DNA of 64,000 bases from Gloeocapsopsis dulcis (GTDB lineage: Bacteria; Cyanobacteriota; Cyanobacteriia; Cyanobacteriales; Chroococcidiopsidaceae), in contig NZ_CP119968.1 in NCBI RefSeq assembly GCF_032163395.1, positions 1,659,501 to 1,723,500 of the forward strand, given 5' to 3'. Each line of letters begins with the position of its first letter. Within the stretch, counting starts at the first letter, position 1. Below, one piece after another: positions 1-64,000 of the stretch. The notes beneath the pieces are model-generated. The model saw nothing but the letters and a program-made list of their open reading frames with translations, made no database searches and had not been told where the DNA came from. The translations under genes were made by a program, and so were the position numbers.

Positions 1-2
1 CT

Positions 3-95
3 ACGATTAACACTGGAAAGGTAGATTTTGTTCTTCCTCCCAACGCGATCGCTGCTACTTTAATCAGTCTGGTCATGGCAGAACGAGTAGCATAG
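3..95 (+). CDS. C-terminal end of a CheB-type methylesterase domain protein (5' truncated by window)
   Basis: Only about 30 codons are visible before the TAG at 93-95. The peptide contains TGKVDFVLPPNAIA, which resembles the C-terminus of CheB methylesterase domains, where a G-x-VDFVLPP stretch is followed by an IA-x-x-L helix. CheB removes methyl groups from glutamates of chemoreceptors; in cyanobacteria the domain also occurs fused to CheR or to sensor kinases. The start and the rest of the protein lie left of the window, so the architecture cannot be told. The identification rests on one short motif. Confidence 0.5.
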   Translation, partial: TINTGKVDFVLPPNAIAATLISLVMAERVA

Positions 96-177
96 CGATC
101 GCCAGAAATTAAGAGATGTCAGAGACCAGGAGTCAGGGAATTCCCATACTTAAAAGCAGGGAATTTAATACCTGTTA

Positions 178-1221
178 CTACATAGACCCTGCAAATTCTT
201 GTTGGATCTTGCTCTTGGCAGCTTTGAATTCAGTCGCCATTTGCTCCTTTTGCTCGCTGCTGCAGTTGTTGTCAATCGCCGCAAACATTGTGCTCTCTTC
301 TTGACGAATGTGGTCGCCAACCGCATCCATTAAATCTTTAACTTTTGATCTAAACTCGTCGGCAGCAGCAGGGTCAATAGACTTAATTTCATCTAGCATC
401 TGCTTCATTTGAGCTTGTTCGTCGTACAGCTCTTGAGTGTTGTCATCGCCGTAGAACGAGCGTACTCTCGGATAGACGACTTCTTCTTCAGCTTGAGCGT
501 GTGCTAACAAATCTTTGTAAAGCTGCCCGAAATACTCTTCGAGCTTTTGAGGATCTTTCGTGGCTCCAATTTCGGTGAAGATGGTATTTACCTTGTTATG
601 ATCCAACTGGATTAGCGTCTGGATATTTATATCCTGTTTATCAGTGTTTTGGGTAATCACACTACCAGCTACACCCGATAAGGCAGCGAGTGCATCTTGC
701 ACTCGTCCCCAGAGTCCTTGCTTAGCCTCTTGACCAGTCATTTCACGAACACCCACCTGTTCGAGTATCCCCTTGAGTTGTTCCTGGTGAGCGCGACCCT
801 CGAAGTTGACGGTGTTGAGAGGAGTAATTGCCACTTCAATATCAGCCCCTACTACCTGAGCGGCTTTGTGAATCATAATTCCACTCATCGCTTGACCATG
901 CTTCATCAGTTCATGGTGCATGAGCTTTTGATAAAACGTAAACTCGTCTCCTGACATCATTTGCTCAAATTGCGGAACAAATGTCTTGGTTGCCGCACTA
1001 GGTTCAGCCTGAATGCCGTATTGAACAATGACAGTGTCTATAATACCTATGTTTTTCTGGTCATCAGAAAGCATATTCTGGAGACGTTCGCGAACATCTT
1101 CGTAAGGGCAGGCATCTATGAGTTTTTGCTCGTTAGAGATAATTAAGTTCTGAAATGCTTTTAGGTCTGCTAATCTTTCACCAATCATCAGCCGCTTTGT
1201 ATCATCTAAAGTTGTAACCAT
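178..1221 (-). CDS. Hemerythrin HHE cation-binding domain protein
   Basis: A soluble 347-residue helical protein. The C-terminal half (about 200-330) is a hemerythrin HHE bundle: LDHN with H208, HAQAEEE with H241 and E245, and DHIRQEE with H304 and E308 are candidate di-iron ligands. The position where many HHE proteins carry a further His reads DEQAQMK, so one ligand may be replaced. The N-terminal half (about 1-165) is another helical bundle with HHELMKHGQ and AHQEQLK, possibly a divergent second ferritin-like or HHE unit. HHE proteins bind oxygen or sense and store iron and NO; the exact role here is unknown. It is followed downstream by no close gene. The start at 1221 is preceded on the minus strand by an AAGGAG-like ribosome site. 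Confidence 0.8.
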   Translation of the reverse strand: MVTTLDDTKRLMIGERLADLKAFQNLIISNEQKLIDACPYEDVRERLQNMLSDDQKNIGIIDTVIVQYGIQAEPSAATKTFVPQFEQMMSGDEFTFYQKLMHHELMKHGQAMSGIMIHKAAQVVGADIEVAITPLNTVNFEGRAHQEQLKGILEQVGVREMTGQEAKQGLWGRVQDALAALSGVAGSVITQNTDKQDINIQTLIQLDHNKVNTIFTEIGATKDPQKLEEYFGQLYKDLLAHAQAEEEVVYPRVRSFYGDDNTQELYDEQAQMKQMLDEIKSIDPAAADEFRSKVKDLMDAVGDHIRQEESTMFAAIDNNCSSEQKEQMATEFKAAKSKIQQEFAGSM

Positions 1222-1401
1222 CTTTAATTCTCCTTTATAGAAATAATCTGATTGATAACCGAATCACTGCAGAGATAACGTGCCCGAACACGAACGCCCC
1301 AAATATTCCTCATAAAATTTTCAGTGGCGTTGTTCGCGCCTCACTTCGAGAATGTACTTGAACACAATTACTCTGTGATGAAATGGTATATTAACTAACT
1401 C

Positions 1402-1947
1402 TTACTGCGTGCTACTGCCTTCGGTGTTCTGATCGCGACGTCCGAGCAAAGTGCGAACAGCACTAAGAACTTCGGGTACTGCAAGTACTAACGATGCGAG
1501 TGAGCAAACCGTCGCTACCTGGCAGTACTCACACAACGCTTTGTTCTCGCTCCACTCCTCACGAGCTAACTCAAGAGAAACAGCGTTGTCCAACACAATT
1601 TTAATGCCCATTGCAATTGGTAGCAGTGGATTAACCCGTGCGCGTTCCAGACCGCCAGCAGCAGCCAACCAACCAGTGAGGGCGTAATTAAGCACCATTA
1701 TCGGTCCATCAGGTGAATTGAATCGGCTGTAAGCGTAATTAGATGCGTCAACGCGGTCGGCATCGAAAAGCTGCTGTCCTGGAGGATCAGGCAGGTGACT
1801 GACAATCCCAGTTTGATAGAGTGTAACGAGTTGTCCCATCGAACCGCCGAGCATAGACAATCCAATAATCGCTCGCCGCCGACTCATGTCGGGATTCTTG
1901 CCTTCACGCAGTTCTTGACTTAGTTGTTTTGGTTCCATAAAGCTCAA
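1402..1947 (-). CDS. VKOR-like membrane-associated protein with CxxC
   Basis: A 181-residue protein with hydrophobic segments around 28-45, 80-95 and 145-165 and a CEYC motif near residue 138, next to a helix. A CxxC at a helix start is the redox motif of vitamin K epoxide reductase (VKOR) relatives, and similar short cyanobacterial proteins are annotated as VKOR family. VKOR enzymes reoxidise thioredoxin-like partners for disulfide formation, but this protein is shorter and shows only one CxxC, so catalysis is not assured. The N-terminus has an arginine cluster (MSRRRA) before the first hydrophobic stretch. It lies on the same strand as the hemerythrin gene, 180 bases upstream of it. Confidence 0.5.
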   Translation of the reverse strand: MSFMEPKQLSQELREGKNPDMSRRRAIIGLSMLGGSMGQLVTLYQTGIVSHLPDPPGQQLFDADRVDASNYAYSRFNSPDGPIMVLNYALTGWLAAAGGLERARVNPLLPIAMGIKIVLDNAVSLELAREEWSENKALCEYCQVATVCSLASLVLAVPEVLSAVRTLLGRRDQNTEGSSTQ

Positions 1948-2452
1948 TTTCTATAACGTATGCGTTAGGTCACTCGCATGTAGGGACTCCCATCCGTGCG
2001 AGGTGTCCGTGTCACAAAGTGCGATCGCAGAACGTTTTACCGACGAATAGAATACGTAACATGCATACAATTCAGCGATGTAAATGCCCTGCGCACTTAG
2101 CAGATATATTCCCCACCATTTTTGGAAATTAGGTTGCTACGTACCACTTCCGCTGGAGGTAGTTTATGCTCGTAGCGGCTATCAAGAAGAGTAGATTTAT
2201 GTAAAGATATTTTGTGATTGGCTATCTCAAATGCAGCCAACTCCAACTATATTTTGGCTTTTTTGAGGCACGCAGGCAGTGTTCAAGGTTCAGGAAGAAT
2301 TTGTAATCTTGACCTTAAAAAAGTAAGCTTGTTGTTTGATACATCGCTTTAGAATTGTTATCAAATTCTACTGCTGTCTGAATCCTCTTGACAGGTTAAG
2401 ATTTATAAAGTTGCCCTATGGGTACGGTATAACTCCAAATTTCAGAATCAGC
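1948..2452. other. Intergenic region between divergent genes
   Basis: About 500 bases between the VKOR-like gene and the ABC transporter, which diverge, so promoters of both should lie here. One HIP1-like GCGATCGC-type site is present. An open frame continues the ABC transporter upstream to 2336, but its extra 39 residues do not look like transporter sequence. I see no RNA gene. Confidence 0.5.
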
Positions 2453-4228
2453 ATGAGAAGCCCTGGTCCCCTTGTTGCACCGGAGCAAAAAGCCAGTCAA
2501 CAGTTACCAACACTGCGACGCTTTTTAGGATATCTGCAACCTTATCGCAAAGAAGTCCCTATTGCCCTCAGTTTAGTCGCAATTGGTGCTGCTTCTCAAT
2601 CACTTGGTCCTTTTTTAGTTGGCTGGTCGATTGATAATCTGATTGCCCAGGCTAACGTACAAGGCTTGCTGCTAATGCTTGTCTTACTAGTGGGTGTATA
2701 CTTAGGCGGTATTATAGCTATCCGCGCCCAAATTATCCGTGTCGGCTGGATTGTACAACGCTTATTAGCGCAACTACGTCAAGACATTTTTATAAAAGTT
2801 CAAAGTTTACCGATTAGTTTCTTTGATCAAAGTGAAGCTGGAGACTTAATGAGTCGCTTGCTCAACGATGTAAGTGTTGTCAATCAGGCTTTTGGACAAA
2901 CAATCGCCCAAATGTTGGGCAACTTATTTAGTTTGGTAGGAATCGTCATTGCGATGTTCCTGATCAACCTGCGGCTAGGTTTACTCAGTAACTTAGTTGT
3001 CCCGCTGATGCTTGTCACCACTAGCTTGTTTTCGCGCTGGGCAAGACAACGATTTCGCGTAACGCGACAGACAATTGGGGAACTCTCTACCAAAATTGAG
3101 GAAGATATTAGTAGTGTGCGCGAAGCACAAGCATTTAATCGTGTCCGATTGAATATTGCAGAGTTCAAAGCGCTCAATGCAGCAAACCGCGATGCTAATG
3201 TCGATGCAGTGGCAATTACAGCTGCATTTCTACCATCAATTGATTTTCTCAATACGCTAGCAACAGCCGGAGTTCTTGCTTATGGCGGTTACTTGGCAGT
3301 GACAGGAGCAGCTACAATAGGAACCGTAACTGCATTTTTGCTTTATGTACAGCAATTTTTCCGCCCAATTCAGATTTTGAGTCAGTTTTATACGCAAGCC
3401 CAGTCAGCGTTAGCTGCAGTCGAGCGAATTTTTATGCTACTGGATGAACCGGCTCAACTTAAGGACGCACCCGATGCGATCTCGATGCCGCCAATTCGTG
3501 GTGAGGTGACATTTGAGCAAGTTTCCTTTGGCTACAACCCCAATCAGCTTGTGCTCAAAGAAGTTAATCTTCATGCTAAACCAGGACAAACGATCGCATT
3601 GGTGGGACCTACAGGGGCTGGAAAAAGCACAATTATTAACTTGATTCTGCGTTACTACGATGTCACCAGTGGAGCCATCAAAATTGATGGTATTGATATC
3701 CGACAAGTAACACAGGCAAGCTTACGCAAACAAATTGGACTCGTTTTGCAGGACAACATTTTATTTAGTGGCACAGTTGCTGAAAACATTGCTTTCGGGC
3801 GTCCCGATGCTACCCAAGCCGAAATTGAAGCTGCTGCCCAAGTCGCTAACGTTCATGAGTTTATCACCAGTTTGCCGCAAGGGTACGCAACGCTATTAGG
3901 TGCAAGAGGTGCAAACCTCAGTAAAGGACAGCGACAACTATTTAGTATTGCTCGTGCTGTTTTAGTCAACCCGCGAATTCTGATTTTAGATGAAGCGACT
4001 AGCAGCATTGACACGCGCACCGAAGCTTTAGTTCAAGAGGCGATTGATCGATTATTGACTGAACGTACTAGCTTTGTCATTGCCCACCGTCTCAGCACTG
4101 TCACCAAAGCAGATCAGGTATTAGTGATTCAACAAGGTCAAATTATCGAAGGTGGTACGCATACAGAATTAATTGCCCAAGGCGGAGTTTATGCTAATCT
4201 TTACGCACTACAATTAGGTGCAGCCTAG
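2453..4228 (+). CDS. ABC exporter, fused permease and ATPase (multidrug/lipid type)
   Basis: A half-transporter of 591 residues that would work as a dimer in the membrane to export lipids, drugs or peptides; the substrate cannot be told. The N-terminal part (about 30-320) has six hydrophobic segments of the type I exporter fold. The C-terminal ATPase has Walker A GPTGAGKST near 385, the Q-loop LQDN, a signature LSKGQ near 488 in place of the common LSGGQ, Walker B ILILDEATSS near 508 and the H-loop IAHRLST. I chose the ATG at 2453 because the upstream extension to 2336 has no family similarity. It converges with the next gene and the two stop ends overlap by four bases. Confidence 0.9.
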   Translation: MRSPGPLVAPEQKASQQLPTLRRFLGYLQPYRKEVPIALSLVAIGAASQSLGPFLVGWSIDNLIAQANVQGLLLMLVLLVGVYLGGIIAIRAQIIRVGWIVQRLLAQLRQDIFIKVQSLPISFFDQSEAGDLMSRLLNDVSVVNQAFGQTIAQMLGNLFSLVGIVIAMFLINLRLGLLSNLVVPLMLVTTSLFSRWARQRFRVTRQTIGELSTKIEEDISSVREAQAFNRVRLNIAEFKALNAANRDANVDAVAITAAFLPSIDFLNTLATAGVLAYGGYLAVTGAATIGTVTAFLLYVQQFFRPIQILSQFYTQAQSALAAVERIFMLLDEPAQLKDAPDAISMPPIRGEVTFEQVSFGYNPNQLVLKEVNLHAKPGQTIALVGPTGAGKSTIINLILRYYDVTSGAIKIDGIDIRQVTQASLRKQIGLVLQDNILFSGTVAENIAFGRPDATQAEIEAAAQVANVHEFITSLPQGYATLLGARGANLSKGQRQLFSIARAVLVNPRILILDEATSSIDTRTEALVQEAIDRLLTERTSFVIAHRLSTVTKADQVLVIQQGQIIEGGTHTELIAQGGVYANLYALQLGAA

Positions 4229-4824
4229 GCTTGCGTTTGTAAAGCAGCTTGATAGGCTTCAGGAGTGTTGAGATCCCATAGAACTTCTGAAGTGTCAAAT
4301 TCTACGCGCTGAATTTGCGGATAAAATGTTTGGATAATGTGACGTAAACCAAAATCTGCTTCACTCAAATTTTCTAAATGCGATCGCACTGATGAGGAAA
4401 ACAAGAGTGGATGACCTAACTTGCCTCGATAATGAGGTGCAATTATAGGTACTTTGGCGGAAAATTGATGTGTTTGAAGTAATTTCTGATAGATCCAGTT
4501 ACTTCTAGGTTGATCGACTGCTGAAATTAATAAACAATCAAACTTTGGTACGTGCTTTAATCCGGTTAAAATCGAACTAACTTTTCCAGCACTAGGATCG
4601 TGATTAATCGCTACTATAGTTCCTGCGGGAACTTGCGATTGTTTGAAATTATGCAACCCCAATACAACAATAGGTATAATCTTAGCAAGAGATAGTTGCT
4701 CGACTTGATACGACAATAAACTTTTACCGTTTCGCCATGGTAGGCTAGCTTTACAAGTACCCATTCGGCTTGATGCACCTGCTGCCAAAATTAAAGCAAA
4801 GCAGTTAAAGGTTTGCAGTGGCAT
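4225..4824 (-). CDS. MobA/MocA-like nucleotidyltransferase
   Basis: A 199-residue single-domain NTP transferase. The N-terminal LILAAGASSRMG is the nucleotide-binding signature of the MobA/MocA family, followed by a conserved lysine (CKASLPW) and the metal-binding aspartate in SAVDQPR. MocA transfers CMP to molybdopterin to form the cytosine dinucleotide cofactor used by xanthine dehydrogenase-type enzymes. A molybdenum hydroxylase operon with its xdhC chaperone lies 4 kb away on the same strand, which makes cofactor maturation the most likely role. This is inference from family and neighbourhood; other sugar- or cofactor-nucleotidyltransferase activities are possible. Confidence 0.75.
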   Translation of the reverse strand: MPLQTFNCFALILAAGASSRMGTCKASLPWRNGKSLLSYQVEQLSLAKIIPIVVLGLHNFKQSQVPAGTIVAINHDPSAGKVSSILTGLKHVPKFDCLLISAVDQPRSNWIYQKLLQTHQFSAKVPIIAPHYRGKLGHPLLFSSSVRSHLENLSEADFGLRHIIQTFYPQIQRVEFDTSEVLWDLNTPEAYQAALQTQA

Positions 4825-4880
4825 AGATTTAAATTTAGTTACGATTTACACATGGTCGTTTGTTGTTTTAGAGTCATTTT

Positions 4881-5621
4881 ATGATTCTGCAAAAGCCAAT
4901 AAAAAAAGTCACAATCACCTGGGAACCTCTTCCAGATGACTTCATATTACCTGACGACCCTGTGGAGAATATTCAACAACCGCCCCTTGCTGCTGCGCTT
5001 ACCGACGCACTAGGAGCCGCAGGACGTATCCAACCGGATATGCTCATCGGCTCGAACTTTGGTCTAGTTGCCACGGTAAATAAAAAAATTGTCGTGAAAG
5101 CACCTGATTGGTTTTATGTGCCTCACGTCCAACCTGTGCCATCAGAAGTGATTCGTCGCAGCTATACACCACATCTTGAAGGCGATGCAGTAGCTGTAGT
5201 CATGGAGTTTCTCTCGCAAGAAGAAGGCGGTGAGTTGTCGGTACGCTCAACTCCACCCTATGGCAAGCTTTATTTCTACGAACAGATCCTCCAGGTGCCT
5301 ACCTATGTCACCTATGACCCATACGAACCGAGCTTAGAGGTACGATATCTAGAAGAAGAAAAGTACGTTCTACATAGACCGGATGTCAACGGACGCTATT
5401 GGATTCCGCAGTTAAAGTTATTTCTAGGAATTTGGTACGGTGAGCGATTGCGCCAGACAACCAATTGGCTACGCTGGTGGAATGTTGAAGGTAATCTTTT
5501 GTTGTGGAGTGCTGAACAAGCCGAACAAGAACGACAGCGTGCTGAACAAGAACGACAGCGTGCTGAACTTTTGGCAGCTAAACTACGTGAACTAGGTATT
5601 GATCCAGACGCATTAAGCTGA
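4881..5621 (+). CDS. Uma2-family (DUF820) restriction-endonuclease-fold protein
   Basis: A 246-residue protein of the Uma2/DUF820 family, which is greatly expanded in cyanobacteria and has a PD-(D/E)xK nuclease-like fold; the biological role is unknown. Visible elements are APDWFYV (PD motif, about 74-80) and VVMEFLS (about 111-117), followed by the aromatic beta segment LYFYEQI. The tail is a coiled coil built from two copies of the heptad-like EQERQRA and ends LRELGIDPDALS, the usual Uma2 ending. The tail repeat is a likely slippage site. Two more Uma2 sequences are in this window, one complete (59.7 kb) and one cut by an insertion sequence (13.7 kb). Confidence 0.85.
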   Translation: MILQKPIKKVTITWEPLPDDFILPDDPVENIQQPPLAAALTDALGAAGRIQPDMLIGSNFGLVATVNKKIVVKAPDWFYVPHVQPVPSEVIRRSYTPHLEGDAVAVVMEFLSQEEGGELSVRSTPPYGKLYFYEQILQVPTYVTYDPYEPSLEVRYLEEEKYVLHRPDVNGRYWIPQLKLFLGIWYGERLRQTTNWLRWWNVEGNLLLWSAEQAEQERQRAEQERQRAELLAAKLRELGIDPDALS

Positions 5622-5644
5622 GGCTAACAATCATCTAAATAGAG

Positions 5645-5687
5645 AAAGTGATCGCCTCCGGCGCTGCACTTCGCGCAATCGCACTTT
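5645..5687. repeat. Cyanobacterial HIP1-containing palindromic repeat
   Basis: An imperfect inverted repeat between AAAGTG on the left and CACTTT on the right, with an inner GATCGCCTCCGGCGCTGC segment. It is of the short dispersed type common in cyanobacterial spacers. It lies downstream of the Uma2 stop and might also act as a weak transcription end. Confidence 0.5.
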
Positions 5688-5799
5688 GCGCATAAATTTT
5701 AGACTGCTAGAGTAAGCTGCACTCTAAGATAATGTATAGTTGCGACTTTTGCCTAAGAATGCGGCAGAGATTATTGTTGAGTGTTAGCGCAATAAATTT

Positions 5800-7065
5800 A
5801 TGGTGAATTGGATAACAGCAATTGGTTGGGGAGTAGGTTCGATTTTCTGGGCAGAAATTGTGCGAGATCTGTATCACGTACTATCGCATCGCGTGCCAAT
5901 ATTGTATAGACAGCACGTGTGGCATCATCGGGTTTTTCGTCGGGATTTGACCTTTGCGAGTGCAACGATATATCGTCAGGCACAGTGGCGTAATGATTTT
6001 CCTGAATGTCTTGCAATGTTACTGTTGACGCTAGCGTTGTGGTGGGTGTGTTGGATGTGGACACCTACGTATCAATGGGCAGCTTTGGCGGGAACGATTT
6101 ACACGTTAGGATTTCTTGTTAGCTGTATAGCGCGTGGTAGTGGGAGTGAATGGGCGCGAGAAATCACCGACGTCACGCACAAACCAGGACGTTTTTTGTC
6201 GCCTCCCGCAACCTGGTTTGTCAATCGTCCTTATCACTGGCGGCATCACTTTGATGATGACCAAGCTTATTATTGTGGTACTTTCACTTTGGTGGATAAG
6301 TTGATGGGTACAGCACTCGCGCTTAAAGGAAAAAAAGTTGCAGTCACTGGTGCATCGGGAACGTTGGGGAAAGCTTTGTTACTCCACTTGCATCAAGCAG
6401 GCGCGAAGGTATTTGCCCTCAGTTCGCATTCTGAACCGATTACTTTAACACTCAATGATGAACCTTTCGCCGTAAAAACAATTACCTGGCAAACGGGACA
6501 CGAGGTTGAAATTGCGGAATTTCTGAATAAGATAGATATTCTTGTTCTTAATCATGGTATCAATGTCCACGGGGAAAGAACTCCAGAGGCAATTTCCAAG
6601 TCTTATGAAGTGAATACTTTTTCGAGTTGGCGGTTGATGGAATTGTTTTTTAGTACTGTCCGCACGAATGAAGATATTGCGTTGAAAGAAGTATGGGTAA
6701 ATACATCTGAAGCCGAAGTAAGTCCAGCGTTTAGCCCCTTGTATGAACTTTCTAAACGTGCCTTGGGTGATTTAGTGACATTACGCCGTTTAGATGCACC
6801 ATGTGTTGTCAGAAAACTAATTTTGGGACCATTTAAGAGTAATCTTAATCCGATTGGAGTGATGTCAGGCGATCGCATTGCTCGACAAATTATCGCTTTA
6901 GCAAAGCGCGATGTTCGTAACATTATCGTTACAGTTAATCCACTGACGTATCTCTTATTCCCCATCAAGGAATTTTGCAGATTAATGTATTTCAGATTCT
7001 TCAGTCGTGCAAAAAATACTATTACAGAAGTAGGAACGCAAAATGATCTGTTTGGTAATGGGTAA
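5800..7065 (+). CDS. Bifunctional sterol desaturase-like / short-chain dehydrogenase fusion
   Basis: A two-domain protein of 421 residues. The N-terminal half (about 1-170) is membrane-embedded and carries the histidine clusters of the fatty acid hydroxylase/sterol desaturase superfamily: HVLSHR, HVWHHR and HWRHH, which bind a di-iron centre. The C-terminal half (about 178-420) is a short-chain dehydrogenase with the NAD(P)-binding motif TGASGTLGKA, LNHG in place of the NNAG motif, and a candidate catalytic YELSKRA (Y-x-x-x-K). This fusion is known in cyanobacteria, where it is thought to modify a lipid or isoprenoid; the substrate is not established. Hydroxylation followed by oxidation or reduction by the attached dehydrogenase is a natural inference. 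Confidence 0.85.
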   Translation: MVNWITAIGWGVGSIFWAEIVRDLYHVLSHRVPILYRQHVWHHRVFRRDLTFASATIYRQAQWRNDFPECLAMLLLTLALWWVCWMWTPTYQWAALAGTIYTLGFLVSCIARGSGSEWAREITDVTHKPGRFLSPPATWFVNRPYHWRHHFDDDQAYYCGTFTLVDKLMGTALALKGKKVAVTGASGTLGKALLLHLHQAGAKVFALSSHSEPITLTLNDEPFAVKTITWQTGHEVEIAEFLNKIDILVLNHGINVHGERTPEAISKSYEVNTFSSWRLMELFFSTVRTNEDIALKEVWVNTSEAEVSPAFSPLYELSKRALGDLVTLRRLDAPCVVRKLILGPFKSNLNPIGVMSGDRIARQIIALAKRDVRNIIVTVNPLTYLLFPIKEFCRLMYFRFFSRAKNTITEVGTQNDLFGNG

Positions 7066-7143
7066 TAGATATTCTTGCCAATGACCATTGATCAGTTACC
7101 AATTTCTAACATATAAGTTGTGTTTATTTTCACCCACTTACTT

Positions 7144-8193
7144 ATGAGTTACTTTCGTTCTGCTGTTGATGCCATGACAGGTTACATTCCTGGGGAACAG
7201 CCTAAACCAGGAACACCGATTATTAAGCTCAACACCAATGAAAATCCGTATCCACCATCACCGCAAGCAATTGAGGTTTTACGTCATTTAGATAGTGAGT
7301 GGTTACGCCGCTACCCCGATCCGTTTGCTAAAGATTTCTGTCGTGCTGTGAGTGAGGCTTTGGGCGTACCTGCGGATTGGATAATTGTGGGCAATGGTAG
7401 TGATGAATTGTTGAATGTCATTATACGAGCGAGTGCTGAGGGAAGCGATCGCAAAGTTGTTTATCCCATGCCTACGTATGTACTGTATCGCACGTTAGCC
7501 GCGATGCAACCTGCTGAAGTTGTCGAAATAGATTATCCCTCAGATTTTCAGTTGCCGATTGCTGAACTTGTTGCTGCCAAGGGTGCAATTACTTTTATTA
7601 CTTCACCGAATAGTCCTTCGGGTCATTTGGTTCCTCTAGCTGACTTGCGCGTGTTAGCACAACAACTCGCAGGCATATTAGTGATTGACGAGGCTTATAC
7701 TGATTTTGCAGAGTATTCGGCTTTACCACTTGTACAAGAATTTGAAAATGTAGTTATTCTACGAACACTATCAAAAGGATATTCGCTAGCAGGGTTGCGG
7801 ATGGGGTTTGGCATTGCTAATCCGCAGTTACTTGCAGGATTATTCAAGATCAAAGATAGCTACAACATTGATGCGATCGCTACTGCTGTGGGTACTGCTG
7901 CTATGCGCAATCAAGCCTACAAAAATGCTTGTGCTGAAAAAGTGAAGAAGTCACGCACTAAACTGACGGTAGAACTTAAGAATTTAGGCTTCCAGGTTCT
8001 TGATTCGCAAGCAAACTTTGTTTTAGCAACTCCACCGCAAGGAAATGCTGAACAGTTGTATTTAGCACTGAAAGCGCGAGGAATTTTAGTAAGATATTTC
8101 AAACAACTTGGATTAGAAGATAAGTTGCGGATTACTGTTGGGACAGATGAACAAAATCAAATTTTGATTGAGGCGTTGGTGAGTTTGATATAG
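7144..8193 (+). CDS. hisC: Histidinol-phosphate aminotransferase
   Basis: A PLP-dependent fold-type I aminotransferase of 349 residues that converts imidazole-acetol phosphate and glutamate to histidinol phosphate in histidine synthesis. Family motifs are LNTNENPYPPSP near the N-terminus, GNGSDELL, the TSPNSPSGH segment, VIDEAYTDFAEY and the lysine of RTLSKGYSLAGLR that binds PLP. A GTG at 7120 would add eight residues, but the ATG at 7144 (MSYFRSAV) fits the family start better. It converges with xdhC, 25 bases away. No other his gene is nearby, as usual in cyanobacteria, where his genes are scattered. Confidence 0.9.
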   Translation: MSYFRSAVDAMTGYIPGEQPKPGTPIIKLNTNENPYPPSPQAIEVLRHLDSEWLRRYPDPFAKDFCRAVSEALGVPADWIIVGNGSDELLNVIIRASAEGSDRKVVYPMPTYVLYRTLAAMQPAEVVEIDYPSDFQLPIAELVAAKGAITFITSPNSPSGHLVPLADLRVLAQQLAGILVIDEAYTDFAEYSALPLVQEFENVVILRTLSKGYSLAGLRMGFGIANPQLLAGLFKIKDSYNIDAIATAVGTAAMRNQAYKNACAEKVKKSRTKLTVELKNLGFQVLDSQANFVLATPPQGNAEQLYLALKARGILVRYFKQLGLEDKLRITVGTDEQNQILIEALVSLI

Positions 8194-8218
8194 CAATATT
8201 AAGTAAGGTGTCGTTTGT

Positions 8219-9190
8219 TCAATTGGATAAAGATTTACCTGTACCACCACGACGCACTTTAATTAATTCGGCACAAATACTAACTGCAATTTCTCCGGGT
8301 GTCAAAGCACCGATATCTAGCCCAATTGGTGCATAGATGGATGCTAAAACCTCTGGGGGATATCCTTCTTGTTGCAACTGTTGATGTACCATGCGCACGC
8401 GCTTGCGCGAACCGATCATACCAATATACTTTGCTGGTTTCTGCAATAAAAACCGCAAAGCCTCTAAATCATGCTGGATTCCTCGCGTCACTAGCGCAAT
8501 ATACTGTGGATTTCTTGCACATTTTAACGCCAATGTCAAGGGCTGAGCAACCACCGCAGCCGCTTGCGGAAACCGTTCGCGTGTAGCAAACTCAGCGCGA
8601 TCATCAACAACAGTCACTCGAAACCCAATCATCGCCGCCATCGCTGCCAAAGGGACAGCAACATGACCCGCCCCCACAATGAGAAGCGTTGGTAATGGTA
8701 TCAAACACTCTCTAAAAGCTGCTTCTTTGTGTCTAGCCTTCGGCAACCCCTGCGGGGAATGTGGTTCGTTATCTCCAACCTCCAAATACGGCTGCAAATC
8801 TCCAGAAAACGGCGTCACTAAAGTACCACACTCACCTCTTGACAAAATACTAATGATCTGCGATAAGTTCTTAACCGCATCATCTCCACCCCATCGTTCT
8901 AACCAAAGTTGCATCGTTCCACCACAAACCCCCTGAGTTTCCCGCTGCAACGCCCCAGATAAATCTACTTCCACAAATTGCTTCTCACCCGTTGCCAAAA
9001 CTTCTAAAGCTTGGCGAATCACTTTAGCTTCCCCAGCCCCACCGCCAACTGTACCAATCGTGCGATCGCGACACACTAACATTTTTGCCCCGATCTCACG
9101 CGGAACTGAACCTGTGACACTCACAACCGTGGCAAGAACCGCTGCACCTTGTTGCAAGGCTTGTGCCATTTGTTGATAAAATTCAAGCAT
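8219..9190 (-). CDS. xdhC: XdhC-family molybdenum hydroxylase maturation factor
   Basis: A 323-residue XdhC/CoxI protein, which binds the molybdenum cofactor, promotes its sulfuration and delivers it to xanthine dehydrogenase. The N-terminal domain has VTGSVPREIGAKML and GTVGGGAGEA with the conserved QGVCGGTMQL cysteine segment. The C-terminal domain is Rossmann-like with IVGAGHVAVPLA and IGMIGSRKR. It is the last gene of the minus-strand operon and its start overlaps the stop of the Mo subunit by eight bases, so translation is probably coupled. Between the two domains (about residues 140-160) lies a variable stretch that includes HSPQGLPKARHK, encoded by GC-rich DNA resembling dispersed cyanobacterial repeats. 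Confidence 0.9.
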   Translation of the reverse strand: MLEFYQQMAQALQQGAAVLATVVSVTGSVPREIGAKMLVCRDRTIGTVGGGAGEAKVIRQALEVLATGEKQFVEVDLSGALQRETQGVCGGTMQLWLERWGGDDAVKNLSQIISILSRGECGTLVTPFSGDLQPYLEVGDNEPHSPQGLPKARHKEAAFRECLIPLPTLLIVGAGHVAVPLAAMAAMIGFRVTVVDDRAEFATRERFPQAAAVVAQPLTLALKCARNPQYIALVTRGIQHDLEALRFLLQKPAKYIGMIGSRKRVRMVHQQLQQEGYPPEVLASIYAPIGLDIGALTPGEIAVSICAELIKVRRGGTGKSLSN

Positions 9191-11927
9191 TCAAAGCTTT
9201 CCACACTCTTTCGGGCGTCATCGGAATCTGCGTTAGCCGCACACCTGTTGCGTGAGCTACAGCATTGGCGATCGCCGCTGCAGTACAATTAGTACCAATT
9301 TCTCCAATCCCCTTTGCACCAAAAGGACCATAAGGATCGGGTTGTTCAACTAGAATAATCTCCATTTGTGGTGTGTCCTTAGCAGTAGGCAAGCGATATG
9401 TCCGCAATGCTGGATTCATAATTTGTCCTGAATCATTAATGAGTAACTCCTCGGACAAAGCATAGCCCAAGCCCATGACAATTCCTCCTGTCGCTTGCCC
9501 GTGACAGATTCTGGGATTAATTGCTGTACCAACATCAATCGCTTGTACGCAACGCAGAACATTGATTCTACCTGTTTCCGTATCAACTTCGACTTCCGCA
9601 GCCTGTACCGCAAACGTTAAAGATGATTCATTCGCTGCGTGTTCGACTTCGACAACAAAGGGTTGCTGATTGTGAGAAACAAGTTCTTGTAGCGTAATTT
9701 CTTGTTGTGCGGCGATCGCTTTATCTGCTGTAAGCGTGATATTTTCTGGTCGAGTAGTGAGAACTTTAGCTGCGAATTCTAAAATTTGCGATCGCATTGC
9801 AATGGCGGCTTTATTAACAGCTTTACCCGATATATAAGTTGTCGCTGATGCATACGAACCTGCATCGAAAGGTGTATTGTGCGTATCACCTGCAATTAGT
9901 TCAATATCTGCAACTGTTACACCAAGCACGTGTGCGGCAATTTGTCGTAATGATGTATCAGCACCTGTACCAACGTCAATCGCCCCAGTTCTTAATTCAT
10001 ATTTCCCATCGCTTTTTAGTGATAACTTCACTCCCGCACTGTGAATTTTTGCCAAGCCACTTCCTTGCATTGACACCGCAAATCCGACACCACGCCGCAG
10101 ATGTCCATTAACACTAGGTTTCATTCTAGGAACATAATTTAATGCTTGCGTTACTTTGGCAAAGCATTCGGGTACGCCATAACTACCAATCAAGTGAAAA
10201 TGGTCATGCGCTTCTTCGCGTCCGAGGCGAATGATATCTTGAGGTTGAATAATATTGTTCTGACGCAGTTCCACCGGATCAATTTCCAGTTTCTCTGCAA
10301 TTTGATCCATTTGCGATTCAACTGCAAACGTTCCCTGCGTTGCACCATAGCCGCGAAATGCCCCAGCAGGCATTGTATTTGTGTAAACTGATAATCCAAG
10401 AAATCGCTGATGCGGACACCGATATAAACCTAGAGGATAGCAACCTGTAAGGAAAACAACCGTAGGTGCATGATTTCCATAAGCCCCTGTATTGGCGATC
10501 GCTTCCATCTCTTGCGCTAGTAGCGTACCATCGGCTTTGACTCCGGTTCTTACTCTAACCTGCATGGCATGGCGGCTATTAGTTGCTGTAAATTCCTCTT
10601 CACGCGTAAATTCCCATTGCACAGGCTTTCCAGTATGTAAGGTTGCCAAAACACATAAATCTTCGGTGAGAATTTCTTGTTTATTACCGAATCCTCCGCC
10701 AATTTGAGTTTTGAAAACGCGAACTTTGTCTTTTGGGAGATCAAATAGCTGTGCTAGCACTCTTTGCGTATGAAACGGGACTTGCGTACTCGAACGCACG
10801 ACTAATGTTCCGTCTTCTTCTAACCAACTTGTACTAATATGGGGTTCTAAATGAACGTGTTGTACGGCTGGTAAGTAGTAGGTATTTTCAACAATTAAAT
10901 CAGCTTCGGCAAAGCCTTTTTCAATATCATGGGTTCCCAGCGTGACTTTAGCTGCAATGTTGCGCTGAGTATCGTAAATTTGTGATGATTCGGGTTCATC
11001 ATGGATCACAATTCCACAGTCATTGATCGCTTTAACAGGATCGATAACATGGGGAAGAATTTCGTAATCGACTTCAATGAGTTGACACGCTTGAGTTGCG
11101 ATCGCCACTGATACTGCAACAACCGCCGCAACGCGATCGCCAACAAACCTTACTTTATTATCTAATAGATAATGATCGAGTGGATCGGGGACTGGATCTG
11201 CGTGTCCTGCCGTTGTATAAGGTTTACGAGGAACGTCTTCATAGGTAAAAACTGCATGAACGCCAGGAAGGGCTGTTGCTTTTTCCGTGTCAATCTTACG
11301 AATACGGGCGTGGGGATGAGGCGATCGCACTGCTTTAATATGTAACAACCCAGGTGGCGACCAATCTGCAGTATAATCTGCTTTACCTGTAACAATTGCT
11401 GGTCCATCTTGTTTAGGAACACTTTGTCCTACTTGAGGGGTGAGGAGTAAGGGGTGAGGGGTGAGGGGTAGATTTGTTCCTTTTGACTTCTCCTTATTTG
11501 CGAGAATACTTTCCAGAATTGCCTCGTAGCCTGTACAGCGACACAAATTACCGTCTAAAGCTTTGCGTAGTTCAGCTAGTGAATTAAATTGCAACTTCGC
11601 TGCACTCATAATCATTCCTGGAGTGCAGAATCCACATTGAAAACCTTGTTTTTCAAGAAAAGCTTGCTGAATTGGTGCTAATTCATCTATTGCTAGTCCT
11701 TCAATAGTTGTGACGTCGCGTCCCTCTAGCTTCATCACTGGATAGATACAGCTATGAACTGGTTTGTCATCAACCCATACTGTACAACTTCCACAATCAC
11801 CCGATTCACAAACGCGGTGTACGCCTACCCAACCAAGATCGCGTAATAAAGTTAATAAGCTTGTCCCTGGAGAACAACTTGTGGTGTAGGTTTTGCCATT
11901 AACTTGAAAAGTTAGTGGTTCTTGCAT
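9183..11927 (-). CDS. Xanthine dehydrogenase-like subunit: fused [2Fe-2S] and molybdopterin domains
   Basis: A 914-residue molybdenum hydroxylase in which the small iron-sulfur subunit is fused to the catalytic subunit. Residues 1-145 hold a plant-type [2Fe-2S] centre (C40, C45, C48, C60) and a second one (C98, C101, C129, C131). The Mo-binding part begins around 165 with VPKQDGPAIVTGKADY and includes GGGFGNK, GAFRGYGATQG and, near the C-terminus, GAKGIGEIG, whose Glu876 matches the catalytic base of the family. With the FAD subunit upstream and uraD first in the operon, oxidation of hypoxanthine/xanthine to urate is the likely reaction, although the substrate pocket cannot be read. The inter-domain linker (about 153-165, LPLTPHPLLLTPQ) is encoded by a short tandem repeat. 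Confidence 0.85.
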   Translation of the reverse strand: MQEPLTFQVNGKTYTTSCSPGTSLLTLLRDLGWVGVHRVCESGDCGSCTVWVDDKPVHSCIYPVMKLEGRDVTTIEGLAIDELAPIQQAFLEKQGFQCGFCTPGMIMSAAKLQFNSLAELRKALDGNLCRCTGYEAILESILANKEKSKGTNLPLTPHPLLLTPQVGQSVPKQDGPAIVTGKADYTADWSPPGLLHIKAVRSPHPHARIRKIDTEKATALPGVHAVFTYEDVPRKPYTTAGHADPVPDPLDHYLLDNKVRFVGDRVAAVVAVSVAIATQACQLIEVDYEILPHVIDPVKAINDCGIVIHDEPESSQIYDTQRNIAAKVTLGTHDIEKGFAEADLIVENTYYLPAVQHVHLEPHISTSWLEEDGTLVVRSSTQVPFHTQRVLAQLFDLPKDKVRVFKTQIGGGFGNKQEILTEDLCVLATLHTGKPVQWEFTREEEFTATNSRHAMQVRVRTGVKADGTLLAQEMEAIANTGAYGNHAPTVVFLTGCYPLGLYRCPHQRFLGLSVYTNTMPAGAFRGYGATQGTFAVESQMDQIAEKLEIDPVELRQNNIIQPQDIIRLGREEAHDHFHLIGSYGVPECFAKVTQALNYVPRMKPSVNGHLRRGVGFAVSMQGSGLAKIHSAGVKLSLKSDGKYELRTGAIDVGTGADTSLRQIAAHVLGVTVADIELIAGDTHNTPFDAGSYASATTYISGKAVNKAAIAMRSQILEFAAKVLTTRPENITLTADKAIAAQQEITLQELVSHNQQPFVVEVEHAANESSLTFAVQAAEVEVDTETGRINVLRCVQAIDVGTAINPRICHGQATGGIVMGLGYALSEELLINDSGQIMNPALRTYRLPTAKDTPQMEIILVEQPDPYGPFGAKGIGEIGTNCTAAAIANAVAHATGVRLTQIPMTPERVWKALNA
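11435..11469. repeat. In-frame GGGGTGAGG short tandem repeat inside the dehydrogenase gene
   Basis: Several degenerate copies of a 7-8 base unit (GAGGGGT / GAGGAGT / AAGGGGT) lie in tandem. Such units are common in cyanobacterial spacers. Here they fall inside a coding region, exactly in the linker between the iron-sulfur and molybdopterin domains, and add a Leu-Thr-Pro-rich peptide without breaking the frame. Confidence 0.75.
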
Positions 11928-11931
11928 AAAT

Positions 11932-12741
11932 CTAAAATTCCAAAAGCGATCGCTGCATTAAAACTTTAGTAATGTGTTGCCGATAAGCAGCACTTGCGGC
12001 ATAGTCTTCGATAAAACAATCCAGCGGTAATTGTGTGTCAAGGATTTCCCCAATTTCATCTGCTGTAGGAATATGAGAAAATTCGACAACGCGTGGTGTC
12101 GGTACGCAAGCACCTAAACCAAATCTTACTTGTGATGTTTGGGGATTATAAGCTGCAACGACAAGCGATATTGCAATTCCTGCAGTCGCGACACAAACTC
12201 GTTGATAACTAATATGCCATGCTAAACTCGCTTGAGGAATCCAAATTTTGCGTAAAACTTCGCTTGGTTGCAAGACAGTTTGCTGTACCCCAGTTTGAAA
12301 ATCTCTCGCAGGAACAAAACGCGGAGACGCTTGAGGATGCCAAATTTCATAGCTTGCGTCTAGTGCTACCATTACCGGAGCAAACGTACTTGCTGGTATC
12401 GCTAAACAAATGTTTCCGCCTACTGTTGCCATGTTTGTAACTTTAAAAGAAGCAAGTTCGTCAACAGCGCAAAACAAAGCTTTAACACCCGTCCAGTTTT
12501 CTGGAAAGTTCCACTGACGCAACTTTGCCATTTTACACGTTGCACCAATATTCAATCCCTCTGGAGTTACTTCAATTTCTGACCAATCTAATTTTTCTAA
12601 ATCTACTAATACTTTTAAATCAGGCTGTTTTTGAGTAAAAATCCACGTTCCTCCAGCTAGCCAAGTCCATCCTTGCGACCAATTTTCAACTGTATCTAAA
12701 CTTTGAGGGCGTAAGTAAGTTTGAATATTATGTAAATCCAT
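11932..12741 (-). CDS. FAD-binding subunit of xanthine dehydrogenase-like enzyme
   Basis: A 269-residue FAD-binding PCMH-type subunit of a molybdenum hydroxylase. It takes electrons from the iron-sulfur centres of the neighbouring subunit and passes them to NAD or another acceptor. Visible motifs are LAGGTWIF near residue 29 for the pyrophosphate of FAD and NMATVGGNICLAIPAS near 103-118 for the isoalloxazine side, followed by the smaller C-terminal CO dehydrogenase flavoprotein domain. It starts 14 bases after uraD and ends four bases before the next subunit, a tight operon. The enzyme is therefore split as FAD subunit plus FeS-Mo fusion. Confidence 0.85.
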   Translation of the reverse strand: MDLHNIQTYLRPQSLDTVENWSQGWTWLAGGTWIFTQKQPDLKVLVDLEKLDWSEIEVTPEGLNIGATCKMAKLRQWNFPENWTGVKALFCAVDELASFKVTNMATVGGNICLAIPASTFAPVMVALDASYEIWHPQASPRFVPARDFQTGVQQTVLQPSEVLRKIWIPQASLAWHISYQRVCVATAGIAISLVVAAYNPQTSQVRFGLGACVPTPRVVEFSHIPTADEIGEILDTQLPLDCFIEDYAASAAYRQHITKVLMQRSLLEF

Positions 12742-12755
12742 TTAATTACTACACA

Positions 12756-13259
12756 TTACTGATCGTCAATAACTTGCTGTAGACGGAATAACGCTATTTT
12801 TTCTATTTCTGATAAAACTGTTTGTAATTCTGTTTCTTTTGAATTTTCTAATCTTTGAGAAAAATTTACTAAAATGCTTTCTTTAGTGTGATTTCTGACA
12901 GCAACAATAAAAGGAAAGTTAAATTTTTCTTTATATGCTTGGTTGAGGTAGTGAAATTTATTGTACTCTTCTGGAGACAATCGATCTAAACCAACTCCAG
13001 CTTGCTCTTTAACTGATGCTTCAGCCATTTTAGCTTTAGCGCCTAAGTCAGGGTGGGCACAAACGAGTGCCAGTTTTTCTGCATCACTCGCCTCGCGAAT
13101 AACATCTACCATACTTTGATGTAGGGATGATACATCTGTAAATGGTTTATTAGCCCAAGCTTTCGCTGCAACCCAAGGAGAACCCTCAAATACCCATCCC
13201 AACGCTGCTACAAAGTCATTCTGATTCATCTGATTCAACTCAGGCAACGAATGATTCAT
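12756..13259 (-). CDS. uraD: 2-oxo-4-hydroxy-4-carboxy-5-ureidoimidazoline (OHCU) decarboxylase
   Basis: OHCU decarboxylase acts in urate breakdown after uricase and HIU hydrolase, giving (S)-allantoin. The 167-residue length is typical. Family motifs are the N-terminal LNQMNQNDFVAALGWVFEGS, the catalytic histidine in CAHPDLG, the EEYNKFHYLNQAYKEKF segment and FPFIVAVRNHTKESIL. It is the first gene of the minus-strand operon and tells what the following dehydrogenase does: the set points to purine to urate to allantoin degradation for nitrogen. Uricase, HIU hydrolase and allantoinase are not in the window. Confidence 0.9.
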   Translation of the reverse strand: MNHSLPELNQMNQNDFVAALGWVFEGSPWVAAKAWANKPFTDVSSLHQSMVDVIREASDAEKLALVCAHPDLGAKAKMAEASVKEQAGVGLDRLSPEEYNKFHYLNQAYKEKFNFPFIVAVRNHTKESILVNFSQRLENSKETELQTVLSEIEKIALFRLQQVIDDQ

Positions 13260-13714
13260 TCACACTAACTCCGATTTGTACCAGTCATCACTTGACACCC
13301 AAAACTTGACTCTACAGCAAAGAATTCGTTTTGTTTGGATAATTTTATACAGTTTACCAACTTGGATTTATATCTTCCTGCTCACAGAGACAGGTGTTTG
13401 GTATGTGTAGCAATTCTAATTTTTTTATGAAAATTTCTCTTTAATTCTTTCCTCTATTCCCTCTGTGTCTGGAGTGTTTCGTTAAAAAATAAGCTTCAAA
13501 AATTAAAACAATTGTATTTAATACAAATTAACAAAAAGCTATTTTTTAAGCATGACCGTCGATGGCGATCGCTGGTTAGGTAATCAAGGAAAAGAGTAAT
13601 TTCAAAAGCATTCAGCTTCAGGTAGATTATAAATTAACTAAGTAAGTTGAAGCATAAATTAAAGATGGGTAATTCATTAATAGTAATTAGTTAAGTCATT
13701 TTGAAGCAAAGATG
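13260..13714. other. AT-rich upstream region of the purine operon
   Basis: About 450 bases without a gene, holding the presumed promoter of the uraD operon. A small inverted repeat, TTGTATT then AATACAA separated by one base, lies at 13512-13526. A HIP1 site occurs at about 13566. I see no RNA gene. Confidence 0.4.
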
Positions 13715-13792
13715 TCAACTGAGTAATTCATCAGGGTTAATACCTTGAGAACGCAATATTTCTGCTAGACGTTCAGCACGTTGGCGTTCAGT
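13715..13792 (-). pseudogene. C-terminal remnant of a Uma2-family gene cut by the IS element
   Basis: The minus strand encodes TERQRAERLAEILRSQGIN followed by PDELLS and a stop. This is the coiled-coil tail and standard ending of Uma2 (DUF820) proteins, closely like the tails of the two complete Uma2 genes in this window. The frame runs directly into the left end of the insertion sequence at 13794. The rest of the gene is not on the other side of the element, so it has been lost or moved elsewhere. Confidence 0.8.
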
Positions 13793-13793
13793 T

Positions 13794-14623
13794 GGTTGTG
13801 TTGCAAAAACTTGTTAAGGATAGAAAACTCCTTGAAAAAGGAAGTAAGCTATGCAGCCACTCCAAAGATTTCAGCTATGAATTTAAGGTCAATAACCGCG
13901 CCTTTAGCAACTGCTTGAATTTGCCCTTTTGTGATCATGTTCATAATTTCGTATCCTTTTATTGTTCGTCGTGCCGTGTTGAATGAACCGAATCCCATTC
14001 CAGGTTTGACTAATCGTTTGATGCCTCGATGGTCTTGCTCAACTATATTGTTTAGATACTTTTTCTGTCGTAATTCCACTATCTGTGGCAACTCTTTCTT
14101 GATTTTAAGTTCATCTATAGCTTTCGGATAAGCGGCATTTTTATCCACAGTGACGACGCGCGGTTCCTGGTTGTGGGACGCTTTGAGCGCTTTACGAAAA
14201 AATCGCTTGGCGGCTTGGGCATCCCGCTTGGCTGTTAGGAGGAAGTCCAGCGTGTTCCTAGCTGAGTCCACTGCCCGATAAAGATATTTCCATTTCCCTT
14301 TGACTTTTACATAGGTTTCGTCCACGCGCCATAAATCATTTGTGATCTGCAAGTGGGGTCGGCAGCGCTTGTCCAGTTCTGGTCCATACTGCTGTACCCA
14401 CCGGAAAATTGTCGTGTGGCTGACTTCCATTCCTCTCTCATTTACCATCTCTGCTACCTGGCGGTAGGAGAGCGGATAGGTCAAGTACCAGCGCACGCAG
14501 AGTAGGATGATATTGGCTTCATAATGTCGCCACTTGAAGAGGTTGGACTTGGACATGGAGAGGGGTGAGACCACAACACAAGCCTCTCAGCTTATCACCT
14601 CCCTCAGTTTTTGCAACAGAACC
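13794..14623. mobile_element. IS6-family insertion sequence, 830 bp
   Basis: The ends are inverted repeats: the left end begins GGTTGTGTTGCAAAAACT and the right end, read inward, begins GGTTCTGTTGCAAAAACT, one mismatch. The G-G-x-x-x-TGTTGCAAA end is typical of the IS6/IS26/IS240 family, as is the length. It holds one transposase. The eight bases to the left (GTTCAGTT) and to the right (ACATCTGC) differ, so the 8-bp target duplication expected of simple insertion is missing. The two flanks are halves of unrelated broken genes, which indicates rearrangement through the element. Confidence 0.9.
13849..14556 (-). CDS. IS6-family DDE transposase
   Basis: A complete transposase of about 235 residues. 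The catalytic triad of the family is visible: [13 protein letters not shown] (first Asp), [10 protein letters not shown] (second Asp) and [11 protein letters not shown] (Glu), and the C-terminus has the usual [12 protein letters not shown]. The N-terminus [19 protein letters not shown]-type segment and the following [11 protein letters not shown] helix-turn-helix bind the ends. IS6 elements move by replication and cause adjacent deletions and inversions. I prefer the ATG at 14556; a GTG at 14574 would add six residues. Confidence 0.9.
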
Positions 14624-15538
14624 ACATCTGCTGGGGCAGGATTAATTGCTCAAAATCTACAGTTAACTCAGAAAGGCAATGATCTAGTCGTTACATTTGA
14701 CACTGTTTTAGATCTTGAAATTCGTCTACGCAACTTCAATCTAGAAGATATAGATAACTTGCGTCGAGAAACAGGTGCTTCAATTAATATTGGCAATATT
14801 CTTTTTGACGGGCAAAGTGCAATTCAAGATAGCTTTGATGTTTTTGACGCTAATCAGCAACGAGCACAGGTTTTCAATCGTAATACTGTCACCTTCCTCA
14901 ACGACTTAGATAATGTTATACGAGGCTTTAATAATTCCAATGACGTCATCAATGGTCAAGGTGGTGATGACTTAATCAGGGGATTAAGTGGCAACGATCT
15001 CCTACGTGGTGGCACAGGAAACGACTCATTAGAAGGTAATGAGGGCAATGATACCCTTGAAGGCAATGATGGCGATGATCTACTAATTGGTGGAATTGGT
15101 AGCGACATCTTGATAGGTGGTGATGGCAACGATACATTGATTGGTGTAAACCCCTTCGACCTGGGGTCAGAAATTGGTAATGATGAGATTGATGAATTAA
15201 CGGGTGGTTCTGGTAGTGACACTTTTGTGTTAGGACAGCAACAGCTAGATGGTAGTAAAGTTGTTTTCTACCTCAGTGATGAGCGGGGGGGTTCATTTGA
15301 TTACGCTTTAATTAGAGACTTTGAGTTTAATGGTGTTGATAAAATTCAATTAGTAGGTTCACCTAGCGATTATTTCTTATCTGGTAGTCCTGGCACTAGG
15401 TTTGCCACAGATATCTTTTTTAGGCAAGAAACTCCTCCTGGCTTCGATCCTCCCTATGGCGTCCTCATTGGCGTAGTTGTAAATTTTTCAGGTGGAAGTC
15501 TGAATTTATCCGATTCGAGTCAATTTACCTACGTTTAA
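14624..15538 (+). pseudogene. 5'-truncated RTX-repeat calcium-binding protein
   Basis: From the right end of the IS, an open frame runs 304 residues and carries RTX nonapeptide repeats of the GGxGxDxLx kind (about 110-175: [30 protein letters not shown] and others), which bind calcium in a beta-roll. The C-terminal part ([29 protein letters not shown]) is the usual ending of such secreted cyanobacterial proteins. No start codon of its own is left. The frame continues backwards into the IS to an ATG at 14534, giving a chance 30-residue IS-derived leader, so a hybrid 334-residue product is formally possible. Its original N-terminus and promoter are missing. Confidence 0.75.
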
Positions 15539-16385
15539 AGTAAGGGCAAGACCTCTGCAAACTAAACTCTAAGTGGGAGGCAATATTGTTAAAAATTGCC
15601 CTAAAGCGCCAACCAACAGCGATCTTTTTAATCCAATCAGCACGTTCCACCCCTCATAGGGCATGAAAATCATCTGAGTAGTCAGTAATAGCTACCCAGA
15701 TGAGCTTAAGCAAGTAGATTTGTAGAACTACGGTAAATCGGTAGGAATACCGTAGTTAACTACAAGAATTAAATGTCGCATATGTAGCTTGAAAAAGCAA
15801 GTACATATTTAACAATTGCAAAATTTAAAAATAGACCTGATTTGCTCTAGTACGACAAAATACAGTGATCGCTGTCACACATCATGCTGATTATACCGAC
15901 AATCAATTTAATTTTTAAGCTGTATACATTATTAATATTGACTTTTAAGTAGATATATGTAAGATATGAACAAATCTAGTATGATTCGACCTGTACTTTT
16001 AATTTTAATCAGTTCTATTACTGCTTACTTAGTTGAAGAGAAAGTAGCTGAGTTGCAATAACTTAATCGCAAATCGATTGTGTAAGCTTCAGTTTAGTTA
16101 CTGATAAGAGCTAACTTGTTGATAAGACAGTTCCGAGCAAAAGTTTTGAGGCTTAACAGCTTTTCTAACTTTAGAGAGAGTACGTAATGAAGATCGTGAT
16201 GTCATAACTATATCGATAAAAATATGTTCATAGCCTCAAGGATCTTAAATAACGAACGTTGGTGAATTTCAAGTTAAAGACCATGATGATTGAGTAGTTC
16301 ATACAGAATAAGGTGACTCGGCAGACGATCTTGAATTTGTTTCTAATCTTCTCAATATGCTGAAAATTAAATCAGAAGATCACTA
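15539..16385. other. 850-base intergenic region with an orphan operator-like palindrome
   Basis: No convincing gene. It holds an AGGGCAA ... TTGCCCT inverted repeat (15543-15602) just after the RTX stop, the sulfur-box-like palindrome at 15726-15757, and a possible 31-codon frame at 15966-16061 encoding a mostly hydrophobic peptide, for which I see no good ribosome site. The rest is AT-rich. The region sits next to the IS6 scar, and its original gene may have been lost. Confidence 0.45.
15726..15757. promoter_or_regulatory. Palindromic operator-like motif (orphan copy of the sulfur-box candidate)
   Basis: A perfect 10-base inverted repeat, AACTACGGTA and TACCGTAGTT, separated by 12 bases that contain GGTAGGAA. 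The same arrangement recurs upstream of cysH (46155) and of the arylsulfatase (52370). Here no sulfur gene is adjacent on either side. Confidence 0.6.
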
Positions 16386-17765
16386 ATGAACATATCTGTA
16401 GAAAGAGCACTAGAAATCGTTGAACAGCAATTTAAGCTGGATTTAACCGAAGTCCAAGAGATGGTGTTTAGACAAACTTGGGAAGGACGTTCTTACCAGG
16501 AAATTGCAAAAAACTCTGGTTATCAATTTTCTTATATTAGAGATATTGGTTATCGGTTATGGCAGTTACTATCAACAGCGTTTGAGCAAAAGGTTACTAA
16601 AAACAATATTCAACGGATCTTAAAGCACTACATTTTAAGTACCGAAGCAGCTCAAATTAATGGCAGTAAGTCAGTGTATTTGCCAGAAAAAATACAAGAC
16701 AATATGCCTTCTAGTTATCAAACAAAAATTACGTTACAAAGCAAAGACAGAAAAGAAGCACTTGATATTTCCGCCTTCTTTGATCGTGAAACTGAAGTTG
16801 CAACCTTAAAACAGTGGATATCAGAACGCTGTCGTTTAATTACAATACTAGGTTTACAAGGAGTCGGCAAAACGACTTTAGCTGCTATCGTTACAGAACA
16901 AGTCCAGCAGGAGTTTCAATATTTAATTTGGCGATCGCTACCCAATGCGCTATCGGTTAACGATTTGCTGACCGAAATCATGCTATCTCTCTGTCAGGAT
17001 CAAGAGGTTAATTTACCAAAGTCTTTGGACGGTCTGATATCGTGTTTAATGCAATATCTACACAAGTACCGCTGCTTACTAGTTCTAGATAGTTATGAGT
17101 CAGTACTACAAAAGAAAGGAAGAGCAGGGCATTATTCTTATGATTATGAAGGCTATGGTCAATTCCTCCAAAGAGTAGCCGTTGAACGTCATCAAAGCTG
17201 TGTCATCATCGTTACTCAGGAAAAGCCAATTGGGATCGCAGCGATCGAAAGTGACTATTTACCTGTGCGATCGCTACACCTGAAAGGCTTGTCACAAGAA
17301 GCAGCTAAGCAAATTCTGAAAGCTAAAAATTTAATCTTTACTGAAGCAGAAGGTAGCGAACTGGTAAATTCCTATAGTGGAAATCCATTACTTTTAAGCT
17401 TTGCAGCAGTATCGATTCAATCTTTATTTGGGGGAGATGTATCTAGATTCTTATTACAAAAGACCTTTGTGTTCGGAGGTATTTGGGATGTAATAGAGCA
17501 GCAGTTCAATTGTTTGTCAGTTGTAGAGAAGCTTCTGATGTATTGGCTTTCTACTAATGACGACTGGACACTTTTATGGACATGTCAAGATTCGCTACAG
17601 TTTTCCCCCAGAGAACTTCTAGAAGCTTTGCAATCTTTACAGCAGCGAGCTTTAATTGACATTGACTCGTTTTGTTTTACACAACCAGTGGTTACTAAAG
17701 AGTACATGGCTGAGTCTATCAAACATCGCAAACGTGAGACGATCGCGTTAGTTAAAGCATCTTAA
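16386..17765 (+). CDS. vMAP N-terminal helix-turn-helix plus NB-ARC ATPase (STAND-type regulator)
   Basis: A 459-residue STAND-like protein. Residues 1-85 match the vMAP (vWA-MoxR-associated protein) N-terminal helix-turn-helix domain (YQEIAKNSGYQFSYIRDIGYRLWQLLS). An NB-ARC NTPase follows: DRETEVATLKQWI, Walker A GLQGVGKTTL near 156, Walker B RCLLVLDSYES near 235, and GNPLLLSFAA (GxP motif) near 335. A winged-helix region ends the protein. Many cyanobacterial relatives continue into WD40 repeats, which are absent here. Such proteins act as signal switches, sometimes in conflict systems. Its position before the exopolysaccharide cluster suggests a regulatory link, but that is only positional. 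Confidence 0.75.
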   Translation: MNISVERALEIVEQQFKLDLTEVQEMVFRQTWEGRSYQEIAKNSGYQFSYIRDIGYRLWQLLSTAFEQKVTKNNIQRILKHYILSTEAAQINGSKSVYLPEKIQDNMPSSYQTKITLQSKDRKEALDISAFFDRETEVATLKQWISERCRLITILGLQGVGKTTLAAIVTEQVQQEFQYLIWRSLPNALSVNDLLTEIMLSLCQDQEVNLPKSLDGLISCLMQYLHKYRCLLVLDSYESVLQKKGRAGHYSYDYEGYGQFLQRVAVERHQSCVIIVTQEKPIGIAAIESDYLPVRSLHLKGLSQEAAKQILKAKNLIFTEAEGSELVNSYSGNPLLLSFAAVSIQSLFGGDVSRFLLQKTFVFGGIWDVIEQQFNCLSVVEKLLMYWLSTNDDWTLLWTCQDSLQFSPRELLEALQSLQQRALIDIDSFCFTQPVVTKEYMAESIKHRKRETIALVKAS

Positions 17766-18158
17766 GTGTTTACGATCGAAGCAATAACATCTTCTCATTG
17801 TAGTTTGTCTCAAAGCTACTACGTGTAGGCAAAGAGACAGCAGGACAAAGGTGAAATAATTCCGAACAGTTGCAATTCTCGTTGTGTATTTGAAAACATC
17901 TCAAATACAGGTACGACTCATCTATTTTTTAGATATAGCACATTTACGATAGTTTTACGATAATTTTTACGATAATCTTACGATGTTTTAAATTGTAAAA
18001 AAAATTGAAGGGGTGTAGACTGGCTGCAAAGCAGAACAAAGCAGAACAAATCCCTATATTCCTAGTTAGTGATTGACTTTTGCCTTAAGTATTTGGGTCA
18101 GTTGGCGTACAAAGGGCATTTCACTTTTCTATCCAGTAAGAAAGTAAGTGTATAAATT
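17766..18158. other. Upstream region of the exopolysaccharide cluster
   Basis: About 390 bases holding the probable promoter of the large plus-strand cluster. It contains the phased repeats described separately and a tandem 10-base duplication AAAGCAGAAC around 18028-18047. No RNA gene is seen. Confidence 0.5.
17943..17985 (+). promoter_or_regulatory. Four phased TTTACGAT repeats upstream of the polysaccharide operon
   Basis: TACGAT occurs four times at 17945, 17956, 17968 and 17979, at spacings of 11, 12 and 11 bases, each preceded by a T-rich run. Direct repeats at one helical turn are the usual binding layout of OmpR/PhoB-type response regulators; cyanobacterial RpaB sites (HLR1, TTACA-type octamers) have a related look. 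The block lies about 175-215 bases before the first glycosyltransferase start. Confidence 0.5.
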
Positions 18159-19274
18159 ATGAAAATTGCTCTAGTCCATGATTACTTAACGCAAAAAGGA
18201 GGGGCAGAACGTGTTTTTGAACTGCTATGCAAGCGCTATCCTGATGCTGATATATTTACATCGTTGTATGATGCCAAAAATACAATTGATTTAGGAGAAC
18301 GGATCGTTTATACAACTGGTTTACAAAATATTCCAGGAGCAACGAAATATTTCCGATTAATGGCTCCACTCTACTTCCCAGCTTTTCGTACTTTAGATTT
18401 GCAAAACTACGATCTGATTATTAGTAGTAGTAGTAGCTTTGCTAAAGCCGTCCGTAAAAGAGTAGGAGCAAAGCATATTTGTTTTTGCCACAACATCACT
18501 CGGTTTTTATGGGATACAGGAACTTACCTACGAGAATATCGCGATTATCAGTATTTTTATCCTGTCCTTGAAAGAATCTTTCAAGCAATGCGCCAGGTAG
18601 ATTTGAAGTATTCTCAAGAACCAGACTACTATGTAGCAAATTCTCAGACAGTAGCGCAACGTATTCAAAAAACCTACTGCAAACCAGCCCTAGTAATTAA
18701 CTACCCAATTGATGTTAACCAGTTTCAGTTTTCTCAAGAAAAAGATGATTTTTATCTAGCGTCTGCTCGCTTAATCAGCTACAAGCGAATAGATATCATC
18801 GTTGAAGCGTTTAATTGGCTGGGATGGCCCTTAGTGATACTAGGTAATGGACCTGAAAGAGAACGTTTGGAGTCTAGAGCGTTAGAAAATATTAGGTTTC
18901 TAGGTCATGTCAGCGATCAGAAACGTGCTTTTATGATGTCAAAAGCTAAGGCTGTGATTGTTGCAGCATTAGAAGATTACGGGCTAGTTCCTATAGAAGC
19001 GAATACGAGCGGAACTCCTGTTATTGCCTATGGTGCTGGTGGAGTTCTCGATACCCAAATTCCAGGAGAAACAGGTGTATTTTTTCAGCGTCAAACTCCT
19101 GAAGCTTTACAAGCTGCGTTGCTCAAAGCAAAACAAATTCCTTGGGACTATTTAAAAATTCATAACCATGCAGTAAGTAATTTCTCAGAAGAAGTTTTCT
19201 TTGGCAAAGTGGAGCAGTTGATTGAGCAAGTTTTTAGCAGACCCGAACCATTAGTGACCTTATCAAATGTTTGA
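18159..19274 (+). CDS. Glycosyltransferase family 4
   Basis: A 371-residue GT-B fold glycosyltransferase, first gene of the exopolysaccharide run. The N-terminus MKIALVHDYLTQKGGAERV is the WbaZ/mannosyltransferase-like start. The C-terminal donor-binding domain has ASARLISYKRIDIIVEAF, LGNGPERE and EDYGLVPIEANTSGTPVIAYG, the E-x7-E motif that contacts the nucleotide sugar. It likely adds mannose or a similar sugar to a lipid-linked repeat unit at the inner membrane. Its stop overlaps a possible TTG start of the Wzc-like gene. The order GT4, Wzc-like, HepC, HepA resembles the Anabaena heterocyst polysaccharide island (from memory alr2832-alr2835). Confidence 0.85.
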   Translation: MKIALVHDYLTQKGGAERVFELLCKRYPDADIFTSLYDAKNTIDLGERIVYTTGLQNIPGATKYFRLMAPLYFPAFRTLDLQNYDLIISSSSSFAKAVRKRVGAKHICFCHNITRFLWDTGTYLREYRDYQYFYPVLERIFQAMRQVDLKYSQEPDYYVANSQTVAQRIQKTYCKPALVINYPIDVNQFQFSQEKDDFYLASARLISYKRIDIIVEAFNWLGWPLVILGNGPERERLESRALENIRFLGHVSDQKRAFMMSKAKAVIVAALEDYGLVPIEANTSGTPVIAYGAGGVLDTQIPGETGVFFQRQTPEALQAALLKAKQIPWDYLKIHNHAVSNFSEEVFFGKVEQLIEQVFSRPEPLVTLSNV

Positions 19275-19291
19275 TTTTACAGTTGGTGAGA

Positions 19292-21520
19292 ATGCCAATG
19301 AATAAAGAAAATTTAGCTATGAATGGGGAACAAGAGACGGGTTACGGTCAGCTTTTATTAGTTTTAATGCGTAGGCGTTTTCTGTTGCTGTCTGTATTTT
19401 TGAGCGTCCTTTCTGCTGCAACTATTCTCACATTAATGACAAAACCAACTTATAAAAGCTCAATGCAGCTTCTAGTTGAACCAAACTATCAAGGTAAATC
19501 AGAGCAAGGGCAAAGAAAAACAACAGAAAGTGATTTTACAGACTCTAATGTTGAGGTTGATATTGCAACACAAATTAATTTAATGAGCAGTTCAATACTA
19601 CTACAAAAAGCAGTTTATTTGTTGCAGCCTAAATACCCCGATATTGATATTCAAGAAATCAAAAAATCTTTAGTGCTAATACCAGTACAAGGGCAAGAGG
19701 GAACTGGTAAAAAAGTTAGAACAAAAATTGTTGAAGTTCTTTATACCGATAACGATCCAGTAAGAACTAATGATGTTCTCAGTGCAATGCAGCAAGTTTA
19801 TCAGGACTATAACTTAGAACAGCAAAAAATACGATTAGCAAAGGGGCTAACTTTTATTAATGAGCAATTGCCCCTAGTCCAAGATAGAGTAAACCAAGCT
19901 GAGAATGCCTTAGAACTGTTTCGCGAAAGTAACAACCTAATTGATCCGGAACTACAAGCGAAAGCACTCACAGATGCTTTAAATAATGTCAGGTTAGAAC
20001 AACAGACGAATAGAAATCAAATTCAACAAACTCAGTCTCGTTTAAATGATTTGCAACAGCAAATTGCCCGTTCTCCAAGAAATGCCCTCGTTTCCTCGCG
20101 TTTGAGCCAGTCTCAACGTTACCAAAACTTACTCAATGAAATTCAAAAGACCGAACTAGCTTTAGCACAGGAACGCCTACGCTACAACGACTCCTCTCCG
20201 CAGGTTGAGTTACTAATTGAGCAGCGTGAGAAACAGCACCAACTTGTGCAAGAAGAGATGCAAAGAGTTTTGGGAGAAGATGTTGCAGCTAGTGATGAAG
20301 ATACTACAACTGCAGGGCAACAGGGTCAACTCGATATAGATCTTGCAGGGAAACTAGTGGAAGCACAAACTAACTTAGCAAGTCTCCAAGCAAATGCACA
20401 GAGTTTAGCTAATGCCGAGCAACAATTGAGTGCAGAACTGCAACGATTTCCTGGCTTACTGGCACAGTACAATCGTCTTTTGCCCGAAGTAGCAGTTAAT
20501 CGAGATACACTCCAACAACTCATGACTGCACGCCAGGAGTTAGGTTTGCAACTTGCGAGGGGAGGTTTTGATTGGCAAGTTGTCGAACAACCAGATTTAG
20601 GCGAACAAATTAGTCCAAGCATTAAACGGAATATTTTGTTGGGAGTTGTTGTGGGACTAACCTTGGGGTGTTTTGCTGCTTTCATCCGTGAAGCAGTTGA
20701 TGATGCTGTTCATTCTTCGGATGAATTGAAAAAGCGAGTAGAGCTACCACTTTTAGGACTGATTCCAGAATTACCTCCAGCAAAACCGAGTGGCTCAATT
20801 ATTAACTTGTCGTTAGGTAAGGCGCAGCCACAAGGACTTTCAATGCTCTGTTGGCAATCATTTCGCGATGCACTCGACCTAATTTACAAAAATATTCGAC
20901 TACTTAACTCTGCTTTTCCAATTAAATCTTTAGTGATTACTTCAGCCCTTGCTGGTGAAGGTAAAACAACTTTAGCTTTAGGTTTAGCACTCACTGCGGC
21001 ACGCTTGCATCAAAAAGTGTTGCTAATTGATATTGATTTACGTCGTCCAAGTTTACACAAGCAATTAGCACTATCTAATGAACAAGGACTATCAACTTTA
21101 TTGACAGGCAACTCCCTATCTTGCCAAAGAAGCGTTCAACTTTTTGGCACACAAATTGATGTTTTAACTTCAGGTCCCACACCAGTCGATCCGGTGCAAC
21201 TTTTAAGTTCTCCAAAGATGAAAGAAATAATGCTTGCTTTTGAGAAAGAATATGATTTAGTGTTACTCGATGCGCCCCCTGCACTTGGTACTGTAGATGC
21301 AATCCAAGCGGCATCGTTTTGTAGTGGTGCGGTTTTGGTGGGGCGTATTGGTCGGGTAACGCGTACGGAAATTACCCAAGCTGCAGAGACGTTGAGTCGC
21401 ACGAATGTTTTTGGAGTGATTGCTAATGCAGCCAATAGTCCTTGGTACAGCGGTGGTTACACTGAACAACGGCATAGCCCGTCTTTACCGCTGCGCGGAG
21501 TTATGAATTATGAGTCGTAA
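19292..21520 (+). CDS. Wzc-like polysaccharide co-polymerase with tyrosine kinase domain
   Basis: An inner-membrane chain-length regulator of about 742 residues. The N-terminus has a Wzz domain with a transmembrane helix (about 30-50), a periplasmic coiled-coil region (about 180-400) and a second transmembrane helix near 455. The cytoplasmic part is a bacterial tyrosine kinase with Walker A ALAGEGKTTLALGLA, Walker A' LLIDIDLRRP and Walker B LVLLDAPPALG. It controls polymerisation and export with the Wzy- and HepA-like proteins. Few tyrosines follow the kinase, and the last residues (GVMNYES) are encoded by repeat-like DNA, so the autophosphorylation tail may have changed. The ATG at 19292 follows a GGTGAG ribosome site; 19298 is also possible. 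Confidence 0.88.
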   Translation: MPMNKENLAMNGEQETGYGQLLLVLMRRRFLLLSVFLSVLSAATILTLMTKPTYKSSMQLLVEPNYQGKSEQGQRKTTESDFTDSNVEVDIATQINLMSSSILLQKAVYLLQPKYPDIDIQEIKKSLVLIPVQGQEGTGKKVRTKIVEVLYTDNDPVRTNDVLSAMQQVYQDYNLEQQKIRLAKGLTFINEQLPLVQDRVNQAENALELFRESNNLIDPELQAKALTDALNNVRLEQQTNRNQIQQTQSRLNDLQQQIARSPRNALVSSRLSQSQRYQNLLNEIQKTELALAQERLRYNDSSPQVELLIEQREKQHQLVQEEMQRVLGEDVAASDEDTTTAGQQGQLDIDLAGKLVEAQTNLASLQANAQSLANAEQQLSAELQRFPGLLAQYNRLLPEVAVNRDTLQQLMTARQELGLQLARGGFDWQVVEQPDLGEQISPSIKRNILLGVVVGLTLGCFAAFIREAVDDAVHSSDELKKRVELPLLGLIPELPPAKPSGSIINLSLGKAQPQGLSMLCWQSFRDALDLIYKNIRLLNSAFPIKSLVITSALAGEGKTTLALGLALTAARLHQKVLLIDIDLRRPSLHKQLALSNEQGLSTLLTGNSLSCQRSVQLFGTQIDVLTSGPTPVDPVQLLSSPKMKEIMLAFEKEYDLVLLDAPPALGTVDAIQAASFCSGAVLVGRIGRVTRTEITQAAETLSRTNVFGVIANAANSPWYSGGYTEQRHSPSLPLRGVMNYES

Positions 21521-21549
21521 AGTGTTGAGTTGAAGAGAGTTATGAGTTC

Positions 21550-21616
21550 TCAGTTTTGAGTTTTGAGTTAAGAAACTCTTCAATTCAAAACTCAAAATTC
21601 AAAATTCAAAACTCAA
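21550..21616. repeat. Short AAAACTC/GAGTTTT repeats forming an inverted array
   Basis: Two GAGTTTT-type units are followed by several TCAAAACTCAAAATT-type units in reverse orientation, so the transcript could fold into an AT-rich hairpin. Similar units occur near 54001-54018. It separates the Wzc-like gene from hepC. Confidence 0.65.
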
Positions 21617-21659
21617 TCATTCCTGTCAAACATTAATTACTAAATTGAGGTAAACCCAG

Positions 21660-22586
21660 ATGAGTAGCAGTAATGCGATCGCAATAAAACCAGATTTTTC
21701 TATTCAACCAAACCAACCAGAAAATTACTTATCTTCGTGCAATCTAATTTGGCGACAACAAAAACTCTTAGTAAACCTGTTTACCCACTTTAAGCAACCA
21801 TATATGTCGTCGTTGGATAGTCAGCAACGCCTGGTCGAGTGTTTGCGCCGCTCTCCGATACAATTAATTCGCCTCGATTCTGATATGAGTGAAACGCAGA
21901 TTAGGTTATGGGCAGATGCTAGTCACCAAGCCAATAAATCAGTTTATCTCAGACTACCTACTGCAGAAGTTGTAGCCAAAAAACGCCGCTCATTCAATTG
22001 GTTTCTCAAACGCTTAAGTGACTGGGTCGCAGCTTTGGGATTACTAATGTTGCTGATGCCATTAATGATGATGTTATCACTACTAATTTATGTTTCCTCT
22101 CCAGGTCCCATTTTCTTTCAGCAATGGCGTGTTGGCGAACGAGGTAAGTTATTCCGAATTTATAAGTTCCGTACCATGGTAGTTGATGCAGAAAAACTAC
22201 ATCATCAAGTCATGGCTAACCAAAATGGCTTGCACAAGCTTGAAAACGATCCTCGACTGACATCAGTAGGCGTATGGATGAGAAAATATAGCCTCGACGA
22301 GCTACCGCAATTATTTAATGTGTTACGTGGTGAAATGAGTTTAGTAGGACCGCGTCCTTGGGCTTTGTATGATGCAATTCGAGTAAGTGCAGAAGGCAAA
22401 AAACGGTTGAATGCACTTCCGGGAATTACTGGGGCTTGGCAAGTACAAGCGAGATCGACTTTGCTCGATATCAATGCAGTGAATAGTCTAGATTTAGACT
22501 ACTTGCATAACTGGTCTTTAGCTAAAGATCTAAAAATCTTGCTACAAACTTTTCCCAAAGTATTATCTGGCTTTGGTGCGTTTTAG
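21660..22586 (+). CDS. hepC: HepC-like sugar transferase (polyprenyl-phosphate glycosyl-1-phosphate transferase)
   Basis: This enzyme starts a polysaccharide repeat unit by moving a sugar phosphate to undecaprenyl phosphate. A soluble N-terminal region of about 110 residues precedes one transmembrane helix (about 125-145) and the catalytic domain with SSPGPIFFQQWRVGERGK, YKFRTM, DELPQLFNVLRGEMSLVGP and the closing GITGAWQVQAR. The N-terminal segment (VECLRRSPIQLIRLDSDMS and VYLRLP) is like HepC of heterocystous cyanobacteria, and the next gene is a HepA-like transporter, the same pairing as in Anabaena. The heterocyst role is known for HepC there; in this organism it may instead build a sheath, cyst or akinete coat. 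Confidence 0.75.
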   Translation: MSSSNAIAIKPDFSIQPNQPENYLSSCNLIWRQQKLLVNLFTHFKQPYMSSLDSQQRLVECLRRSPIQLIRLDSDMSETQIRLWADASHQANKSVYLRLPTAEVVAKKRRSFNWFLKRLSDWVAALGLLMLLMPLMMMLSLLIYVSSPGPIFFQQWRVGERGKLFRIYKFRTMVVDAEKLHHQVMANQNGLHKLENDPRLTSVGVWMRKYSLDELPQLFNVLRGEMSLVGPRPWALYDAIRVSAEGKKRLNALPGITGAWQVQARSTLLDINAVNSLDLDYLHNWSLAKDLKILLQTFPKVLSGFGAF

Positions 22587-22654
22587 TTTACTACTTTTAC
22601 CCATTACCAACTCCTCACAATATTTTGGTCATTCAACCAAAGTTGATATAACTT

Positions 22655-24514
22655 ATGCGTTGCAAATTTCCACCTTTTATCCGAAACTTGTTTAAAAGTA
22701 CAAGCTTTTGGCAAGAAAACTACCTTATCTTACGCGAGCTGCAGTATTTCCCTGTAACTGTCGTTTTAGCAATTGTATTTGCTCTGTTAGCAGCAGCTTT
22801 TGAGGGCTTTGGAATCGGATTTTTGCTTGCGTTCCTACAAAGTTTGGTAGATCCAAGTGGTACACCATTTCAAACAGGGATTCGTTGGTTTGATGTTTGG
22901 GTTTTGGGCATCAACACTTCTGAACTTAGTCGTTTGTATCGAATTTCTGCACTAATTTTAACTGCAACTTGGATTCGGGCAGTATTTAATTACCTAACCC
23001 AGGTTTATACGGAGGTTGTTCAAAGTAAGTTAGTAGCTCGACTCCGCCAGAAAATTTTTGAGCAATTACAATCAGTCAGTTTGAAGTATTTCAATTCAAC
23101 TAATTCCGGAGAGTTAATTAATAGCATTACAGGCGAAATTAAGAGCCTCAAACAAGCTTTCGCTCTAGCAGCATTTAATATCACTAAAGGTCTAACATTA
23201 GGGGTTTATACGCTCATTTTGTTTCGGATATCTTGGGTACTGACAGTTATTGCGGTTCTTCTATTCAGTTTGTTGGCGGTAGGACTTTCGACCCTCAGCA
23301 AGCGAGTGCGCGAAGCAAGTTTTGCCGTATCGAAAGCGAATGGAGCATTTACTGCGATCGCTGTTGAGTTGATCAATGGTATTCGTACAGTACAAGCGTT
23401 TGCAACCCAAGACGTTGAGCGTAGACGCTTCTATCAAGCAAGCGATCGCGTTGAGAAAGCCACAATTGACTCGGTTATGGGGTTAGCAATTGTGAGACCT
23501 GTTGCCGAGGGTGCTGCTACAACAGTTCTTGTATTTATGATCATTGTAGCGGTTAGTGTATTTGTTGCTAATGGCACACTAGAGGTTGCTTCGCTACTCA
23601 CCTTTTTATTCGTTTTGTTCCGCTTAGTCCCTGCAATTCATGAAATCAACGGCAATAGTGCGCGCTTGAATAGTTTTCGCGGTTCGATCGAGAATATTAG
23701 TCAAGTTCTCAGAACTGACGATAAACCTTATCTACTCAACGGTACAAAACAATTTTCAGGATTGCAGAAAGCGATTGAATTTGTATCAGTAGATTTTGGC
23801 TATGACCGCGATTATTTAGTGTTAAACAATGTCACATTGACAATTAAGCAAGGACAAACAACTGCCTTGGTTGGCGCTTCTGGGGCAGGCAAATCGACGC
23901 TTGTAGATTTGATTCCACGCTTTTACGATCCAATACAAGGCCAAATTTTGATTGATGGAGTTAATTTACAAAAGTTTGATATCAATTCAGTACGGCGAAA
24001 AATGGCAGTTGTTAGCCAAGACACTTTTATTTTCAACACTTCAGTACGTAACAACATTGCTTACGGTTCAGAAGCAGATGAAGACGCCATTTGGGAAGCA
24101 GCGAAACTAGCGAATGCATTGGAATTTATTCAACAAATGCCTGAAGGCTTGGATACCCAGCTAGGAGATCGCGGCGTGCGATTATCTGGAGGACAACGTC
24201 AGCGCATTGCGATCGCGCGGGCTTTACTTCGCAATCCTGATATTTTAATTCTCGATGAAGCAACTAGCGCTTTAGATTCAGTCTCCGAACGGCTGATTCA
24301 AGAGTCATTAGAAAAACTTTCTGTTGGGCGAACAGTCATTGCGATCGCACATCGTTTATCTACCATTATTCGTGCCGATAAAGTAGTGGTGCTTGAACAA
24401 GGGCGCATTGTTGAGCAAGGAAAATACAAAGAGTTATTAGAACAGCGTGGCAAGCTTTGGCATTATCATCAAATACAGCATGAATCGAATAGATTAGAGC
24501 TGAAAAGCTCCTAA
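22655..24514 (+). CDS. hepA: HepA-like ABC transporter for envelope polysaccharide
   Basis: A fused permease-ATPase of 619 residues. Six transmembrane helices lie at about 30-330 and include the FEGFGIGFLLAFLQSL segment typical of HepA. The ATPase has Walker A GASGAGKST near 410, the Q-loop VSQDT, signature LSGGQRQRIAIA, Walker B ILILDEATSAL and H-loop IAHRLST. In Anabaena hepA is required for the heterocyst envelope polysaccharide layer and probably exports lipid-linked oligosaccharide. It follows hepC by 68 bases. Only family and order support the name; the substrate is inferred. Confidence 0.78.
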   Translation: MRCKFPPFIRNLFKSTSFWQENYLILRELQYFPVTVVLAIVFALLAAAFEGFGIGFLLAFLQSLVDPSGTPFQTGIRWFDVWVLGINTSELSRLYRISALILTATWIRAVFNYLTQVYTEVVQSKLVARLRQKIFEQLQSVSLKYFNSTNSGELINSITGEIKSLKQAFALAAFNITKGLTLGVYTLILFRISWVLTVIAVLLFSLLAVGLSTLSKRVREASFAVSKANGAFTAIAVELINGIRTVQAFATQDVERRRFYQASDRVEKATIDSVMGLAIVRPVAEGAATTVLVFMIIVAVSVFVANGTLEVASLLTFLFVLFRLVPAIHEINGNSARLNSFRGSIENISQVLRTDDKPYLLNGTKQFSGLQKAIEFVSVDFGYDRDYLVLNNVTLTIKQGQTTALVGASGAGKSTLVDLIPRFYDPIQGQILIDGVNLQKFDINSVRRKMAVVSQDTFIFNTSVRNNIAYGSEADEDAIWEAAKLANALEFIQQMPEGLDTQLGDRGVRLSGGQRQRIAIARALLRNPDILILDEATSALDSVSERLIQESLEKLSVGRTVIAIAHRLSTIIRADKVVVLEQGRIVEQGKYKELLEQRGKLWHYHQIQHESNRLELKSS

Positions 24515-24562
24515 AAATTTATACTCAATGAACGAAATCTATATTGATTTAAAGGAAATATT

Positions 24563-25300
24563 ATGAGTTTGAAACCATACACTACGAAAATCAAAAATCA
24601 ACTCAACCAAGTTGAAGAACAATTAACAAGAATATATTATTTTTTTGGCTCAGACAAACAATGTCCTATTTGCCAATGGACTGGTCACTCATTTATTACG
24701 AAAGTTTATCCAGAAAAAACAGCAGCAAGGGAAACCTGCCCCCAGTGCGGTTCTTGTCAGCGTCATCGTCTAGCTTACTATTTACTTTTTGAAAAACTTG
24801 GAGCTGCTTATACAGTACTTCATGTTGCACCAGAGAAAGCCATAGAAAAGTGGCTCCGCTCACTTTCAAAATATTATTTAAGCATTGATTTTTTCAACTC
24901 GGCAATGCAAAAAATGGATCTGACAAAATTAGATTTGAAAGATTCATCGTTTGATTTAGTTTGGTGTTCTCATGTATTAGAACATATACCTAATGATTTA
25001 ATAGCAATGTCAGAGATACATCGAGTACTAAAATCAGGTGGAAAAGCTATTATTCAAGTCCCAATCTATGGAAGTAGTACTTATGAAAATTTTTCAATAA
25101 CATCTCCTGAAGAACGCCTTAAGCACTTTAAGCAAAAAGATCATGTTCGTCTGTACGGACTAGACATTATTGAACGTCTTGAAAGCGTAGGTTTTAACAT
25201 TCAATTATTGGATACTTCTAAGCTACCTCCCGAAGATATGAAGCGTTATGCACTTGATTATCCTTCTACGAGAGAAATATTTGTTTGTAGTAAAAGTTAA
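24563..25300 (+). CDS. SAM-dependent methyltransferase with N-terminal zinc ribbon
   Basis: A 245-residue class I methyltransferase. An N-terminal zinc ribbon is formed by CPICQW and, 30 residues on, CPQCGSC (about 33-72). The methyltransferase core has VLHVAPEKAIEKWL (motif I region, without the usual G-x-G-x-G), SFDLVWCSHVLEHIPND and IHRVLKSGGKAIIQVPI. It probably methylates a sugar or the chain end of the polysaccharide, a common decoration in cyanobacterial sheaths; the acceptor is unknown. An ATG after AAGGAAA gives a good start. Confidence 0.75.
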   Translation: MSLKPYTTKIKNQLNQVEEQLTRIYYFFGSDKQCPICQWTGHSFITKVYPEKTAARETCPQCGSCQRHRLAYYLLFEKLGAAYTVLHVAPEKAIEKWLRSLSKYYLSIDFFNSAMQKMDLTKLDLKDSSFDLVWCSHVLEHIPNDLIAMSEIHRVLKSGGKAIIQVPIYGSSTYENFSITSPEERLKHFKQKDHVRLYGLDIIERLESVGFNIQLLDTSKLPPEDMKRYALDYPSTREIFVCSKS

Positions 25301-25369
25301 AAGAGTGTTAGAGATCTAAATCTAGCCTAAGAAGAAAAGAGAAGCAAAAAAATACTCTTCTATAAAAAT

Positions 25370-26479
25370 ATGGTCAGCGTCACTAAACGTGTAATTAAAT
25401 CTAATGTTCCTGAAGTTGGAATCATCAAGTTAAAACAACTTTATAATTTTCTTATTAGGTTAGTTTTAAAATTTCGCAGCTTTTCTGATGAACTAGTATT
25501 ACGATTTTGCGTTCGCTCTCCATTACTGAGTTCACTTTACTATGCGTTGACTTCATCTGCATTCCGAAGAGAACATCATGGTGTTATCTATGGCAGGTTG
25601 AAGTATGCCGAAAATTTAAAGCTAGCGCAAGGTAGTAGTTATTTACTTAGACGTAATATTCACCGTCTCGAAAAGGGTTTGATTATGAAACCCAGACGAG
25701 ATATTTTCGCGACGGATTACATTGAAGAAACCGTCGAAAGCTATAAGAATTTAGTGCTATCAAGAAACCGGAATGCTGTTAATAGCGAATTGCAGTGGGC
25801 GCATGATGTTTTGCAGCAGTATTTTAGCGTTGTTGCCTCTGAACCTACGATTGACCAAGCTAAAGAAAAATTCTTGCGTCTTGAGCCACTCTGTAGCAAT
25901 AACCCTTGTGTCCCTTATCAACGAAACTTAAGCAATCCATCCGCTGTAAGCTACAACCAGTTTCTAGAATTATGCCATCGACGTCGTTCTGTGCGCTGGT
26001 ATTTACCAAAGCCAGTGCCTGAAAATTTACTCGATCAGGCGATCGCAGCAGCAAATCTCTCACCTAGCGCCTGCAATCGTCAACCCTTTGAATTTAGGAT
26101 CTTTGACGAACCCGCACTTGTACAAAAAGTTGCCTCAATACCTATGGGTACTAAAGGCTTTAATCATAACTTTCCGGTAATCGTGGTTGTAGTTGGTAAA
26201 TTAAGGGCGTACTTTAGTGAGCGCGATCGCCATGTCATCTACATTGATGGTGCGCTTGCATCTATGTCGTTCATGTATGCCTTAGAAACCTTGGGGTTAA
26301 GTTCATGTCCTATCAACTGGCCAGATATGGAACCTCAAGAAAGCCAAATGGCAAAGCTACTCAATTTGGAACCTGATGAACGTGCAATTATGTTAATTTC
26401 TGTCGGTTATCCCGATCCCGATGGTATGGTTCCTTATTCACAGAAAAAACCTTTAAACCAAATTCGGAGATACAACTAG
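25370..26479 (+). CDS. Nitroreductase-family protein with N-terminal extension
   Basis: A 369-residue protein. The C-terminal half (about 200-365) is a flavin nitroreductase domain: RRRSVRWYLPKPVPENLL, SPSACNRQPFEFRI and the distal GYPDPDG. The N-terminal 150 residues are unlike ordinary nitroreductases and include RRNIHRLEKGLIMKPRR, which I recall from nitroreductases in polysaccharide clusters. The function there is unknown; reduction of a sugar-nucleotide or pyruvylated intermediate is possible. Its stop lies two bases before the pyruvyltransferase start, so the two are translated together and may work on the same substrate. Confidence 0.75.
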   Translation: MVSVTKRVIKSNVPEVGIIKLKQLYNFLIRLVLKFRSFSDELVLRFCVRSPLLSSLYYALTSSAFRREHHGVIYGRLKYAENLKLAQGSSYLLRRNIHRLEKGLIMKPRRDIFATDYIEETVESYKNLVLSRNRNAVNSELQWAHDVLQQYFSVVASEPTIDQAKEKFLRLEPLCSNNPCVPYQRNLSNPSAVSYNQFLELCHRRRSVRWYLPKPVPENLLDQAIAAANLSPSACNRQPFEFRIFDEPALVQKVASIPMGTKGFNHNFPVIVVVVGKLRAYFSERDRHVIYIDGALASMSFMYALETLGLSSCPINWPDMEPQESQMAKLLNLEPDERAIMLISVGYPDPDGMVPYSQKKPLNQIRRYN

Positions 26480-26481
26480 CC

Positions 26482-27660
26482 ATGAACTTTTCTATCTATG
26501 GTGTTAACTTTTTCAATAAAGGGGCTGAGTTAATGTTGCATGCTGTTAAACAGCAAATACATCAGTGGGATAGAAACAACACTCTGTCTGCACATTTGAA
26601 AATTGGTAGCTTTGAAAAGAGAAGGCAAGCTGGTATCAATCATCTTGCTTGGGCTTCTTGGCGAGATAGAAAAAGCTACGAGGGTTCAATTGCTAATTTT
26701 ACTGCAAGTTTGGTTCCAAAAAGTATTCGTAAAAAGTATGCTATTACGTTGGAATCAGAAATTGACGTGATACTAGATGCTTCTGGTTTTGCCTTCAGCG
26801 ATCAATGGGGTTCTGCTAAGGCTGAAAGGACAGCAGAAGTTTGCTCACAATGGAAAAAACAAGGTAAGAAAATAATTCTTTTACCTCAAGCTTTTGGTCC
26901 ATTTACTAGCGAAAGTATAAAGGGAGCAATGATTAAAATTATCAATAATGTAGATTTAATCTTTGCTAGAGACGAATTATCTTATGAATATTTACATGAG
27001 TTAGCAGTTCCCCTGGAAAATGTGAAAATTGCTCCAGATTTCACTAATTTAGTGAGAGGAGTGGAACCAGAATACATAGAAGATTTAACTGATAGACCAT
27101 GCATAATTCCAAACAATCGAATGATGGATAAAACTTCGTCTGCAGTGAGTAATCAATATTTATCTTTCTTGGTTGCGAGTATTAAGCACTTGTTAGAGCA
27201 AGGTCTTGAGCCATTCATACTAATACATGAAGCAAACGATTTTGCGTTAGCTAAACAGTTACAATCTCAAGTTAGCCCAACAGTCTCTTTAGTTCAAGAA
27301 GAAAATCCATTGCATTTAAAATATATATTAGGTAAATGTCACCTAGTTATTAGCTCACGCTTTCACGGTTTAATTAGTGCACTTTCGCAAGGCACACCTT
27401 GCTTAGGAACAGGATGGAGTCACAAATATCAAATGCTTTTCAAAAGCTACGATTGTTTGGAGGTACTGGTCAATTTTGAAGATAGTCTTGAGGAAAATTT
27501 AAGTAAGCTTGATTTAATTATACATCAACCTACAAGAGCAAAAATAATTGAATCGATAGAGCATGCAGCTAATCACCAAAAAGAACTGAGTCAAAAAATG
27601 TGGGTTGAAGTTAAACAATTAATAGATTGTAAAGATCGTCAGTACAACCTCAAAGCATAA
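26482..27660 (+). CDS. Polysaccharide pyruvyl transferase family protein
   Basis: A 392-residue pyruvyltransferase-like protein (CsaB/WcaK family), which adds a pyruvate ketal from phosphoenolpyruvate to a sugar and so gives the polymer negative charge. The start MNFSIYGVNFFNKGAELML is the family signature (G-x-x-N-x-GAE), and later elements are ILLPQAFGPF, FARDELSYEYL and SSRFHGLISALSQGTPC with the conserved RFH near 292. It follows the nitroreductase with a two-base gap. The sugar acceptor is unknown. Confidence 0.85.
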   Translation: MNFSIYGVNFFNKGAELMLHAVKQQIHQWDRNNTLSAHLKIGSFEKRRQAGINHLAWASWRDRKSYEGSIANFTASLVPKSIRKKYAITLESEIDVILDASGFAFSDQWGSAKAERTAEVCSQWKKQGKKIILLPQAFGPFTSESIKGAMIKIINNVDLIFARDELSYEYLHELAVPLENVKIAPDFTNLVRGVEPEYIEDLTDRPCIIPNNRMMDKTSSAVSNQYLSFLVASIKHLLEQGLEPFILIHEANDFALAKQLQSQVSPTVSLVQEENPLHLKYILGKCHLVISSRFHGLISALSQGTPCLGTGWSHKYQMLFKSYDCLEVLVNFEDSLEENLSKLDLIIHQPTRAKIIESIEHAANHQKELSQKMWVEVKQLIDCKDRQYNLKA

Positions 27661-27706
27661 AATTTTGAACATTTTTTAGGAAAATTCTCATACAAATTAA
27701 ACTGAA

Positions 27707-28657
27707 ATGACAACTTCATTCGATGTATCGGTTATTATTCCCACCTACAACAGGATTTCAATGCTAGAGGAGGCGCTAGCAAGTGTACTTTCCCAAACAT
27801 TCGATGGCGCTGTTGAAATTATTGTTGTTGATGATAATTCGCAGGATAGAACTTCAGAAATTATTAATCGTAATTATCCAAACATTCGTTTAATTAGCCT
27901 CAAACAAAATATTGGAGCTTATGGTGCAAGAAATCAAGCTTTAATAGAGGCTAAAGGTAAATATATTGCCTTTCTCGATTCTGACGATCTCTGGGAGAAA
28001 AACTATTTAAAAACTCAGATTAATGCTTTGAAAGATAAGGATATGTGCTTTTGTGTTAGCGATATAGTTGTATGGAATATGGAAAAAAAACAAAAGCAGA
28101 TTTTATCTCAGCGACCTAACCTAGACAAGTATACTTCTCTCATTCATCATTTACTAGTTAGCAGTTTCATTCATTCCCCTTCATCTGTTGTCATTCCTCG
28201 AAAAGCATTTGACGAGGTTAGCTTGTTTAACGAAACCATCAGAATAGGCGAAGATGCGGCTCTGTATGAGCGTTGTGTAGTATTTGGATATGATCTAATC
28301 TATACAGGCTTACCAGTTGCAATTAAACGGACACATAGTAGCGATCAGCTGACTAGCCCTAAGAACCTAGAAATTAGAAAGAAAAATAGACTTGCTCGTG
28401 TCAAAAAGCTTTATCCTTTGATTGAGAAGCGCTTTGATATAGTTCCCATTCGATGTATTTATGCAGAGATTAATGCAGATTTCGCTAGTCAGTACTTTAA
28501 TAATAAGTATCTCTTTCATTGGCTTGGCTCGTCGCTATCATCTGCCCGTAATTCCTCTTTGCCATATTCATTGTCAAACATGATAAACGACATCAAAGAT
28601 CTGCTTGACAGAAAACTCAATAGAAAGCCAACTGAGGTTGAAGGTGACTTAATCTAA
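27707..28657 (+). CDS. Glycosyltransferase family 2
   Basis: A GT-A fold transferase of 316 residues. SVIIPTYNRISMLEEAL opens the nucleotide-binding domain, VVDDNSQDRTS holds the first aspartates and FLDSDDLWEKNYL the DxD-type metal site near 88. GEDAALYERC near 178 is the ED acceptor-side motif. It lacks membrane segments, so it is a peripheral enzyme adding one sugar of the repeat unit. Donor and acceptor cannot be read from sequence. It is the first of four consecutive family 2 genes. Confidence 0.85.
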   Translation: MTTSFDVSVIIPTYNRISMLEEALASVLSQTFDGAVEIIVVDDNSQDRTSEIINRNYPNIRLISLKQNIGAYGARNQALIEAKGKYIAFLDSDDLWEKNYLKTQINALKDKDMCFCVSDIVVWNMEKKQKQILSQRPNLDKYTSLIHHLLVSSFIHSPSSVVIPRKAFDEVSLFNETIRIGEDAALYERCVVFGYDLIYTGLPVAIKRTHSSDQLTSPKNLEIRKKNRLARVKKLYPLIEKRFDIVPIRCIYAEINADFASQYFNNKYLFHWLGSSLSSARNSSLPYSLSNMINDIKDLLDRKLNRKPTEVEGDLI

Positions 28658-28680
28658 TAACCAGTTAAAAAAACAGCCTA

Positions 28681-29601
28681 ATGAGCAATTTTTCTAATCC
28701 ATTTGTTTCCGTCATTATTCCAGTTTTTAATGACTCTAAACGTCTAAAAACTTGTCTTGAGGCTTTAGAAAAACAAACTTATCCTAAAAACTTGTATGAG
28801 GTTATTGTTGTTGATAACGGCTCAGATGAAATCATTGAGAAAGTCGTTGGACAATTTAAGCAGGCATTTGCTAGTTATGAAAGTCAACCAGGTTCATATG
28901 CTGCTCGAAACAAAGGGATTTCACTTGCGAAAGGAAAAGTGATAGCCTTTACTGATTCAGACTGCATTCCTGCTCAAAATTGGTTAGAAATAGGAGTAAA
29001 ACATCTCCTGTCTGTACCCAATTGTGGGTTAATTGGTGGTGAGATAGAAATTTTCTTTAAAGATCCTAGCCATCCAACTGCTATAGAACTTTATGATAGT
29101 GTTGTATTTCTTCAACAAAAGAGACTTATTGAAGAAGAAAAATATGGAGCAACTGCTAATGTATTAACGTTTAAAAATATTTTTGAAGATGTAGGTCTTT
29201 TTAATGATCGCTTAAAATCAGGAGGAGATAAAGAGTGGGGACAACGAGTATTTGCTCGTGGATATTTACTAGTTTATGCAGTTGATAGTAAAGTAAAACA
29301 CCCAGCCAGAAATTCTTTAGAGCAAATTTATGCAAAGGCTACTAGAATAAGCGGAGGAATTTATGAATTAGATAAATTATATAATAAGAATTCTACAAAT
29401 TCCTTACCAACTCAACTAATGAAAACTTTATTTGTAGATTTGCGACCTCCGCTTAGATCGGCATTTCATAAATTTTATTTAGATAAGAGGTTAAAGAATA
29501 AACAGCAAAAAACCCAAGCATTTACTGTCGCACTGATTGTACATTATTTTAAGTGTTTTGAAAAGATAAGAATACAGCTAGGAGGTAGCTCTAGAAGATA
29601 A
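28681..29601 (+). CDS. Glycosyltransferase family 2
   Basis: A 306-residue GT-A enzyme with VSVIIPVFNDSKRL, VVDNGSDE and AFTDSDCIPAQNWL (metal site near 86), and a GDKEWGQRVFARGY segment near 182 as the acceptor-side motif. A polar C-terminal tail follows residue 240. It starts 24 bases after the previous gene. The base composition is AT-rich, as in several genes of this cluster, which is common for polysaccharide genes and may reflect exchange between strains. Confidence 0.83.
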   Translation: MSNFSNPFVSVIIPVFNDSKRLKTCLEALEKQTYPKNLYEVIVVDNGSDEIIEKVVGQFKQAFASYESQPGSYAARNKGISLAKGKVIAFTDSDCIPAQNWLEIGVKHLLSVPNCGLIGGEIEIFFKDPSHPTAIELYDSVVFLQQKRLIEEEKYGATANVLTFKNIFEDVGLFNDRLKSGGDKEWGQRVFARGYLLVYAVDSKVKHPARNSLEQIYAKATRISGGIYELDKLYNKNSTNSLPTQLMKTLFVDLRPPLRSAFHKFYLDKRLKNKQQKTQAFTVALIVHYFKCFEKIRIQLGGSSRR

Positions 29602-29686
29602 TAATTTTCGAGTTAACTAAAAATTATAAATGCTATTTATTCAGTAAGTAGTTAGTCCAATTCCTGAAATTAATCGAGCTAATCCT

Positions 29687-30619
29687 ATGTCCAAAGTCTC
29701 CGTTATTATTCCAGCATATAACGCTATGACCTATCTGCCAGAAACTATAGATAGTGTTTTAAGACAGACTTTCACTGACTTTGAGGTGCTAATTGTTGAC
29801 GACGGTAGCTCAGACAAAACTTCTGAGTGGGCTTCTCAATTAACTGATCCACGGGTGAAGTTAATTTCCCAAGAAAATAAAGGTGCAGCTGGAGCGCGTA
29901 ATACAGGAATTGCTAACTCTCAAGGAGAATACATCGCCTTTTTAGATTCTGACGATTTATGGGAACCAACCAAGTTAGAAAAGCAAGTGAAGTGCTTGGA
30001 TAAAAATTCATCCGTTGGCTTGGTGCATACCTGGATAGCTTTTATTGACAAACAAGGCAAACCTACAGGCGAAGTAATGACTACCAAGGCAGAAGGTGAC
30101 GTGTGGAAGCAGGTTGTTGAATACAACCCAGTTCGTTGTGGAAGTACAGCGATGGTTCGCCGTTGTTGTTTTGATGATGGAGCATTTGATCAAAATATAC
30201 GCTTTTCAGAAGACTGGGATATGTGGATTCGTATTGCTTCCCGTTATTCCTTTGCTTTAGTTAAAGAACCTCTAGTTTACTATCGAGAACACCCTCATAA
30301 TAAGTCTAAAAATTATGAGAAATTATTGCTAAGCCTTTGTCAGATAATTGAAAAATCGTTTCAGTCTGTTGCTCCAGAGCTTCTATATTTAAAAAATAAA
30401 GCATATGGTCGCGCCTATCTTCATGTAGCCTGGAAAGCATTTTATTGTAAAAATTACCCTAGAGCATCTGAACTCCGTCAGCAGGCTATTGCAATTTCTC
30501 CTCAACTACGTTATCTCAAAAACTGCATCCGCTTGGGTTTGCTGCTCGTAATTAATCATTGGTTCAGTTCACAAACTTATCAAAGAATGCAAAAAATGCT
30601 CAGATATAAGTCATGGTAA
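29687..30619 (+). CDS. Glycosyltransferase family 2
   Basis: A 310-residue GT-A enzyme. It begins SKVSVIIPAYNAMTYL and has IVDDGSSDKTS, AFLDSDDLWEPTKLE (metal site near 87) and FSEDWDMWIRIA near 175 with the ED motif. The C-terminal 80 residues contain a helical region with a hydrophobic stretch. Its last seven bases overlap the start of the next gene, so translation of the pair is coupled. Confidence 0.85.
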   Translation: MSKVSVIIPAYNAMTYLPETIDSVLRQTFTDFEVLIVDDGSSDKTSEWASQLTDPRVKLISQENKGAAGARNTGIANSQGEYIAFLDSDDLWEPTKLEKQVKCLDKNSSVGLVHTWIAFIDKQGKPTGEVMTTKAEGDVWKQVVEYNPVRCGSTAMVRRCCFDDGAFDQNIRFSEDWDMWIRIASRYSFALVKEPLVYYREHPHNKSKNYEKLLLSLCQIIEKSFQSVAPELLYLKNKAYGRAYLHVAWKAFYCKNYPRASELRQQAIAISPQLRYLKNCIRLGLLLVINHWFSSQTYQRMQKMLRYKSW

Positions 30620-31431
30620 ATAACACAAAAGTCAAACCTGCATCGTCTACATCTTTACACCAGATTTCAGTAGTTATCATTGCTCAAGATGAAGAAGATT
30701 GTATTGCTAATGCAATTAAATCTTGTCTTTCTTTTGCAGATGAGATTATTGTTGTTGATGGAGGAAGTCAAGATAATACAGTTCAAATAGCTAAGAATTT
30801 AGGATGTAAAGTTTATCTCAATCCTTGGCCTGGTTATGCAAAACAGCGCAATTTTGGAGCAGAAAACGCTGAACATACTTGGATATTTTTTATTGATGCA
30901 GATGAAGTTGTCGATCAACAATTAACTCAATTACTTTTAACTTGGAAAAATCAACCAAATTTAGAAGCTGATGCTTTTTCAGTCAACAGAGTAGGAGATT
31001 TTTTGGGTAAATGGCTAGATAGTAAACCAGAAATTCATATCAGATTATACAATAAAACAGTTTGTCAAATCAAAGATGTTTTAGTACACGAACAGCCCGA
31101 TATAAAAGATGCACGCGTAATTCATTTACCAGGTGTTATTTGGCATTTTGGATTTCGGAATATTGAAGAATTAGTAGGAAGATTTAATAAATATACAGAT
31201 TTAGATTCTCAAAAAGCTTATCTTGAAGGACAAAAGTTTAGCTTAGTACGCCTTTTATTAAAACCATATGCTAAATTCTTACAAATATATTTATGGCATG
31301 GTATGTGGAAGCAAGGATTAATCGGCATATTTGTCGCTGGCTTATGGAGCTACTATATTGTCTTAAAAGAGATCAAGCTTTATGAAATATACTGGCAGCA
31401 AAAAGATAGGAACTATAAACACACATTGTAG
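30613..31431 (+). CDS. WaaE/KdtX-like family 2 glycosyltransferase
   Basis: A 272-residue transferase of the WaaE subgroup: ISVVIIAQDEEDCIANAI, IIVVDGGSQDNTVQIA, NPWPGYAKQRNFGAE and WIFFIDADEVVDQQL. The AKQRN segment and the DADE metal site mark this subgroup, which adds beta-linked glucose or similar sugars to lipopolysaccharide cores and sheath polymers. A hydrophobic C-terminal region (about 205-255) suggests membrane attachment. It overlaps the previous gene by seven bases. Confidence 0.85.
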   Translation: MVNNTKVKPASSTSLHQISVVIIAQDEEDCIANAIKSCLSFADEIIVVDGGSQDNTVQIAKNLGCKVYLNPWPGYAKQRNFGAENAEHTWIFFIDADEVVDQQLTQLLLTWKNQPNLEADAFSVNRVGDFLGKWLDSKPEIHIRLYNKTVCQIKDVLVHEQPDIKDARVIHLPGVIWHFGFRNIEELVGRFNKYTDLDSQKAYLEGQKFSLVRLLLKPYAKFLQIYLWHGMWKQGLIGIFVAGLWSYYIVLKEIKLYEIYWQQKDRNYKHTL

Positions 31432-31493
31432 CTTGTTGCATAAAAAAATGTGTAACTTCACCCCAAAACAATTACTAATTCAACTATACATAA

Positions 31494-32882
31494 ATGCATT
31501 TTAGTAATTCTTCAATGAAAAGCTTTAACCTGGGTTTGCAACCACCACAAGCGTGGATCGCAATTCTAGGATTCGTACTTTTTACTGCACTGTGTATAGT
31601 AGTTCATACTAGTAACATATTACGGCTACTTTTTCCTGCAGGTTCTTTTGCTGTAGGTTTTTTTCTTTATTTGCGTCACCCTGAGATTTATATAGGGTTT
31701 ACATTTTGGATGTGGTTTCTTACACCTTGGGTACGCCGTTTAGTAGATTATCAAAATGGTTGGCAAGATCCTAGTGTAGTGCTTCTTGCTCCTTACTTGG
31801 TGACATTTATAACTATCATTACATTTCTGCGATATTTTCCTTTAGTTTATCGACAGACTGGTTTACCTTTTGTGCTTGCTGTTACAGGGATATTTTATGG
31901 TTTTTTGGTAGGATTAATTAATTTACCACCTGCTAGTGTTATTGTTTCACTTCTTAATTGGCTTACTCCTGTTCTTTTTGGCTTTCACTTATTCGTAAAC
32001 TGGCCAGATTATCCCAGCTATCGACAGATTATTGAGCGTACTTTTCTTTGGGGAGCATTGGTTACAGGAGCTTATGGAGTTTGGCAATACTTAGTTGCTC
32101 CTGAGTGGGATCGGTTTTGGCTTGTTAATATGGCTAATCAAGGATTAATTACGTTTGGACAACCGGAACCTTTAGCAATTCGAGTATTTAGCACAATGAA
32201 CGCTAATGGTCCATTTGCAATTGTGATGATGGCAGCTTTATTATTACTATTTAATACGCCAGGAATTTTACGTTTTCCAGCTTCTGCAGTGGGTTACTTA
32301 TCATTTTTGTTGTCATTAACTCGTGCTGCTTGGTTGGGTTGGTTTGCTGGAGTACTTATCTTTGTGACTTCGGTTAAACCACGTATCCAGATACGCTTGA
32401 TTATGACTATTTTGATTATGGTGTTATGCGTTTTACCGCTGACAACCATGGAACCTTTTCACCAAGCGATTAATTCTCGGTTTCAAACTTTTTCCAGTGC
32501 TGGTAATGACATCAGCTATAACGAAAGATCAGAACGCTACGAGCAAAGTATGAATAGTGCGCTTTCTGAGGTTGTTGGAAAGGGATTAGGAGGTGCTGGA
32601 AGTCATCTTGATAGTGCAATTCTCGATACACTATTTTCTTTAGGGTGGATTGGTACTAGTTTGTATTGGGGTGGGTTACTTCTACTGATGTTGGGAACAT
32701 TGCATGCTGTAAGTTTTGATCCTTTTGTTAGTGCTGCTCGGGCAATTAGTATTGGAGTATTTATCCAGTTAGTTTTTGGTAGCGTCATGCTGGAAGTTTC
32801 TGGCGTGATTCTATGGGGATTTCTCGGTATAGCTATGGCGGCTCGTCAGTATTATCAGCATCGAGCCAAATTTTATCTTTAA
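31494..32882 (+). CDS. O-antigen polymerase/ligase-like membrane protein (Wzy-type)
   Basis: A 462-residue protein with about ten to twelve hydrophobic segments and one large soluble loop (about 325-370) containing NERSERYEQSMNSALSEVVG and GLGGAGSHLDS. This layout is that of the Wzy polymerase / WaaL ligase family, which joins repeat units or transfers chains on the outer face of the inner membrane. It is the only such protein in the cluster, so it is the probable polymerase of the polymer controlled by the Wzc-like protein. An internal ATG (MKSFNL) 21 bases on is an alternative start. Confidence 0.8.
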   Translation: MHFSNSSMKSFNLGLQPPQAWIAILGFVLFTALCIVVHTSNILRLLFPAGSFAVGFFLYLRHPEIYIGFTFWMWFLTPWVRRLVDYQNGWQDPSVVLLAPYLVTFITIITFLRYFPLVYRQTGLPFVLAVTGIFYGFLVGLINLPPASVIVSLLNWLTPVLFGFHLFVNWPDYPSYRQIIERTFLWGALVTGAYGVWQYLVAPEWDRFWLVNMANQGLITFGQPEPLAIRVFSTMNANGPFAIVMMAALLLLFNTPGILRFPASAVGYLSFLLSLTRAAWLGWFAGVLIFVTSVKPRIQIRLIMTILIMVLCVLPLTTMEPFHQAINSRFQTFSSAGNDISYNERSERYEQSMNSALSEVVGKGLGGAGSHLDSAILDTLFSLGWIGTSLYWGGLLLLMLGTLHAVSFDPFVSAARAISIGVFIQLVFGSVMLEVSGVILWGFLGIAMAARQYYQHRAKFYL

Positions 32883-32951
32883 AAGTAGAGTAACAGGTTT
32901 TCGTTCATCAATTATTGATATCAGACTACGCAAACACCTTAGTTAACTCAG

Positions 32952-34238
32952 ATGATGAACTTACTTCGTTGGAGACGCTACACCAATTTAGTATTGCTAG
33001 TGTTTAGTACAGTGCTAATTATTAGTTGTACTGCTTTATTGACACCATCTGCGCAAAAACAAGTAGAACAAGCTCGCAGTGCAGATGCTTTTGTTGATTC
33101 GATTGGTGTTAATGTGCATTTAACGTACACTGATACAGCTTACGGAAAATATAAATCAATTATTAGACCTAGGTTACAAGAATTAGGGATACGTCATATC
33201 CGTGATGGCTTTGTGCGCAAAAAACCAAAATATTACCAAAAGCTGCAAGATTTAGCAGACATTGGAATTTACTCGACTTTGATTGCAGGTATTGGTTGGG
33301 TGACTCCACAACAAGCAGTAGAGATTGCCTACCAACTCAATAATTCCTTAGAAGCAGTCGAAGGACCTAACGAATACGACGTTGGTAAAAAGCGTCAACA
33401 GTGGGTACAAAAACTACGTAAGTATATGGAACAACTACATCATGAAGTTAAAAGCGATCGCCAGCTGGATCGCTTACCTATTGTTGGTCCTTCGTTTGTT
33501 GATAGAGACGCTAGCACAGCGATCGGTAAGTTGACTCAATGGGTAGATTACGGCAATATGCACCCGTATAATTATCCCCATAAACCAGGAGATAACAATA
33601 TCGACAAAGAAATTAGCAACCGTTCGCGACCTTTTGACGATCGCCCACTAATAGCTACAGAAGCAGGTTATCACACTGGTAGTGTAAACTCAGATCGCCC
33701 ACTTACCGAGACAGCACACAGTAAGTATTTACCTAGGCTTTTTCTAGAATACTTCAACCGTGGAGTTTTACGTACCTTTGCTTACGAATTCATAGATCAA
33801 AGAACCAAACCCAAGAATCGCGAAGCAAATTTTGGTATTCTCCGCAACGATGGTTCGCCAAAACCTGCCTTTATTACCCTAAAAAACCTGATTGCCTTAC
33901 TCAACGATCCAGGTGAGAGCTTTCCACTTAAATCTCTAGAATATACCCTTGCTGGCGATACAACAAACATCCATCACACACTCTTACAAAAACGCGACGG
34001 CAGATTTTACCTCATTTTATGGCAAGAAGTTACAAGCTTTAATCCGCAAAAACACAGCGATCGCACTGTACCAGAACAGTCAATTACTGTAAATATGAAC
34101 ATGCCAGTTAACCAAGCTAATCTTTATCAAGTTAGTGAATCAATTGACCCAATAAAACAAACAAACCCCAAAAACATCAAGTTAAATATTCCAGACTATC
34201 CAGTAGTTCTAGAATTATTACCACCCATAAATAGTTAA
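32952..34238 (+). CDS. Exported lipoprotein-like glycoside hydrolase
   Basis: A 428-residue protein with a basic N-terminus, a hydrophobic segment and a lipobox-like LIISC, so Cys26 is probably lipidated. The rest is a (beta/alpha)8-type glycosidase of clan A shape: VEGPNEYD places the candidate acid/base at E141 and ATEAGYH the nucleophile at E237. The family is near GH39/xylosidase-like proteins but the exact family is unclear. It is paralogous to the protein at 37.2 kb, sharing SADAFVDSIGVN-, RHIRDG-, FLEYFNRGVLRT- and NREANFGILRND-type segments. It may trim or release the exported polymer. Confidence 0.75.
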   Translation: MMNLLRWRRYTNLVLLVFSTVLIISCTALLTPSAQKQVEQARSADAFVDSIGVNVHLTYTDTAYGKYKSIIRPRLQELGIRHIRDGFVRKKPKYYQKLQDLADIGIYSTLIAGIGWVTPQQAVEIAYQLNNSLEAVEGPNEYDVGKKRQQWVQKLRKYMEQLHHEVKSDRQLDRLPIVGPSFVDRDASTAIGKLTQWVDYGNMHPYNYPHKPGDNNIDKEISNRSRPFDDRPLIATEAGYHTGSVNSDRPLTETAHSKYLPRLFLEYFNRGVLRTFAYEFIDQRTKPKNREANFGILRNDGSPKPAFITLKNLIALLNDPGESFPLKSLEYTLAGDTTNIHHTLLQKRDGRFYLILWQEVTSFNPQKHSDRTVPEQSITVNMNMPVNQANLYQVSESIDPIKQTNPKNIKLNIPDYPVVLELLPPINS

Positions 34239-34337
34239 ACTTCTCTAATTCAAATTTTTCATAACCATAAATAAGAGTAGCCCTTTCATTTTTTCGTATC
34301 CTTTGTATCTTAGTGGTTCATTCTAATTAATAATTTT

Positions 34338-35531
34338 ATGAATCTGACAGTCAAACCTTTCCACCAAAGTCCTACTATAAATTCCATCCAAAAAAACACT
34401 TCTATCAGTATACTTCTACCTAACCTAGATGGTGGTGGTGCAGAATTAGTCATGCTACGTTTAGCCCGAGGATTAGCAAATTTAGGAATCAAAGTAGATT
34501 TAGTTTTAGCAAGAACCGAGGGAGCATATCTAACAAAAGTTCCGGCAAATGTGCGGATGGTCGATCTCAAATCCAAGTCACCAGTTATTTTATTCAAAAC
34601 ATTTGCACTGCGGCGTTACTTGCAACAACAGCAACCTGATATTTTACTTTCTGCACTTGATATAGTTAGTGCAGGAACCTGGGCGAAGCTACTTGCAGGC
34701 GTAGATACTCGCGTTGTGATGTGCGTCCATACTAATCTCTCGCAGCAGTTTCGTGACAAGCCTGATGTTTTTGTAGGAAGAGTTAGAGCTACTTTAGTAC
34801 GCTGGTTTTATCCTTGGGCAGATGCCATCATAGCAGTTTCCCAAGGTGTAGCGCAGGATCTTGCGTGCGTAGCGGGACTACAGGTGCAGAACATTCAAGT
34901 GATCTATAACCCAGTTGTAACACCAGAAGTTCTCAAACAAGCAAAAGAACCACTCAATCATCCTTGGTTTGCTCCAGGAGAACCGCCAGTTATTCTAGGA
35001 GTAGGACGACTTGTTCGCCAGAAAGATTTTGCAACACTTGTGCGGGCTTTTGCTTTGGTAAGACAGCGCTGTGCAGCCCGATTAATGATTTTAGGCGATG
35101 TGGATAAACGCGAACCAGCAATTAAACCGCAACTAGAAGCCTTAGTACAGCAGCTTGGTTTAGAGGGAGAAGTCGCTTTACCTGGATTTGTAGAGAACCC
35201 CTACCCATATATGGCGCAAGCAGGAGTGTTTGTCCTTTCCTCAATTTATGAAGGATTTGGTAATGTCGTTGCAGAAGCGATCGCCACTGGTACATCAGTT
35301 GTTGCCACCAACTGTGAAAGTGGACCTGCAGAAATCTTAGAAAATGGCAAGTATGGCAAGTTAGTTGCCGTAGGTGACGCCACAGCCCTTGCTGAAGCAA
35401 TTGTCACAACACTCCGCAATCCTACTAACCCAGAAATATTACGGCAGCGATCGCAAGTCTTCTCAATGGACAGCGTTGTCGCGCAATATCTCGAAGTCCT
35501 GAGTAACCTCATCAACCACGAACACCACTAA
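34338..35531 (+). CDS. Glycosyltransferase family 4
   Basis: A 397-residue GT-B transferase. SILLPNLDGGGAELVMLRLARGL opens the acceptor domain in the usual GGAE form. The donor domain has ILGVGRLVRQKDFATLV, GFVENPYPYMAQAGVFVLSS and YEGFGNVVAEAIATGTSVVATN with the E-x7-E motif, then a GPAEIL segment. The gene starts with about 25 residues of poorly conserved sequence. It ends just before the next transferase start, with no gap, so the pair is co-translated. Confidence 0.85.
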   Translation: MNLTVKPFHQSPTINSIQKNTSISILLPNLDGGGAELVMLRLARGLANLGIKVDLVLARTEGAYLTKVPANVRMVDLKSKSPVILFKTFALRRYLQQQQPDILLSALDIVSAGTWAKLLAGVDTRVVMCVHTNLSQQFRDKPDVFVGRVRATLVRWFYPWADAIIAVSQGVAQDLACVAGLQVQNIQVIYNPVVTPEVLKQAKEPLNHPWFAPGEPPVILGVGRLVRQKDFATLVRAFALVRQRCAARLMILGDVDKREPAIKPQLEALVQQLGLEGEVALPGFVENPYPYMAQAGVFVLSSIYEGFGNVVAEAIATGTSVVATNCESGPAEILENGKYGKLVAVGDATALAEAIVTTLRNPTNPEILRQRSQVFSMDSVVAQYLEVLSNLINHEHH

Positions 35532-36677
35532 ATGAAAATCCTTTTCTTAGATCAAAGTGGTAAGCCAGGTGGTGCAGAACTGTGTTTGCTCGATATCGCC
35601 AAACCTTATCGAGACAATTGCTTAGTTGGACTATTTGCAGATGGTTCCTTTAAACACTTGCTCCAACAACACAACATTCCAGTACAAGTTCTTGTATCCC
35701 AACCAATCCAAGTCCACAAAGAAAGTAGTTTCATTCAAAGCTTAAGCAGCATTAGTCAAATTGCACCGCTAATTGCTCAAGTAGTTCAGCTCGTTCGTAA
35801 CTACGATGTGATTTACGCTAACACGCAAAAAGCTCTAGTCGTAGGTGCGTTGGCAAGTTTTCTAACACATCGTCCTTTGGTTTATCACTTGCATGATATT
35901 CTATCCGCAGAACACTTTAGCCCTACAAATCGCCGTCTTGCAGTAACTTTAGCTAATCGCTTTGCATCATTGGTAATTGCTAACTCGAAAGCAACTCAAG
36001 CTGCATTTATTGCCGCTGGTGGACGCGCAGATATAACTGATGTCGTCTATAACGGCTTTGAATGCAACCACTATCAGCAACACCAATCGCATTCTGAGCG
36101 AATTCGAGATCAACTAGGGCTTGCAGGACAATTCGTTATAGGTCATTTTAGTCGCCTCTCTCCTTGGAAAGGACAACATATTCTAATTGAAGCACTTGCG
36201 CAGTGTCCTCAGAATGTAACAGCTATATTTGTAGGCGATGCACTTTTTGGCGAACAAGATTACGTTCAACAATTACATCAACAAGTCACCGCACTAAACT
36301 TAGAAAAGCGCGTCAAGTTTTTAGGTTTTTGCTCAGATGTGATCCCACTAATGACTGCTTGCGATCTAGTTGCACACACCTCAACAGCACCAGAACCGTT
36401 CGGCAGAGTCATTGTAGAAGCTATGTTATGTGGTCGTCCTGTTATTGCAGCCCAAGCGGGAGGTGCAATGGAATTAGTAGAAACAGGTAAGACTGGCTGG
36501 TTAATTCCACCAGGAGAGCCTACACAGCTAGCATCAATCATTGTATCTTGTCTTAATCAGCCCCAGAAAACTGCAACTATCGCACGTCAAGGACAACTCG
36601 AAGCTAACCAACGTTTTGACTTGAAAGTAATTGAGCAGCAACTCACTCAACTACTCGATCAATTGCAAGTTAAGTAA
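35532..36677 (+). CDS. Glycosyltransferase family 4
   Basis: A 381-residue GT-B transferase starting directly after the previous stop. MKILFLDQSGKPGGAELCL is the acceptor-side start, GHFSRLSPWKGQHILIEAL and APEPFGRVIVEAMLCGRPVI form the donor site, and GAMELVETGKTGWLIPPG closes the domain. It probably acts on the same chain as its neighbour. It is the last glycosyltransferase of the plus-strand run. Confidence 0.87.
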   Translation: MKILFLDQSGKPGGAELCLLDIAKPYRDNCLVGLFADGSFKHLLQQHNIPVQVLVSQPIQVHKESSFIQSLSSISQIAPLIAQVVQLVRNYDVIYANTQKALVVGALASFLTHRPLVYHLHDILSAEHFSPTNRRLAVTLANRFASLVIANSKATQAAFIAAGGRADITDVVYNGFECNHYQQHQSHSERIRDQLGLAGQFVIGHFSRLSPWKGQHILIEALAQCPQNVTAIFVGDALFGEQDYVQQLHQQVTALNLEKRVKFLGFCSDVIPLMTACDLVAHTSTAPEPFGRVIVEAMLCGRPVIAAQAGGAMELVETGKTGWLIPPGEPTQLASIIVSCLNQPQKTATIARQGQLEANQRFDLKVIEQQLTQLLDQLQVK

Positions 36678-37193
36678 GTAGTCAGCAATAAGTTTAGGCG
36701 GCGAATAGGCAAGCAATTAGCACTTAGCAATAGAACAAAAGCTAATAGCCAATCGCTAATCACTACTCATGACCAATTATCAGCATTTAACTTATATTTC
36801 TTTTTACTATATTACTTATCTTTGCTTGCACATTCTCCTCAATTTTAGTGCATCTACTTAAGTAATGTTTTTGCAGTTTAAATATTCTCAGTAAAACTGC
36901 TATTTTTCTGAATTCAGTAATCTTTCGCTTGGGTATTCAGGAAAGCTGCAGTTAACTTTATCTTAGCAGTTAATTTTATAAAGCTTCTTTAAAGAAGACG
37001 TTAGCAATTCACACAATTAATTTAGTTATTTTGCCGAAACTGATAAAATCTCAACTCTGATTAGTATTAGCTACACTGCTTTTCGATAATTTCTCGCAAA
37101 ATCAATGTACTTACCATACTTTTGCTTCATCCAATAATTGAATTTTAGGCTGTATTAATTTACTTATATTATTTTACTATCTGGGGAAAGACA
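36678..37193. other. Intergenic region before the second glycosidase paralogue
   Basis: The first hundred bases carry short cyanobacterial repeats of the AATAGCTAATCACTA type (36680-36780). The rest is AT-rich and should hold a promoter for the gene at 37194, which is therefore probably transcribed apart from the main run. A clear GGGGAAAG ribosome site lies before that start. Confidence 0.5.
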
Positions 37194-38672
37194 ATGTCAC
37201 TTGGGAAAATTATAAATCAATTTAGGCGATCGCTACCTACTTTTACAGTTGCAATTACTACTTTTACTTATATAAATAGCTTACTTCCAGTTCAAGCAGC
37301 TCCTGTAACAGCTAAAAGTGCTGATTCTTTTGTCAACAGCATGTGTGTGAATACACACTTGGGCTACACTGATACTCCATATGTACGACAGTACAATACT
37401 GTCAAGCAAAAATTAGTAGAAATGGGTATTCGTCATATTCGCGATGGTGGAAGTCGGGAAGATGTCATCGCCAAGATGAAAGATTTGGCTGCTGTTGGAA
37501 TTAAGACTACATATATTATGAATCCCCAAGCAGGAGTCGCTCCTAACTCTTCTTATTGGGCGACAGCACCTAACTATAATATCAATGATTTTGTTAAAAA
37601 TAAAGTCGGCACAAATGTGATTGATGCTGTAGAAATTCTGAATGAAATTGATTTATTTCATAATCTTCACGGCGGGTACTATTGGCGTCCTTACGATACT
37701 CACAAAATTAATGATAATCCAAAATCTTCGCTCTATTGGGCAAAATATGCCACCAGTATGACAAAAGCTACTTGGAAAGCCTTAAAAAGCGATCCAGCTA
37801 CAGCTAATGTTAAAGTTATTGGACCATCATTAGGACGCACTTACGACTATAAAAACAAACCTCCCTTGGGTGATTTAAGTGCTTACGTAAATTGGGGAAA
37901 TTTTCATCCCTATCCTTATGGAGGTAACTCATTTAGCTATCCATTTAGCTATAACACAATCGATAAGTATTTCTGGCAAGGTAATTTCCCTTCAGTGAAT
38001 ATTGATGAGCGTCCCTATGCTTTCGATATGACAAAGCACATCTTTGGCTTGAAGCCAATGGCTGCTACAGAAACAGGTTACTTTACTACCGAAACTGAGT
38101 ATGGAATTTCTGAGGAAATGCATGGTAAGTATATGCCACGGGTGTTTTTAGAATACTTTCGTAAAGGCATTGCTCGCACCTGTTCTTATGAATTTGTTGA
38201 TGAGTGGGATGCGCCCAGCAATCGCGAAGCTAACTTTGGTTTACTCCGTAACGATCTCAGTCCCAAACCAGCTTACACTGCCTTAAGGAATATGATTGGG
38301 CTACTTAAAGATCCTGGTACCAATTTCACATTAGGTACTTTAGATTACACGCTGGATGTTACTCCGCCACAGGCATACACTCGAGAAAAATATGTCAAAT
38401 CTTTACTTCTGCAAAAGCGCGATGGTGACTTTTATCTAGTACTGTGGCATGATATCTCTAACGGTGACACAACTAGTACTCCAGTTCGAGAAATCGAACC
38501 CCCGCCGATGCCAACTCAGATTCAACTGAATACACCAATCGCTAATGCTACTGTCTATTCTTTAGATGACTTAGGTAACATGTCGATGTACAATGCAACT
38601 ATAAACGGCAATACAATTAACGTTGCTGTGACAGATAAGGCAATGATGGTCAAACTCATGCCTTACAAGTAA
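37194..38672 (+). CDS. Exported glycoside hydrolase, paralogue of the 33-kb lipoprotein
   Basis: A 492-residue secreted protein. A signal peptide ends near LLPVQAAPV (about 30-37). The catalytic domain follows the plan of its paralogue: VEILNEIDL gives the candidate acid/base E151 and ATETGYF the nucleophile E293, and both share NREANFGLLRNDLSPKPAY-type sequence. It has insertions rich in Tyr and Trp (160-185, 240-265) that could line a longer sugar-binding cleft, and a C-terminal beta domain. It lacks a lipobox, so one paralogue is probably membrane-anchored and the other free or outside the cell. A role in polymer trimming is inferred from position. Confidence 0.75.
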   Translation: MSLGKIINQFRRSLPTFTVAITTFTYINSLLPVQAAPVTAKSADSFVNSMCVNTHLGYTDTPYVRQYNTVKQKLVEMGIRHIRDGGSREDVIAKMKDLAAVGIKTTYIMNPQAGVAPNSSYWATAPNYNINDFVKNKVGTNVIDAVEILNEIDLFHNLHGGYYWRPYDTHKINDNPKSSLYWAKYATSMTKATWKALKSDPATANVKVIGPSLGRTYDYKNKPPLGDLSAYVNWGNFHPYPYGGNSFSYPFSYNTIDKYFWQGNFPSVNIDERPYAFDMTKHIFGLKPMAATETGYFTTETEYGISEEMHGKYMPRVFLEYFRKGIARTCSYEFVDEWDAPSNREANFGLLRNDLSPKPAYTALRNMIGLLKDPGTNFTLGTLDYTLDVTPPQAYTREKYVKSLLLQKRDGDFYLVLWHDISNGDTTSTPVREIEPPPMPTQIQLNTPIANATVYSLDDLGNMSMYNATINGNTINVAVTDKAMMVKLMPYK

Positions 38673-38673
38673 A

Positions 38674-38830
38674 GGTTTGGGTAAAGCAACTGCAAAACAA
38701 TTTGCCCGTGAAAGTGCTAAAGTTGCAATCTGCGCCCTTAGTAATTTGATAGATCAAGCAGCAGCAGAAATTACTAGTGAAACGAATCAAGATATCTTAG
38801 CAATACGCGCAGACGTCGCGCCCAAGCTGA
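38674..38830 (+). pseudogene. Remnant of a short-chain dehydrogenase
   Basis: Immediately after the glycosidase stop, an open frame reads GLGKATAKQFARESAKVAI and ends DILAIRADV. These are the first alpha helix and the third strand of a short-chain dehydrogenase Rossmann fold (G-x-G, then AKV-x-IC, then the acidic ADV). The first strand with TGAS and everything after ADV, including the catalytic Tyr-Lys, are missing; later codons bear no family similarity. It has no start codon at the proper place. It is a fragment of a lost gene. Confidence 0.6.
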
Positions 38831-38883
38831 TAAGGAACTCTTTAAGTTATCAGGTAGTTATTTTGAACTACATGAATTGCTGA

Positions 38884-39417
38884 AATATACTCTTATTGCA
38901 GTTATTTTCCAACACTTCATCTTTTCAAAACTACTACTTCAAAACAATTGAAAAATAGTTCCATACATTAATGCACTCTCTCCTCAACTAATATATAGCA
39001 ATCTGAGAGCAAAGTATTTAATTTTGGTTAACTTAACATTTTATATAAATGTGTTTGCAGTGATACTTAAATAAGTATCACTATGTGTTTATAGAGTCAA
39101 ATTTTTTATCAAGAACAATAAAGTAAATATCCCATAAAATCAGCTTTTAATACTTATAAACTGTCTCAAAGATAACATTTTTGTAGTTTTAAAAAAGAAA
39201 TAAAAAAAGTATTCCTTTAGCAAAAAACTGTTACAAATATTTGGTAATAATGATTGATTTTTATAGAAAAACTGTTAAATAAAAGACACTTTTTAACGAG
39301 TACTACATATATTGTCTTGTCATATCAAGTTGAGCGCAGCAAATTGCTGCAAAAAGATTCCTAGCGGAAAGCACCTGATATAGGCATCCGTTAACAGAAA
39401 TATAGTGAGGAGCAGCT
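38884..39417. other. AT-rich intergenic region upstream of the oxidase operon
   Basis: About 530 bases with no gene. It contains the 11-base inverted repeat at 39059-39082 and the promoter region of the amine oxidase. A GAGGAG ribosome site precedes the start at 39418. Confidence 0.5.
39059..39082. promoter_or_regulatory. Perfect 11-base inverted repeat with two-base centre
   Basis: AGTGATACTTA is followed by AA and then by TAAGTATCACT, its exact reverse complement. The size and symmetry suit a dimeric repressor of the TetR or similar type. No T-run follows, so it does not look like a terminator. It lies about 340 bases before the oxidase start. Confidence 0.5.
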
Positions 39418-40968
39418 ATGAAGAGACGAGACTTCATAACGGCAGTTGCTGCGTCAGCAGGTTCAGCATATGCCGCAATGAAAGCTTTGGATTTGCTAGA
39501 ACAGCCAGCTACAGCACAACAAGTACCACCGCAAAGACCATTTCAGTTGCAGCGTCGAGGAAGTCGCAAGCGCGTGATTATTCTCGGTGCAGGCTTAGCA
39601 GGAATGGCTGCCGCTTATGAGTTAGGTAAAGTAGGTTATGAATGCGTCATTTTAGAAGCGCGATCGCGTGCTGGGGGTAGATGCTGGACGTTGCGTGGTG
39701 GTGACACACTAACCGAAATCAATGGCACAACGCAGACAGTGCGATTTGATCGTGGCTTATATTTTAACCCTGGACCTGCGCGAATTCCCTATCACCACGT
39801 CACCATCGATTACTGCAAAGAACTTGGTGTTGAGCTAGAAGTTATTGTTAACCTGAGCCGCCAACAATATATTTACCAAGAAAACGCTGGTCCTTTGTCA
39901 GCAAAGAAAGTTCATGCCCGCGAAGCTGTGACAGATATGCGCGGGTATATCTCTGAACTCCTTGCTAAAAGCATCAATCAAAACGCGCTCAATGCATCGC
40001 TGACAACAGAAGATAAAGAGAGGCTAATTGAGTTTTTACGGACATATGGTGGTCTCGATCCAGACTTATTCTACCAAGGCTCCAGCCGTCGCGGCTACGC
40101 CGTACCACAAGGTGCAGGCTTGCAACCAGGAGAAGTTGCCGATCCCTATGATTTGAGTGCATTGCTTCAACTAGGTTTTGCTGGTAATGACGCATTTGAA
40201 TGGGGCTTTGATCAACAGATGACCATGTTCCAACCTGTTGGTGGGATAGATCAAATCGCCAAAGCTTTTGAACGCCGTGTGGGTAACTCGATTAATTACG
40301 AGGCGGTTGTTAAAGAAATTCGCAAATTACCTGATGGCGTAGGCATTATCTATAGCGATCGCTCTGGACAACGTCGTATTCGCGGCGATTATTGCATCTG
40401 CACGATTCCCTTATCAGTGTTAAGAGGTATTCCTGCTGACTTTTCCCCAGATATGAAAGAAGCGATCGCTAGTGTAACTTACGCTGTGACTGGTAAGAGT
40501 GGCTTGCAGTTCAATCGCCGTTTTTGGGAAGAAGACGAAAATATCTTTGGTGGAATTAGCTGGACTAACCAAGATATAGGTCAAATTTGGTATCCCTCGA
40601 ACGATTATCTCTCTCGCAAAGGTGTCATGTTGGGTTATTACAACTTTGGTCCTGCCGCAGCTAATGTGGGAGCATTATCACCCCAAGCGCGAGTCTCCCT
40701 AGCTTTAGAACAAGGTAGCAAAATTCATCCCCAGTATAAAAATCACTTTGACAACGGTCTTGCCCTTTTCTGGTCAAACATTCCCTACAGCTTAGGTGGA
40801 TGGGCAAGTTACACCACAGACGTCAGAGAGCAATACTATCCCAGACTAAACGAACCCGACGGCAATATCTACTTAGCCGGAGAACATCTCAGCTATCTTA
40901 CCGGATGGATGGCGGGTGCTTTGGAATCAGCGCGTTTAGTTACTGCCAAAATCAATGCCTTGGCGTAG
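39418..40968 (+). CDS. Tat-exported flavin amine/L-amino-acid oxidase
   Basis: A 516-residue FAD enzyme with a twin-arginine signal (MKRRDFITAVAASAG), so it is probably folded in the cytoplasm and exported. The FAD-binding motif VIILGAGLAGMAAAYELGK starts near residue 52, followed by LEARSRAGGRCWTLRGG. The C-terminus has GNIYLAGEHLSYLTGWMAGALESA, the second flavin motif of the monoamine oxidase/L-amino acid oxidase family. These enzymes convert amino acids or amines to imines with hydrogen peroxide release. The substrate is not determined. The next gene is an exported RidA-family protein that could take the imine. Confidence 0.85.
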   Translation: MKRRDFITAVAASAGSAYAAMKALDLLEQPATAQQVPPQRPFQLQRRGSRKRVIILGAGLAGMAAAYELGKVGYECVILEARSRAGGRCWTLRGGDTLTEINGTTQTVRFDRGLYFNPGPARIPYHHVTIDYCKELGVELEVIVNLSRQQYIYQENAGPLSAKKVHAREAVTDMRGYISELLAKSINQNALNASLTTEDKERLIEFLRTYGGLDPDLFYQGSSRRGYAVPQGAGLQPGEVADPYDLSALLQLGFAGNDAFEWGFDQQMTMFQPVGGIDQIAKAFERRVGNSINYEAVVKEIRKLPDGVGIIYSDRSGQRRIRGDYCICTIPLSVLRGIPADFSPDMKEAIASVTYAVTGKSGLQFNRRFWEEDENIFGGISWTNQDIGQIWYPSNDYLSRKGVMLGYYNFGPAAANVGALSPQARVSLALEQGSKIHPQYKNHFDNGLALFWSNIPYSLGGWASYTTDVREQYYPRLNEPDGNIYLAGEHLSYLTGWMAGALESARLVTAKINALA

Positions 40969-41044
40969 CTATGTCAAGGAAAGTTGATGAAAACACTTTT
41001 TAACTTAATTCGCAAGCATTAGTAATCACAAGGAAACAAGAGCA

Positions 41045-41632
41045 ATGAAGCGATATTTTAGCCGAGTTTTCAAACTAGGTCGTTGGTTAATTTTGAGTCT
41101 TTGTGTCAGCATATTTCTAATAGGTCTTCTTGGTGTTGATGTCCAAGCAGCTGTAAAAACGGCACCCTGGATGGTTACATTTTTTGGTCCACCCGAGTCA
41201 CCCATTTCCTCGGCTGTTGCGGTACCCCCAATTAAGGCTTATTACTGGACGAGTGGTACAGTACCGCCCGTGATAGATCCAAACGCACCAGCAGGTAGTC
41301 GCGAACGCTATGGAGATACCAAAACTCAAGCAATTGGTACTTTAGAGCGTATTCAGTCGCTTCTACAAGAATCTGGTCTCAGTTTGTCGGATGTGATTTA
41401 TCTTCGCGTTTATCTTGTAGCTGATCCATTCAAAGAAAACACCGTCGATTACCAAGGATGGTTCGATGCTTACGCTCAGTTCTTTAACACGCCAACAAAT
41501 CCTGTGAAAGTGGCACGTTCAACGCTTGCGGTTGCAGGACTTGTTAATCCAGACTGGTTAATTGAAATTGAAGCAGTTGCAGTCTATCCAAAATTAGGTA
41601 AATCATTCCCCTTATATTTACTATTCCATTAA
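41045..41632 (+). CDS. Exported RidA (YjgF/UK114) family protein
   Basis: A 195-residue protein with an N-terminal membrane/signal segment (about 14-36, ending VQAAVK), then a RidA domain (about 60-185). TLERIQSLLQESGLSLSDVI, the central strand, and NPVKVARSTLAVAGLVNP are typical, and the Arg in VARST matches the catalytic arginine of imine deaminases. RidA proteins hydrolyse reactive 2-imino acids to keto acids and ammonia. Most are cytosolic; here export next to an exported oxidase that makes such imines suggests a coupled extracytoplasmic pathway. A good AAGGAAA ribosome site precedes the ATG. Confidence 0.8.
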   Translation: MKRYFSRVFKLGRWLILSLCVSIFLIGLLGVDVQAAVKTAPWMVTFFGPPESPISSAVAVPPIKAYYWTSGTVPPVIDPNAPAGSRERYGDTKTQAIGTLERIQSLLQESGLSLSDVIYLRVYLVADPFKENTVDYQGWFDAYAQFFNTPTNPVKVARSTLAVAGLVNPDWLIEIEAVAVYPKLGKSFPLYLLFH

Positions 41633-41637
41633 AAGCA

Positions 41638-42273
41638 ATGGCTACAAGTCGTTGGAGTATTCTGGGTGCATTCTCTCTAAGCTGCTGGGGTATAATTGCT
41701 GCTCCAGCTGTAGCTGAGATGAAAAGAATCGACCATACTCTCAGATCTGAACCTAATCAAACTTTCACAACATTGATGCAAGAGGCAGAAGCTTTAGCAA
41801 CAACCCTTGTTGAGCAGGGATTTACTGAAGATAATGTCACTGAAGTTTCTGTTAATATCTTAGGCGAACGCCATGGACAGCAAGTACCACTTCTGTCCTC
41901 CAGGGTTTCACGCACTGACTGGCAAAAGCAACTAGGAATTCAGCACTGGACGCGATATTTTCGTACCTCTGGAGTACTACTAGGCTTCTTCAAACCGGAA
42001 GAGCCAAACCAAAGTCCTCTTTCTGCTTTTCCTAATCCTACGAGCGAATCCACTTTAAATCCTACATCTGGTGATAGCTCAATTCAACAACCTGCTTTAC
42101 CTCCAGGTATTCCTCCCTCAATTCAACAATCAATTCCAACTTCACCATCTGCTACTCCTGATATAAATAACAATACTCAGCAAATTACTATTCCATCCGC
42201 AGCAAATTCTCCTTCTCCTGATGACGTACTGCGAGGAGCTAGTCCTGAAGAAAGCGATCCAGGATATCGATAG
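41638..42273 (+). CDS. Secreted protein of unknown function with Pro/Ser-rich tail
   Basis: A 211-residue protein that starts five bases after the RidA-like gene. A signal peptide runs to about 26 (IIAAPAVAEM). A small domain (30-120) begins with a helix, TLMQEAEALATTLVEQGF, and contains VTEVSVNILGERHGQQVPLL-type strand and HWTRYF. The last 80 residues are low-complexity Pro, Ser, Thr, Asn and Gln, as in linkers at the cell surface. I do not recognise a family. Its tight coupling to the oxidase and RidA-like genes suggests a shared location or process outside the cytoplasm. Confidence 0.65.
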   Translation: MATSRWSILGAFSLSCWGIIAAPAVAEMKRIDHTLRSEPNQTFTTLMQEAEALATTLVEQGFTEDNVTEVSVNILGERHGQQVPLLSSRVSRTDWQKQLGIQHWTRYFRTSGVLLGFFKPEEPNQSPLSAFPNPTSESTLNPTSGDSSIQQPALPPGIPPSIQQSIPTSPSATPDINNNTQQITIPSAANSPSPDDVLRGASPEESDPGYR

Positions 42274-42392
42274 ACTTTAGGGTAGTAGTTTTTGTATTTG
42301 GGGCTTGCTTAGCTTGCTGCTATTGCTCATTCCTGGTAAAAGATAAAATGTGTTGGATCAAGCGATCGCAAGTTAAGGCATAGTAGTTCAAG

Positions 42393-42443
42393 CGTACAGT
42401 GTGAGTAAGTTGCAAGTATACACTGACTTACTTGTGTTGTACG
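42393..42443. terminator. Long imperfect inverted repeat between convergent genes
   Basis: CGTACA and AGTAAGT on the left pair with ACTTACTT and TTGTACG on the right, with a few mismatches in the stem. It lies between the secreted-protein gene and mgtC-like gene, which converge, and overlaps the last codons of the latter. It could serve as a two-way transcription end, but there is no clear T-run. Confidence 0.35.
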
Positions 42444-42967
42444 TCCTCAGTAGATACTGTCTCCTTAGCCTTAATGTTTCTTAGCTGGTATTCATTAAGA
42501 CGAATCAGAGGAGACTTTTTCAATTTTTTTACTCCACTGAGAACCACTAATGCCATCACAGTACCAACTAGACTCATGCGCCATAGTCCACAACCTGCTG
42601 CTGCCCCTAATCCCGCAGCTAGCCAAATCGTAGCAGCCGAAGTTAGCCCTTTAACTTCCAGCTTATTCAACTTTTGATGCGATTGCTGTAAAATCATTCC
42701 CGCGCCTAGAAATCCTACTCCTGTGGCAACACCTTGCAACGTTCTACTTAGTGCATTAGTTGAGTAGAAGGTACTGTCACCATCTACCTGCAAGGGAATC
42801 ATGACAAACGCAGCAGCACCTAGACTCACGATCATATATGTTCTCAAACCAGCAGGTCTACCAGGCTGTTGACGATTAATACCAATCGCGCCCCCAATTA
42901 CCAATGCGCTAGTCAGTCTAACAATAATACTCTGCCAATCGCTTGGACTGAAAAATATCGAGTTCAT
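42428..42967 (-). CDS. MgtC/SapB-family membrane protein
   Basis: A 179-residue membrane protein with about five transmembrane helices in the first 140 residues. RLTSALVIGGAIGINRQQPGRPAGLRTYMIVSLGAA is the family signature region, here interrupted only for length: key elements are GGAIGINR and RPAGLRT. A ThrGly-rich GVGFLGAGMIL motif follows near 83-93. MgtC proteins are linked to magnesium limitation and inhibition of F-type ATP synthase in pathogens; in free-living cyanobacteria their role is unclear. The short polar tail after 145 lacks a full ACT-like domain. Confidence 0.85.
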   Translation of the reverse strand: MNSIFFSPSDWQSIIVRLTSALVIGGAIGINRQQPGRPAGLRTYMIVSLGAAAFVMIPLQVDGDSTFYSTNALSRTLQGVATGVGFLGAGMILQQSHQKLNKLEVKGLTSAATIWLAAGLGAAAGCGLWRMSLVGTVMALVVLSGVKKLKKSPLIRLNEYQLRNIKAKETVSTEDVQHK

Positions 42968-43185
42968 TACCTACACTTATAAAAAAACTGGATAACAGCA
43001 GCCAAGAGCGATCGCCTTTTCTCAACCTAAAATACGGTAATCCGCTCGACTTACTCGTGATTAAGATTAAGAATAGGTTAATAACAACAAGACAGCAAAA
43101 AATATTCTTGTTCTACGGCTACCTTGCTTTAACAGTGCCATCCATCACCATCGGTGTTAGGTCTGCCTTGAATCGTTGAATGTAT

Positions 43186-44559
43186 CTAAATCCAAATATC
43201 AGAAGTACAGTCTCCGCCAGGATAACGCATTTCATGGGCACGAGCTGGACCTGCGGGTTCTTGACCAAAGTCTACATAAAAGTCTTCATTAATTTTTAGA
43301 CCGCCATTTTCTGTATCGCAGTCAATTTGCAACATATAAGAACCACTCTTGGCGAGTTCTGGATAAAACTGGTTGTCCCAGGTACTAAACAGGGAATTGG
43401 TGACATAGAGACGTTTACCATCAAGACTCAATTGCAGCATTTGTGGTCCGCCTTGCAACTGATGTCCTTGGATTTCACCACCTTTACCCAGCAAGCCACC
43501 ACACCATACTTGACCTGTTAACTGAGGATTCCCTGGCTCTGAAATATCATATTGGCGAATGTCGCCATGCAACCAGTTGGAAAAATATAAATAGCGATCG
43601 CTCATTGAAATCAAAATATCCGTAATCAGCGATGGCACTGGAATTTGCCAGCCTTCGACATTAACCGATGGGATATCAATAACTTTCTCAACTTCCCAAT
43701 GTCCGTTAGATTTGTGCCAATGCCACACGTTACTACTTAATGCTGCACCAACAAAACCATGAGTACTATCAGGATCGTGATGAAAGCGGACTTCTAAAGG
43801 AATTAAGCCTTCCTCACCTAAATCAACACTTTGGACAATTTTATGCTTAGACCAATCCCAAAAATGGAGTTGATGACCGTAATTTCCTGCGGTGACATCA
43901 TTCAGGTCAAAACCAGGATAATAAGTTTTCGGTGCGCCCCATTCACTACTAACCATCACATTATGACGTGGTTGATACCAGAAGTCATAGTTAAACTTCA
44001 TTCCTGTAGACTGTTCCCAACGCCCCGCAATTTCAAAATCGGTGTCGAGTAACAAAAAGCCACCAGGCGCATTACCTTCACTGTCACCCAGCATCGAAAT
44101 CATCACATGACTATCCGCAAGGCAATGTACGGTATGAGGGGCAGTTAAATATGTTTTCTGTTTAATTTCTTCGGGTTCAATAACTTTATGTAGTTTGGGC
44201 GATCGCTTCTCTGCAACATCAATAATATAAATTCGGCTCGATCTTTGACCAGGAACAACTAAAAAGCGCCGCGACTTACTCGTATCACCATGACACGAAC
44301 TGCAAGCATTCCAACCAAAATGGTGCAACTCATCACCAACATATGGCATTGGTAAGCGATGAATGACTTGCGAATAGGTAGGTGAATCGGGATCAACGTC
44401 GATTGTTGCCAAGTAATCGGGTTCTTCAATTCCCGTACCTGTGTAGAGGGCAATTGTATACAGCAGCTTTTCTTGTTCGGCTTTTATTGCATCTGCTGGC
44501 GACGCATAACCTGGTCCACAGCAGGCATGATTACGATCACTTTGATGTAACTCAGCCAT
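43186..44559 (-). CDS. Selenium-binding protein 56 family methanethiol oxidase
   Basis: A 457-residue protein of the SBP56 family, beta-propeller enzymes known in bacteria as copper-dependent methanethiol oxidases that form formaldehyde, hydrogen sulfide and hydrogen peroxide. Visible family signatures are [14 protein letters not shown] near 84, [56 protein letters not shown] and the C-terminal [16 protein letters not shown]. His-rich motifs are candidate copper ligands. It has no signal peptide. It lies 15 bases after a CRP-type regulator reading frame and close to cysH and cysK, so a role in organic sulfur use is likely, by neighbourhood. Confidence 0.88.
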
Positions 44560-44574
44560 TTTCCCTACACCTCT

Positions 44575-45159
44575 TTAAATTTCGTAGTGCCAGAACGGTG
44601 GTTGATCTTGTAGGACAATAAATTGCCGACCTTGGCGCTGAATAATGCCTTGCTTTTCAAAGTTACTCAGTAGCCTTGTGACTGTGACGCGAGTTAATCC
44701 AACCAGTTCAGCAATGTCTTGATGAGTTAAGCGTAAATCAATAAGTTGTCCTTGCTCAACTTCTTGACCAAACCGTTTTGCTAGCCAAGCCAGTAAATGC
44801 AAAAGTGCTGTTTCCGCTTGTCGGCGGTGTAAGATCTCCATCAACTCCCCTAAGCGTTGAATGTGTAAAAGCATAGCTTCCACAACTTCTTGCCGATTGT
44901 CGGCTGATAATAAGGTTGCTTCTACAGGAGTCAAACATTCAATATACAAAGGGTCAGCTAGCGATAATCGCTTGCCAACAACATCTCCTGGTCCCCATAA
45001 TCCCAAAGTAACGTATGTTCCTTCCTCAAAGATAGTTAAAGTGCGAACTGCTCCAGTTTTGATGAACTAGAGACGATCCTGCTTCAATGGAAGAAAACTG
45101 CGACGTGTAAATTTCGATGTTGAATGAAAAGACTGAGGCGCAACAAGAGAAGCAGTCAT
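44575..45159 (-). pseudogene. CRP/FNR-family regulator interrupted by an in-frame amber codon
   Basis: Reading from the ATG at 45159, codons 1-30 end RRSFLPLKQDRL, then TAG at 45069-45067, then the same frame goes on FIKTGAVRTLTIFEEGTY and VTLGLWGPGDVVGKRLS. Cyanobacterial CRP-family proteins have a tryptophan-type residue at this place, so TGG to TAG is a likely cause. The rest holds the dimer helix (about 90-115) and a winged helix-turn-helix, LTHQDIAELVGLTRVTVTRLL, that looks intact. A shortened product from a TTG at 45006 would lack most of the cyclic-nucleotide-like domain. A sequencing error cannot be excluded. The methanethiol oxidase gene follows 15 bases downstream. Confidence 0.75.
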
Positions 45160-45242
45160 AGCGAGTTATTCTCAGTAATCATAGGATAAATGCGATCGCC
45201 TGTGTGGTACCTACCGCTTTCTAACTCTCAACTTTGAAGTTT

Positions 45243-45971
45243 TTATAGGTGAATACCACATTCTGTTCTCCCCATACCCCGCCAGCGACCAGCACGTTCA
45301 TCTTCGCCAGCACCTACTGGTGTTGTTGTTGGTTCATCTCCAATACTGGGATAGCCTCGATCGTGTAGTGGATTATAAAGTACGTTATGTCTCATGATAT
45401 ACTTCCACACATCTTGGCGTGTCCAACTTGCTAGGGGATTAATCTTGAGTCGCCCATGTTTGTCGCGCTCAAAAATGGGAGTATGCGATCGCGTTGCTGA
45501 TTGATCGCGACGTCTTCCGGTAATCCAAGCTGTCGCACCTAATTCATGTAGCCCACGTTGCAGTGGCTCAACTTTCGTTAAGTAATGATACTGCTCAAAG
45601 TCTGTTTTCCACAGTGACTCTCCATAGCGCGCCGCAAAACTTTCTCGCGAGTCAGCATCAGGTACTCGATAAACGTGTAAATCTAATTCATAAAGCTTTT
45701 GAGCTTCTCTCACAAGTGCCAAAGTTTCTGGAAAATGGTGTAGCGTATCCAGAAATAAAACTGGCATTGGAGGATTAGGAGCGATTTGGTAGAGCATATG
45801 CATAATTGCCATACCATTAACGTTAAAAGCACTACTTTGGATTAAACCTGGGCGCAAGTTTTCTAAGCACCATGCCAGGATATGGATTGGATGGACATCG
45901 GCAAAGCGCTGATTCAATTCGTCTAAATCAAGGCTATGTGTTGTTTTCGGTGCGACATCTTGAAGGAGCAT
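45243..45971 (-). CDS. cysH: Phosphoadenylyl-sulfate reductase
   Basis: A thioredoxin-dependent PAPS reductase of about 242 residues that makes sulfite in assimilatory sulfate reduction. LFLDTLHHFPETL, the TGRRRDQSATR loop for the phosphosulfate and the C-terminal ECGIHL with the catalytic Cys are seen. The paired cysteines of iron-sulfur APS reductases are absent, which favours PAPS as substrate. A GTG at 46037 would add 22 residues without family similarity, so I prefer the ATG at 45971. A palindromic motif that recurs before the arylsulfatase lies about 185-210 bases upstream. Confidence 0.88.
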   Translation of the reverse strand: MLLQDVAPKTTHSLDLDELNQRFADVHPIHILAWCLENLRPGLIQSSAFNVNGMAIMHMLYQIAPNPPMPVLFLDTLHHFPETLALVREAQKLYELDLHVYRVPDADSRESFAARYGESLWKTDFEQYHYLTKVEPLQRGLHELGATAWITGRRRDQSATRSHTPIFERDKHGRLKINPLASWTRQDVWKYIMRHNVLYNPLHDRGYPSIGDEPTTTPVGAGEDERAGRWRGMGRTECGIHL

Positions 45972-46154
45972 AGTTAGCTTTTTTTTGATCGTTTCTCTTG
46001 CGGCGAAAGTACACCCAACATCTGCTTGCGCTGTCACATCGTTACAAGTCCAAGCTTTTCAGCTATCTGGTGGCAATAGCGATCGCTGACTACCACTACT
46101 TGTTCGCATCGACAAAGTTTTTTGCTGATCCTGGGCATCCTCTCTTATTCTAAT

Positions 46155-46181
46155 CTACGGTATCTTGGTAGGAATATCGTA
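46155..46181 (-). promoter_or_regulatory. Sulfur-box candidate upstream of cysH
   Basis: CTACGGTA is followed, after four bases, by GGTAGGAATATCGTA on the plus strand; read toward cysH it is TACGATATTCCTACC then TACCGTAG. The two ends form an imperfect inverted repeat. The same arrangement occurs at 52370 before the arylsulfatase and at 15726. The region lies between divergent cysH and cysK and could control either or both. Confidence 0.65.
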
Positions 46182-46317
46182 TTTTTAATTCTCAAGCAAC
46201 TCAAAGTATGACATAGAAGGGAATTCAAAGCAAGTTTTAAAATACTAAAAACCCATCGGAAAACCGGAGTATAATGAAATAACTTGTTAAGCTGTGGCTG
46301 GTATAGCCTATAAAACG

Positions 46318-47298
46318 ATGCGAATTGCTCAAGATATCACTCAGTTAGTCGGTCGGACGCCCTTAGTACAACTGAATCGTATTCCGCAATCTGAAGGTTG
46401 TGTAGCAAGAATTGTGGTCAAACTAGAGGGAATGAACCCCGCAGCTTCTGTGAAAGATCGTATCGGTGTGAGTATGATTGCAGCAGCCGAGGAAGCTGGT
46501 TTAATTAAGCCAGGAAAAACTGTATTAGTTGAACCTACTTCGGGTAACACCGGTATTGCTTTGGCAATGGTAGCCGCAGCTAAAGGTTATCGGTTAATTG
46601 TCACCATGCCTGACACGATGAGCATTGAAAGACAAACGATGCTGAAAGCTTATGGTGTGGAATTGATTCTGACATCAGGAACACAAGGAATGCGAGGTGC
46701 GATCGCCCGTGCAGAAGAAATTGCAGCGAAAACTCCTAATTCATTTATGCCACAACAATTTCGTAATTCAGCAAATCCTAAAATCCATCGCGAGACAACC
46801 GCCGAAGAGATTTGGAATGATACTGATGGTGAAGTTGATATTCTGATTTCTGGTGTAGGAACAGGCGGTACGCTGACCGGAGTAGCTGAAGTTATTAAAG
46901 CACGTAAACCAAGTTTTCAAGCGATCGCTATAGAACCTATTGCTAGCCCAGTTCTTTCTGGTGGTAATCCAGGAGGACATAAAATTCAAGGAATCGGTGC
47001 GGGATTTGTTCCAGAAATTTTACGTACGGACTTGATTGATGAAGTCATCACAGTCAAAGATGATGATGCGATGCATTATGGTCGCCGTTTAGCACGCGAC
47101 GAAGGGTTGTTATCAGGTATTTCTTCTGGTGCCGCTTTAGCTGCAGCAATTCGAGTTGCAAAACGCCCAGAAAATGCCGGAAAGTTGATTGTGATGATTC
47201 AACCGAGTTTTGGCGAACGCTACTTGAGTACTCCTATGTTTAGAGAAGTAGAACAACCAGAAGCGCTTGCTCTAGTCGGAATCGGTGCTGATAATTGA
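46318..47298 (+). CDS. cysK: Cysteine synthase (O-acetylserine sulfhydrylase)
   Basis: A PLP enzyme of 326 residues forming cysteine from O-acetylserine and sulfide. The catalytic lysine is in [11 protein letters not shown] near 42; [12 protein letters not shown] binds the substrate carboxylate, and VGTGGTLTG binds the PLP phosphate. The C-terminus has [13 protein letters not shown]. An alternative start at 46294 adds eight residues, but the ATG at 46318 ([15 protein letters not shown]) fits the family. It diverges from cysH, so the two share a promoter region that contains the sulfur-box candidate. Confidence 0.92.
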
Positions 47299-47338
47299 GG
47301 TTAGATTTGGTAATGGGTAATAAGCTGTTACCACCGTT

Positions 47339-47360
47339 CCGCCTGGGAAACCACAGGCGG
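47339..47360. terminator. GC-rich hairpin between convergent cysK and sulfotransferase genes
   Basis: CCGCCTG and CAGGCGG form a perfect seven-base stem with an eight-base loop, 41 bases after the cysK stop. No T-run follows directly on the plus strand, so if it ends transcription it is not a classic intrinsic terminator. It may instead be a dispersed repeat. Confidence 0.45.
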
Positions 47361-47403
47361 CAATGCTTAATCTAGAGAAAGATAAAGTATTAAATTATTT
47401 TGC

Positions 47404-48285
47404 TCATAGTTTCAATTCAGAACAAAGACTTTCTACTTTCTTTTCTAAATGCCGAACATTCATCCAATCTCGAAAAGCCCATTCCTTCTCAGGTGTAACT
47501 TTGATCTGTTCAAGTAATGATTGATTAGGAAATTTACCTAGTAAGTCTTGAGTGTTGAGTTCTACAAAGATATCTATTGCTTCAGGAAAATAATAAGCAA
47601 TAAGTGTAGGTCTATAAATATCTGCGGTTTGGGTGTAAAGTAGTGAACGATCATAGATATCTGTTGCAGGCATTGCTAAATTCAAGTCAAATTTGGCATT
47701 AATTCCCTGAACGAACTGTTCTGTGTGATTAACTATGTTATCAACGCTAACTAAGAGACACTGATTAGGAAACTTGTGCAGAAAATTCAATAGTTTTTGG
47801 TTATAATGTATCCAAAGTTTGATTGCTAGCTCTGGATATTTCATAAATATCTCATCACCACGACGATAAAGAGAATCTACAACTTCCCAAGGTGAGCGGT
47901 AAATAAAAATAAACTTAGCATCTGGAAGTAGCTCAGCCCAAAAGTCCAGAAAAAGTGTTGTTCTTGGATCTTTCCATTCCCAAATGTTCGCTTGGGAATT
48001 TTTGCTGATAATTTCTTTGGCTTGCTGTCTGTAAGGTTCTTGAACTGGAATATTATCTTCTAATGTCCAACCAATCTCATCTAAACCTTGCGATCGCAAA
48101 ACCTCTTCATGAAACCTCACGAAATCTACATTTTCAAAAAAACCCTTAATATTTCCATGACCTGGTTCTAACAGTCTTTGCCCAATATCTAATCCGGCAT
48201 TTTGTAGTAAAGATGTAGTAAAAGACGTTCCAGAACGAGCCATTCCGGCAACGATCAAAACTGACTGTTTTCTCTTAACTTGCAT
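47404..48285 (-). CDS. Sulfotransferase family protein, copy A
   Basis: A 293-residue P-loop sulfotransferase. VLIVAGMARSGTSFTTSLLQ is the loop for the 5'-phosphosulfate of PAPS, and FIYRSPWEVVDSLYRR the 3'-phosphate site. These enzymes transfer sulfate to sugars of glycans or to lipids. It is a close copy of the gene at 49737; the first two thirds are nearly identical, the C-terminal third is more divergent. The usual GMHRSGTS has become GMARSGTS here, a change next to the loop. It is the last gene of a minus-strand run that starts with an arylsulfatase. Confidence 0.82.
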   Translation of the reverse strand: MQVKRKQSVLIVAGMARSGTSFTTSLLQNAGLDIGQRLLEPGHGNIKGFFENVDFVRFHEEVLRSQGLDEIGWTLEDNIPVQEPYRQQAKEIISKNSQANIWEWKDPRTTLFLDFWAELLPDAKFIFIYRSPWEVVDSLYRRGDEIFMKYPELAIKLWIHYNQKLLNFLHKFPNQCLLVSVDNIVNHTEQFVQGINAKFDLNLAMPATDIYDRSLLYTQTADIYRPTLIAYYFPEAIDIFVELNTQDLLGKFPNQSLLEQIKVTPEKEWAFRDWMNVRHLEKKVESLCSELKL

Positions 48286-48349
48286 AGATTCAGAAGTTTA
48301 TTCACTCTTACTTCTCAAAATACTAAAAAATTCATTAAATTCATATTGC

Positions 48350-48421
48350 TCATGCCAACCCTGGTACTGCTGTCTCTTCACTATCTGCTCTTTTCACTTC
48401 AAAATTATCCAGATAAACCAA
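48350..48421 (-). pseudogene. Duplicated tail of the small membrane protein gene
   Basis: The minus strand encodes VYLDNFEVKRADSEETAV and PGLA before a TGA. This matches the last residues (EAKRSEKEETVVPGLA) of the complete small membrane protein at 50701. It lies just upstream of sulfotransferase copy A, exactly as the complete gene lies upstream of copy B. It shows that the duplicated block began inside the small-membrane-protein gene. Confidence 0.8.
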
Positions 48422-48621
48422 TTAACTACAACTTTCGCACGTTTCAGGGGCTTTAGCTACTGCCTGCTATCTTAATCTAGCCAGAGTAATGAAAGAGAGA
48501 TATTTCTTAAATGCGATCGCCTCCGCTGATATCACTATCAGTTTGCCTTGGCTTTTTTGCCTCTTCACTTGCCTGGTTAATAACTGCTAAGTGCTAAATG
48601 TTTTCCATCTAATCCTTGGCT

Positions 48622-49635
48622 TTAGTCTTGCTGAAGTTCAGCGTACGACGCGCATGAAGTGCTGCTATTATTCTGCAAAATTTCTTGCCATGCTTTTACA
48701 ACGCTTTTCTCTTCTAATTGCAACGAGTACTGCAACGCTGTATCTCTGCCTATCTCGCTAACTGTTTCCCAAGTTTTGATTGCTGCTGGAAATGATTGGG
48801 TAATCATCTCTATCGTTTTAGCAATACTTAAAAAATCTCCAGGTTCAAACAAAAAGGTGGGATGCACATATTCGGTTATAGGTGCTACATTGTAAGCAAA
48901 AACTAAACATCCGCAAGCCATCGCCTCTAAAGGCATTAGCGGAAAGCCTTCCTCTTTACTTAAAAAGATAAATATCAAAGACTCCTGCATAATTTGGGCG
49001 ACTTCTACCTCAGTCTTATCCTCAATAAACACCCATTCGTATTCACTTAAATTATTTAATCCTTGTTCAGCACGGGATTGTAAGATATGATAAAGTAGAG
49101 TAATATCCAGAGGTCTTTTTGCCGGATTACAAGCTATCCTTTTTTTCTTTTTCTTTAGCGGTTGAAACTTAAACTTATCAGTATCAACTCCGCAAAATAC
49201 TCGAAAAATATCTAACTGAGGATAAGCAAACTTTAGGTAACTTTTATTGTGTTCTGAAACTACCAAAGCGCCTTTTACTTCTGCATGAAGATAAGGATAT
49301 GTTTGTGGTTTTTGCCTGTCAAATACATGAAATCCATAGTAAATATTTTGATTAAAGATTATTTTATTACCAGAAAAAGAAAGCATATCGTTACCCACAT
49401 CTTCTGGTAAGACTACGAAATCTTTCTCTTTATCAAATAAGCTATTAAAAGTATCTAAGTAGATAATTTTTGCATTATGGTTAAACCAAGTGATTTTAAA
49501 GTTTTTGGTGGTATGTAGAATGTATGACTCATAACCATGCTTGTTAAGAATTTCACTGTGTTTATAGATTTCCTTGTTACCTCCAGATGATTGATTGTCA
49601 CTAAAACAGAAATAAAATATCTTTTGGTGCCTCAT
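48622..49635 (-). CDS. Glycosyltransferase, GT4-like
   Basis: A 337-residue transferase with a GT-B donor domain: SKEEGFPLMPLEAMACGCLV near 228-247 carries the E-x7-E motif, and VAPITEYVHPTFLFEPGDF follows. The N-terminus (FSDNQSSGGNKEIYKHSEIL) replaces the common GGAE start. Five consecutive lysines occur near 160. It lies between the two sulfotransferase copies on the same strand. It may build the glycan that the sulfotransferases modify, which is inference from neighbourhood. Confidence 0.75.
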   Translation of the reverse strand: MRHQKIFYFCFSDNQSSGGNKEIYKHSEILNKHGYESYILHTTKNFKITWFNHNAKIIYLDTFNSLFDKEKDFVVLPEDVGNDMLSFSGNKIIFNQNIYYGFHVFDRQKPQTYPYLHAEVKGALVVSEHNKSYLKFAYPQLDIFRVFCGVDTDKFKFQPLKKKKKRIACNPAKRPLDITLLYHILQSRAEQGLNNLSEYEWVFIEDKTEVEVAQIMQESLIFIFLSKEEGFPLMPLEAMACGCLVFAYNVAPITEYVHPTFLFEPGDFLSIAKTIEMITQSFPAAIKTWETVSEIGRDTALQYSLQLEEKSVVKAWQEILQNNSSTSCASYAELQQD

Positions 49636-49736
49636 TTGATAAAGATAATAAACTGTTTTTTTATGACTAACTAATATAATTACAATAAAATCTAACTGAA
49701 TCTGTAGTTCTGTATCAAATAACTATGAAAAGGAAA

Positions 49737-50636
49737 TTAAAGCACTTTCACACGTTTTTTTAATTCAAAACGAAGGCTTTTAACTTTTTTTTCTAAATGT
49801 CGAATGTTTATCCAATCCTGAAAAGCCCATGTCTGCTCAGGAATTGCTTTAATCTGTTCAAGTAATGCTTCATCTGGAGAACTACCCCCTAAGATCTCTC
49901 TCTTGTTGAGTTCTGCGTAGACATTGATTGCTTCAGGGAAATAATAAGCAATCAGTGTAGGTCTATGAATATCCGCTGTTTGCGTGTAAAGCAGCGAACG
50001 GTCATAAATCTCGGCAGCAGGTTTGACTAAGTTCAAATCAAATTTATTATTAATTTTATAAATAAATTCTTCTGTATGACTAACGATGCTATAAACACTG
50101 GTTAGTAAGCACTGGTCGGGAAAACTATCAAGAAAATTTAATATTTTTTGATTGTAATGTATCCAAAGTTTGACTGCTAGCTCTGGATATTTCATAAATA
50201 TCTCATCACCACGACGATAAAGAGAATCTACAACTTCCCAAGGTGAGCGGTAAATAAAAATAAACTTAGCATCTGGTAGTAACTCAGTCCAAAAGTCCAG
50301 AAAAAGTGTTGTTCTTGGATCTTTCCATCCCCAAATGTTCACTTGGGAATTTTTGCTAATAATTTCTTTGGCTTGCTGTCTGTAAGGTTCTTGAACTGGA
50401 ACCTTATCTTCTAATGTCCAACCAATCTCATTCAAACCTTGCGATCGCAGCACCTCTTCATGAAACTTAACAAAATCTACATTTTCAAAAAAACCCTTAA
50501 TATTTCCATGACCTGGTTTTAACAATCGTTTCCCAATATCTAATCCGGCATTTTGTAGTAAAGATGTAGTAAAAGATGTTCCAGAACGGTGCATCCCAGT
50601 GATGATTAACACTGACTGTTTTCTCTTAGCTTGCAT
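49737..50636 (-). CDS. Sulfotransferase family protein, copy B
   Basis: A 299-residue P-loop sulfotransferase with the standard VLIITGMHRSGTSFTTSLLQ loop and FIYRSPWEVVDSLYRR. The gene is probably the ancestral copy, because the complete small membrane protein gene is still upstream of it. Compared with copy A it ends with an extra KKRVKVL. In both, a conserved WKDPRTTLFLDFW segment follows the PAPS loop. Acceptors are unknown; a sulfated exopolysaccharide is the natural candidate. Confidence 0.82.
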   Translation of the reverse strand: MQAKRKQSVLIITGMHRSGTSFTTSLLQNAGLDIGKRLLKPGHGNIKGFFENVDFVKFHEEVLRSQGLNEIGWTLEDKVPVQEPYRQQAKEIISKNSQVNIWGWKDPRTTLFLDFWTELLPDAKFIFIYRSPWEVVDSLYRRGDEIFMKYPELAVKLWIHYNQKILNFLDSFPDQCLLTSVYSIVSHTEEFIYKINNKFDLNLVKPAAEIYDRSLLYTQTADIHRPTLIAYYFPEAINVYAELNKREILGGSSPDEALLEQIKAIPEQTWAFQDWINIRHLEKKVKSLRFELKKRVKVL

Positions 50637-50700
50637 AATTTCAGAAATTTATTCTCTCTTACTGCTCAAAATACTTAAAGATTCAGTAATTTCGTGTTGC

Positions 50701-50931
50701 TTATGCCAACCCTGGTACCACTGTCTCTTCCTTCTCCGATCTTTTCGCTTCAATAATTATCCAAATAGGCCAAATAAAGACAATCATTAAACTAGCAAAC
50801 AAGAATAAAATATTTTTCCAGCAGGAGAATGAAGGCTGGTGACTAATATTTCTCAAAAGAGCTAACCAGGAAATTACACCAGACAAAAGATAACTAACAG
50901 TTACTAAAGATACAAAAAAGGTAATAATCAT
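50701..50931 (-). CDS. Small membrane protein of unknown function
   Basis: A 76-residue protein with two hydrophobic segments (about 4-25 and 43-64) and a charged tail EAKRSEKEETVVPGLA. I do not recognise a family; two-helix proteins of this kind are sometimes phospholipase_D-nuclease-like N-terminal (PLDc_N) domains, and the WPIWIIIEAKRSE segment has that look. It starts 22 bases after the arylsulfatase stop and is followed by sulfotransferase B, so it is part of that operon. A GTG nine bases upstream is another possible start. Its 3' end has been duplicated at 48350. Confidence 0.6.
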   Translation of the reverse strand: MIITFFVSLVTVSYLLSGVISWLALLRNISHQPSFSCWKNILFLFASLMIVFIWPIWIIIEAKRSEKEETVVPGLA

Positions 50932-50953
50932 AACTTGCACTTTTATTTTTTAT

Positions 50954-52351
50954 CTAGGCAGATAACTTACCTGGCATATATCCTTTTGCTAAAGAAAGAT
51001 GTGTTGGATAAAGATTAGAAAACACAGGAAATTCGGGAGATTCTACACGTAAACTCTTACTCTGCAAAATATCTGCAATTCTTTGCACAACCTCAGGATA
51101 TTTGTTTGCGACATTGCGCTGTTCGCTGACGTCCTTTTCTAGGTCATACAATTCAATTGGTCGGTCAATTCCATGACGTACAGCTTTCCATCGATTCATC
51201 CGAATTGCTTGCTCAAAGCCTCGTTCGTGAAATTCCCAATAGAGAAATTCATGGTTATTTGCTGGTTGACTCAGTAGCACAGGTAACATCGATATTCCAT
51301 CAATACCTTTTGGTGTTGGAATTCCGGCAATTTCTGTTGCGGTTGGCAGAAAGTCCCATAGTGCATAGGGCTGATGATATTCTCCTGGTTGAATTGTTCC
51401 TAACCAACGAGCAATCATCGGTACGCGAACACCGCCATCATAGAGATCGCGCTTAATACCATTGAGTGGTCCATTACTATCAAAGAATTCTGCGGTAGCA
51501 CCGCCTTCTTCGTGTGGTCCATTATCGCTGCTAAAGAAAACTATTGTGTCTTCTTCTAAATTTAATTCTGCTAACAGAGCTAAAATTCTACCTACGTCTG
51601 CGTCTAGAAAGGAAATCATCGCAGCGTAATTTTTTTGCTGTTGCGGCCAAGGTTTGTGAGAATAGGGAGCATCGCTTGGTACTTGCATTCCCTCATCACC
51701 TAACTCATTATTAGCATGAGGGATGGTGTAGGGTAGATATAAGAAAAATGGTTCGTCTTGCTTGCGGCGAATAAAATCTAGCGCTTCTTGAGTAAATAGA
51801 TTATGTGAGTACGTACCTGGTGAAATTGGAATTCTTTGCTGTCTCCAAAGATAGCTAGGGTAATAATCATGGGCATGTACGTGATTTAAGTAGCCAAACC
51901 ATTCATCAAAACCTTTAAGATGTGGCTCTCCTGTAGAACCAGATCCTCCTAAACCCCATTTACCAAACATTGCAGTGGTGTATCCTGCTGCTTTGAGAAT
52001 CTCGGCTATAGTAATGTCTTCTGCTAGTAAGGAAATATCATCTGCTCCATTGTTACCACGTATCCGGCAATGACCTGTATGATAGCCAGTCATTAGCGTA
52101 CAACGCGAAGGAGCGCAAACTGTACTGCCAGAGTAAAAGTCAGTAAAACGCATTCCCTCCCTTGCCATTTGGTCAAGATGGGGTGTTTTAATATACTTCT
52201 GTCCATAACAACCGAGATCGCCATAACCTAAATCATCTGCAAGAATCAAAATAATGTTTGGTCGGCGTTGTGCCTGTGTAGCACTGTCTACACCTCGGCT
52301 TGTTTTGGTGTATTGACTCGTAACCAAATTGTGGACAGAGAGTTTACTCAT
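50954..52351 (-). CDS. Arylsulfatase-type sulfatase
   Basis: A 465-residue formylglycine-type sulfatase. PNIILILADDLGYGDLGCYG holds the metal aspartates (39, 40). VCAPSRCTLMTG has the C-x-P-S-R motif with Cys79 as the residue to be converted to formylglycine. Later segments, FGKWGLGG, FSSDNGPHEEGG and the C-terminal region, are typical. No signal peptide is visible in the 30 residues before the domain. It releases sulfate from organic sulfate esters. The gene starts 19 bases from a palindromic motif shared with cysH and heads the sulfotransferase run. Confidence 0.9.
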   Translation of the reverse strand: MSKLSVHNLVTSQYTKTSRGVDSATQAQRRPNIILILADDLGYGDLGCYGQKYIKTPHLDQMAREGMRFTDFYSGSTVCAPSRCTLMTGYHTGHCRIRGNNGADDISLLAEDITIAEILKAAGYTTAMFGKWGLGGSGSTGEPHLKGFDEWFGYLNHVHAHDYYPSYLWRQQRIPISPGTYSHNLFTQEALDFIRRKQDEPFFLYLPYTIPHANNELGDEGMQVPSDAPYSHKPWPQQQKNYAAMISFLDADVGRILALLAELNLEEDTIVFFSSDNGPHEEGGATAEFFDSNGPLNGIKRDLYDGGVRVPMIARWLGTIQPGEYHQPYALWDFLPTATEIAGIPTPKGIDGISMLPVLLSQPANNHEFLYWEFHERGFEQAIRMNRWKAVRHGIDRPIELYDLEKDVSEQRNVANKYPEVVQRIADILQSKSLRVESPEFPVFSNLYPTHLSLAKGYMPGKLSA

Positions 52352-52369
52352 GCATTTACTCCATACAAT

Positions 52370-52395
52370 CTACGGTAATTTGGTAGGAATACCGT
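52370..52395 (-). promoter_or_regulatory. Sulfur-box candidate upstream of the arylsulfatase
   Basis: CTACGGTA, four bases, then GGTAGGAATACCGT on the plus strand, with ACGGTA and TACCGT as inverted ends. It lies 19-44 bases before the arylsulfatase ATG, a position where a bound repressor would block transcription or translation initiation. It matches the copies at 46155 and 15726 closely. Confidence 0.7.
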
Positions 52396-52741
52396 TCTTT
52401 GGTTGTACATAGCAGTATTGCACAGCAAATTTAGAAAAGCAAGAGCAAGAATTTAGGATTTTGAGTAAGAGAAATATGTATATAAAAGCTTGGGCAAACC
52501 AAGAGCTGCCTACAAAAGCCTTGCCCTGCCTGGGTTTCAATTTATATTAAAGGAAAGTTTTAAATAAAACCTAAACTTTTTGAATTTAAAAGTCACACAA
52601 AACAGAATTTGAATAGAAATGTTTTGAGTTACAAAAAAACTTAAATACTGAAAGTTGAGCGAAGAAGCGGAGATTATGAATCAATCCAAACGCGATCGCA
52701 CAACTTGCAAAGAATCGGCAAAAACTCCCACTACTGCAATG
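52396..52741. other. Intergenic region upstream of the arylsulfatase
   Basis: About 345 bases, AT-rich, without a convincing gene. It presumably carries the arylsulfatase promoter. A 29-codon plus-strand frame at 52678 has no supporting signal. Confidence 0.4.
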
Positions 52742-53245
52742 TCAGAGATTTTTATCTGTGACTAAATGCGATCGCCTCTTATCAGCACGAATCAAAAGCC
52801 ATCCAACTATCGCAAGCATTACTCCAACAACGAGAAAGCCAACATCCCAAATTAACTCGTTAGATCCTGGCTTGACGTGGTGAATAGCCAAAATCTGATG
52901 GTCAATCAACCCTTCTACTAAGTTAAACAGCCCTGCACCGATGAGAATTGAGCCAAAAAAAGTACGAGACGACCAAGCTACATCTTCACGCTTCCCTGCT
53001 TGCCAAAGTAAAACAACTCCCACAATCGTCATCAACCATGTGCCCGCCTCAAACAAGCCATCCCCTACCATGTTTAACTCTAAGTCTGGGACAGATATAG
53101 GAGGTCGGATACTACTTAACATATGATGCCACTGGAGGATTTGGTGCAGTAGAATACCATCGAAGAACCCTCCTAAACCCAGACCGAGGAAAACACCAGC
53201 GGCAACTAACGGGCTGTAGCGTTGCGTCTCGTCTTGTACATCCAT
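52742..53245 (-). CDS. DUF2243 membrane protein
   Basis: A 167-residue membrane protein with four hydrophobic segments. The start of the first has GLGLGGFFDGILLHQILQWHHML, and a second similar motif is LFNLVEGLIDHQILAIHHV, both rich in His and Asp in a membrane setting (DGI-x2-HQ-x4-HH). These paired histidine motifs define DUF2243 and could bind a metal, but no function is known. It has no operon partner: neighbours are more than 130 bases away. Confidence 0.8.
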   Translation of the reverse strand: MDVQDETQRYSPLVAAGVFLGLGLGGFFDGILLHQILQWHHMLSSIRPPISVPDLELNMVGDGLFEAGTWLMTIVGVVLLWQAGKREDVAWSSRTFFGSILIGAGLFNLVEGLIDHQILAIHHVKPGSNELIWDVGFLVVGVMLAIVGWLLIRADKRRSHLVTDKNL

Positions 53246-53391
53246 ATGAAAACCCCATTACCTAACAATACTATTCCTTTTTGGAACAGTGACTACCTAG
53301 CAGTAGTTGCTGCCATTTAATTTAAAAGAGAAAATTTGGTGCTTGCTCTATCTCTAGGCATGATAATTGGCATGTACAAAATGTGCGGAAG

Positions 53392-53859
53392 ATGACTATT
53401 TACTTTTATAAAGTGAATGAGCCTTATGGCTGTTTCTCTAACTTTTCACCTCATGGAGTTTTTTTACAAGGTAGACATTGGCAAACCGTTGAGCACTACT
53501 ATCAAGCACAAAAGTTTGTTGGGACACCAGAAGCAACGATTATCCCTGTCATTTATGCAGTAAAAACTCCAGAAGAAGCAGCCGCGCTAGGACGTGATTG
53601 CACGCGCCAATTGCGTGCCGATTGGGAGCAGGTTAAAATTCCTGTAATGCGAGAAGCTGTCTTACAAAAATTTCTGACACACAAAGATATTCAAGCAATG
53701 TTACTTTCTACTGGAGATGCGCTTCTGGTCGAGAACTCACCTACCGATTACTATTGGGGTTGTGGTATAGACAAAACAGGTCAAAACCATCTTGGAAAAG
53801 TTCTCATGAGCGTACGCCAGCAAATTCGTTCAGTATATCCTAAAGAAAATTGCTGCTAG
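53392..53859 (+). CDS. NADAR-family N-glycosidase (YbiA-like)
   Basis: A 155-residue NADAR domain protein. Motifs are CFSNFSPHGV, WQTVEHYYQAQKF near 32-44 and the C-terminal DYYWGCGIDKTGQNHLGKVLM. YbiA-type members hydrolyse damaged riboflavin precursors; others act on ADP-ribose in NAD metabolism or reverse ADP-ribosylation of nucleic acids. The branch cannot be told from sequence. The ATG at 53392 (MTIYFYKV) fits better than the GTG at 53383. Confidence 0.85.
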   Translation: MTIYFYKVNEPYGCFSNFSPHGVFLQGRHWQTVEHYYQAQKFVGTPEATIIPVIYAVKTPEEAAALGRDCTRQLRADWEQVKIPVMREAVLQKFLTHKDIQAMLLSTGDALLVENSPTDYYWGCGIDKTGQNHLGKVLMSVRQQIRSVYPKENCC

Positions 53860-53890
53860 CTTGACGAATGAGTTCGCAGCTAAACAAACA

Positions 53891-53923
53891 TAGACGCGCA
53901 GCGGCTTCCCGCAGGGTAGTCTA
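53891..53923. repeat. Cyanobacterial GC-rich palindromic repeat
   Basis: TAGAC at the left pairs with GTCTA at the right, with an inner GCGG-CTTC-CCGC hairpin. It is a known style of dispersed cyanobacterial repeat. It lies 31 bases after the NADAR stop. Confidence 0.55.
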
Positions 53924-54028
53924 CCTCTATGAAGTTCCCAATTATGAATGTTGAATGTTGAATTGTTTGCGAAGAAAGGTACCGGAGGCATTAGAAGTTT
54001 TAATTCAAAACTCAAAACTTCGTTTGGG

Positions 54029-54065
54029 TAGCCCCGATTTCAGCCGCAGGGCGTCTGTGATTCAT
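54029..54065. repeat. Dispersed TAGCCCCGA repeat, copy 1
   Basis: TAGCCCCGATTT, then CAGCCGCAGGGCGTCTGTGA and TTCAT. A second copy with the same order and about 80 percent identity lies at 60507. This copy has lost part of its inner hairpin. Both lie beside the 3' end of a minus-strand gene. Confidence 0.65.
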
Positions 54066-54074
54066 ATTCAGCTG

Positions 54075-55262
54075 CTACATCCAAAACACTTGCGATCGCT
54101 CTTGCACTACCTGATTGTAAACATTCTCGGTTTGCCGTGCCAATTTATACCAATTAAACCGTCGGTCTAAATCTTCGTAAGCATTATCAATCAACCACTG
54201 TTTGTAACCAGGATTCTTTAAGACTTCTAAAATTCCCCAAGCCAGAGAATCTGGATTATTTGTCCAAGTAACAATCCCAGTTTTGGTGTGCTGGACAACT
54301 TCTGGTAAACCGCCTGTATCAGAAACTACGACAGGAACTCTTGCGGCAAAGCTTTCTAATGCAACAATTCCAAAAGGCTCATAGAGGCTGGGAAATACAG
54401 CACAGTCTGCAATAGTTTGAAATTTATTGAGTGGTTCATCACTCATAAAACCTGTGAAATAGCACTTATCCCAGATTCCTAAATCCCATGCTTGGCGCTT
54501 TAAATGGTCAACATGACCACCGCCAATCATGACAAATTTAACATGACCGCCCATTTCCCACAACACTTTGGGAGCGGCATTGAGTAACACTGAAACACCC
54601 TTTTCATAGGTCATGCGACCTACATAGTACACAATACTTTCTCCATCTTCGGCAAATTGGCGACGAAAGTTCATGACATCAAATTCATGGTGTCGCTTTT
54701 TCTCAGGACGAATACCGTTGTAGATGACGTCGATTTTATTCCCAGGAGTTTGTAGTGCCCATTCCACTTCTCGACGCATGTAGTCTGTGCAAACTATGAC
54801 TCGCCAGGCGTTGTAAGCTAACAGCTTTTCTTTACCGTCAATGTACTGCTGGATATTGTTGTGAATCCCGTTGTGACGACCGTGTTCGGTTGCATGCATT
54901 GTCGCAATTAAGGGCACTTTGAAGTTATGCTTGAGTGCGATCGCCGCATCTCCTACCAACCAGTCATGCGCATGGATAATATCAAAAGAACCTTCTTCTA
55001 GCATCAGTTTCGCCCCATGATGCCCCATACTTTCATTTAAGTTCACTACCCAGTGAAAAAAGTCGTCGGCTGGCGCTACTGGTACGCGATGTACGTCAAT
55101 TCCGTCTACAACTTCGTATAAAGGTGCTTGCCCGAATTCTACTGTCATTAAATGAACTTCATGCCCAAGCTTGACGAGTTCTGGATACAACTCCGCTACG
55201 TGGCGGGCAATTCCCCCAACAACTCGAGGTGGAAACTCCCAGGTCAACACCAGAATTTTCAT
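54075..55262 (-). CDS. Glycosyltransferase family 4, glycogen-synthase-like
   Basis: A 395-residue GT-B enzyme. The start MKILVLTWEFPPRVVGGIARHV has the K-x-G-G-like substrate loop (VGGIARHV). HAHDWLVGDAAIALK, YVGRMTYEKGVSVLL, PSLYEPFGIVALESFAARVPVV and VSDTGGLPEVV follow the plan of glycogen synthase-like GT4 proteins. In cyanobacteria such proteins are close to GlgA-like or sucrose/trehalose-type enzymes; the product cannot be decided. It is not linked to the main polysaccharide cluster. Confidence 0.85.
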   Translation of the reverse strand: MKILVLTWEFPPRVVGGIARHVAELYPELVKLGHEVHLMTVEFGQAPLYEVVDGIDVHRVPVAPADDFFHWVVNLNESMGHHGAKLMLEEGSFDIIHAHDWLVGDAAIALKHNFKVPLIATMHATEHGRHNGIHNNIQQYIDGKEKLLAYNAWRVIVCTDYMRREVEWALQTPGNKIDVIYNGIRPEKKRHHEFDVMNFRRQFAEDGESIVYYVGRMTYEKGVSVLLNAAPKVLWEMGGHVKFVMIGGGHVDHLKRQAWDLGIWDKCYFTGFMSDEPLNKFQTIADCAVFPSLYEPFGIVALESFAARVPVVVSDTGGLPEVVQHTKTGIVTWTNNPDSLAWGILEVLKNPGYKQWLIDNAYEDLDRRFNWYKLARQTENVYNQVVQERSQVFWM

Positions 55263-55420
55263 CTACCTCAATCTCACCAATTTGTTATTTCAAAATATAT
55301 ACAACTATCTAAAGACATAATATCTACAAATTTAATTCGTGAAATTACGGAAATCTTAATGTATCTTAATATTATAGTAAATGGATAGGTAGCAGGGAAT
55401 TACAACTAATCACCAAGAAC

Positions 55421-56197
55421 TTATTTAATTAAATTGGCGATCGCCTGTACTAACTTTTCTGGTTCTACAGGCTTGGCAAGATGATCCTGAAATCCGGCAG
55501 TCATTGCTTGTTGTTGATCGTACTCTCCAGCGTAAGCGGTAAGGGCAATTGCGGGAACTCTAGAACGCTGCCTAACTTGTCGCATCAGCATATAGCCATC
55601 AATATTTGGCATACCAATATCACTAATCAAGACATCAGGCACAAACGAATCAAGGATCAACAAGGCGTCTGTGGCAGATGCAGCAATGCGCACTTCGGCT
55701 CCATACTGTTCTAAGATTGCTAGTACCAACTCTTGCATATCAACTTCATCGTCTACAACGAGAACGCGAACGCCTTGTAAATGTAGAACACAGGAAGAGT
55801 GATTCCTCTTTTGCTCATTCACTTGCGAGTCATTTTGCAGCAGTGGTAATTGCACAATAAAAGTTGCGCCTTGTTCTTCTCCACAACTTTCAGCTTTGAC
55901 AGTACCTCCATGTAACTCAGTGATTTGGTGGACAATCGCCAGCCCTAACCCAAGTCCTCCAAATTTACGAGTAGTTGTACCATCCTCTTGACGGAAGTAT
56001 TCAAATACATATGGCAAAAAATTGGGATGAATTCCCTTACCATCGTCCTTGACTTGAATTTGTGCATGATTGCTAACCCGTTGCAAATGAACTTCAATGC
56101 GTCCGCCTGTAGGAGTGAATTTAACTGCATTCGATAATAAATTCCAGACAATTTGTTGCAGGCGACTGCTATCACCCGACACTACTACCTCGAATGT
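55421..56197 (-). pseudogene. 5'-truncated hybrid histidine kinase (HATPase plus receiver)
   Basis: The frame reads TFEVVVSGDSSRLQQIVWN from its upstream edge, entering the kinase family directly at the N-box of the ATPase domain. DDGKGIHP (G1), GLGLGLAIV (G2) and a receiver domain with LISDIGMP (phospho-Asp) and a final K (LAKPVEP) are intact. The dimerisation domain with the phospho-accepting His and the sensor are missing. Just upstream, a short repeat of the AATTGCTAATCACTAATTGC type brings an in-frame stop. A product from the GTG at 56182 could still act as a receiver, but most likely this is a remnant. Confidence 0.7.
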
Positions 56198-56248
56198 AGC
56201 AATTAGTGATTAGCAATTGGCTGTTACCATTATTCAAAAATATATACT

Positions 56249-57868
56249 TCAAACTTTTGACTTTAGGATCTGTTGCCGTAAGGTCAACCATGCTGTTATT
56301 GCATATGGTTGCGAAGCTATGCCGCGCTGCATCAAAATGACACCATCTTGAAGATCAAGAATTCCGTATTGTTGGTTATTAGTGAGTTGATCGATAATTG
56401 TGATACTAGTTTGTAATAATTGCCGTTCTTCTTCAAAAGCGGCTTGATATTGCTGTAGTTGCCATAAATCTACGATCACATACTCCATCTCAATAACTTC
56501 TCGCGCATCGTTACGCAATTGAAACATCGGCCAACGTAAAATTTCACGGCGACTCGAAAGATGCGGTACGATATACGTCGTTGCAGCAACACTAGCATTT
56601 GCAGGAATTTGAGCAAGCAGCGATCGCATTTGTCTGACATGATGCCATTGTTGGGGTAGCGAAACGTAAACCCAAGGGTTAAACGAATCGGGTAATAAAA
56701 AATAGAAACTGCGATTTAAACTTGAAGTGCTGGAAGTAAACGAGAAAAACAGCGATAAACAAATACAAATTACCCAAAAGCGACGAAATGCAGGTTTAAA
56801 TTTTCTGGGATGCCGCGACCACCAAAGAATTGCACCATAAAATAAACCTGGGACAACAGTCATTGCATAGCGAATGTTGATTGCTAACACCGATTGTCCC
56901 TGACCTAAGAATAACTTGAGTAACGGAAAACCAGCGATCGCCCACGATGCTGGTGCAACTGCAGGCACAAACGCTAATGGCAGCCACTGACCAATTAAAT
57001 ATTTAATTGTGCCAAAAAAAGGCGTAAATAACTCGACAACTAACCGCCACGGGTTACTCACCATTCCCCAAATAATATCTAACGTCGAAGCTTCTGAACC
57101 GTCTGCATACTGCCCAAATCTTTCTAACATGAAGCGACGGGAAATATCTTGCGAAAACAGCGGCATGATGGCATTTGTCAGTACCAGCATATATCCAAAG
57201 CTGAGCGCACATACTGCAAGCCCAATACGCGAATAGCGTCTACTAGCAATTAAATAAAAGCCGACTCCAAATAAAACAATACCGCTATCTTCCCGCACTG
57301 CTAAAGTTAAGAGTGCAAGTAGCCAAAATAGCCACCACCAACGTTTTTCCATCGCCAGAAGTAGCCCAAAAACAAACAAGGGAATTTGGCTGATATCATG
57401 AAAATTTGATTGTGTTGGACCTAAAACCGCATTCGCAGCATAGAAGCTAGCAGTAATCATGGCGGCGATCGCGGGTGTGAGATATTGTCGTGCTAAGACA
57501 TATAACACTAACCCCGCCGCAGTAACAAACGTGACCTGTAAAATAGTAAGAGTTGCTGGGGAAGGAAACAGCGCGTAGATTGGTAGCCACAGCAGCAATG
57601 CTGGCGTAAAGTGTTGTCCTAAACGGTGGTAGTAAACTTCAGGAATTTCGCCGCTATGGACGACGTTAGTCGATAGGCTTGAAGAAAGCGAACTTTGAAA
57701 AAATCTACCGTGCAGATTGTTCCAAAATACTTGGTTAAAAATACCTTGGTCGAACGTCGCGTAAAAGCTATAGTAGCGGTGCAACCCCAAGATTAAGTTC
57801 AGCACAAAAAATGCGATCGCCGCCCCAATCAATAACCTAATTCCTGACTTCTGCAGTTTGAATAACAT
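56249..57868 (-). CDS. DUF2079 multi-pass membrane protein
   Basis: A 539-residue membrane protein with about ten hydrophobic segments. The FDQGIFNQVFWNNLHG segment and the EIPEVYYHRLGQHFTPALLL loop are typical of DUF2079 proteins, which look like GT-C glycosyltransferases with an acidic residue near the first loop. Function is unknown. A soluble C-terminal region (about 400-520) follows the helices. A perfect 13-base inverted repeat lies directly before the start. Confidence 0.8.
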   Translation of the reverse strand: MLFKLQKSGIRLLIGAAIAFFVLNLILGLHRYYSFYATFDQGIFNQVFWNNLHGRFFQSSLSSSLSTNVVHSGEIPEVYYHRLGQHFTPALLLWLPIYALFPSPATLTILQVTFVTAAGLVLYVLARQYLTPAIAAMITASFYAANAVLGPTQSNFHDISQIPLFVFGLLLAMEKRWWWLFWLLALLTLAVREDSGIVLFGVGFYLIASRRYSRIGLAVCALSFGYMLVLTNAIMPLFSQDISRRFMLERFGQYADGSEASTLDIIWGMVSNPWRLVVELFTPFFGTIKYLIGQWLPLAFVPAVAPASWAIAGFPLLKLFLGQGQSVLAINIRYAMTVVPGLFYGAILWWSRHPRKFKPAFRRFWVICICLSLFFSFTSSTSSLNRSFYFLLPDSFNPWVYVSLPQQWHHVRQMRSLLAQIPANASVAATTYIVPHLSSRREILRWPMFQLRNDAREVIEMEYVIVDLWQLQQYQAAFEEERQLLQTSITIIDQLTNNQQYGILDLQDGVILMQRGIASQPYAITAWLTLRQQILKSKV

Positions 57869-57876
57869 GACTCACT

Positions 57877-57913
57877 CTCGCTGACACTCAATATATACAA
57901 GAGTGTCAGCGAG
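57877..57913 (-). promoter_or_regulatory. Perfect 13-base inverted repeat before the DUF2079 gene
   Basis: CTCGCTGACACTC and GAGTGTCAGCGAG are exact reverse complements, separated by 11 AT-rich bases. It lies 9-45 bases upstream of the DUF2079 ATG. The spacer reads TTGTATATATT toward the gene, which could serve as a -10 region. It may be an operator or an mRNA hairpin over the leader. Confidence 0.55.
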
Positions 57914-58051
57914 TATTGTAAATTTGTCATCTTCGACTACTAAGACATCAACTATTTTTATCTGAGTATAGTTAGTGAAGTCAATCGCCTGACTAAAACT
58001 CAAAAAATTCTCCAAACCAGTTACAGAAATGAAAAGTTTTTTGAAAAATAA

Positions 58052-58261
58052 TTAAGTTAATTCAACACAATTTTCTTCAAAAATGAAAGCCAACCTTTCT
58101 TCAGAAATGTTACCTATGACAAATTCAACAATTATTTCAACTAAATCAACTTCTTCAATTGTGGATCTATAACCATTTAGATATAAAAAAACTAATGCCA
58201 TTTCAGTCGCAGTTCTTTTGTTACTATCTATAAATAGCGCTAAAAGCCTAATTAATTGCAC
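58052..58261 (-). pseudogene. C-terminal remnant of a Doc/Fic-type toxin
   Basis: The frame encodes LLALFIDSNKRTATEMALVF followed by LYLNGY. This matches the Fic/Doc core (HPFxDGNKRT, then the ALVFL-x-LNGY helix), but the catalytic His-Pro is replaced by Ala-Leu and Gly by Ser, and nothing of the N-terminal half is present; an in-frame stop lies shortly upstream. Doc toxins phosphorylate elongation factor Tu. No antitoxin is visible. The remnant overlaps the possible long 5' end of the tldD-like gene on the other strand. Confidence 0.65.
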
Positions 58262-58292
58262 AATAGAAGTAGTTCGTCAAAAGCTACTTACT

Positions 58293-59690
58293 ATGCCCTC
58301 ACCACTAGCTGATGCTCAAAATTTATTAACCGAGTTGATTGCGAGATATGCTCCTCGGGTTGATTATCTAATGATTCGCCTTGAAGAATCCGAAGGGACT
58401 GATATTTTACTGCGTGGCGACAAAGTAGAAACCCTGAGTGAAGGAATTTCAATTGGCGGACAAGTGCGGGCTTGCTACAAAGGTGGCTGGGGTTTAAGTA
58501 GCTTTAATCAGTTAGAAACGATTACCGAAAGAATTGAGGAAGCCGTATTGGCAGCGCGGATTGTCGGTGATGAAGAAACGCAACTAGCTGATGTGGAACC
58601 TGTGCAAGATAGCTGCTTTGTGTCATTGAGTGGTACTGATCCCCGCTTGATTTCTTTAGCGACCAAAAAAGCATTATGCGATCGCTACAGCGAAATGCTC
58701 AAGACTGTAGATTCACGCATCACAACAACTTCAGTACGTTACAGCGATAGTGCCCAACGAATCATCTTAGCAAGTTCTGAAGGTACTCTAATTGAACAAG
58801 CCTGGGTAGATATGGAAATGCGCTTTGCAGCTACTGCAAGAAACGGCGACACAGTCCAAACCGGAAGAGAAACAACAGGTTCGCGTAAAGCCTACGAAGA
58901 TCTTACAAGCCTAGACGAACAAGTTATTGGCGCAGCACAACGAGCGATCGCAGCTTTATCCTTACCACCTGTCAAAGGTAATACTTATACCGTCGTCATT
59001 GACCCTATTTTAAGCGGTTTATTTGTCCACGAAGCTTTTGGTCATCTTTCAGAAGCAGACATGGCTTACGAAAATCCTGATTTGCTAGAAGCGATGAGTC
59101 TTGGACGCAGATTTGGTCCTGAAGAACTCCAAATTTTTGATGGTGCTTCCCCTGCGGGACATCGGGGAAGTTACTTCTATGATGATGAAGGTACACCGGC
59201 AACAACGACACAACTGATCAAAGACGGTGTATTAGTCGGACGCTTGCACTCCCGCGAAACTGCTGGCAAATTGGATGAAACAGCAACAGGTAATGCGCGG
59301 TGTCTTAATTACCACTATGCCCCAATTGTGCGCATGACAAATACCTGGATTGAGCCAGGAAAAACTCCCGTAGCAGATTTGTTTACTGGGATTAAAGAAG
59401 GAGTTTATGCGCGTAACTGGCTAGGAGGAATGACGAATGGCGAAATGTTTACATTCAGTGCGGGTGAAGCTTGGATGATTCGCAACGGACAAATTGCCGA
59501 ACCTGTGCGCGATGTCACTTTATCAGGTAATGTATTTCAAACTTTGACGGATATTGAAGCGATCGGAGATGATTTCTATTGGGATGAATCTGGCGGCTGC
59601 GGTAAAGGCGGACAAAATGGTTTACCTGTAGGTTGTGGCGGTCCTAGTCTGCGGATTCGCGATGTCGTCGTTGGTGGTGAAGCAGTGTAA
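58293..59690 (+). CDS. tldD: TldD/PmbA-family metalloprotease
   Basis: A 465-residue TldD-type protein. The zinc motif HEAFGH (His246, Glu247, His251) and a following SEADMAYENP, plus the conserved GCGKGGQNGLPVGCGGP near the C-terminus, identify it. TldD with TldE degrades unstructured peptides and processes microcin-type peptides. The partner TldE/PmbA is not in the window. An upstream ATG at 58218 is in frame, but its 25 residues lie over the Doc remnant, so I chose 58293. Confidence 0.88.
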   Translation: MPSPLADAQNLLTELIARYAPRVDYLMIRLEESEGTDILLRGDKVETLSEGISIGGQVRACYKGGWGLSSFNQLETITERIEEAVLAARIVGDEETQLADVEPVQDSCFVSLSGTDPRLISLATKKALCDRYSEMLKTVDSRITTTSVRYSDSAQRIILASSEGTLIEQAWVDMEMRFAATARNGDTVQTGRETTGSRKAYEDLTSLDEQVIGAAQRAIAALSLPPVKGNTYTVVIDPILSGLFVHEAFGHLSEADMAYENPDLLEAMSLGRRFGPEELQIFDGASPAGHRGSYFYDDEGTPATTTQLIKDGVLVGRLHSRETAGKLDETATGNARCLNYHYAPIVRMTNTWIEPGKTPVADLFTGIKEGVYARNWLGGMTNGEMFTFSAGEAWMIRNGQIAEPVRDVTLSGNVFQTLTDIEAIGDDFYWDESGGCGKGGQNGLPVGCGGPSLRIRDVVVGGEAV

Positions 59691-59703
59691 AGGCTAATAT
59701 CAA

Positions 59704-60453
59704 ATGTCAATCGAAACAACTGAACAAAATCAAACTTGGGATGTAGATTGGCAGCCTCCTATGCCACCTACAGACTTAATTTTCGACGATGGAGAACCTT
59801 TGGAAACGAATCGCCACCGCATTGCCATGAATGTTTTGATCCGTTCGTTAAAACACCACTGGGCTGAACATACGGATTTCTTTACGGGTGGCAATATGTT
59901 TATCTACTACAGCAGTCGCCAAGCTAAAAACCGCGATTTTCGCGGACCTGATTTTTTTGTTGTATTAGGAGTCGATAGCGATCCGTCCCGTCTTGGTTGG
60001 GTTGTCTGGGAAGAAGGAGGACGCTACCCTGATGTCATTATCGAATTACTTTCTGCAAGTACTAAGGAAGTCGATTTAGGTGCCAAAAAAACCTTGTATG
60101 AGCAGGTATTTAGAACACGCGACTATTTTGTGTTCGATCCTTTTGATGCAAACTCCCTGCAAGGATGGCACTTAGATCTTGACCAAGGCTACCAACCTCT
60201 TGCGCCTAATGAGCAAAACTTACTGTGGAGTCACACATTAGGTTTATGGTTAGGTACGTGGACTGGAGTAGTTGAAGATGATAACGCCACATGGTTGCGG
60301 TTTTATGACTCATCTGGACTAGTGCTATTACCTGAAGAAGCTGAACGTCAACGCGCCGAAACTGAACGTCAACGCGCCGAAACTGAACGCCAAAAATCTG
60401 AACGACTCGCAGCAAGATTACGCGAATTGGGCGAAGATCCAGATGTTTTATAA
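59704..60453 (+). CDS. Uma2-family (DUF820) protein
   Basis: A 249-residue Uma2 protein. GPDFFVVLGVD gives the PD motif near 83, and PDVIIELLSAST near 110 the E-x-L-S-x-S motif, followed by KKTLYEQVFRTRDYFVFDP. The tail contains three copies of the heptad-like TERQRAE/K and ends LRELGEDPDVL. It starts 14 bases after the tldD-like stop, probably as the second gene of the same transcript. It belongs to a different subgroup than the protein at 4.9 kb. Confidence 0.85.
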   Translation: MSIETTEQNQTWDVDWQPPMPPTDLIFDDGEPLETNRHRIAMNVLIRSLKHHWAEHTDFFTGGNMFIYYSSRQAKNRDFRGPDFFVVLGVDSDPSRLGWVVWEEGGRYPDVIIELLSASTKEVDLGAKKTLYEQVFRTRDYFVFDPFDANSLQGWHLDLDQGYQPLAPNEQNLLWSHTLGLWLGTWTGVVEDDNATWLRFYDSSGLVLLPEEAERQRAETERQRAETERQKSERLAARLRELGEDPDVL

Positions 60454-60479
60454 GCCATCAAGCATAAAACTCTTATCCT

Positions 60480-60504
60480 AGTGTGCGAAGGCACACTTTG
60501 TTTT
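60480..60504 (+). terminator. Intrinsic terminator after the Uma2 gene
   Basis: AGTGTGC, a GAAG loop and GCACACT form a seven-base perfect stem, followed by the T-rich TTGTTTT. It ends 51 bases after the Uma2 stop and should end the tldD-Uma2 transcript. Confidence 0.7.
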
Positions 60505-60506
60505 AC

Positions 60507-60543
60507 TAGCCCCGACTTTAGTCGGCGGGTGTCTGCGATTCAT
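60507..60543. repeat. Dispersed TAGCCCCGA repeat, copy 2
   Basis: TAGCCCCGACTTTAGTCGG, then CGGGTGTCTGCGATTCAT. The core CCGACT-TT-AGTCGG is a perfect hairpin. Copy 1 is at 54029. This copy overlaps the last codon of coaE. Confidence 0.65.
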
Positions 60544-61142
60544 GCAGAAGGTCTATTTTTGATGACTGCATCGATTTGTTGCAATAATGCTTCTGGTGTC
60601 GAAGAGTTATCTAAAACAACATCGGCGCGGGATGCTTTTTCTGCTAGCGACATTTGACTATTGATGCGGGCTAGCGCTTGTTCGCGGGTAAGTTGGTTAC
60701 GTTGCATTAATCTTTCAAGTTGCTGTTGTGGGGAACAAATCACAACCCAAATTTCTGTCACTAAATCGGTTATACCTGCTTCAAACAATAACGGAATGAC
60801 GCACACAATTTTTGGATAGGGTTTTTGAATTGCTTCAGCAAAGCGATCGCGGACATAAGGATGAATTTGTTGTTCTAGCCAAACTCGTTCCTCTGCATTG
60901 TTAAAGATAATATCTCCTAGCTTCTTCCGATTCAGCGTACCATCTTCAAGAAAAAGATCTAAACCGTAGCGCTGTGCGATCGCTTGATAAACTGGAGAAC
61001 CCACTTCAACAGCTTCTCTTGCATAAATATCTGCATCGAAGATTGGCAGGTGATGGTGAGTTGCTAAGTAATGGGCAACAGTCGATTTCCCTGTCGCAAT
61101 TCCACCTGTTAAACCAATAATGCGGCGGTTTTGACTTTTCAT
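60540..61142 (-). CDS. coaE: Dephospho-CoA kinase
   Basis: CoaE phosphorylates dephospho-CoA, the last step of coenzyme A synthesis. The 200-residue protein has the P-loop LTGGIATGKST near residue 11, FDADIYAREAV, QQIHPYVRDRF and IPLLFEAG, all typical. The ATG at 61142 shares one base with the TGA of the preceding cobA-hemD gene (TGATG), a sign of translational coupling; an ATG 15 bases upstream is possible. The last codons overlap a dispersed repeat. Confidence 0.92.
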   Translation of the reverse strand: MKSQNRRIIGLTGGIATGKSTVAHYLATHHHLPIFDADIYAREAVEVGSPVYQAIAQRYGLDLFLEDGTLNRKKLGDIIFNNAEERVWLEQQIHPYVRDRFAEAIQKPYPKIVCVIPLLFEAGITDLVTEIWVVICSPQQQLERLMQRNQLTREQALARINSQMSLAEKASRADVVLDNSSTPEALLQQIDAVIKNRPSA

Positions 61143-62677
61143 CAATGCTTTGGCCACTGCACGATTGCTTGTGCAAGTCCTTCCAAAGTATATTCTTCAG
61201 CTTCAATATCGACTCGCCCAAATTGTTGCTGACAAGCTTTAGAAGTGAGAGGACCAATTGATGCAATACAAATAGAATCTAAATTAGCACCACCATGACT
61301 TGCTAACAACTGACAGAAATTCTTAACGGTTTTGGAACTTGCAAATGTAATGACATCGACTACTTGCTGTTGCAAAGCTTTTAAAGCGTCTGGAGAAATG
61401 GTTTGCGGACAACGCGACTCATATGCGGCGACTTCAACAACGTCTGCACCCTTAGCTGTAAACTCTTTGACTAAAACTTCTCTTCCTCCGGTTTCGACTC
61501 GTGGAAATAAGACTTTCTTTCCTAGCAAAGCTTCGGGAAAGTGCTCTACTAAAGCATCGGCAATAAAACTAGGTGGAATAAAATCTGGGTGTAAACCGTG
61601 TTGTTCGAGACTATGCGCAGTTTTTTCACCCACTACGGCAATTTTGACTCCAGCTAAAACCCGTGCATCTTTACCTTGTGTTGCCAATCGTGTAAAAAAG
61701 TAGTCTACACCATTTGTAGAAGTTAAAACTAACCAATCGAAATCAGCTATATGGGCGATCGCCCGATCTAAGTCTTCCCAACTCACAGGCGGACCAATTT
61801 CTAATGCAGGCATTTCAATGACATTAGCACCTAGTGTTGCGAGGCGATCGCTAAATTGACTTGATTGTCCAGCTGATCGCGTGATCAGAATTGTTTTACC
61901 GCGTAGAGGAAGTTGATCAGGTAGCATATCAAGAGCCGGAAATTTAATCTCTATCTTTGCATTTAAACGCTCTCTGAGCGTGACAACCTCACCAACAATG
62001 ATAATGACTGGTGAAAGCGAGACACCTGCTGTCACTATTTGAATATTTGCTAAGTCACTCGTCCAAATTTGCTGTTTTGGAGTTCCAGCCCACTTAATGA
62101 TTGCTACAGGAGTTTGCGGCGATCGCCTGTAGTGTAGTAATTGCTGTACAATTGCTGATAACTGCTTTCCTCCCATTAAAATCGCGAGCGTTTCTAACCG
62201 CGCTAGCGCTTCCCAATCGAGTTTTTCTGGTTCGTGGGCGGTAAAAACAGCAAAACAACTACTTAAAGTTGGATCAGTTAAGGGTATGCCTGCAAGTAAG
62301 GGTGCAGCTAAAGCTGAAGAGATTCCTGGTATAACTTCAAACGGGCAGTTAGGAGCAATTAAAGCATCAATTTCAGCAGCAGAACGCCCAAAAATAAATG
62401 GATCGCCAGATTTTAGTCGAACTATCTGTTTCCCAAGTTGACAATATTTTACTAATAGCTGGTTAATTTCTGCTTGCGGTGTACTAGGTTTTCCCCCACG
62501 CTTGCCCACATCAAGTTTGAGACAATTTTGAGGTACTAATTGCAATAGTTGATCATCGACAAGAGCATCATAAACCAAAACTTCAGCTTGCGTTAATAGT
62601 TGCAGCGCTCTTACTGTAAGATAGGCTACATTACCTAACCCTGCACCGACAAGATAAACTTTGCCCTTACTAGTCAT
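61142..62677 (-). CDS. cobA-hemD: Fused uroporphyrinogen-III C-methyltransferase / uroporphyrinogen-III synthase
   Basis: A 511-residue two-domain enzyme of tetrapyrrole synthesis. Residues 1-240 are SUMT (CobA): VYLVGAGLGNVAYLTVRAL, the GDPFIFGR motif and PVAIIKWAGTPKQQ. Residues about 260-511 are HemD: ILITRSAGQSSQFSDRLATLG and VLTSTNGVDYFFTRL, VITFASSKTVKNFC. HemD closes the tetrapyrrole ring and SUMT methylates it toward sirohaem and cobalamin. Sirohaem serves sulfite and nitrite reductase. The fusion is known in some bacteria. It overlaps the TPR gene by eight bases and coaE by one. Confidence 0.93.
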   Translation of the reverse strand: MTSKGKVYLVGAGLGNVAYLTVRALQLLTQAEVLVYDALVDDQLLQLVPQNCLKLDVGKRGGKPSTPQAEINQLLVKYCQLGKQIVRLKSGDPFIFGRSAAEIDALIAPNCPFEVIPGISSALAAPLLAGIPLTDPTLSSCFAVFTAHEPEKLDWEALARLETLAILMGGKQLSAIVQQLLHYRRSPQTPVAIIKWAGTPKQQIWTSDLANIQIVTAGVSLSPVIIIVGEVVTLRERLNAKIEIKFPALDMLPDQLPLRGKTILITRSAGQSSQFSDRLATLGANVIEMPALEIGPPVSWEDLDRAIAHIADFDWLVLTSTNGVDYFFTRLATQGKDARVLAGVKIAVVGEKTAHSLEQHGLHPDFIPPSFIADALVEHFPEALLGKKVLFPRVETGGREVLVKEFTAKGADVVEVAAYESRCPQTISPDALKALQQQVVDVITFASSKTVKNFCQLLASHGGANLDSICIASIGPLTSKACQQQFGRVDIEAEEYTLEGLAQAIVQWPKH

Positions 62678-63218
62678 GATTTAAAGTAGGTGAACTTAAA
62701 CTTTGCTGCTGACTAATTTCTTGGAGAAGTTGAGCAACAGTTTCAGCTTTTTGTGGATTGCGTTGAGCTTGAAATAAGTTTTTGGCAGTTTCAAGAGAAG
62801 CGATCGCACTTTCTAATTGATTGTGCTTTAGCAATGCCATTCCTAAGCGTAAATGTGCATCAACATTTTTCGGTGCGCGAATTGTTAATTCTTGCCAAGT
62901 TGCGATCGCATCTTCTACTCGATCTTGTTGTAGTAAAGTATCTCCTAGCAATAAGCGCGCTAAATCGTTACTTGGGTGACGCGCAATCACCTGATAAAAA
63001 GCGGCTTCCGCTTCTTTATAGTTTTTATCTTGATAGAGTTTGACTCCTTGTTTATAAATACTAGAGGTAATAACTCCTTCACGGATAAAGAAAATCAATA
63101 TCGTTAAACCAATACCGACGACGGTAATTGCAAATACAGTCAGTTGGGGCGTCTTAGTCATTGTCTCCTGCATAGATGCACTCAAGAATAAATTTGCTGT
63201 TATATTAGCAAAATCCAT
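62670..63218 (-). CDS. Membrane-anchored TPR protein
   Basis: A 182-residue protein with one transmembrane helix (about 26-46, LTVFAITVVGIGLTILIFFI) and then three to four tetratricopeptide repeats (about 52-165), for example AEAAFYQVIARHPSNDLARL and DAIATWQELTIRAPKNVDAH. TPRs bind partner proteins; the partner is unknown. It is the first gene of the TPR, cobA-hemD, coaE operon. Starts at residues 16 and 20 are also possible. Confidence 0.75.
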   Translation of the reverse strand: MDFANITANLFLSASMQETMTKTPQLTVFAITVVGIGLTILIFFIREGVITSSIYKQGVKLYQDKNYKEAEAAFYQVIARHPSNDLARLLLGDTLLQQDRVEDAIATWQELTIRAPKNVDAHLRLGMALLKHNQLESAIASLETAKNLFQAQRNPQKAETVAQLLQEISQQQSLSSPTLNHD

Positions 63219-63757
63219 GGAAATAGACTTACTAATAATATTTGAACTTAAGGTGTACAGAGGTACATTAGGTTAAGTATTCTCAATTTTACCCAAAGAT
63301 ATCTGCGATCTGTGCAAAAGATATAGTGTATTTAGACGGCTACGTTAATTTATGATATAAGAAAGCAATGGATTAACAAAAACATTCTTAAATAAGCTTT
63401 ATTTTTAATATTTAGAATTTATCAAACGTTAGTAACTGCCTTGCCTAGTTTAAGTGAAATATGCCAACAAACAACACTATTTTTTAAACAGTCCACTAAT
63501 AAAGGTGCAATAGGCATCTTGCCTAACCATTCTCAAATTTATATTCAACTTGATTATCAATTTCTAAAAATAACAGAGCATAGTGTAACTAAATAATTTT
63601 ACTACTGTGTACCTCTGTCATAAGTAGTGAGATTGATATCTATCTACAGAAGGGTTAATTTATATTTTTTTGTTTATTAAATCGGGTTCTAGAGGCTAAT
63701 ACAAAGCCTGCTTTATGGCTCAACAAACTAAAGTTGTTTAGAGAATCTGAGGGTATA
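63219..63757. other. Divergent promoter region of the TPR operon and the carotenoid protein
   Basis: About 540 bases, AT-rich, without a gene. It carries the small palindrome at 63254 and a related TGTACCTCTGT element at about 63608. Promoters for both neighbours must be here. Confidence 0.5.
63254..63267. promoter_or_regulatory. Palindrome TGTAC-N4-GTACA
   Basis: TGTACAGAGGTACA is a perfect 5-4-5 inverted repeat, 36 bases upstream of the TPR gene start. Its core resembles the proposed cyanobacterial LexA site (GTAC-N3-D-GTWC), but the flanking bases do not match fully. It could also be a site of another dimeric regulator. Confidence 0.4.
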
Positions 63758-64000
63758 ATGACTTACGCTACTGATGATAAGACAAAAAAATCTGTCCAAA
63801 CATTTCAACAATTCGATGTAGATACACAACTGGGTTTATTGTGGTTTGGTTACAAAGACATCAAAGATCAACTGCAACCAGCAAATGAAACTTCTGCCCA
63901 AGATACTGCAGAAGCATTGTTTAATCAAATTCAATCTTTGTCAAAAGAAGAGCAACTACAAGCGCAGCGCGACATTGCAAGTCGGGCAAATAATGACATC
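63758..64000 (+). CDS. Helical carotenoid protein / OCP N-terminal domain (3' end beyond window)
   Basis: Eighty-one codons are visible. FDVDTQLGLLWFGYKDIKDQ matches the carotenoid-binding helix of the orange carotenoid protein N-terminal domain (QLALIWFAY-type), and the spacing to LSKEEQLQAQRDIASRAN matches the next helices (MxxLQQTQAM-x-DLANRAD in OCP). Helical carotenoid proteins are stand-alone versions that quench singlet oxygen or phycobilisomes. Whether a C-terminal domain follows cannot be seen. A TGAGGG ribosome site precedes the ATG. It diverges from the TPR operon. Confidence 0.8.
   Translation, partial: MTYATDDKTKKSVQTFQQFDVDTQLGLLWFGYKDIKDQLQPANETSAQDTAEALFNQIQSLSKEEQLQAQRDIASRANNDI

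Follow-up and report, generated by a model that had tools for sequence, protein, structure and literature searches.

We find that a conserved motif, present three times in a 64-kb stretch of Gloeocapsopsis dulcis DNA (hereafter the window), is probably the operator of a cyanobacterial sulfur-acquisition regulon, a reading to which we give a probability of about 0.8. What we established directly is the motif itself, how it is conserved, which genes surround it and where it lies with respect to start codons. The site most likely serves a DNA-binding protein that acts as a repressor, and a single protein would most likely switch the genes for sulfur uptake and use together. How sulfur scavenging is switched on in cyanobacteria is poorly known, and once an operator is defined, along with its genes and the candidate proteins, the question can be put to a direct test.

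An exact search of the window for CTACGGTA-N4-GGTAGGAATA gave matches at 15728, 46155 and 52370, all on the plus strand, and none in any of 100 dinucleotide-preserving shuffles. The three copies claimed in the preliminary description are thus real, although the third, said to start at 15726, starts at 15728. With up to two mismatches allowed, GGTAGGAATAnCGT matched at these three positions and nowhere else in the window, each time without a mismatch; this shorter pattern also reached three matches in 3 of 100 shuffles. Separated by 12 bp, the arms CTACGGTA and TACCGTAG form an inverted repeat, as expected of the palindrome first described, but the core between them, GGTAGGAA, is asymmetric, so the site is palindromic in part. 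Mismatches to a perfect dyad number zero at 15728 and two at each of the other copies; at up to three mismatches, the dyad reached three matches in 1 of 100 shuffles. The wider set of sites has the consensus AATCTACGGTAAATCGGTAGGAATACCGTA-TTT. The copies, scored with a motif profile (R1), and the adjoining features are:

15726..15758, plus strand: third operator copy, core 15728-15755, a perfect dyad CTACGGTA-N12-TACCGTAG, 39.8 bits
45243..46037, minus strand: cysH, PAPS reductase (Pfam PF01507, E 2.6e-52)
46152..46185, plus strand: operator copy between cysH and cysK, core 46155-46182, 39.0 bits
46205..46233, minus strand: predicted promoter for cysH, TTGCTT-N17-CATACT, found by reading, with the operator downstream
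46294..47298, plus strand: cysK, cysteine synthase, the divergent partner of cysH (Pfam PF00291)
50954..52351, minus strand: sulfatase (Pfam PF00884, E 7.2e-62)
52367..52400, plus strand: operator copy before the sulfatase, core 52370-52397, 39.6 bits
52414..52442, minus strand: predicted promoter for the sulfatase, TTGCTT-N17-AATACT

Both placed copies therefore adjoin sulfur genes, as originally proposed, one in the cysH/cysK gap and one before the sulfatase. The copy at 46155 does precede cysH, to which it had been assigned, but it sits in a divergent gap and does not precede cysH alone. From our reading of the sequence, the ATG at 45971 is the likelier start of cysH. For cysK, the G001 relative scored above the NCBIfam cysK cut-off.

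Across the whole genome (G000, 5,618,434 bases), CTACGGTAnnnnGGTAGGAATAnCGT at up to three mismatches had three matches, all of them in the window, and the reversed pattern, searched as a control, had one. In a collection of genome contigs, an exact 18-base pattern occurred in eight stretches, six from cyanobacteria and two from Firmicutes (L035 and L039); we took the latter to be chance matches. Of 36 distinct sites, 31 entered the motif set as rows of A1, and the stretches left out include these two, as non-cyanobacterial, and L011, which has a poor core and no fitting gene. Matches to R1 in the G. dulcis genome at E<=0.01 scored 39.8, 39.6, 39.0, 24.9 and 21.6 bits, and the next scored 14.3. 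Four of these five sites precede sulfur genes: cysH/cysK; the sulfatase; sbpA with two CysT/CysW-like genes and a NIL protein; and a second sulfatase. The two weaker sites, before the sbpA/permease genes and before the second sulfatase, lie more than 1 Mb away.

Among 60 relatives, this genome included, 27 carried the motif, at 39 places compared with 6 for the reversed pattern. R1 matched in 149 of the 388 sampled genomes of the class, and in these the operator lets candidate sulfur-regulated genes be listed by sequence. A Synechococcus elongatus-like genus carries the dyad once in each of its two genomes, with zero or one mismatch. In genome G070 it lies between a CysA-like gene and the sbpA of a cys operon that contains a CRP-family gene; for G070 and G089 we counted dyads with zero or one mismatch, as at three mismatches they were no commoner than the reversed control.

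To describe gene context we used 66 sites from loci taken by rank in the class scan, less L149, replaced by L243, which covers that place. Sulfur genes were faced within 350 bp by 48 of the 66, compared with 119 of 1459 control positions drawn from the same sulfur-rich loci and mostly inside genes; the other 18 sites face no labelled sulfur gene. Two of the 66 sites fell inside an ORF of at least 150 aa, compared with 1106 of the 1459 controls. Targets across genomes include sbpA, cysA/ssuB-type ATPases, ssuA, cysH, cysK, sulfatases and rhodanese. These labels were assigned by similarity to clusters with one or a few scanned representatives; the one for ABC ATPases covers both SsuB and CysA and perhaps further types, and "CysE-like" denotes no more than a hexapeptide-repeat match. 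The preliminary description had suggested searching this genome and its relatives for hits before sulfur genes. That search found the matches enriched there rather than spread at random, and the resulting counts (four of five sites in this genome, 48 of 66 in the class scan) support the sulfur-response operator that it had proposed.

The sites also hold a consistent position. Of 28 sites facing sbpA, 27 share a single orientation, 19 of these at 14-25 bp before the start codon. When promoters were scored with a hand-made matrix, 21 of 46 cases had the -10 element of the best prediction 20-30 bp before the motif, compared with a mean of 6.7 and a maximum of 15 in 200 shuffles; relative to a predicted sigma-70-like promoter, the main site would span about +10 to +37. 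For the sulfatase in the window, about 17 bp separate the predicted -10 hexamer from the start of the operator core. Because the site lies just downstream of the predicted promoter, we consider repression the likelier mode of action, with moderate confidence. A second copy was found near 36 of 116 sites and in 15 of 445 control windows, a count in which two sites of one locus may count each other (L057, L040 and L249). These second copies, often weaker, were on the promoter side in 35 of the 36.

We propose that a DNA-binding protein would recognize the dyad, with its main copy just downstream of the predicted transcription start and, in sbpA, sulfatase and related genes, immediately ahead of the ribosome site. 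We infer that sulfur is the signal. In sulfur-replete cells the protein would block otherwise good promoters, perhaps with help from the second site, and when sulfur is scarce it would release the operator. Expression of cysH (and probably cysK), two sulfatases, sbpA with its permease genes and possibly a small RNA would then rise in this genome. An analogy comes from Synechocystis 6803, for which the accessible text of an array study lists sbpA-cysTWA in a gene cluster that sulfur starvation affects and names possible signaling systems, with no proven regulator (PMC2491639).

One possible binder belongs to the CysR group of CRP-family regulators, with the C terminus ..WHYEI; it would also control its own gene and would act as an activator at the promoter-side copy, as a repressor at the downstream copy, or as both. 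CysR belongs to the CRP family and is an activator. According to the available part of one paper, it is a global regulator of sulfate-assimilation genes in S. elongatus, its gene lies within the cys operon of strain PCC 7942, and that part describes no CysR binding site (PMC12016511). The motif resembles this system in that CysR controls sulfate transport and assimilation genes, relatives of CysR adjoin some sites, and an S. elongatus-like genome has the dyad within its cys operon. The CysR copy at the S. elongatus-like locus L239 is recognizably of the CRP family, and the gene order there is CysA-like, then sbpA-CysT/W-NIL-CRP-CysT/W.

The distribution of CRP genes offers further support. Among the matches listed, 150 for CRP and 150 for R1, 18 of 109 CRPs with a full C terminus, but none of 41 short-type paralogues, lay within 20 kb of an R1 site (p 0.002; the split between types is where the match to the query ends). 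For seven, the site was no more than 400 bp upstream; these come from three genera (four in g87, two in g129 and one in g137). Of the 388 genomes, 110 have both site and CRP, 39 the site only, 101 the CRP only and 138 neither, an association uncorrected for phylogeny. In the tree the WHYEI type formed nearly one group (two changes, 53 rows), and the S. elongatus-like CRPs branched next to it with modest support.

Several observations count against this candidate. At E<=1e-25, 39 of the 149 site-bearing genomes have no CRP, so an intact regulator is not present wherever the site is, and G004, G010 and G014 keep sites yet have no full-C-terminus CRP at this threshold. In G004, one paralogue with a long branch falls close to the WHYEI group. 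The gene is broken in G001 and interrupted in the window:

44575..45006, minus strand: C-terminal part of a CRP-family regulator (CysR-like group), its upstream frame interrupted by an in-frame TAG

Only 2 of 50 class-scan genomes (3 with G233, which was left out of the list) have a CRP no more than 4 kb from a site; a larger set of 120 sites includes loci chosen for a nearby CRP, so that its CRP counts are biased. The sulfur genes of plasmid pANL are said, in the title of a paper, to depend on CysR, yet neither an R1 site nor a dyad, with up to three mismatches allowed, was present on pANL. In contrast to the activator CysR, moreover, the operator here is where a repressor would sit. The NtcA box, GTA-N8-TAC, is likewise a cyanobacterial nutrient operator to which a CRP-family protein binds, but the spacing here is 12 (GTA-N12-TAC) rather than 8 and the core is asymmetric, a geometry usual for neither CRP nor NtcA.

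A somewhat less likely candidate is an Rrf2-family repressor that would work like CymR of Bacillales and sense cysteine supply, possibly through CysK. The accessible text of PMC2940859 describes CymR together with CysK; neither there nor in the accessible text of a second paper is a consensus given for the CymR sites to which the preliminary description likened the motif. The two systems are alike in having one operator for many sulfur genes and probable repression, and the operator position here suits a repressor. Rrf2 homologues occur in 334 of the 388 genomes, and several genomes have an Rrf2 gene (Pfam PF02082) clustered with cysK and CRP. Among the 50 class-scan genomes, 3 (4 with G233) have an Rrf2 gene no more than 4 kb from a site, and over all loci nine genomes do. 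Of 29 Rrf2 matches picked by hand from about 150 listed, 25 had a full-C-terminus CRP within 5.1 kb, and 7 had one of the listed R1 sites within 5 kb. Unlike the CymR-CysK arrangement, the one listed Rrf2 gene of two matches in G. dulcis (C1:1742021) is about 30 kb from the nearest site.

CRP and Rrf2 genes were about equally frequent near class-scan sites. This comparison comes from the unthinned class-scan count, as frequencies of either family cannot be taken from our scans of otherwise unlabelled ORFs near sites, in which 309 ORFs were thinned to at most two per cluster (279) and 145 and 80 were scanned. Neither scan, with 25 families listed for each, singled out a further regulator family. 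NarL-type response regulators occurred near a few sites, in a mixed cluster, and were set aside as inconsistent. CysB and Cbl of enterobacteria, which are LysR activators, control the same pathways, but LysR domains were present in 2 of the 80 unlabelled ORFs and absent from the 25 families listed for the other 145, and the operator here, unlike theirs, is a strict long dyad.

An improbable explanation is that the arms form a hairpin in the 5′ leader, directly before the ribosome site, and act as a cis-acting RNA that controls translation or termination. The strong orientation bias and narrow range of distances to the start codon fit such an element, and the arms can pair as RNA in 86.2% of cells. 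Covariation between the arms scored 0.089 compared with 0.077 in shuffles (17 of 500 as high), and nine cells changed on both sides compared with 4.6 in shuffles (16 of 500). However, three pairs had changes on both sides, as many as in shuffles (2.8), and a DNA dyad would covary too. Further, the promoter-side second copies would mostly not be transcribed with the gene, and Rfam at the gathering threshold gave no matches in the window. That the motif is a mobile repeat, a recombination site or a chance similarity without regulatory role could account for three exact copies on one strand within 37 kb, one of them an orphan, but we rejected it as very improbable on the gene context (48/66 versus 119/1459), the conservation across many genera, the intergenic placement and the weaker copies more than 1 Mb away that also precede sulfur genes.

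Returning to the operator, we found no description of the motif in the portions available of the open-access literature, to which the search was mostly confined. More speculatively, it may define a previously undescribed, class-wide sulfur regulon in which one protein uses paired operators flanking the promoter (upstream and at about +23), a small RNA that responds to sulfur is also driven in this genus, and several lineages are losing and replacing a CysR-like regulator while the operators stay.

The small RNA in this proposal concerns the third copy (locus L001), which faces no ORF of at least 75 aa within 600 bp. Features near this copy, and one weaker match elsewhere in the window, are:

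15671..15702, minus strand: predicted conserved hairpin downstream of the third operator
15772..15800, minus strand: predicted promoter, TTGCTT-N17-GACATT, reading leftwards through the third operator
43028..43054, minus strand: weak operator-like match (11.8 bits, E 0.016) upstream of an MgtC-family gene (42428-42967)

The site at 15728 may drive a small RNA, and the hairpin is possibly its end. Our terminator scan did not list the hairpin, nor did the consensus promoter scan list 15772..15800. The -35 element and most of the spacer of this putative promoter are conserved in two other genomes of the genus.

The motif CTACGGTA-N4-GGTAGGAATA occurs three times in the window, at 15728, 46155 and 52370, always on the plus strand. 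This is far above chance (0 in 100 shuffles) and bears out the preliminary description, which had proposed a sulfur-response operator shared by cysH and an arylsulfatase. The sulfatase copy is placed as described, immediately ahead of its gene. The cysH copy adjoins that gene as claimed, but the gap is shared with the divergent cysK and so does not belong to cysH alone. The third copy is present, but starts at 15728 rather than 15726.

Features of the window (position, strand where assigned, description)
15636-15800, minus: promoter-like sequence, operator and conserved hairpin, no protein gene; candidate sulfur-regulated small RNA
15728, plus: operator copy, no adjoining protein gene
43186-44559: gene for SBP56 (56 kDa selenium-binding protein), near cysH
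44575-45156, minus: CRP-family regulator, CysR-like group, with an in-frame TAG near the beginning of the gene; the relative G002 has an intact copy, G001 a broken one
46155, plus: operator copy between divergent cysH and cysK
47404-48285 and 49737-50636, minus: two very similar sulfotransferase-like genes, assigned by reading alone, without family search
52370, plus: operator copy ahead of the minus-strand sulfatase

Allowing up to three mismatches, the G. dulcis genome contained the same three copies only, and the reversed control gave one match. We then used R1, a sequence-only profile built from 31 sites (loci L011, L035 and L039 excluded). R1 gave five matches at E<=0.01, after which scores dropped from 21.6 to 14.3 bits. 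The fourth site lies 16 bp ahead of sbpA, with two CysT/CysW-like genes and a NIL-domain gene next in line. The fifth is located 103 bp ahead of another sulfatase, which is divergent from apparent groES and groEL. Thus, four of the five genomic sites precede sulfur genes, in line with the proposed sulfur response.

Among 60 relatives (G. dulcis included), the motif was found in 27, at 39 places compared to 6 for the reversed pattern. A scan of species genomes for exact 18-base matches returned 8 stretches, 6 of them cyanobacterial, and R1 matched 149/388 genomes from the class (E<=0.01). Genes facing the sites encode sulfate-binding protein, ABC ATPases of the SsuB/CysA kind, SsuA, CysH, CysK, a NIL-domain protein, sulfatase, a hexapeptide-repeat (CysE-like) protein and rhodanese. 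At loci chosen by rank in the class scan, 48/66 sites faced a sulfur gene within 350 bp, compared to 119/1459 control positions from the same loci, confirming the expected enrichment in related cyanobacteria. Only 2/66 sites fell inside an ORF of at least 150 aa (controls, 1106/1459). Five of the 18 sites lacking a facing sulfur gene had no facing ORF; the others faced TPR-protein genes, a gamma-glutamyl-cyclotransferase-like cluster, methyltransferase genes, a porin/aldo-keto-reductase pair and genes seen once each. The cyclotransferase-like gene faces a site at L151, L110, L119 and L029. Its cluster, c33 (one member scanned), recurs at three class-scan loci, 46-79 bp from the site, which suggests glutathione turnover as a sulfur source.

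No description of the motif was found in the portion of the open-access literature that we searched; the operator and its regulon are new, of a familiar type. Their chief value is to make the sulfur regulator of many cyanobacteria directly searchable. Tentatively (probability about 0.35), the binding protein is a CRP-family regulator with a conserved WHYEI C terminus. Among the matches listed, 18/109 WHYEI-end CRPs lay within 20 kb of a site, compared to 0/41 short-type paralogues, and seven CRP genes from three genera had a site at most 400 bp upstream. In the tree, WHYEI-end CRPs come close to a single group, and S. elongatus-like CRPs are placed next to it with modest support. Site and CRP were associated over the 388 genomes (both, 110; site only, 39; CRP only, 101; neither, 138), with phylogeny uncontrolled. 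However, the G. dulcis CRP gene, between cysH and the SBP56 gene, is interrupted by its TAG, the G001 copy is broken, and G004, G010 and G014 keep sites yet gave no full-type CRP match. At class-scan loci, a site had a CRP gene no more than 4 kb away in 2/50 genomes and an Rrf2 gene in 3/50, each gaining one with G233, which was left out. A CymR-like repressor of the Rrf2 family, somewhat less likely than the CRP, remains a candidate because Rrf2 genes often share clusters with cysK and CRP genes. The remaining probability falls to yet another protein or a different mechanism. Compact sulfur clusters at L172 (Pseudanabaena plasmid ABRG53c) and L249 combine CRP, cysK, cysA and Rrf2-family genes with R1 sites, making them convenient loci for regulator testing.

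Across 117 unique sites, information lies in the arms TACGGTA and TACCGTA and in the core between them. In two S. elongatus-like genomes, the dyad with 12-bp spacing occurs once each (G070, one mismatch; G089, none), without the GGTAGGAA core; at three mismatches, dyad matches were no commoner than the reversed control. In G070, the dyad separates a CysA-like gene from sbpA in a cys operon with a CRP gene; the distance to the CRP gene is similar in G089. G070 is 87% identical to the srp region of the plasmid pANL. According to a reference title, the sulfur genes of pANL are CysR-dependent, and a search of pANL for the site found none. The arms therefore look like the general element, and CysR dependence does not require the site in every case.

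Sites facing sbpA share one reading direction in 27/28 cases, and 19 of these 27 lie 14-25 bp ahead of the start codon chosen in this analysis. A predicted sigma-70-like promoter, in many cases TTGC-T followed by a 17-bp spacer, lies upstream of the motif in the gene direction. Its best-scoring -10 fell 20-30 bp ahead of the motif in 21/46 cases (200 shuffles: mean 6.7, maximum 15), and the window's sulfatase and cysH have the same layout. The predicted promoter therefore puts the site at about +10 to +37, a position that would suit a repressor. For 36/116 sites, another copy is present at most 190 bp away, compared to 15/445 control windows; in 35 of these 36 it is on the promoter side. An RNA element or hairpin is disfavored relative to DNA binding, since such promoter-side copies would mostly lie outside the transcript. 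Covariation between the arms was slightly above shuffles (9 double-changed cells versus 4.6, with 16/500 shuffles as high; arm pairs changed on both sides, 3 versus 2.8), as would be expected of a DNA dyad or a hairpin alike.

At the third site, TTGCTT-N17-GACATT precedes the operator on the minus strand and a strong hairpin follows. G001 and G002 largely preserve the -35, operator and hairpin, and conservation extends past the hairpin. The stretch occurs in 3/60 genomes (G. dulcis included), all of the same genus. Its 137 nt fold better than 200/200 shuffles (z -4.66), partly because they contain the dyad itself. Consensus scans of this site listed neither promoter nor terminator. Judged from these sequence features, the site may specify a sulfur-controlled small RNA.

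The SBP56 gene also lies near cysH in G002, G004, G006, G010 and G014, and G001 retains only fragments. Between cysK and the sulfatase, the sulfotransferase-like pair flanks a third gene (48622-49635). The stretch 42428-43054 holds a weak operator-like match (11.8 bits) 61 bp ahead of an MgtC-family gene; MgtC/SapB genes are also found among the sulfur genes of pANL (L169) and the Pseudanabaena plasmid.
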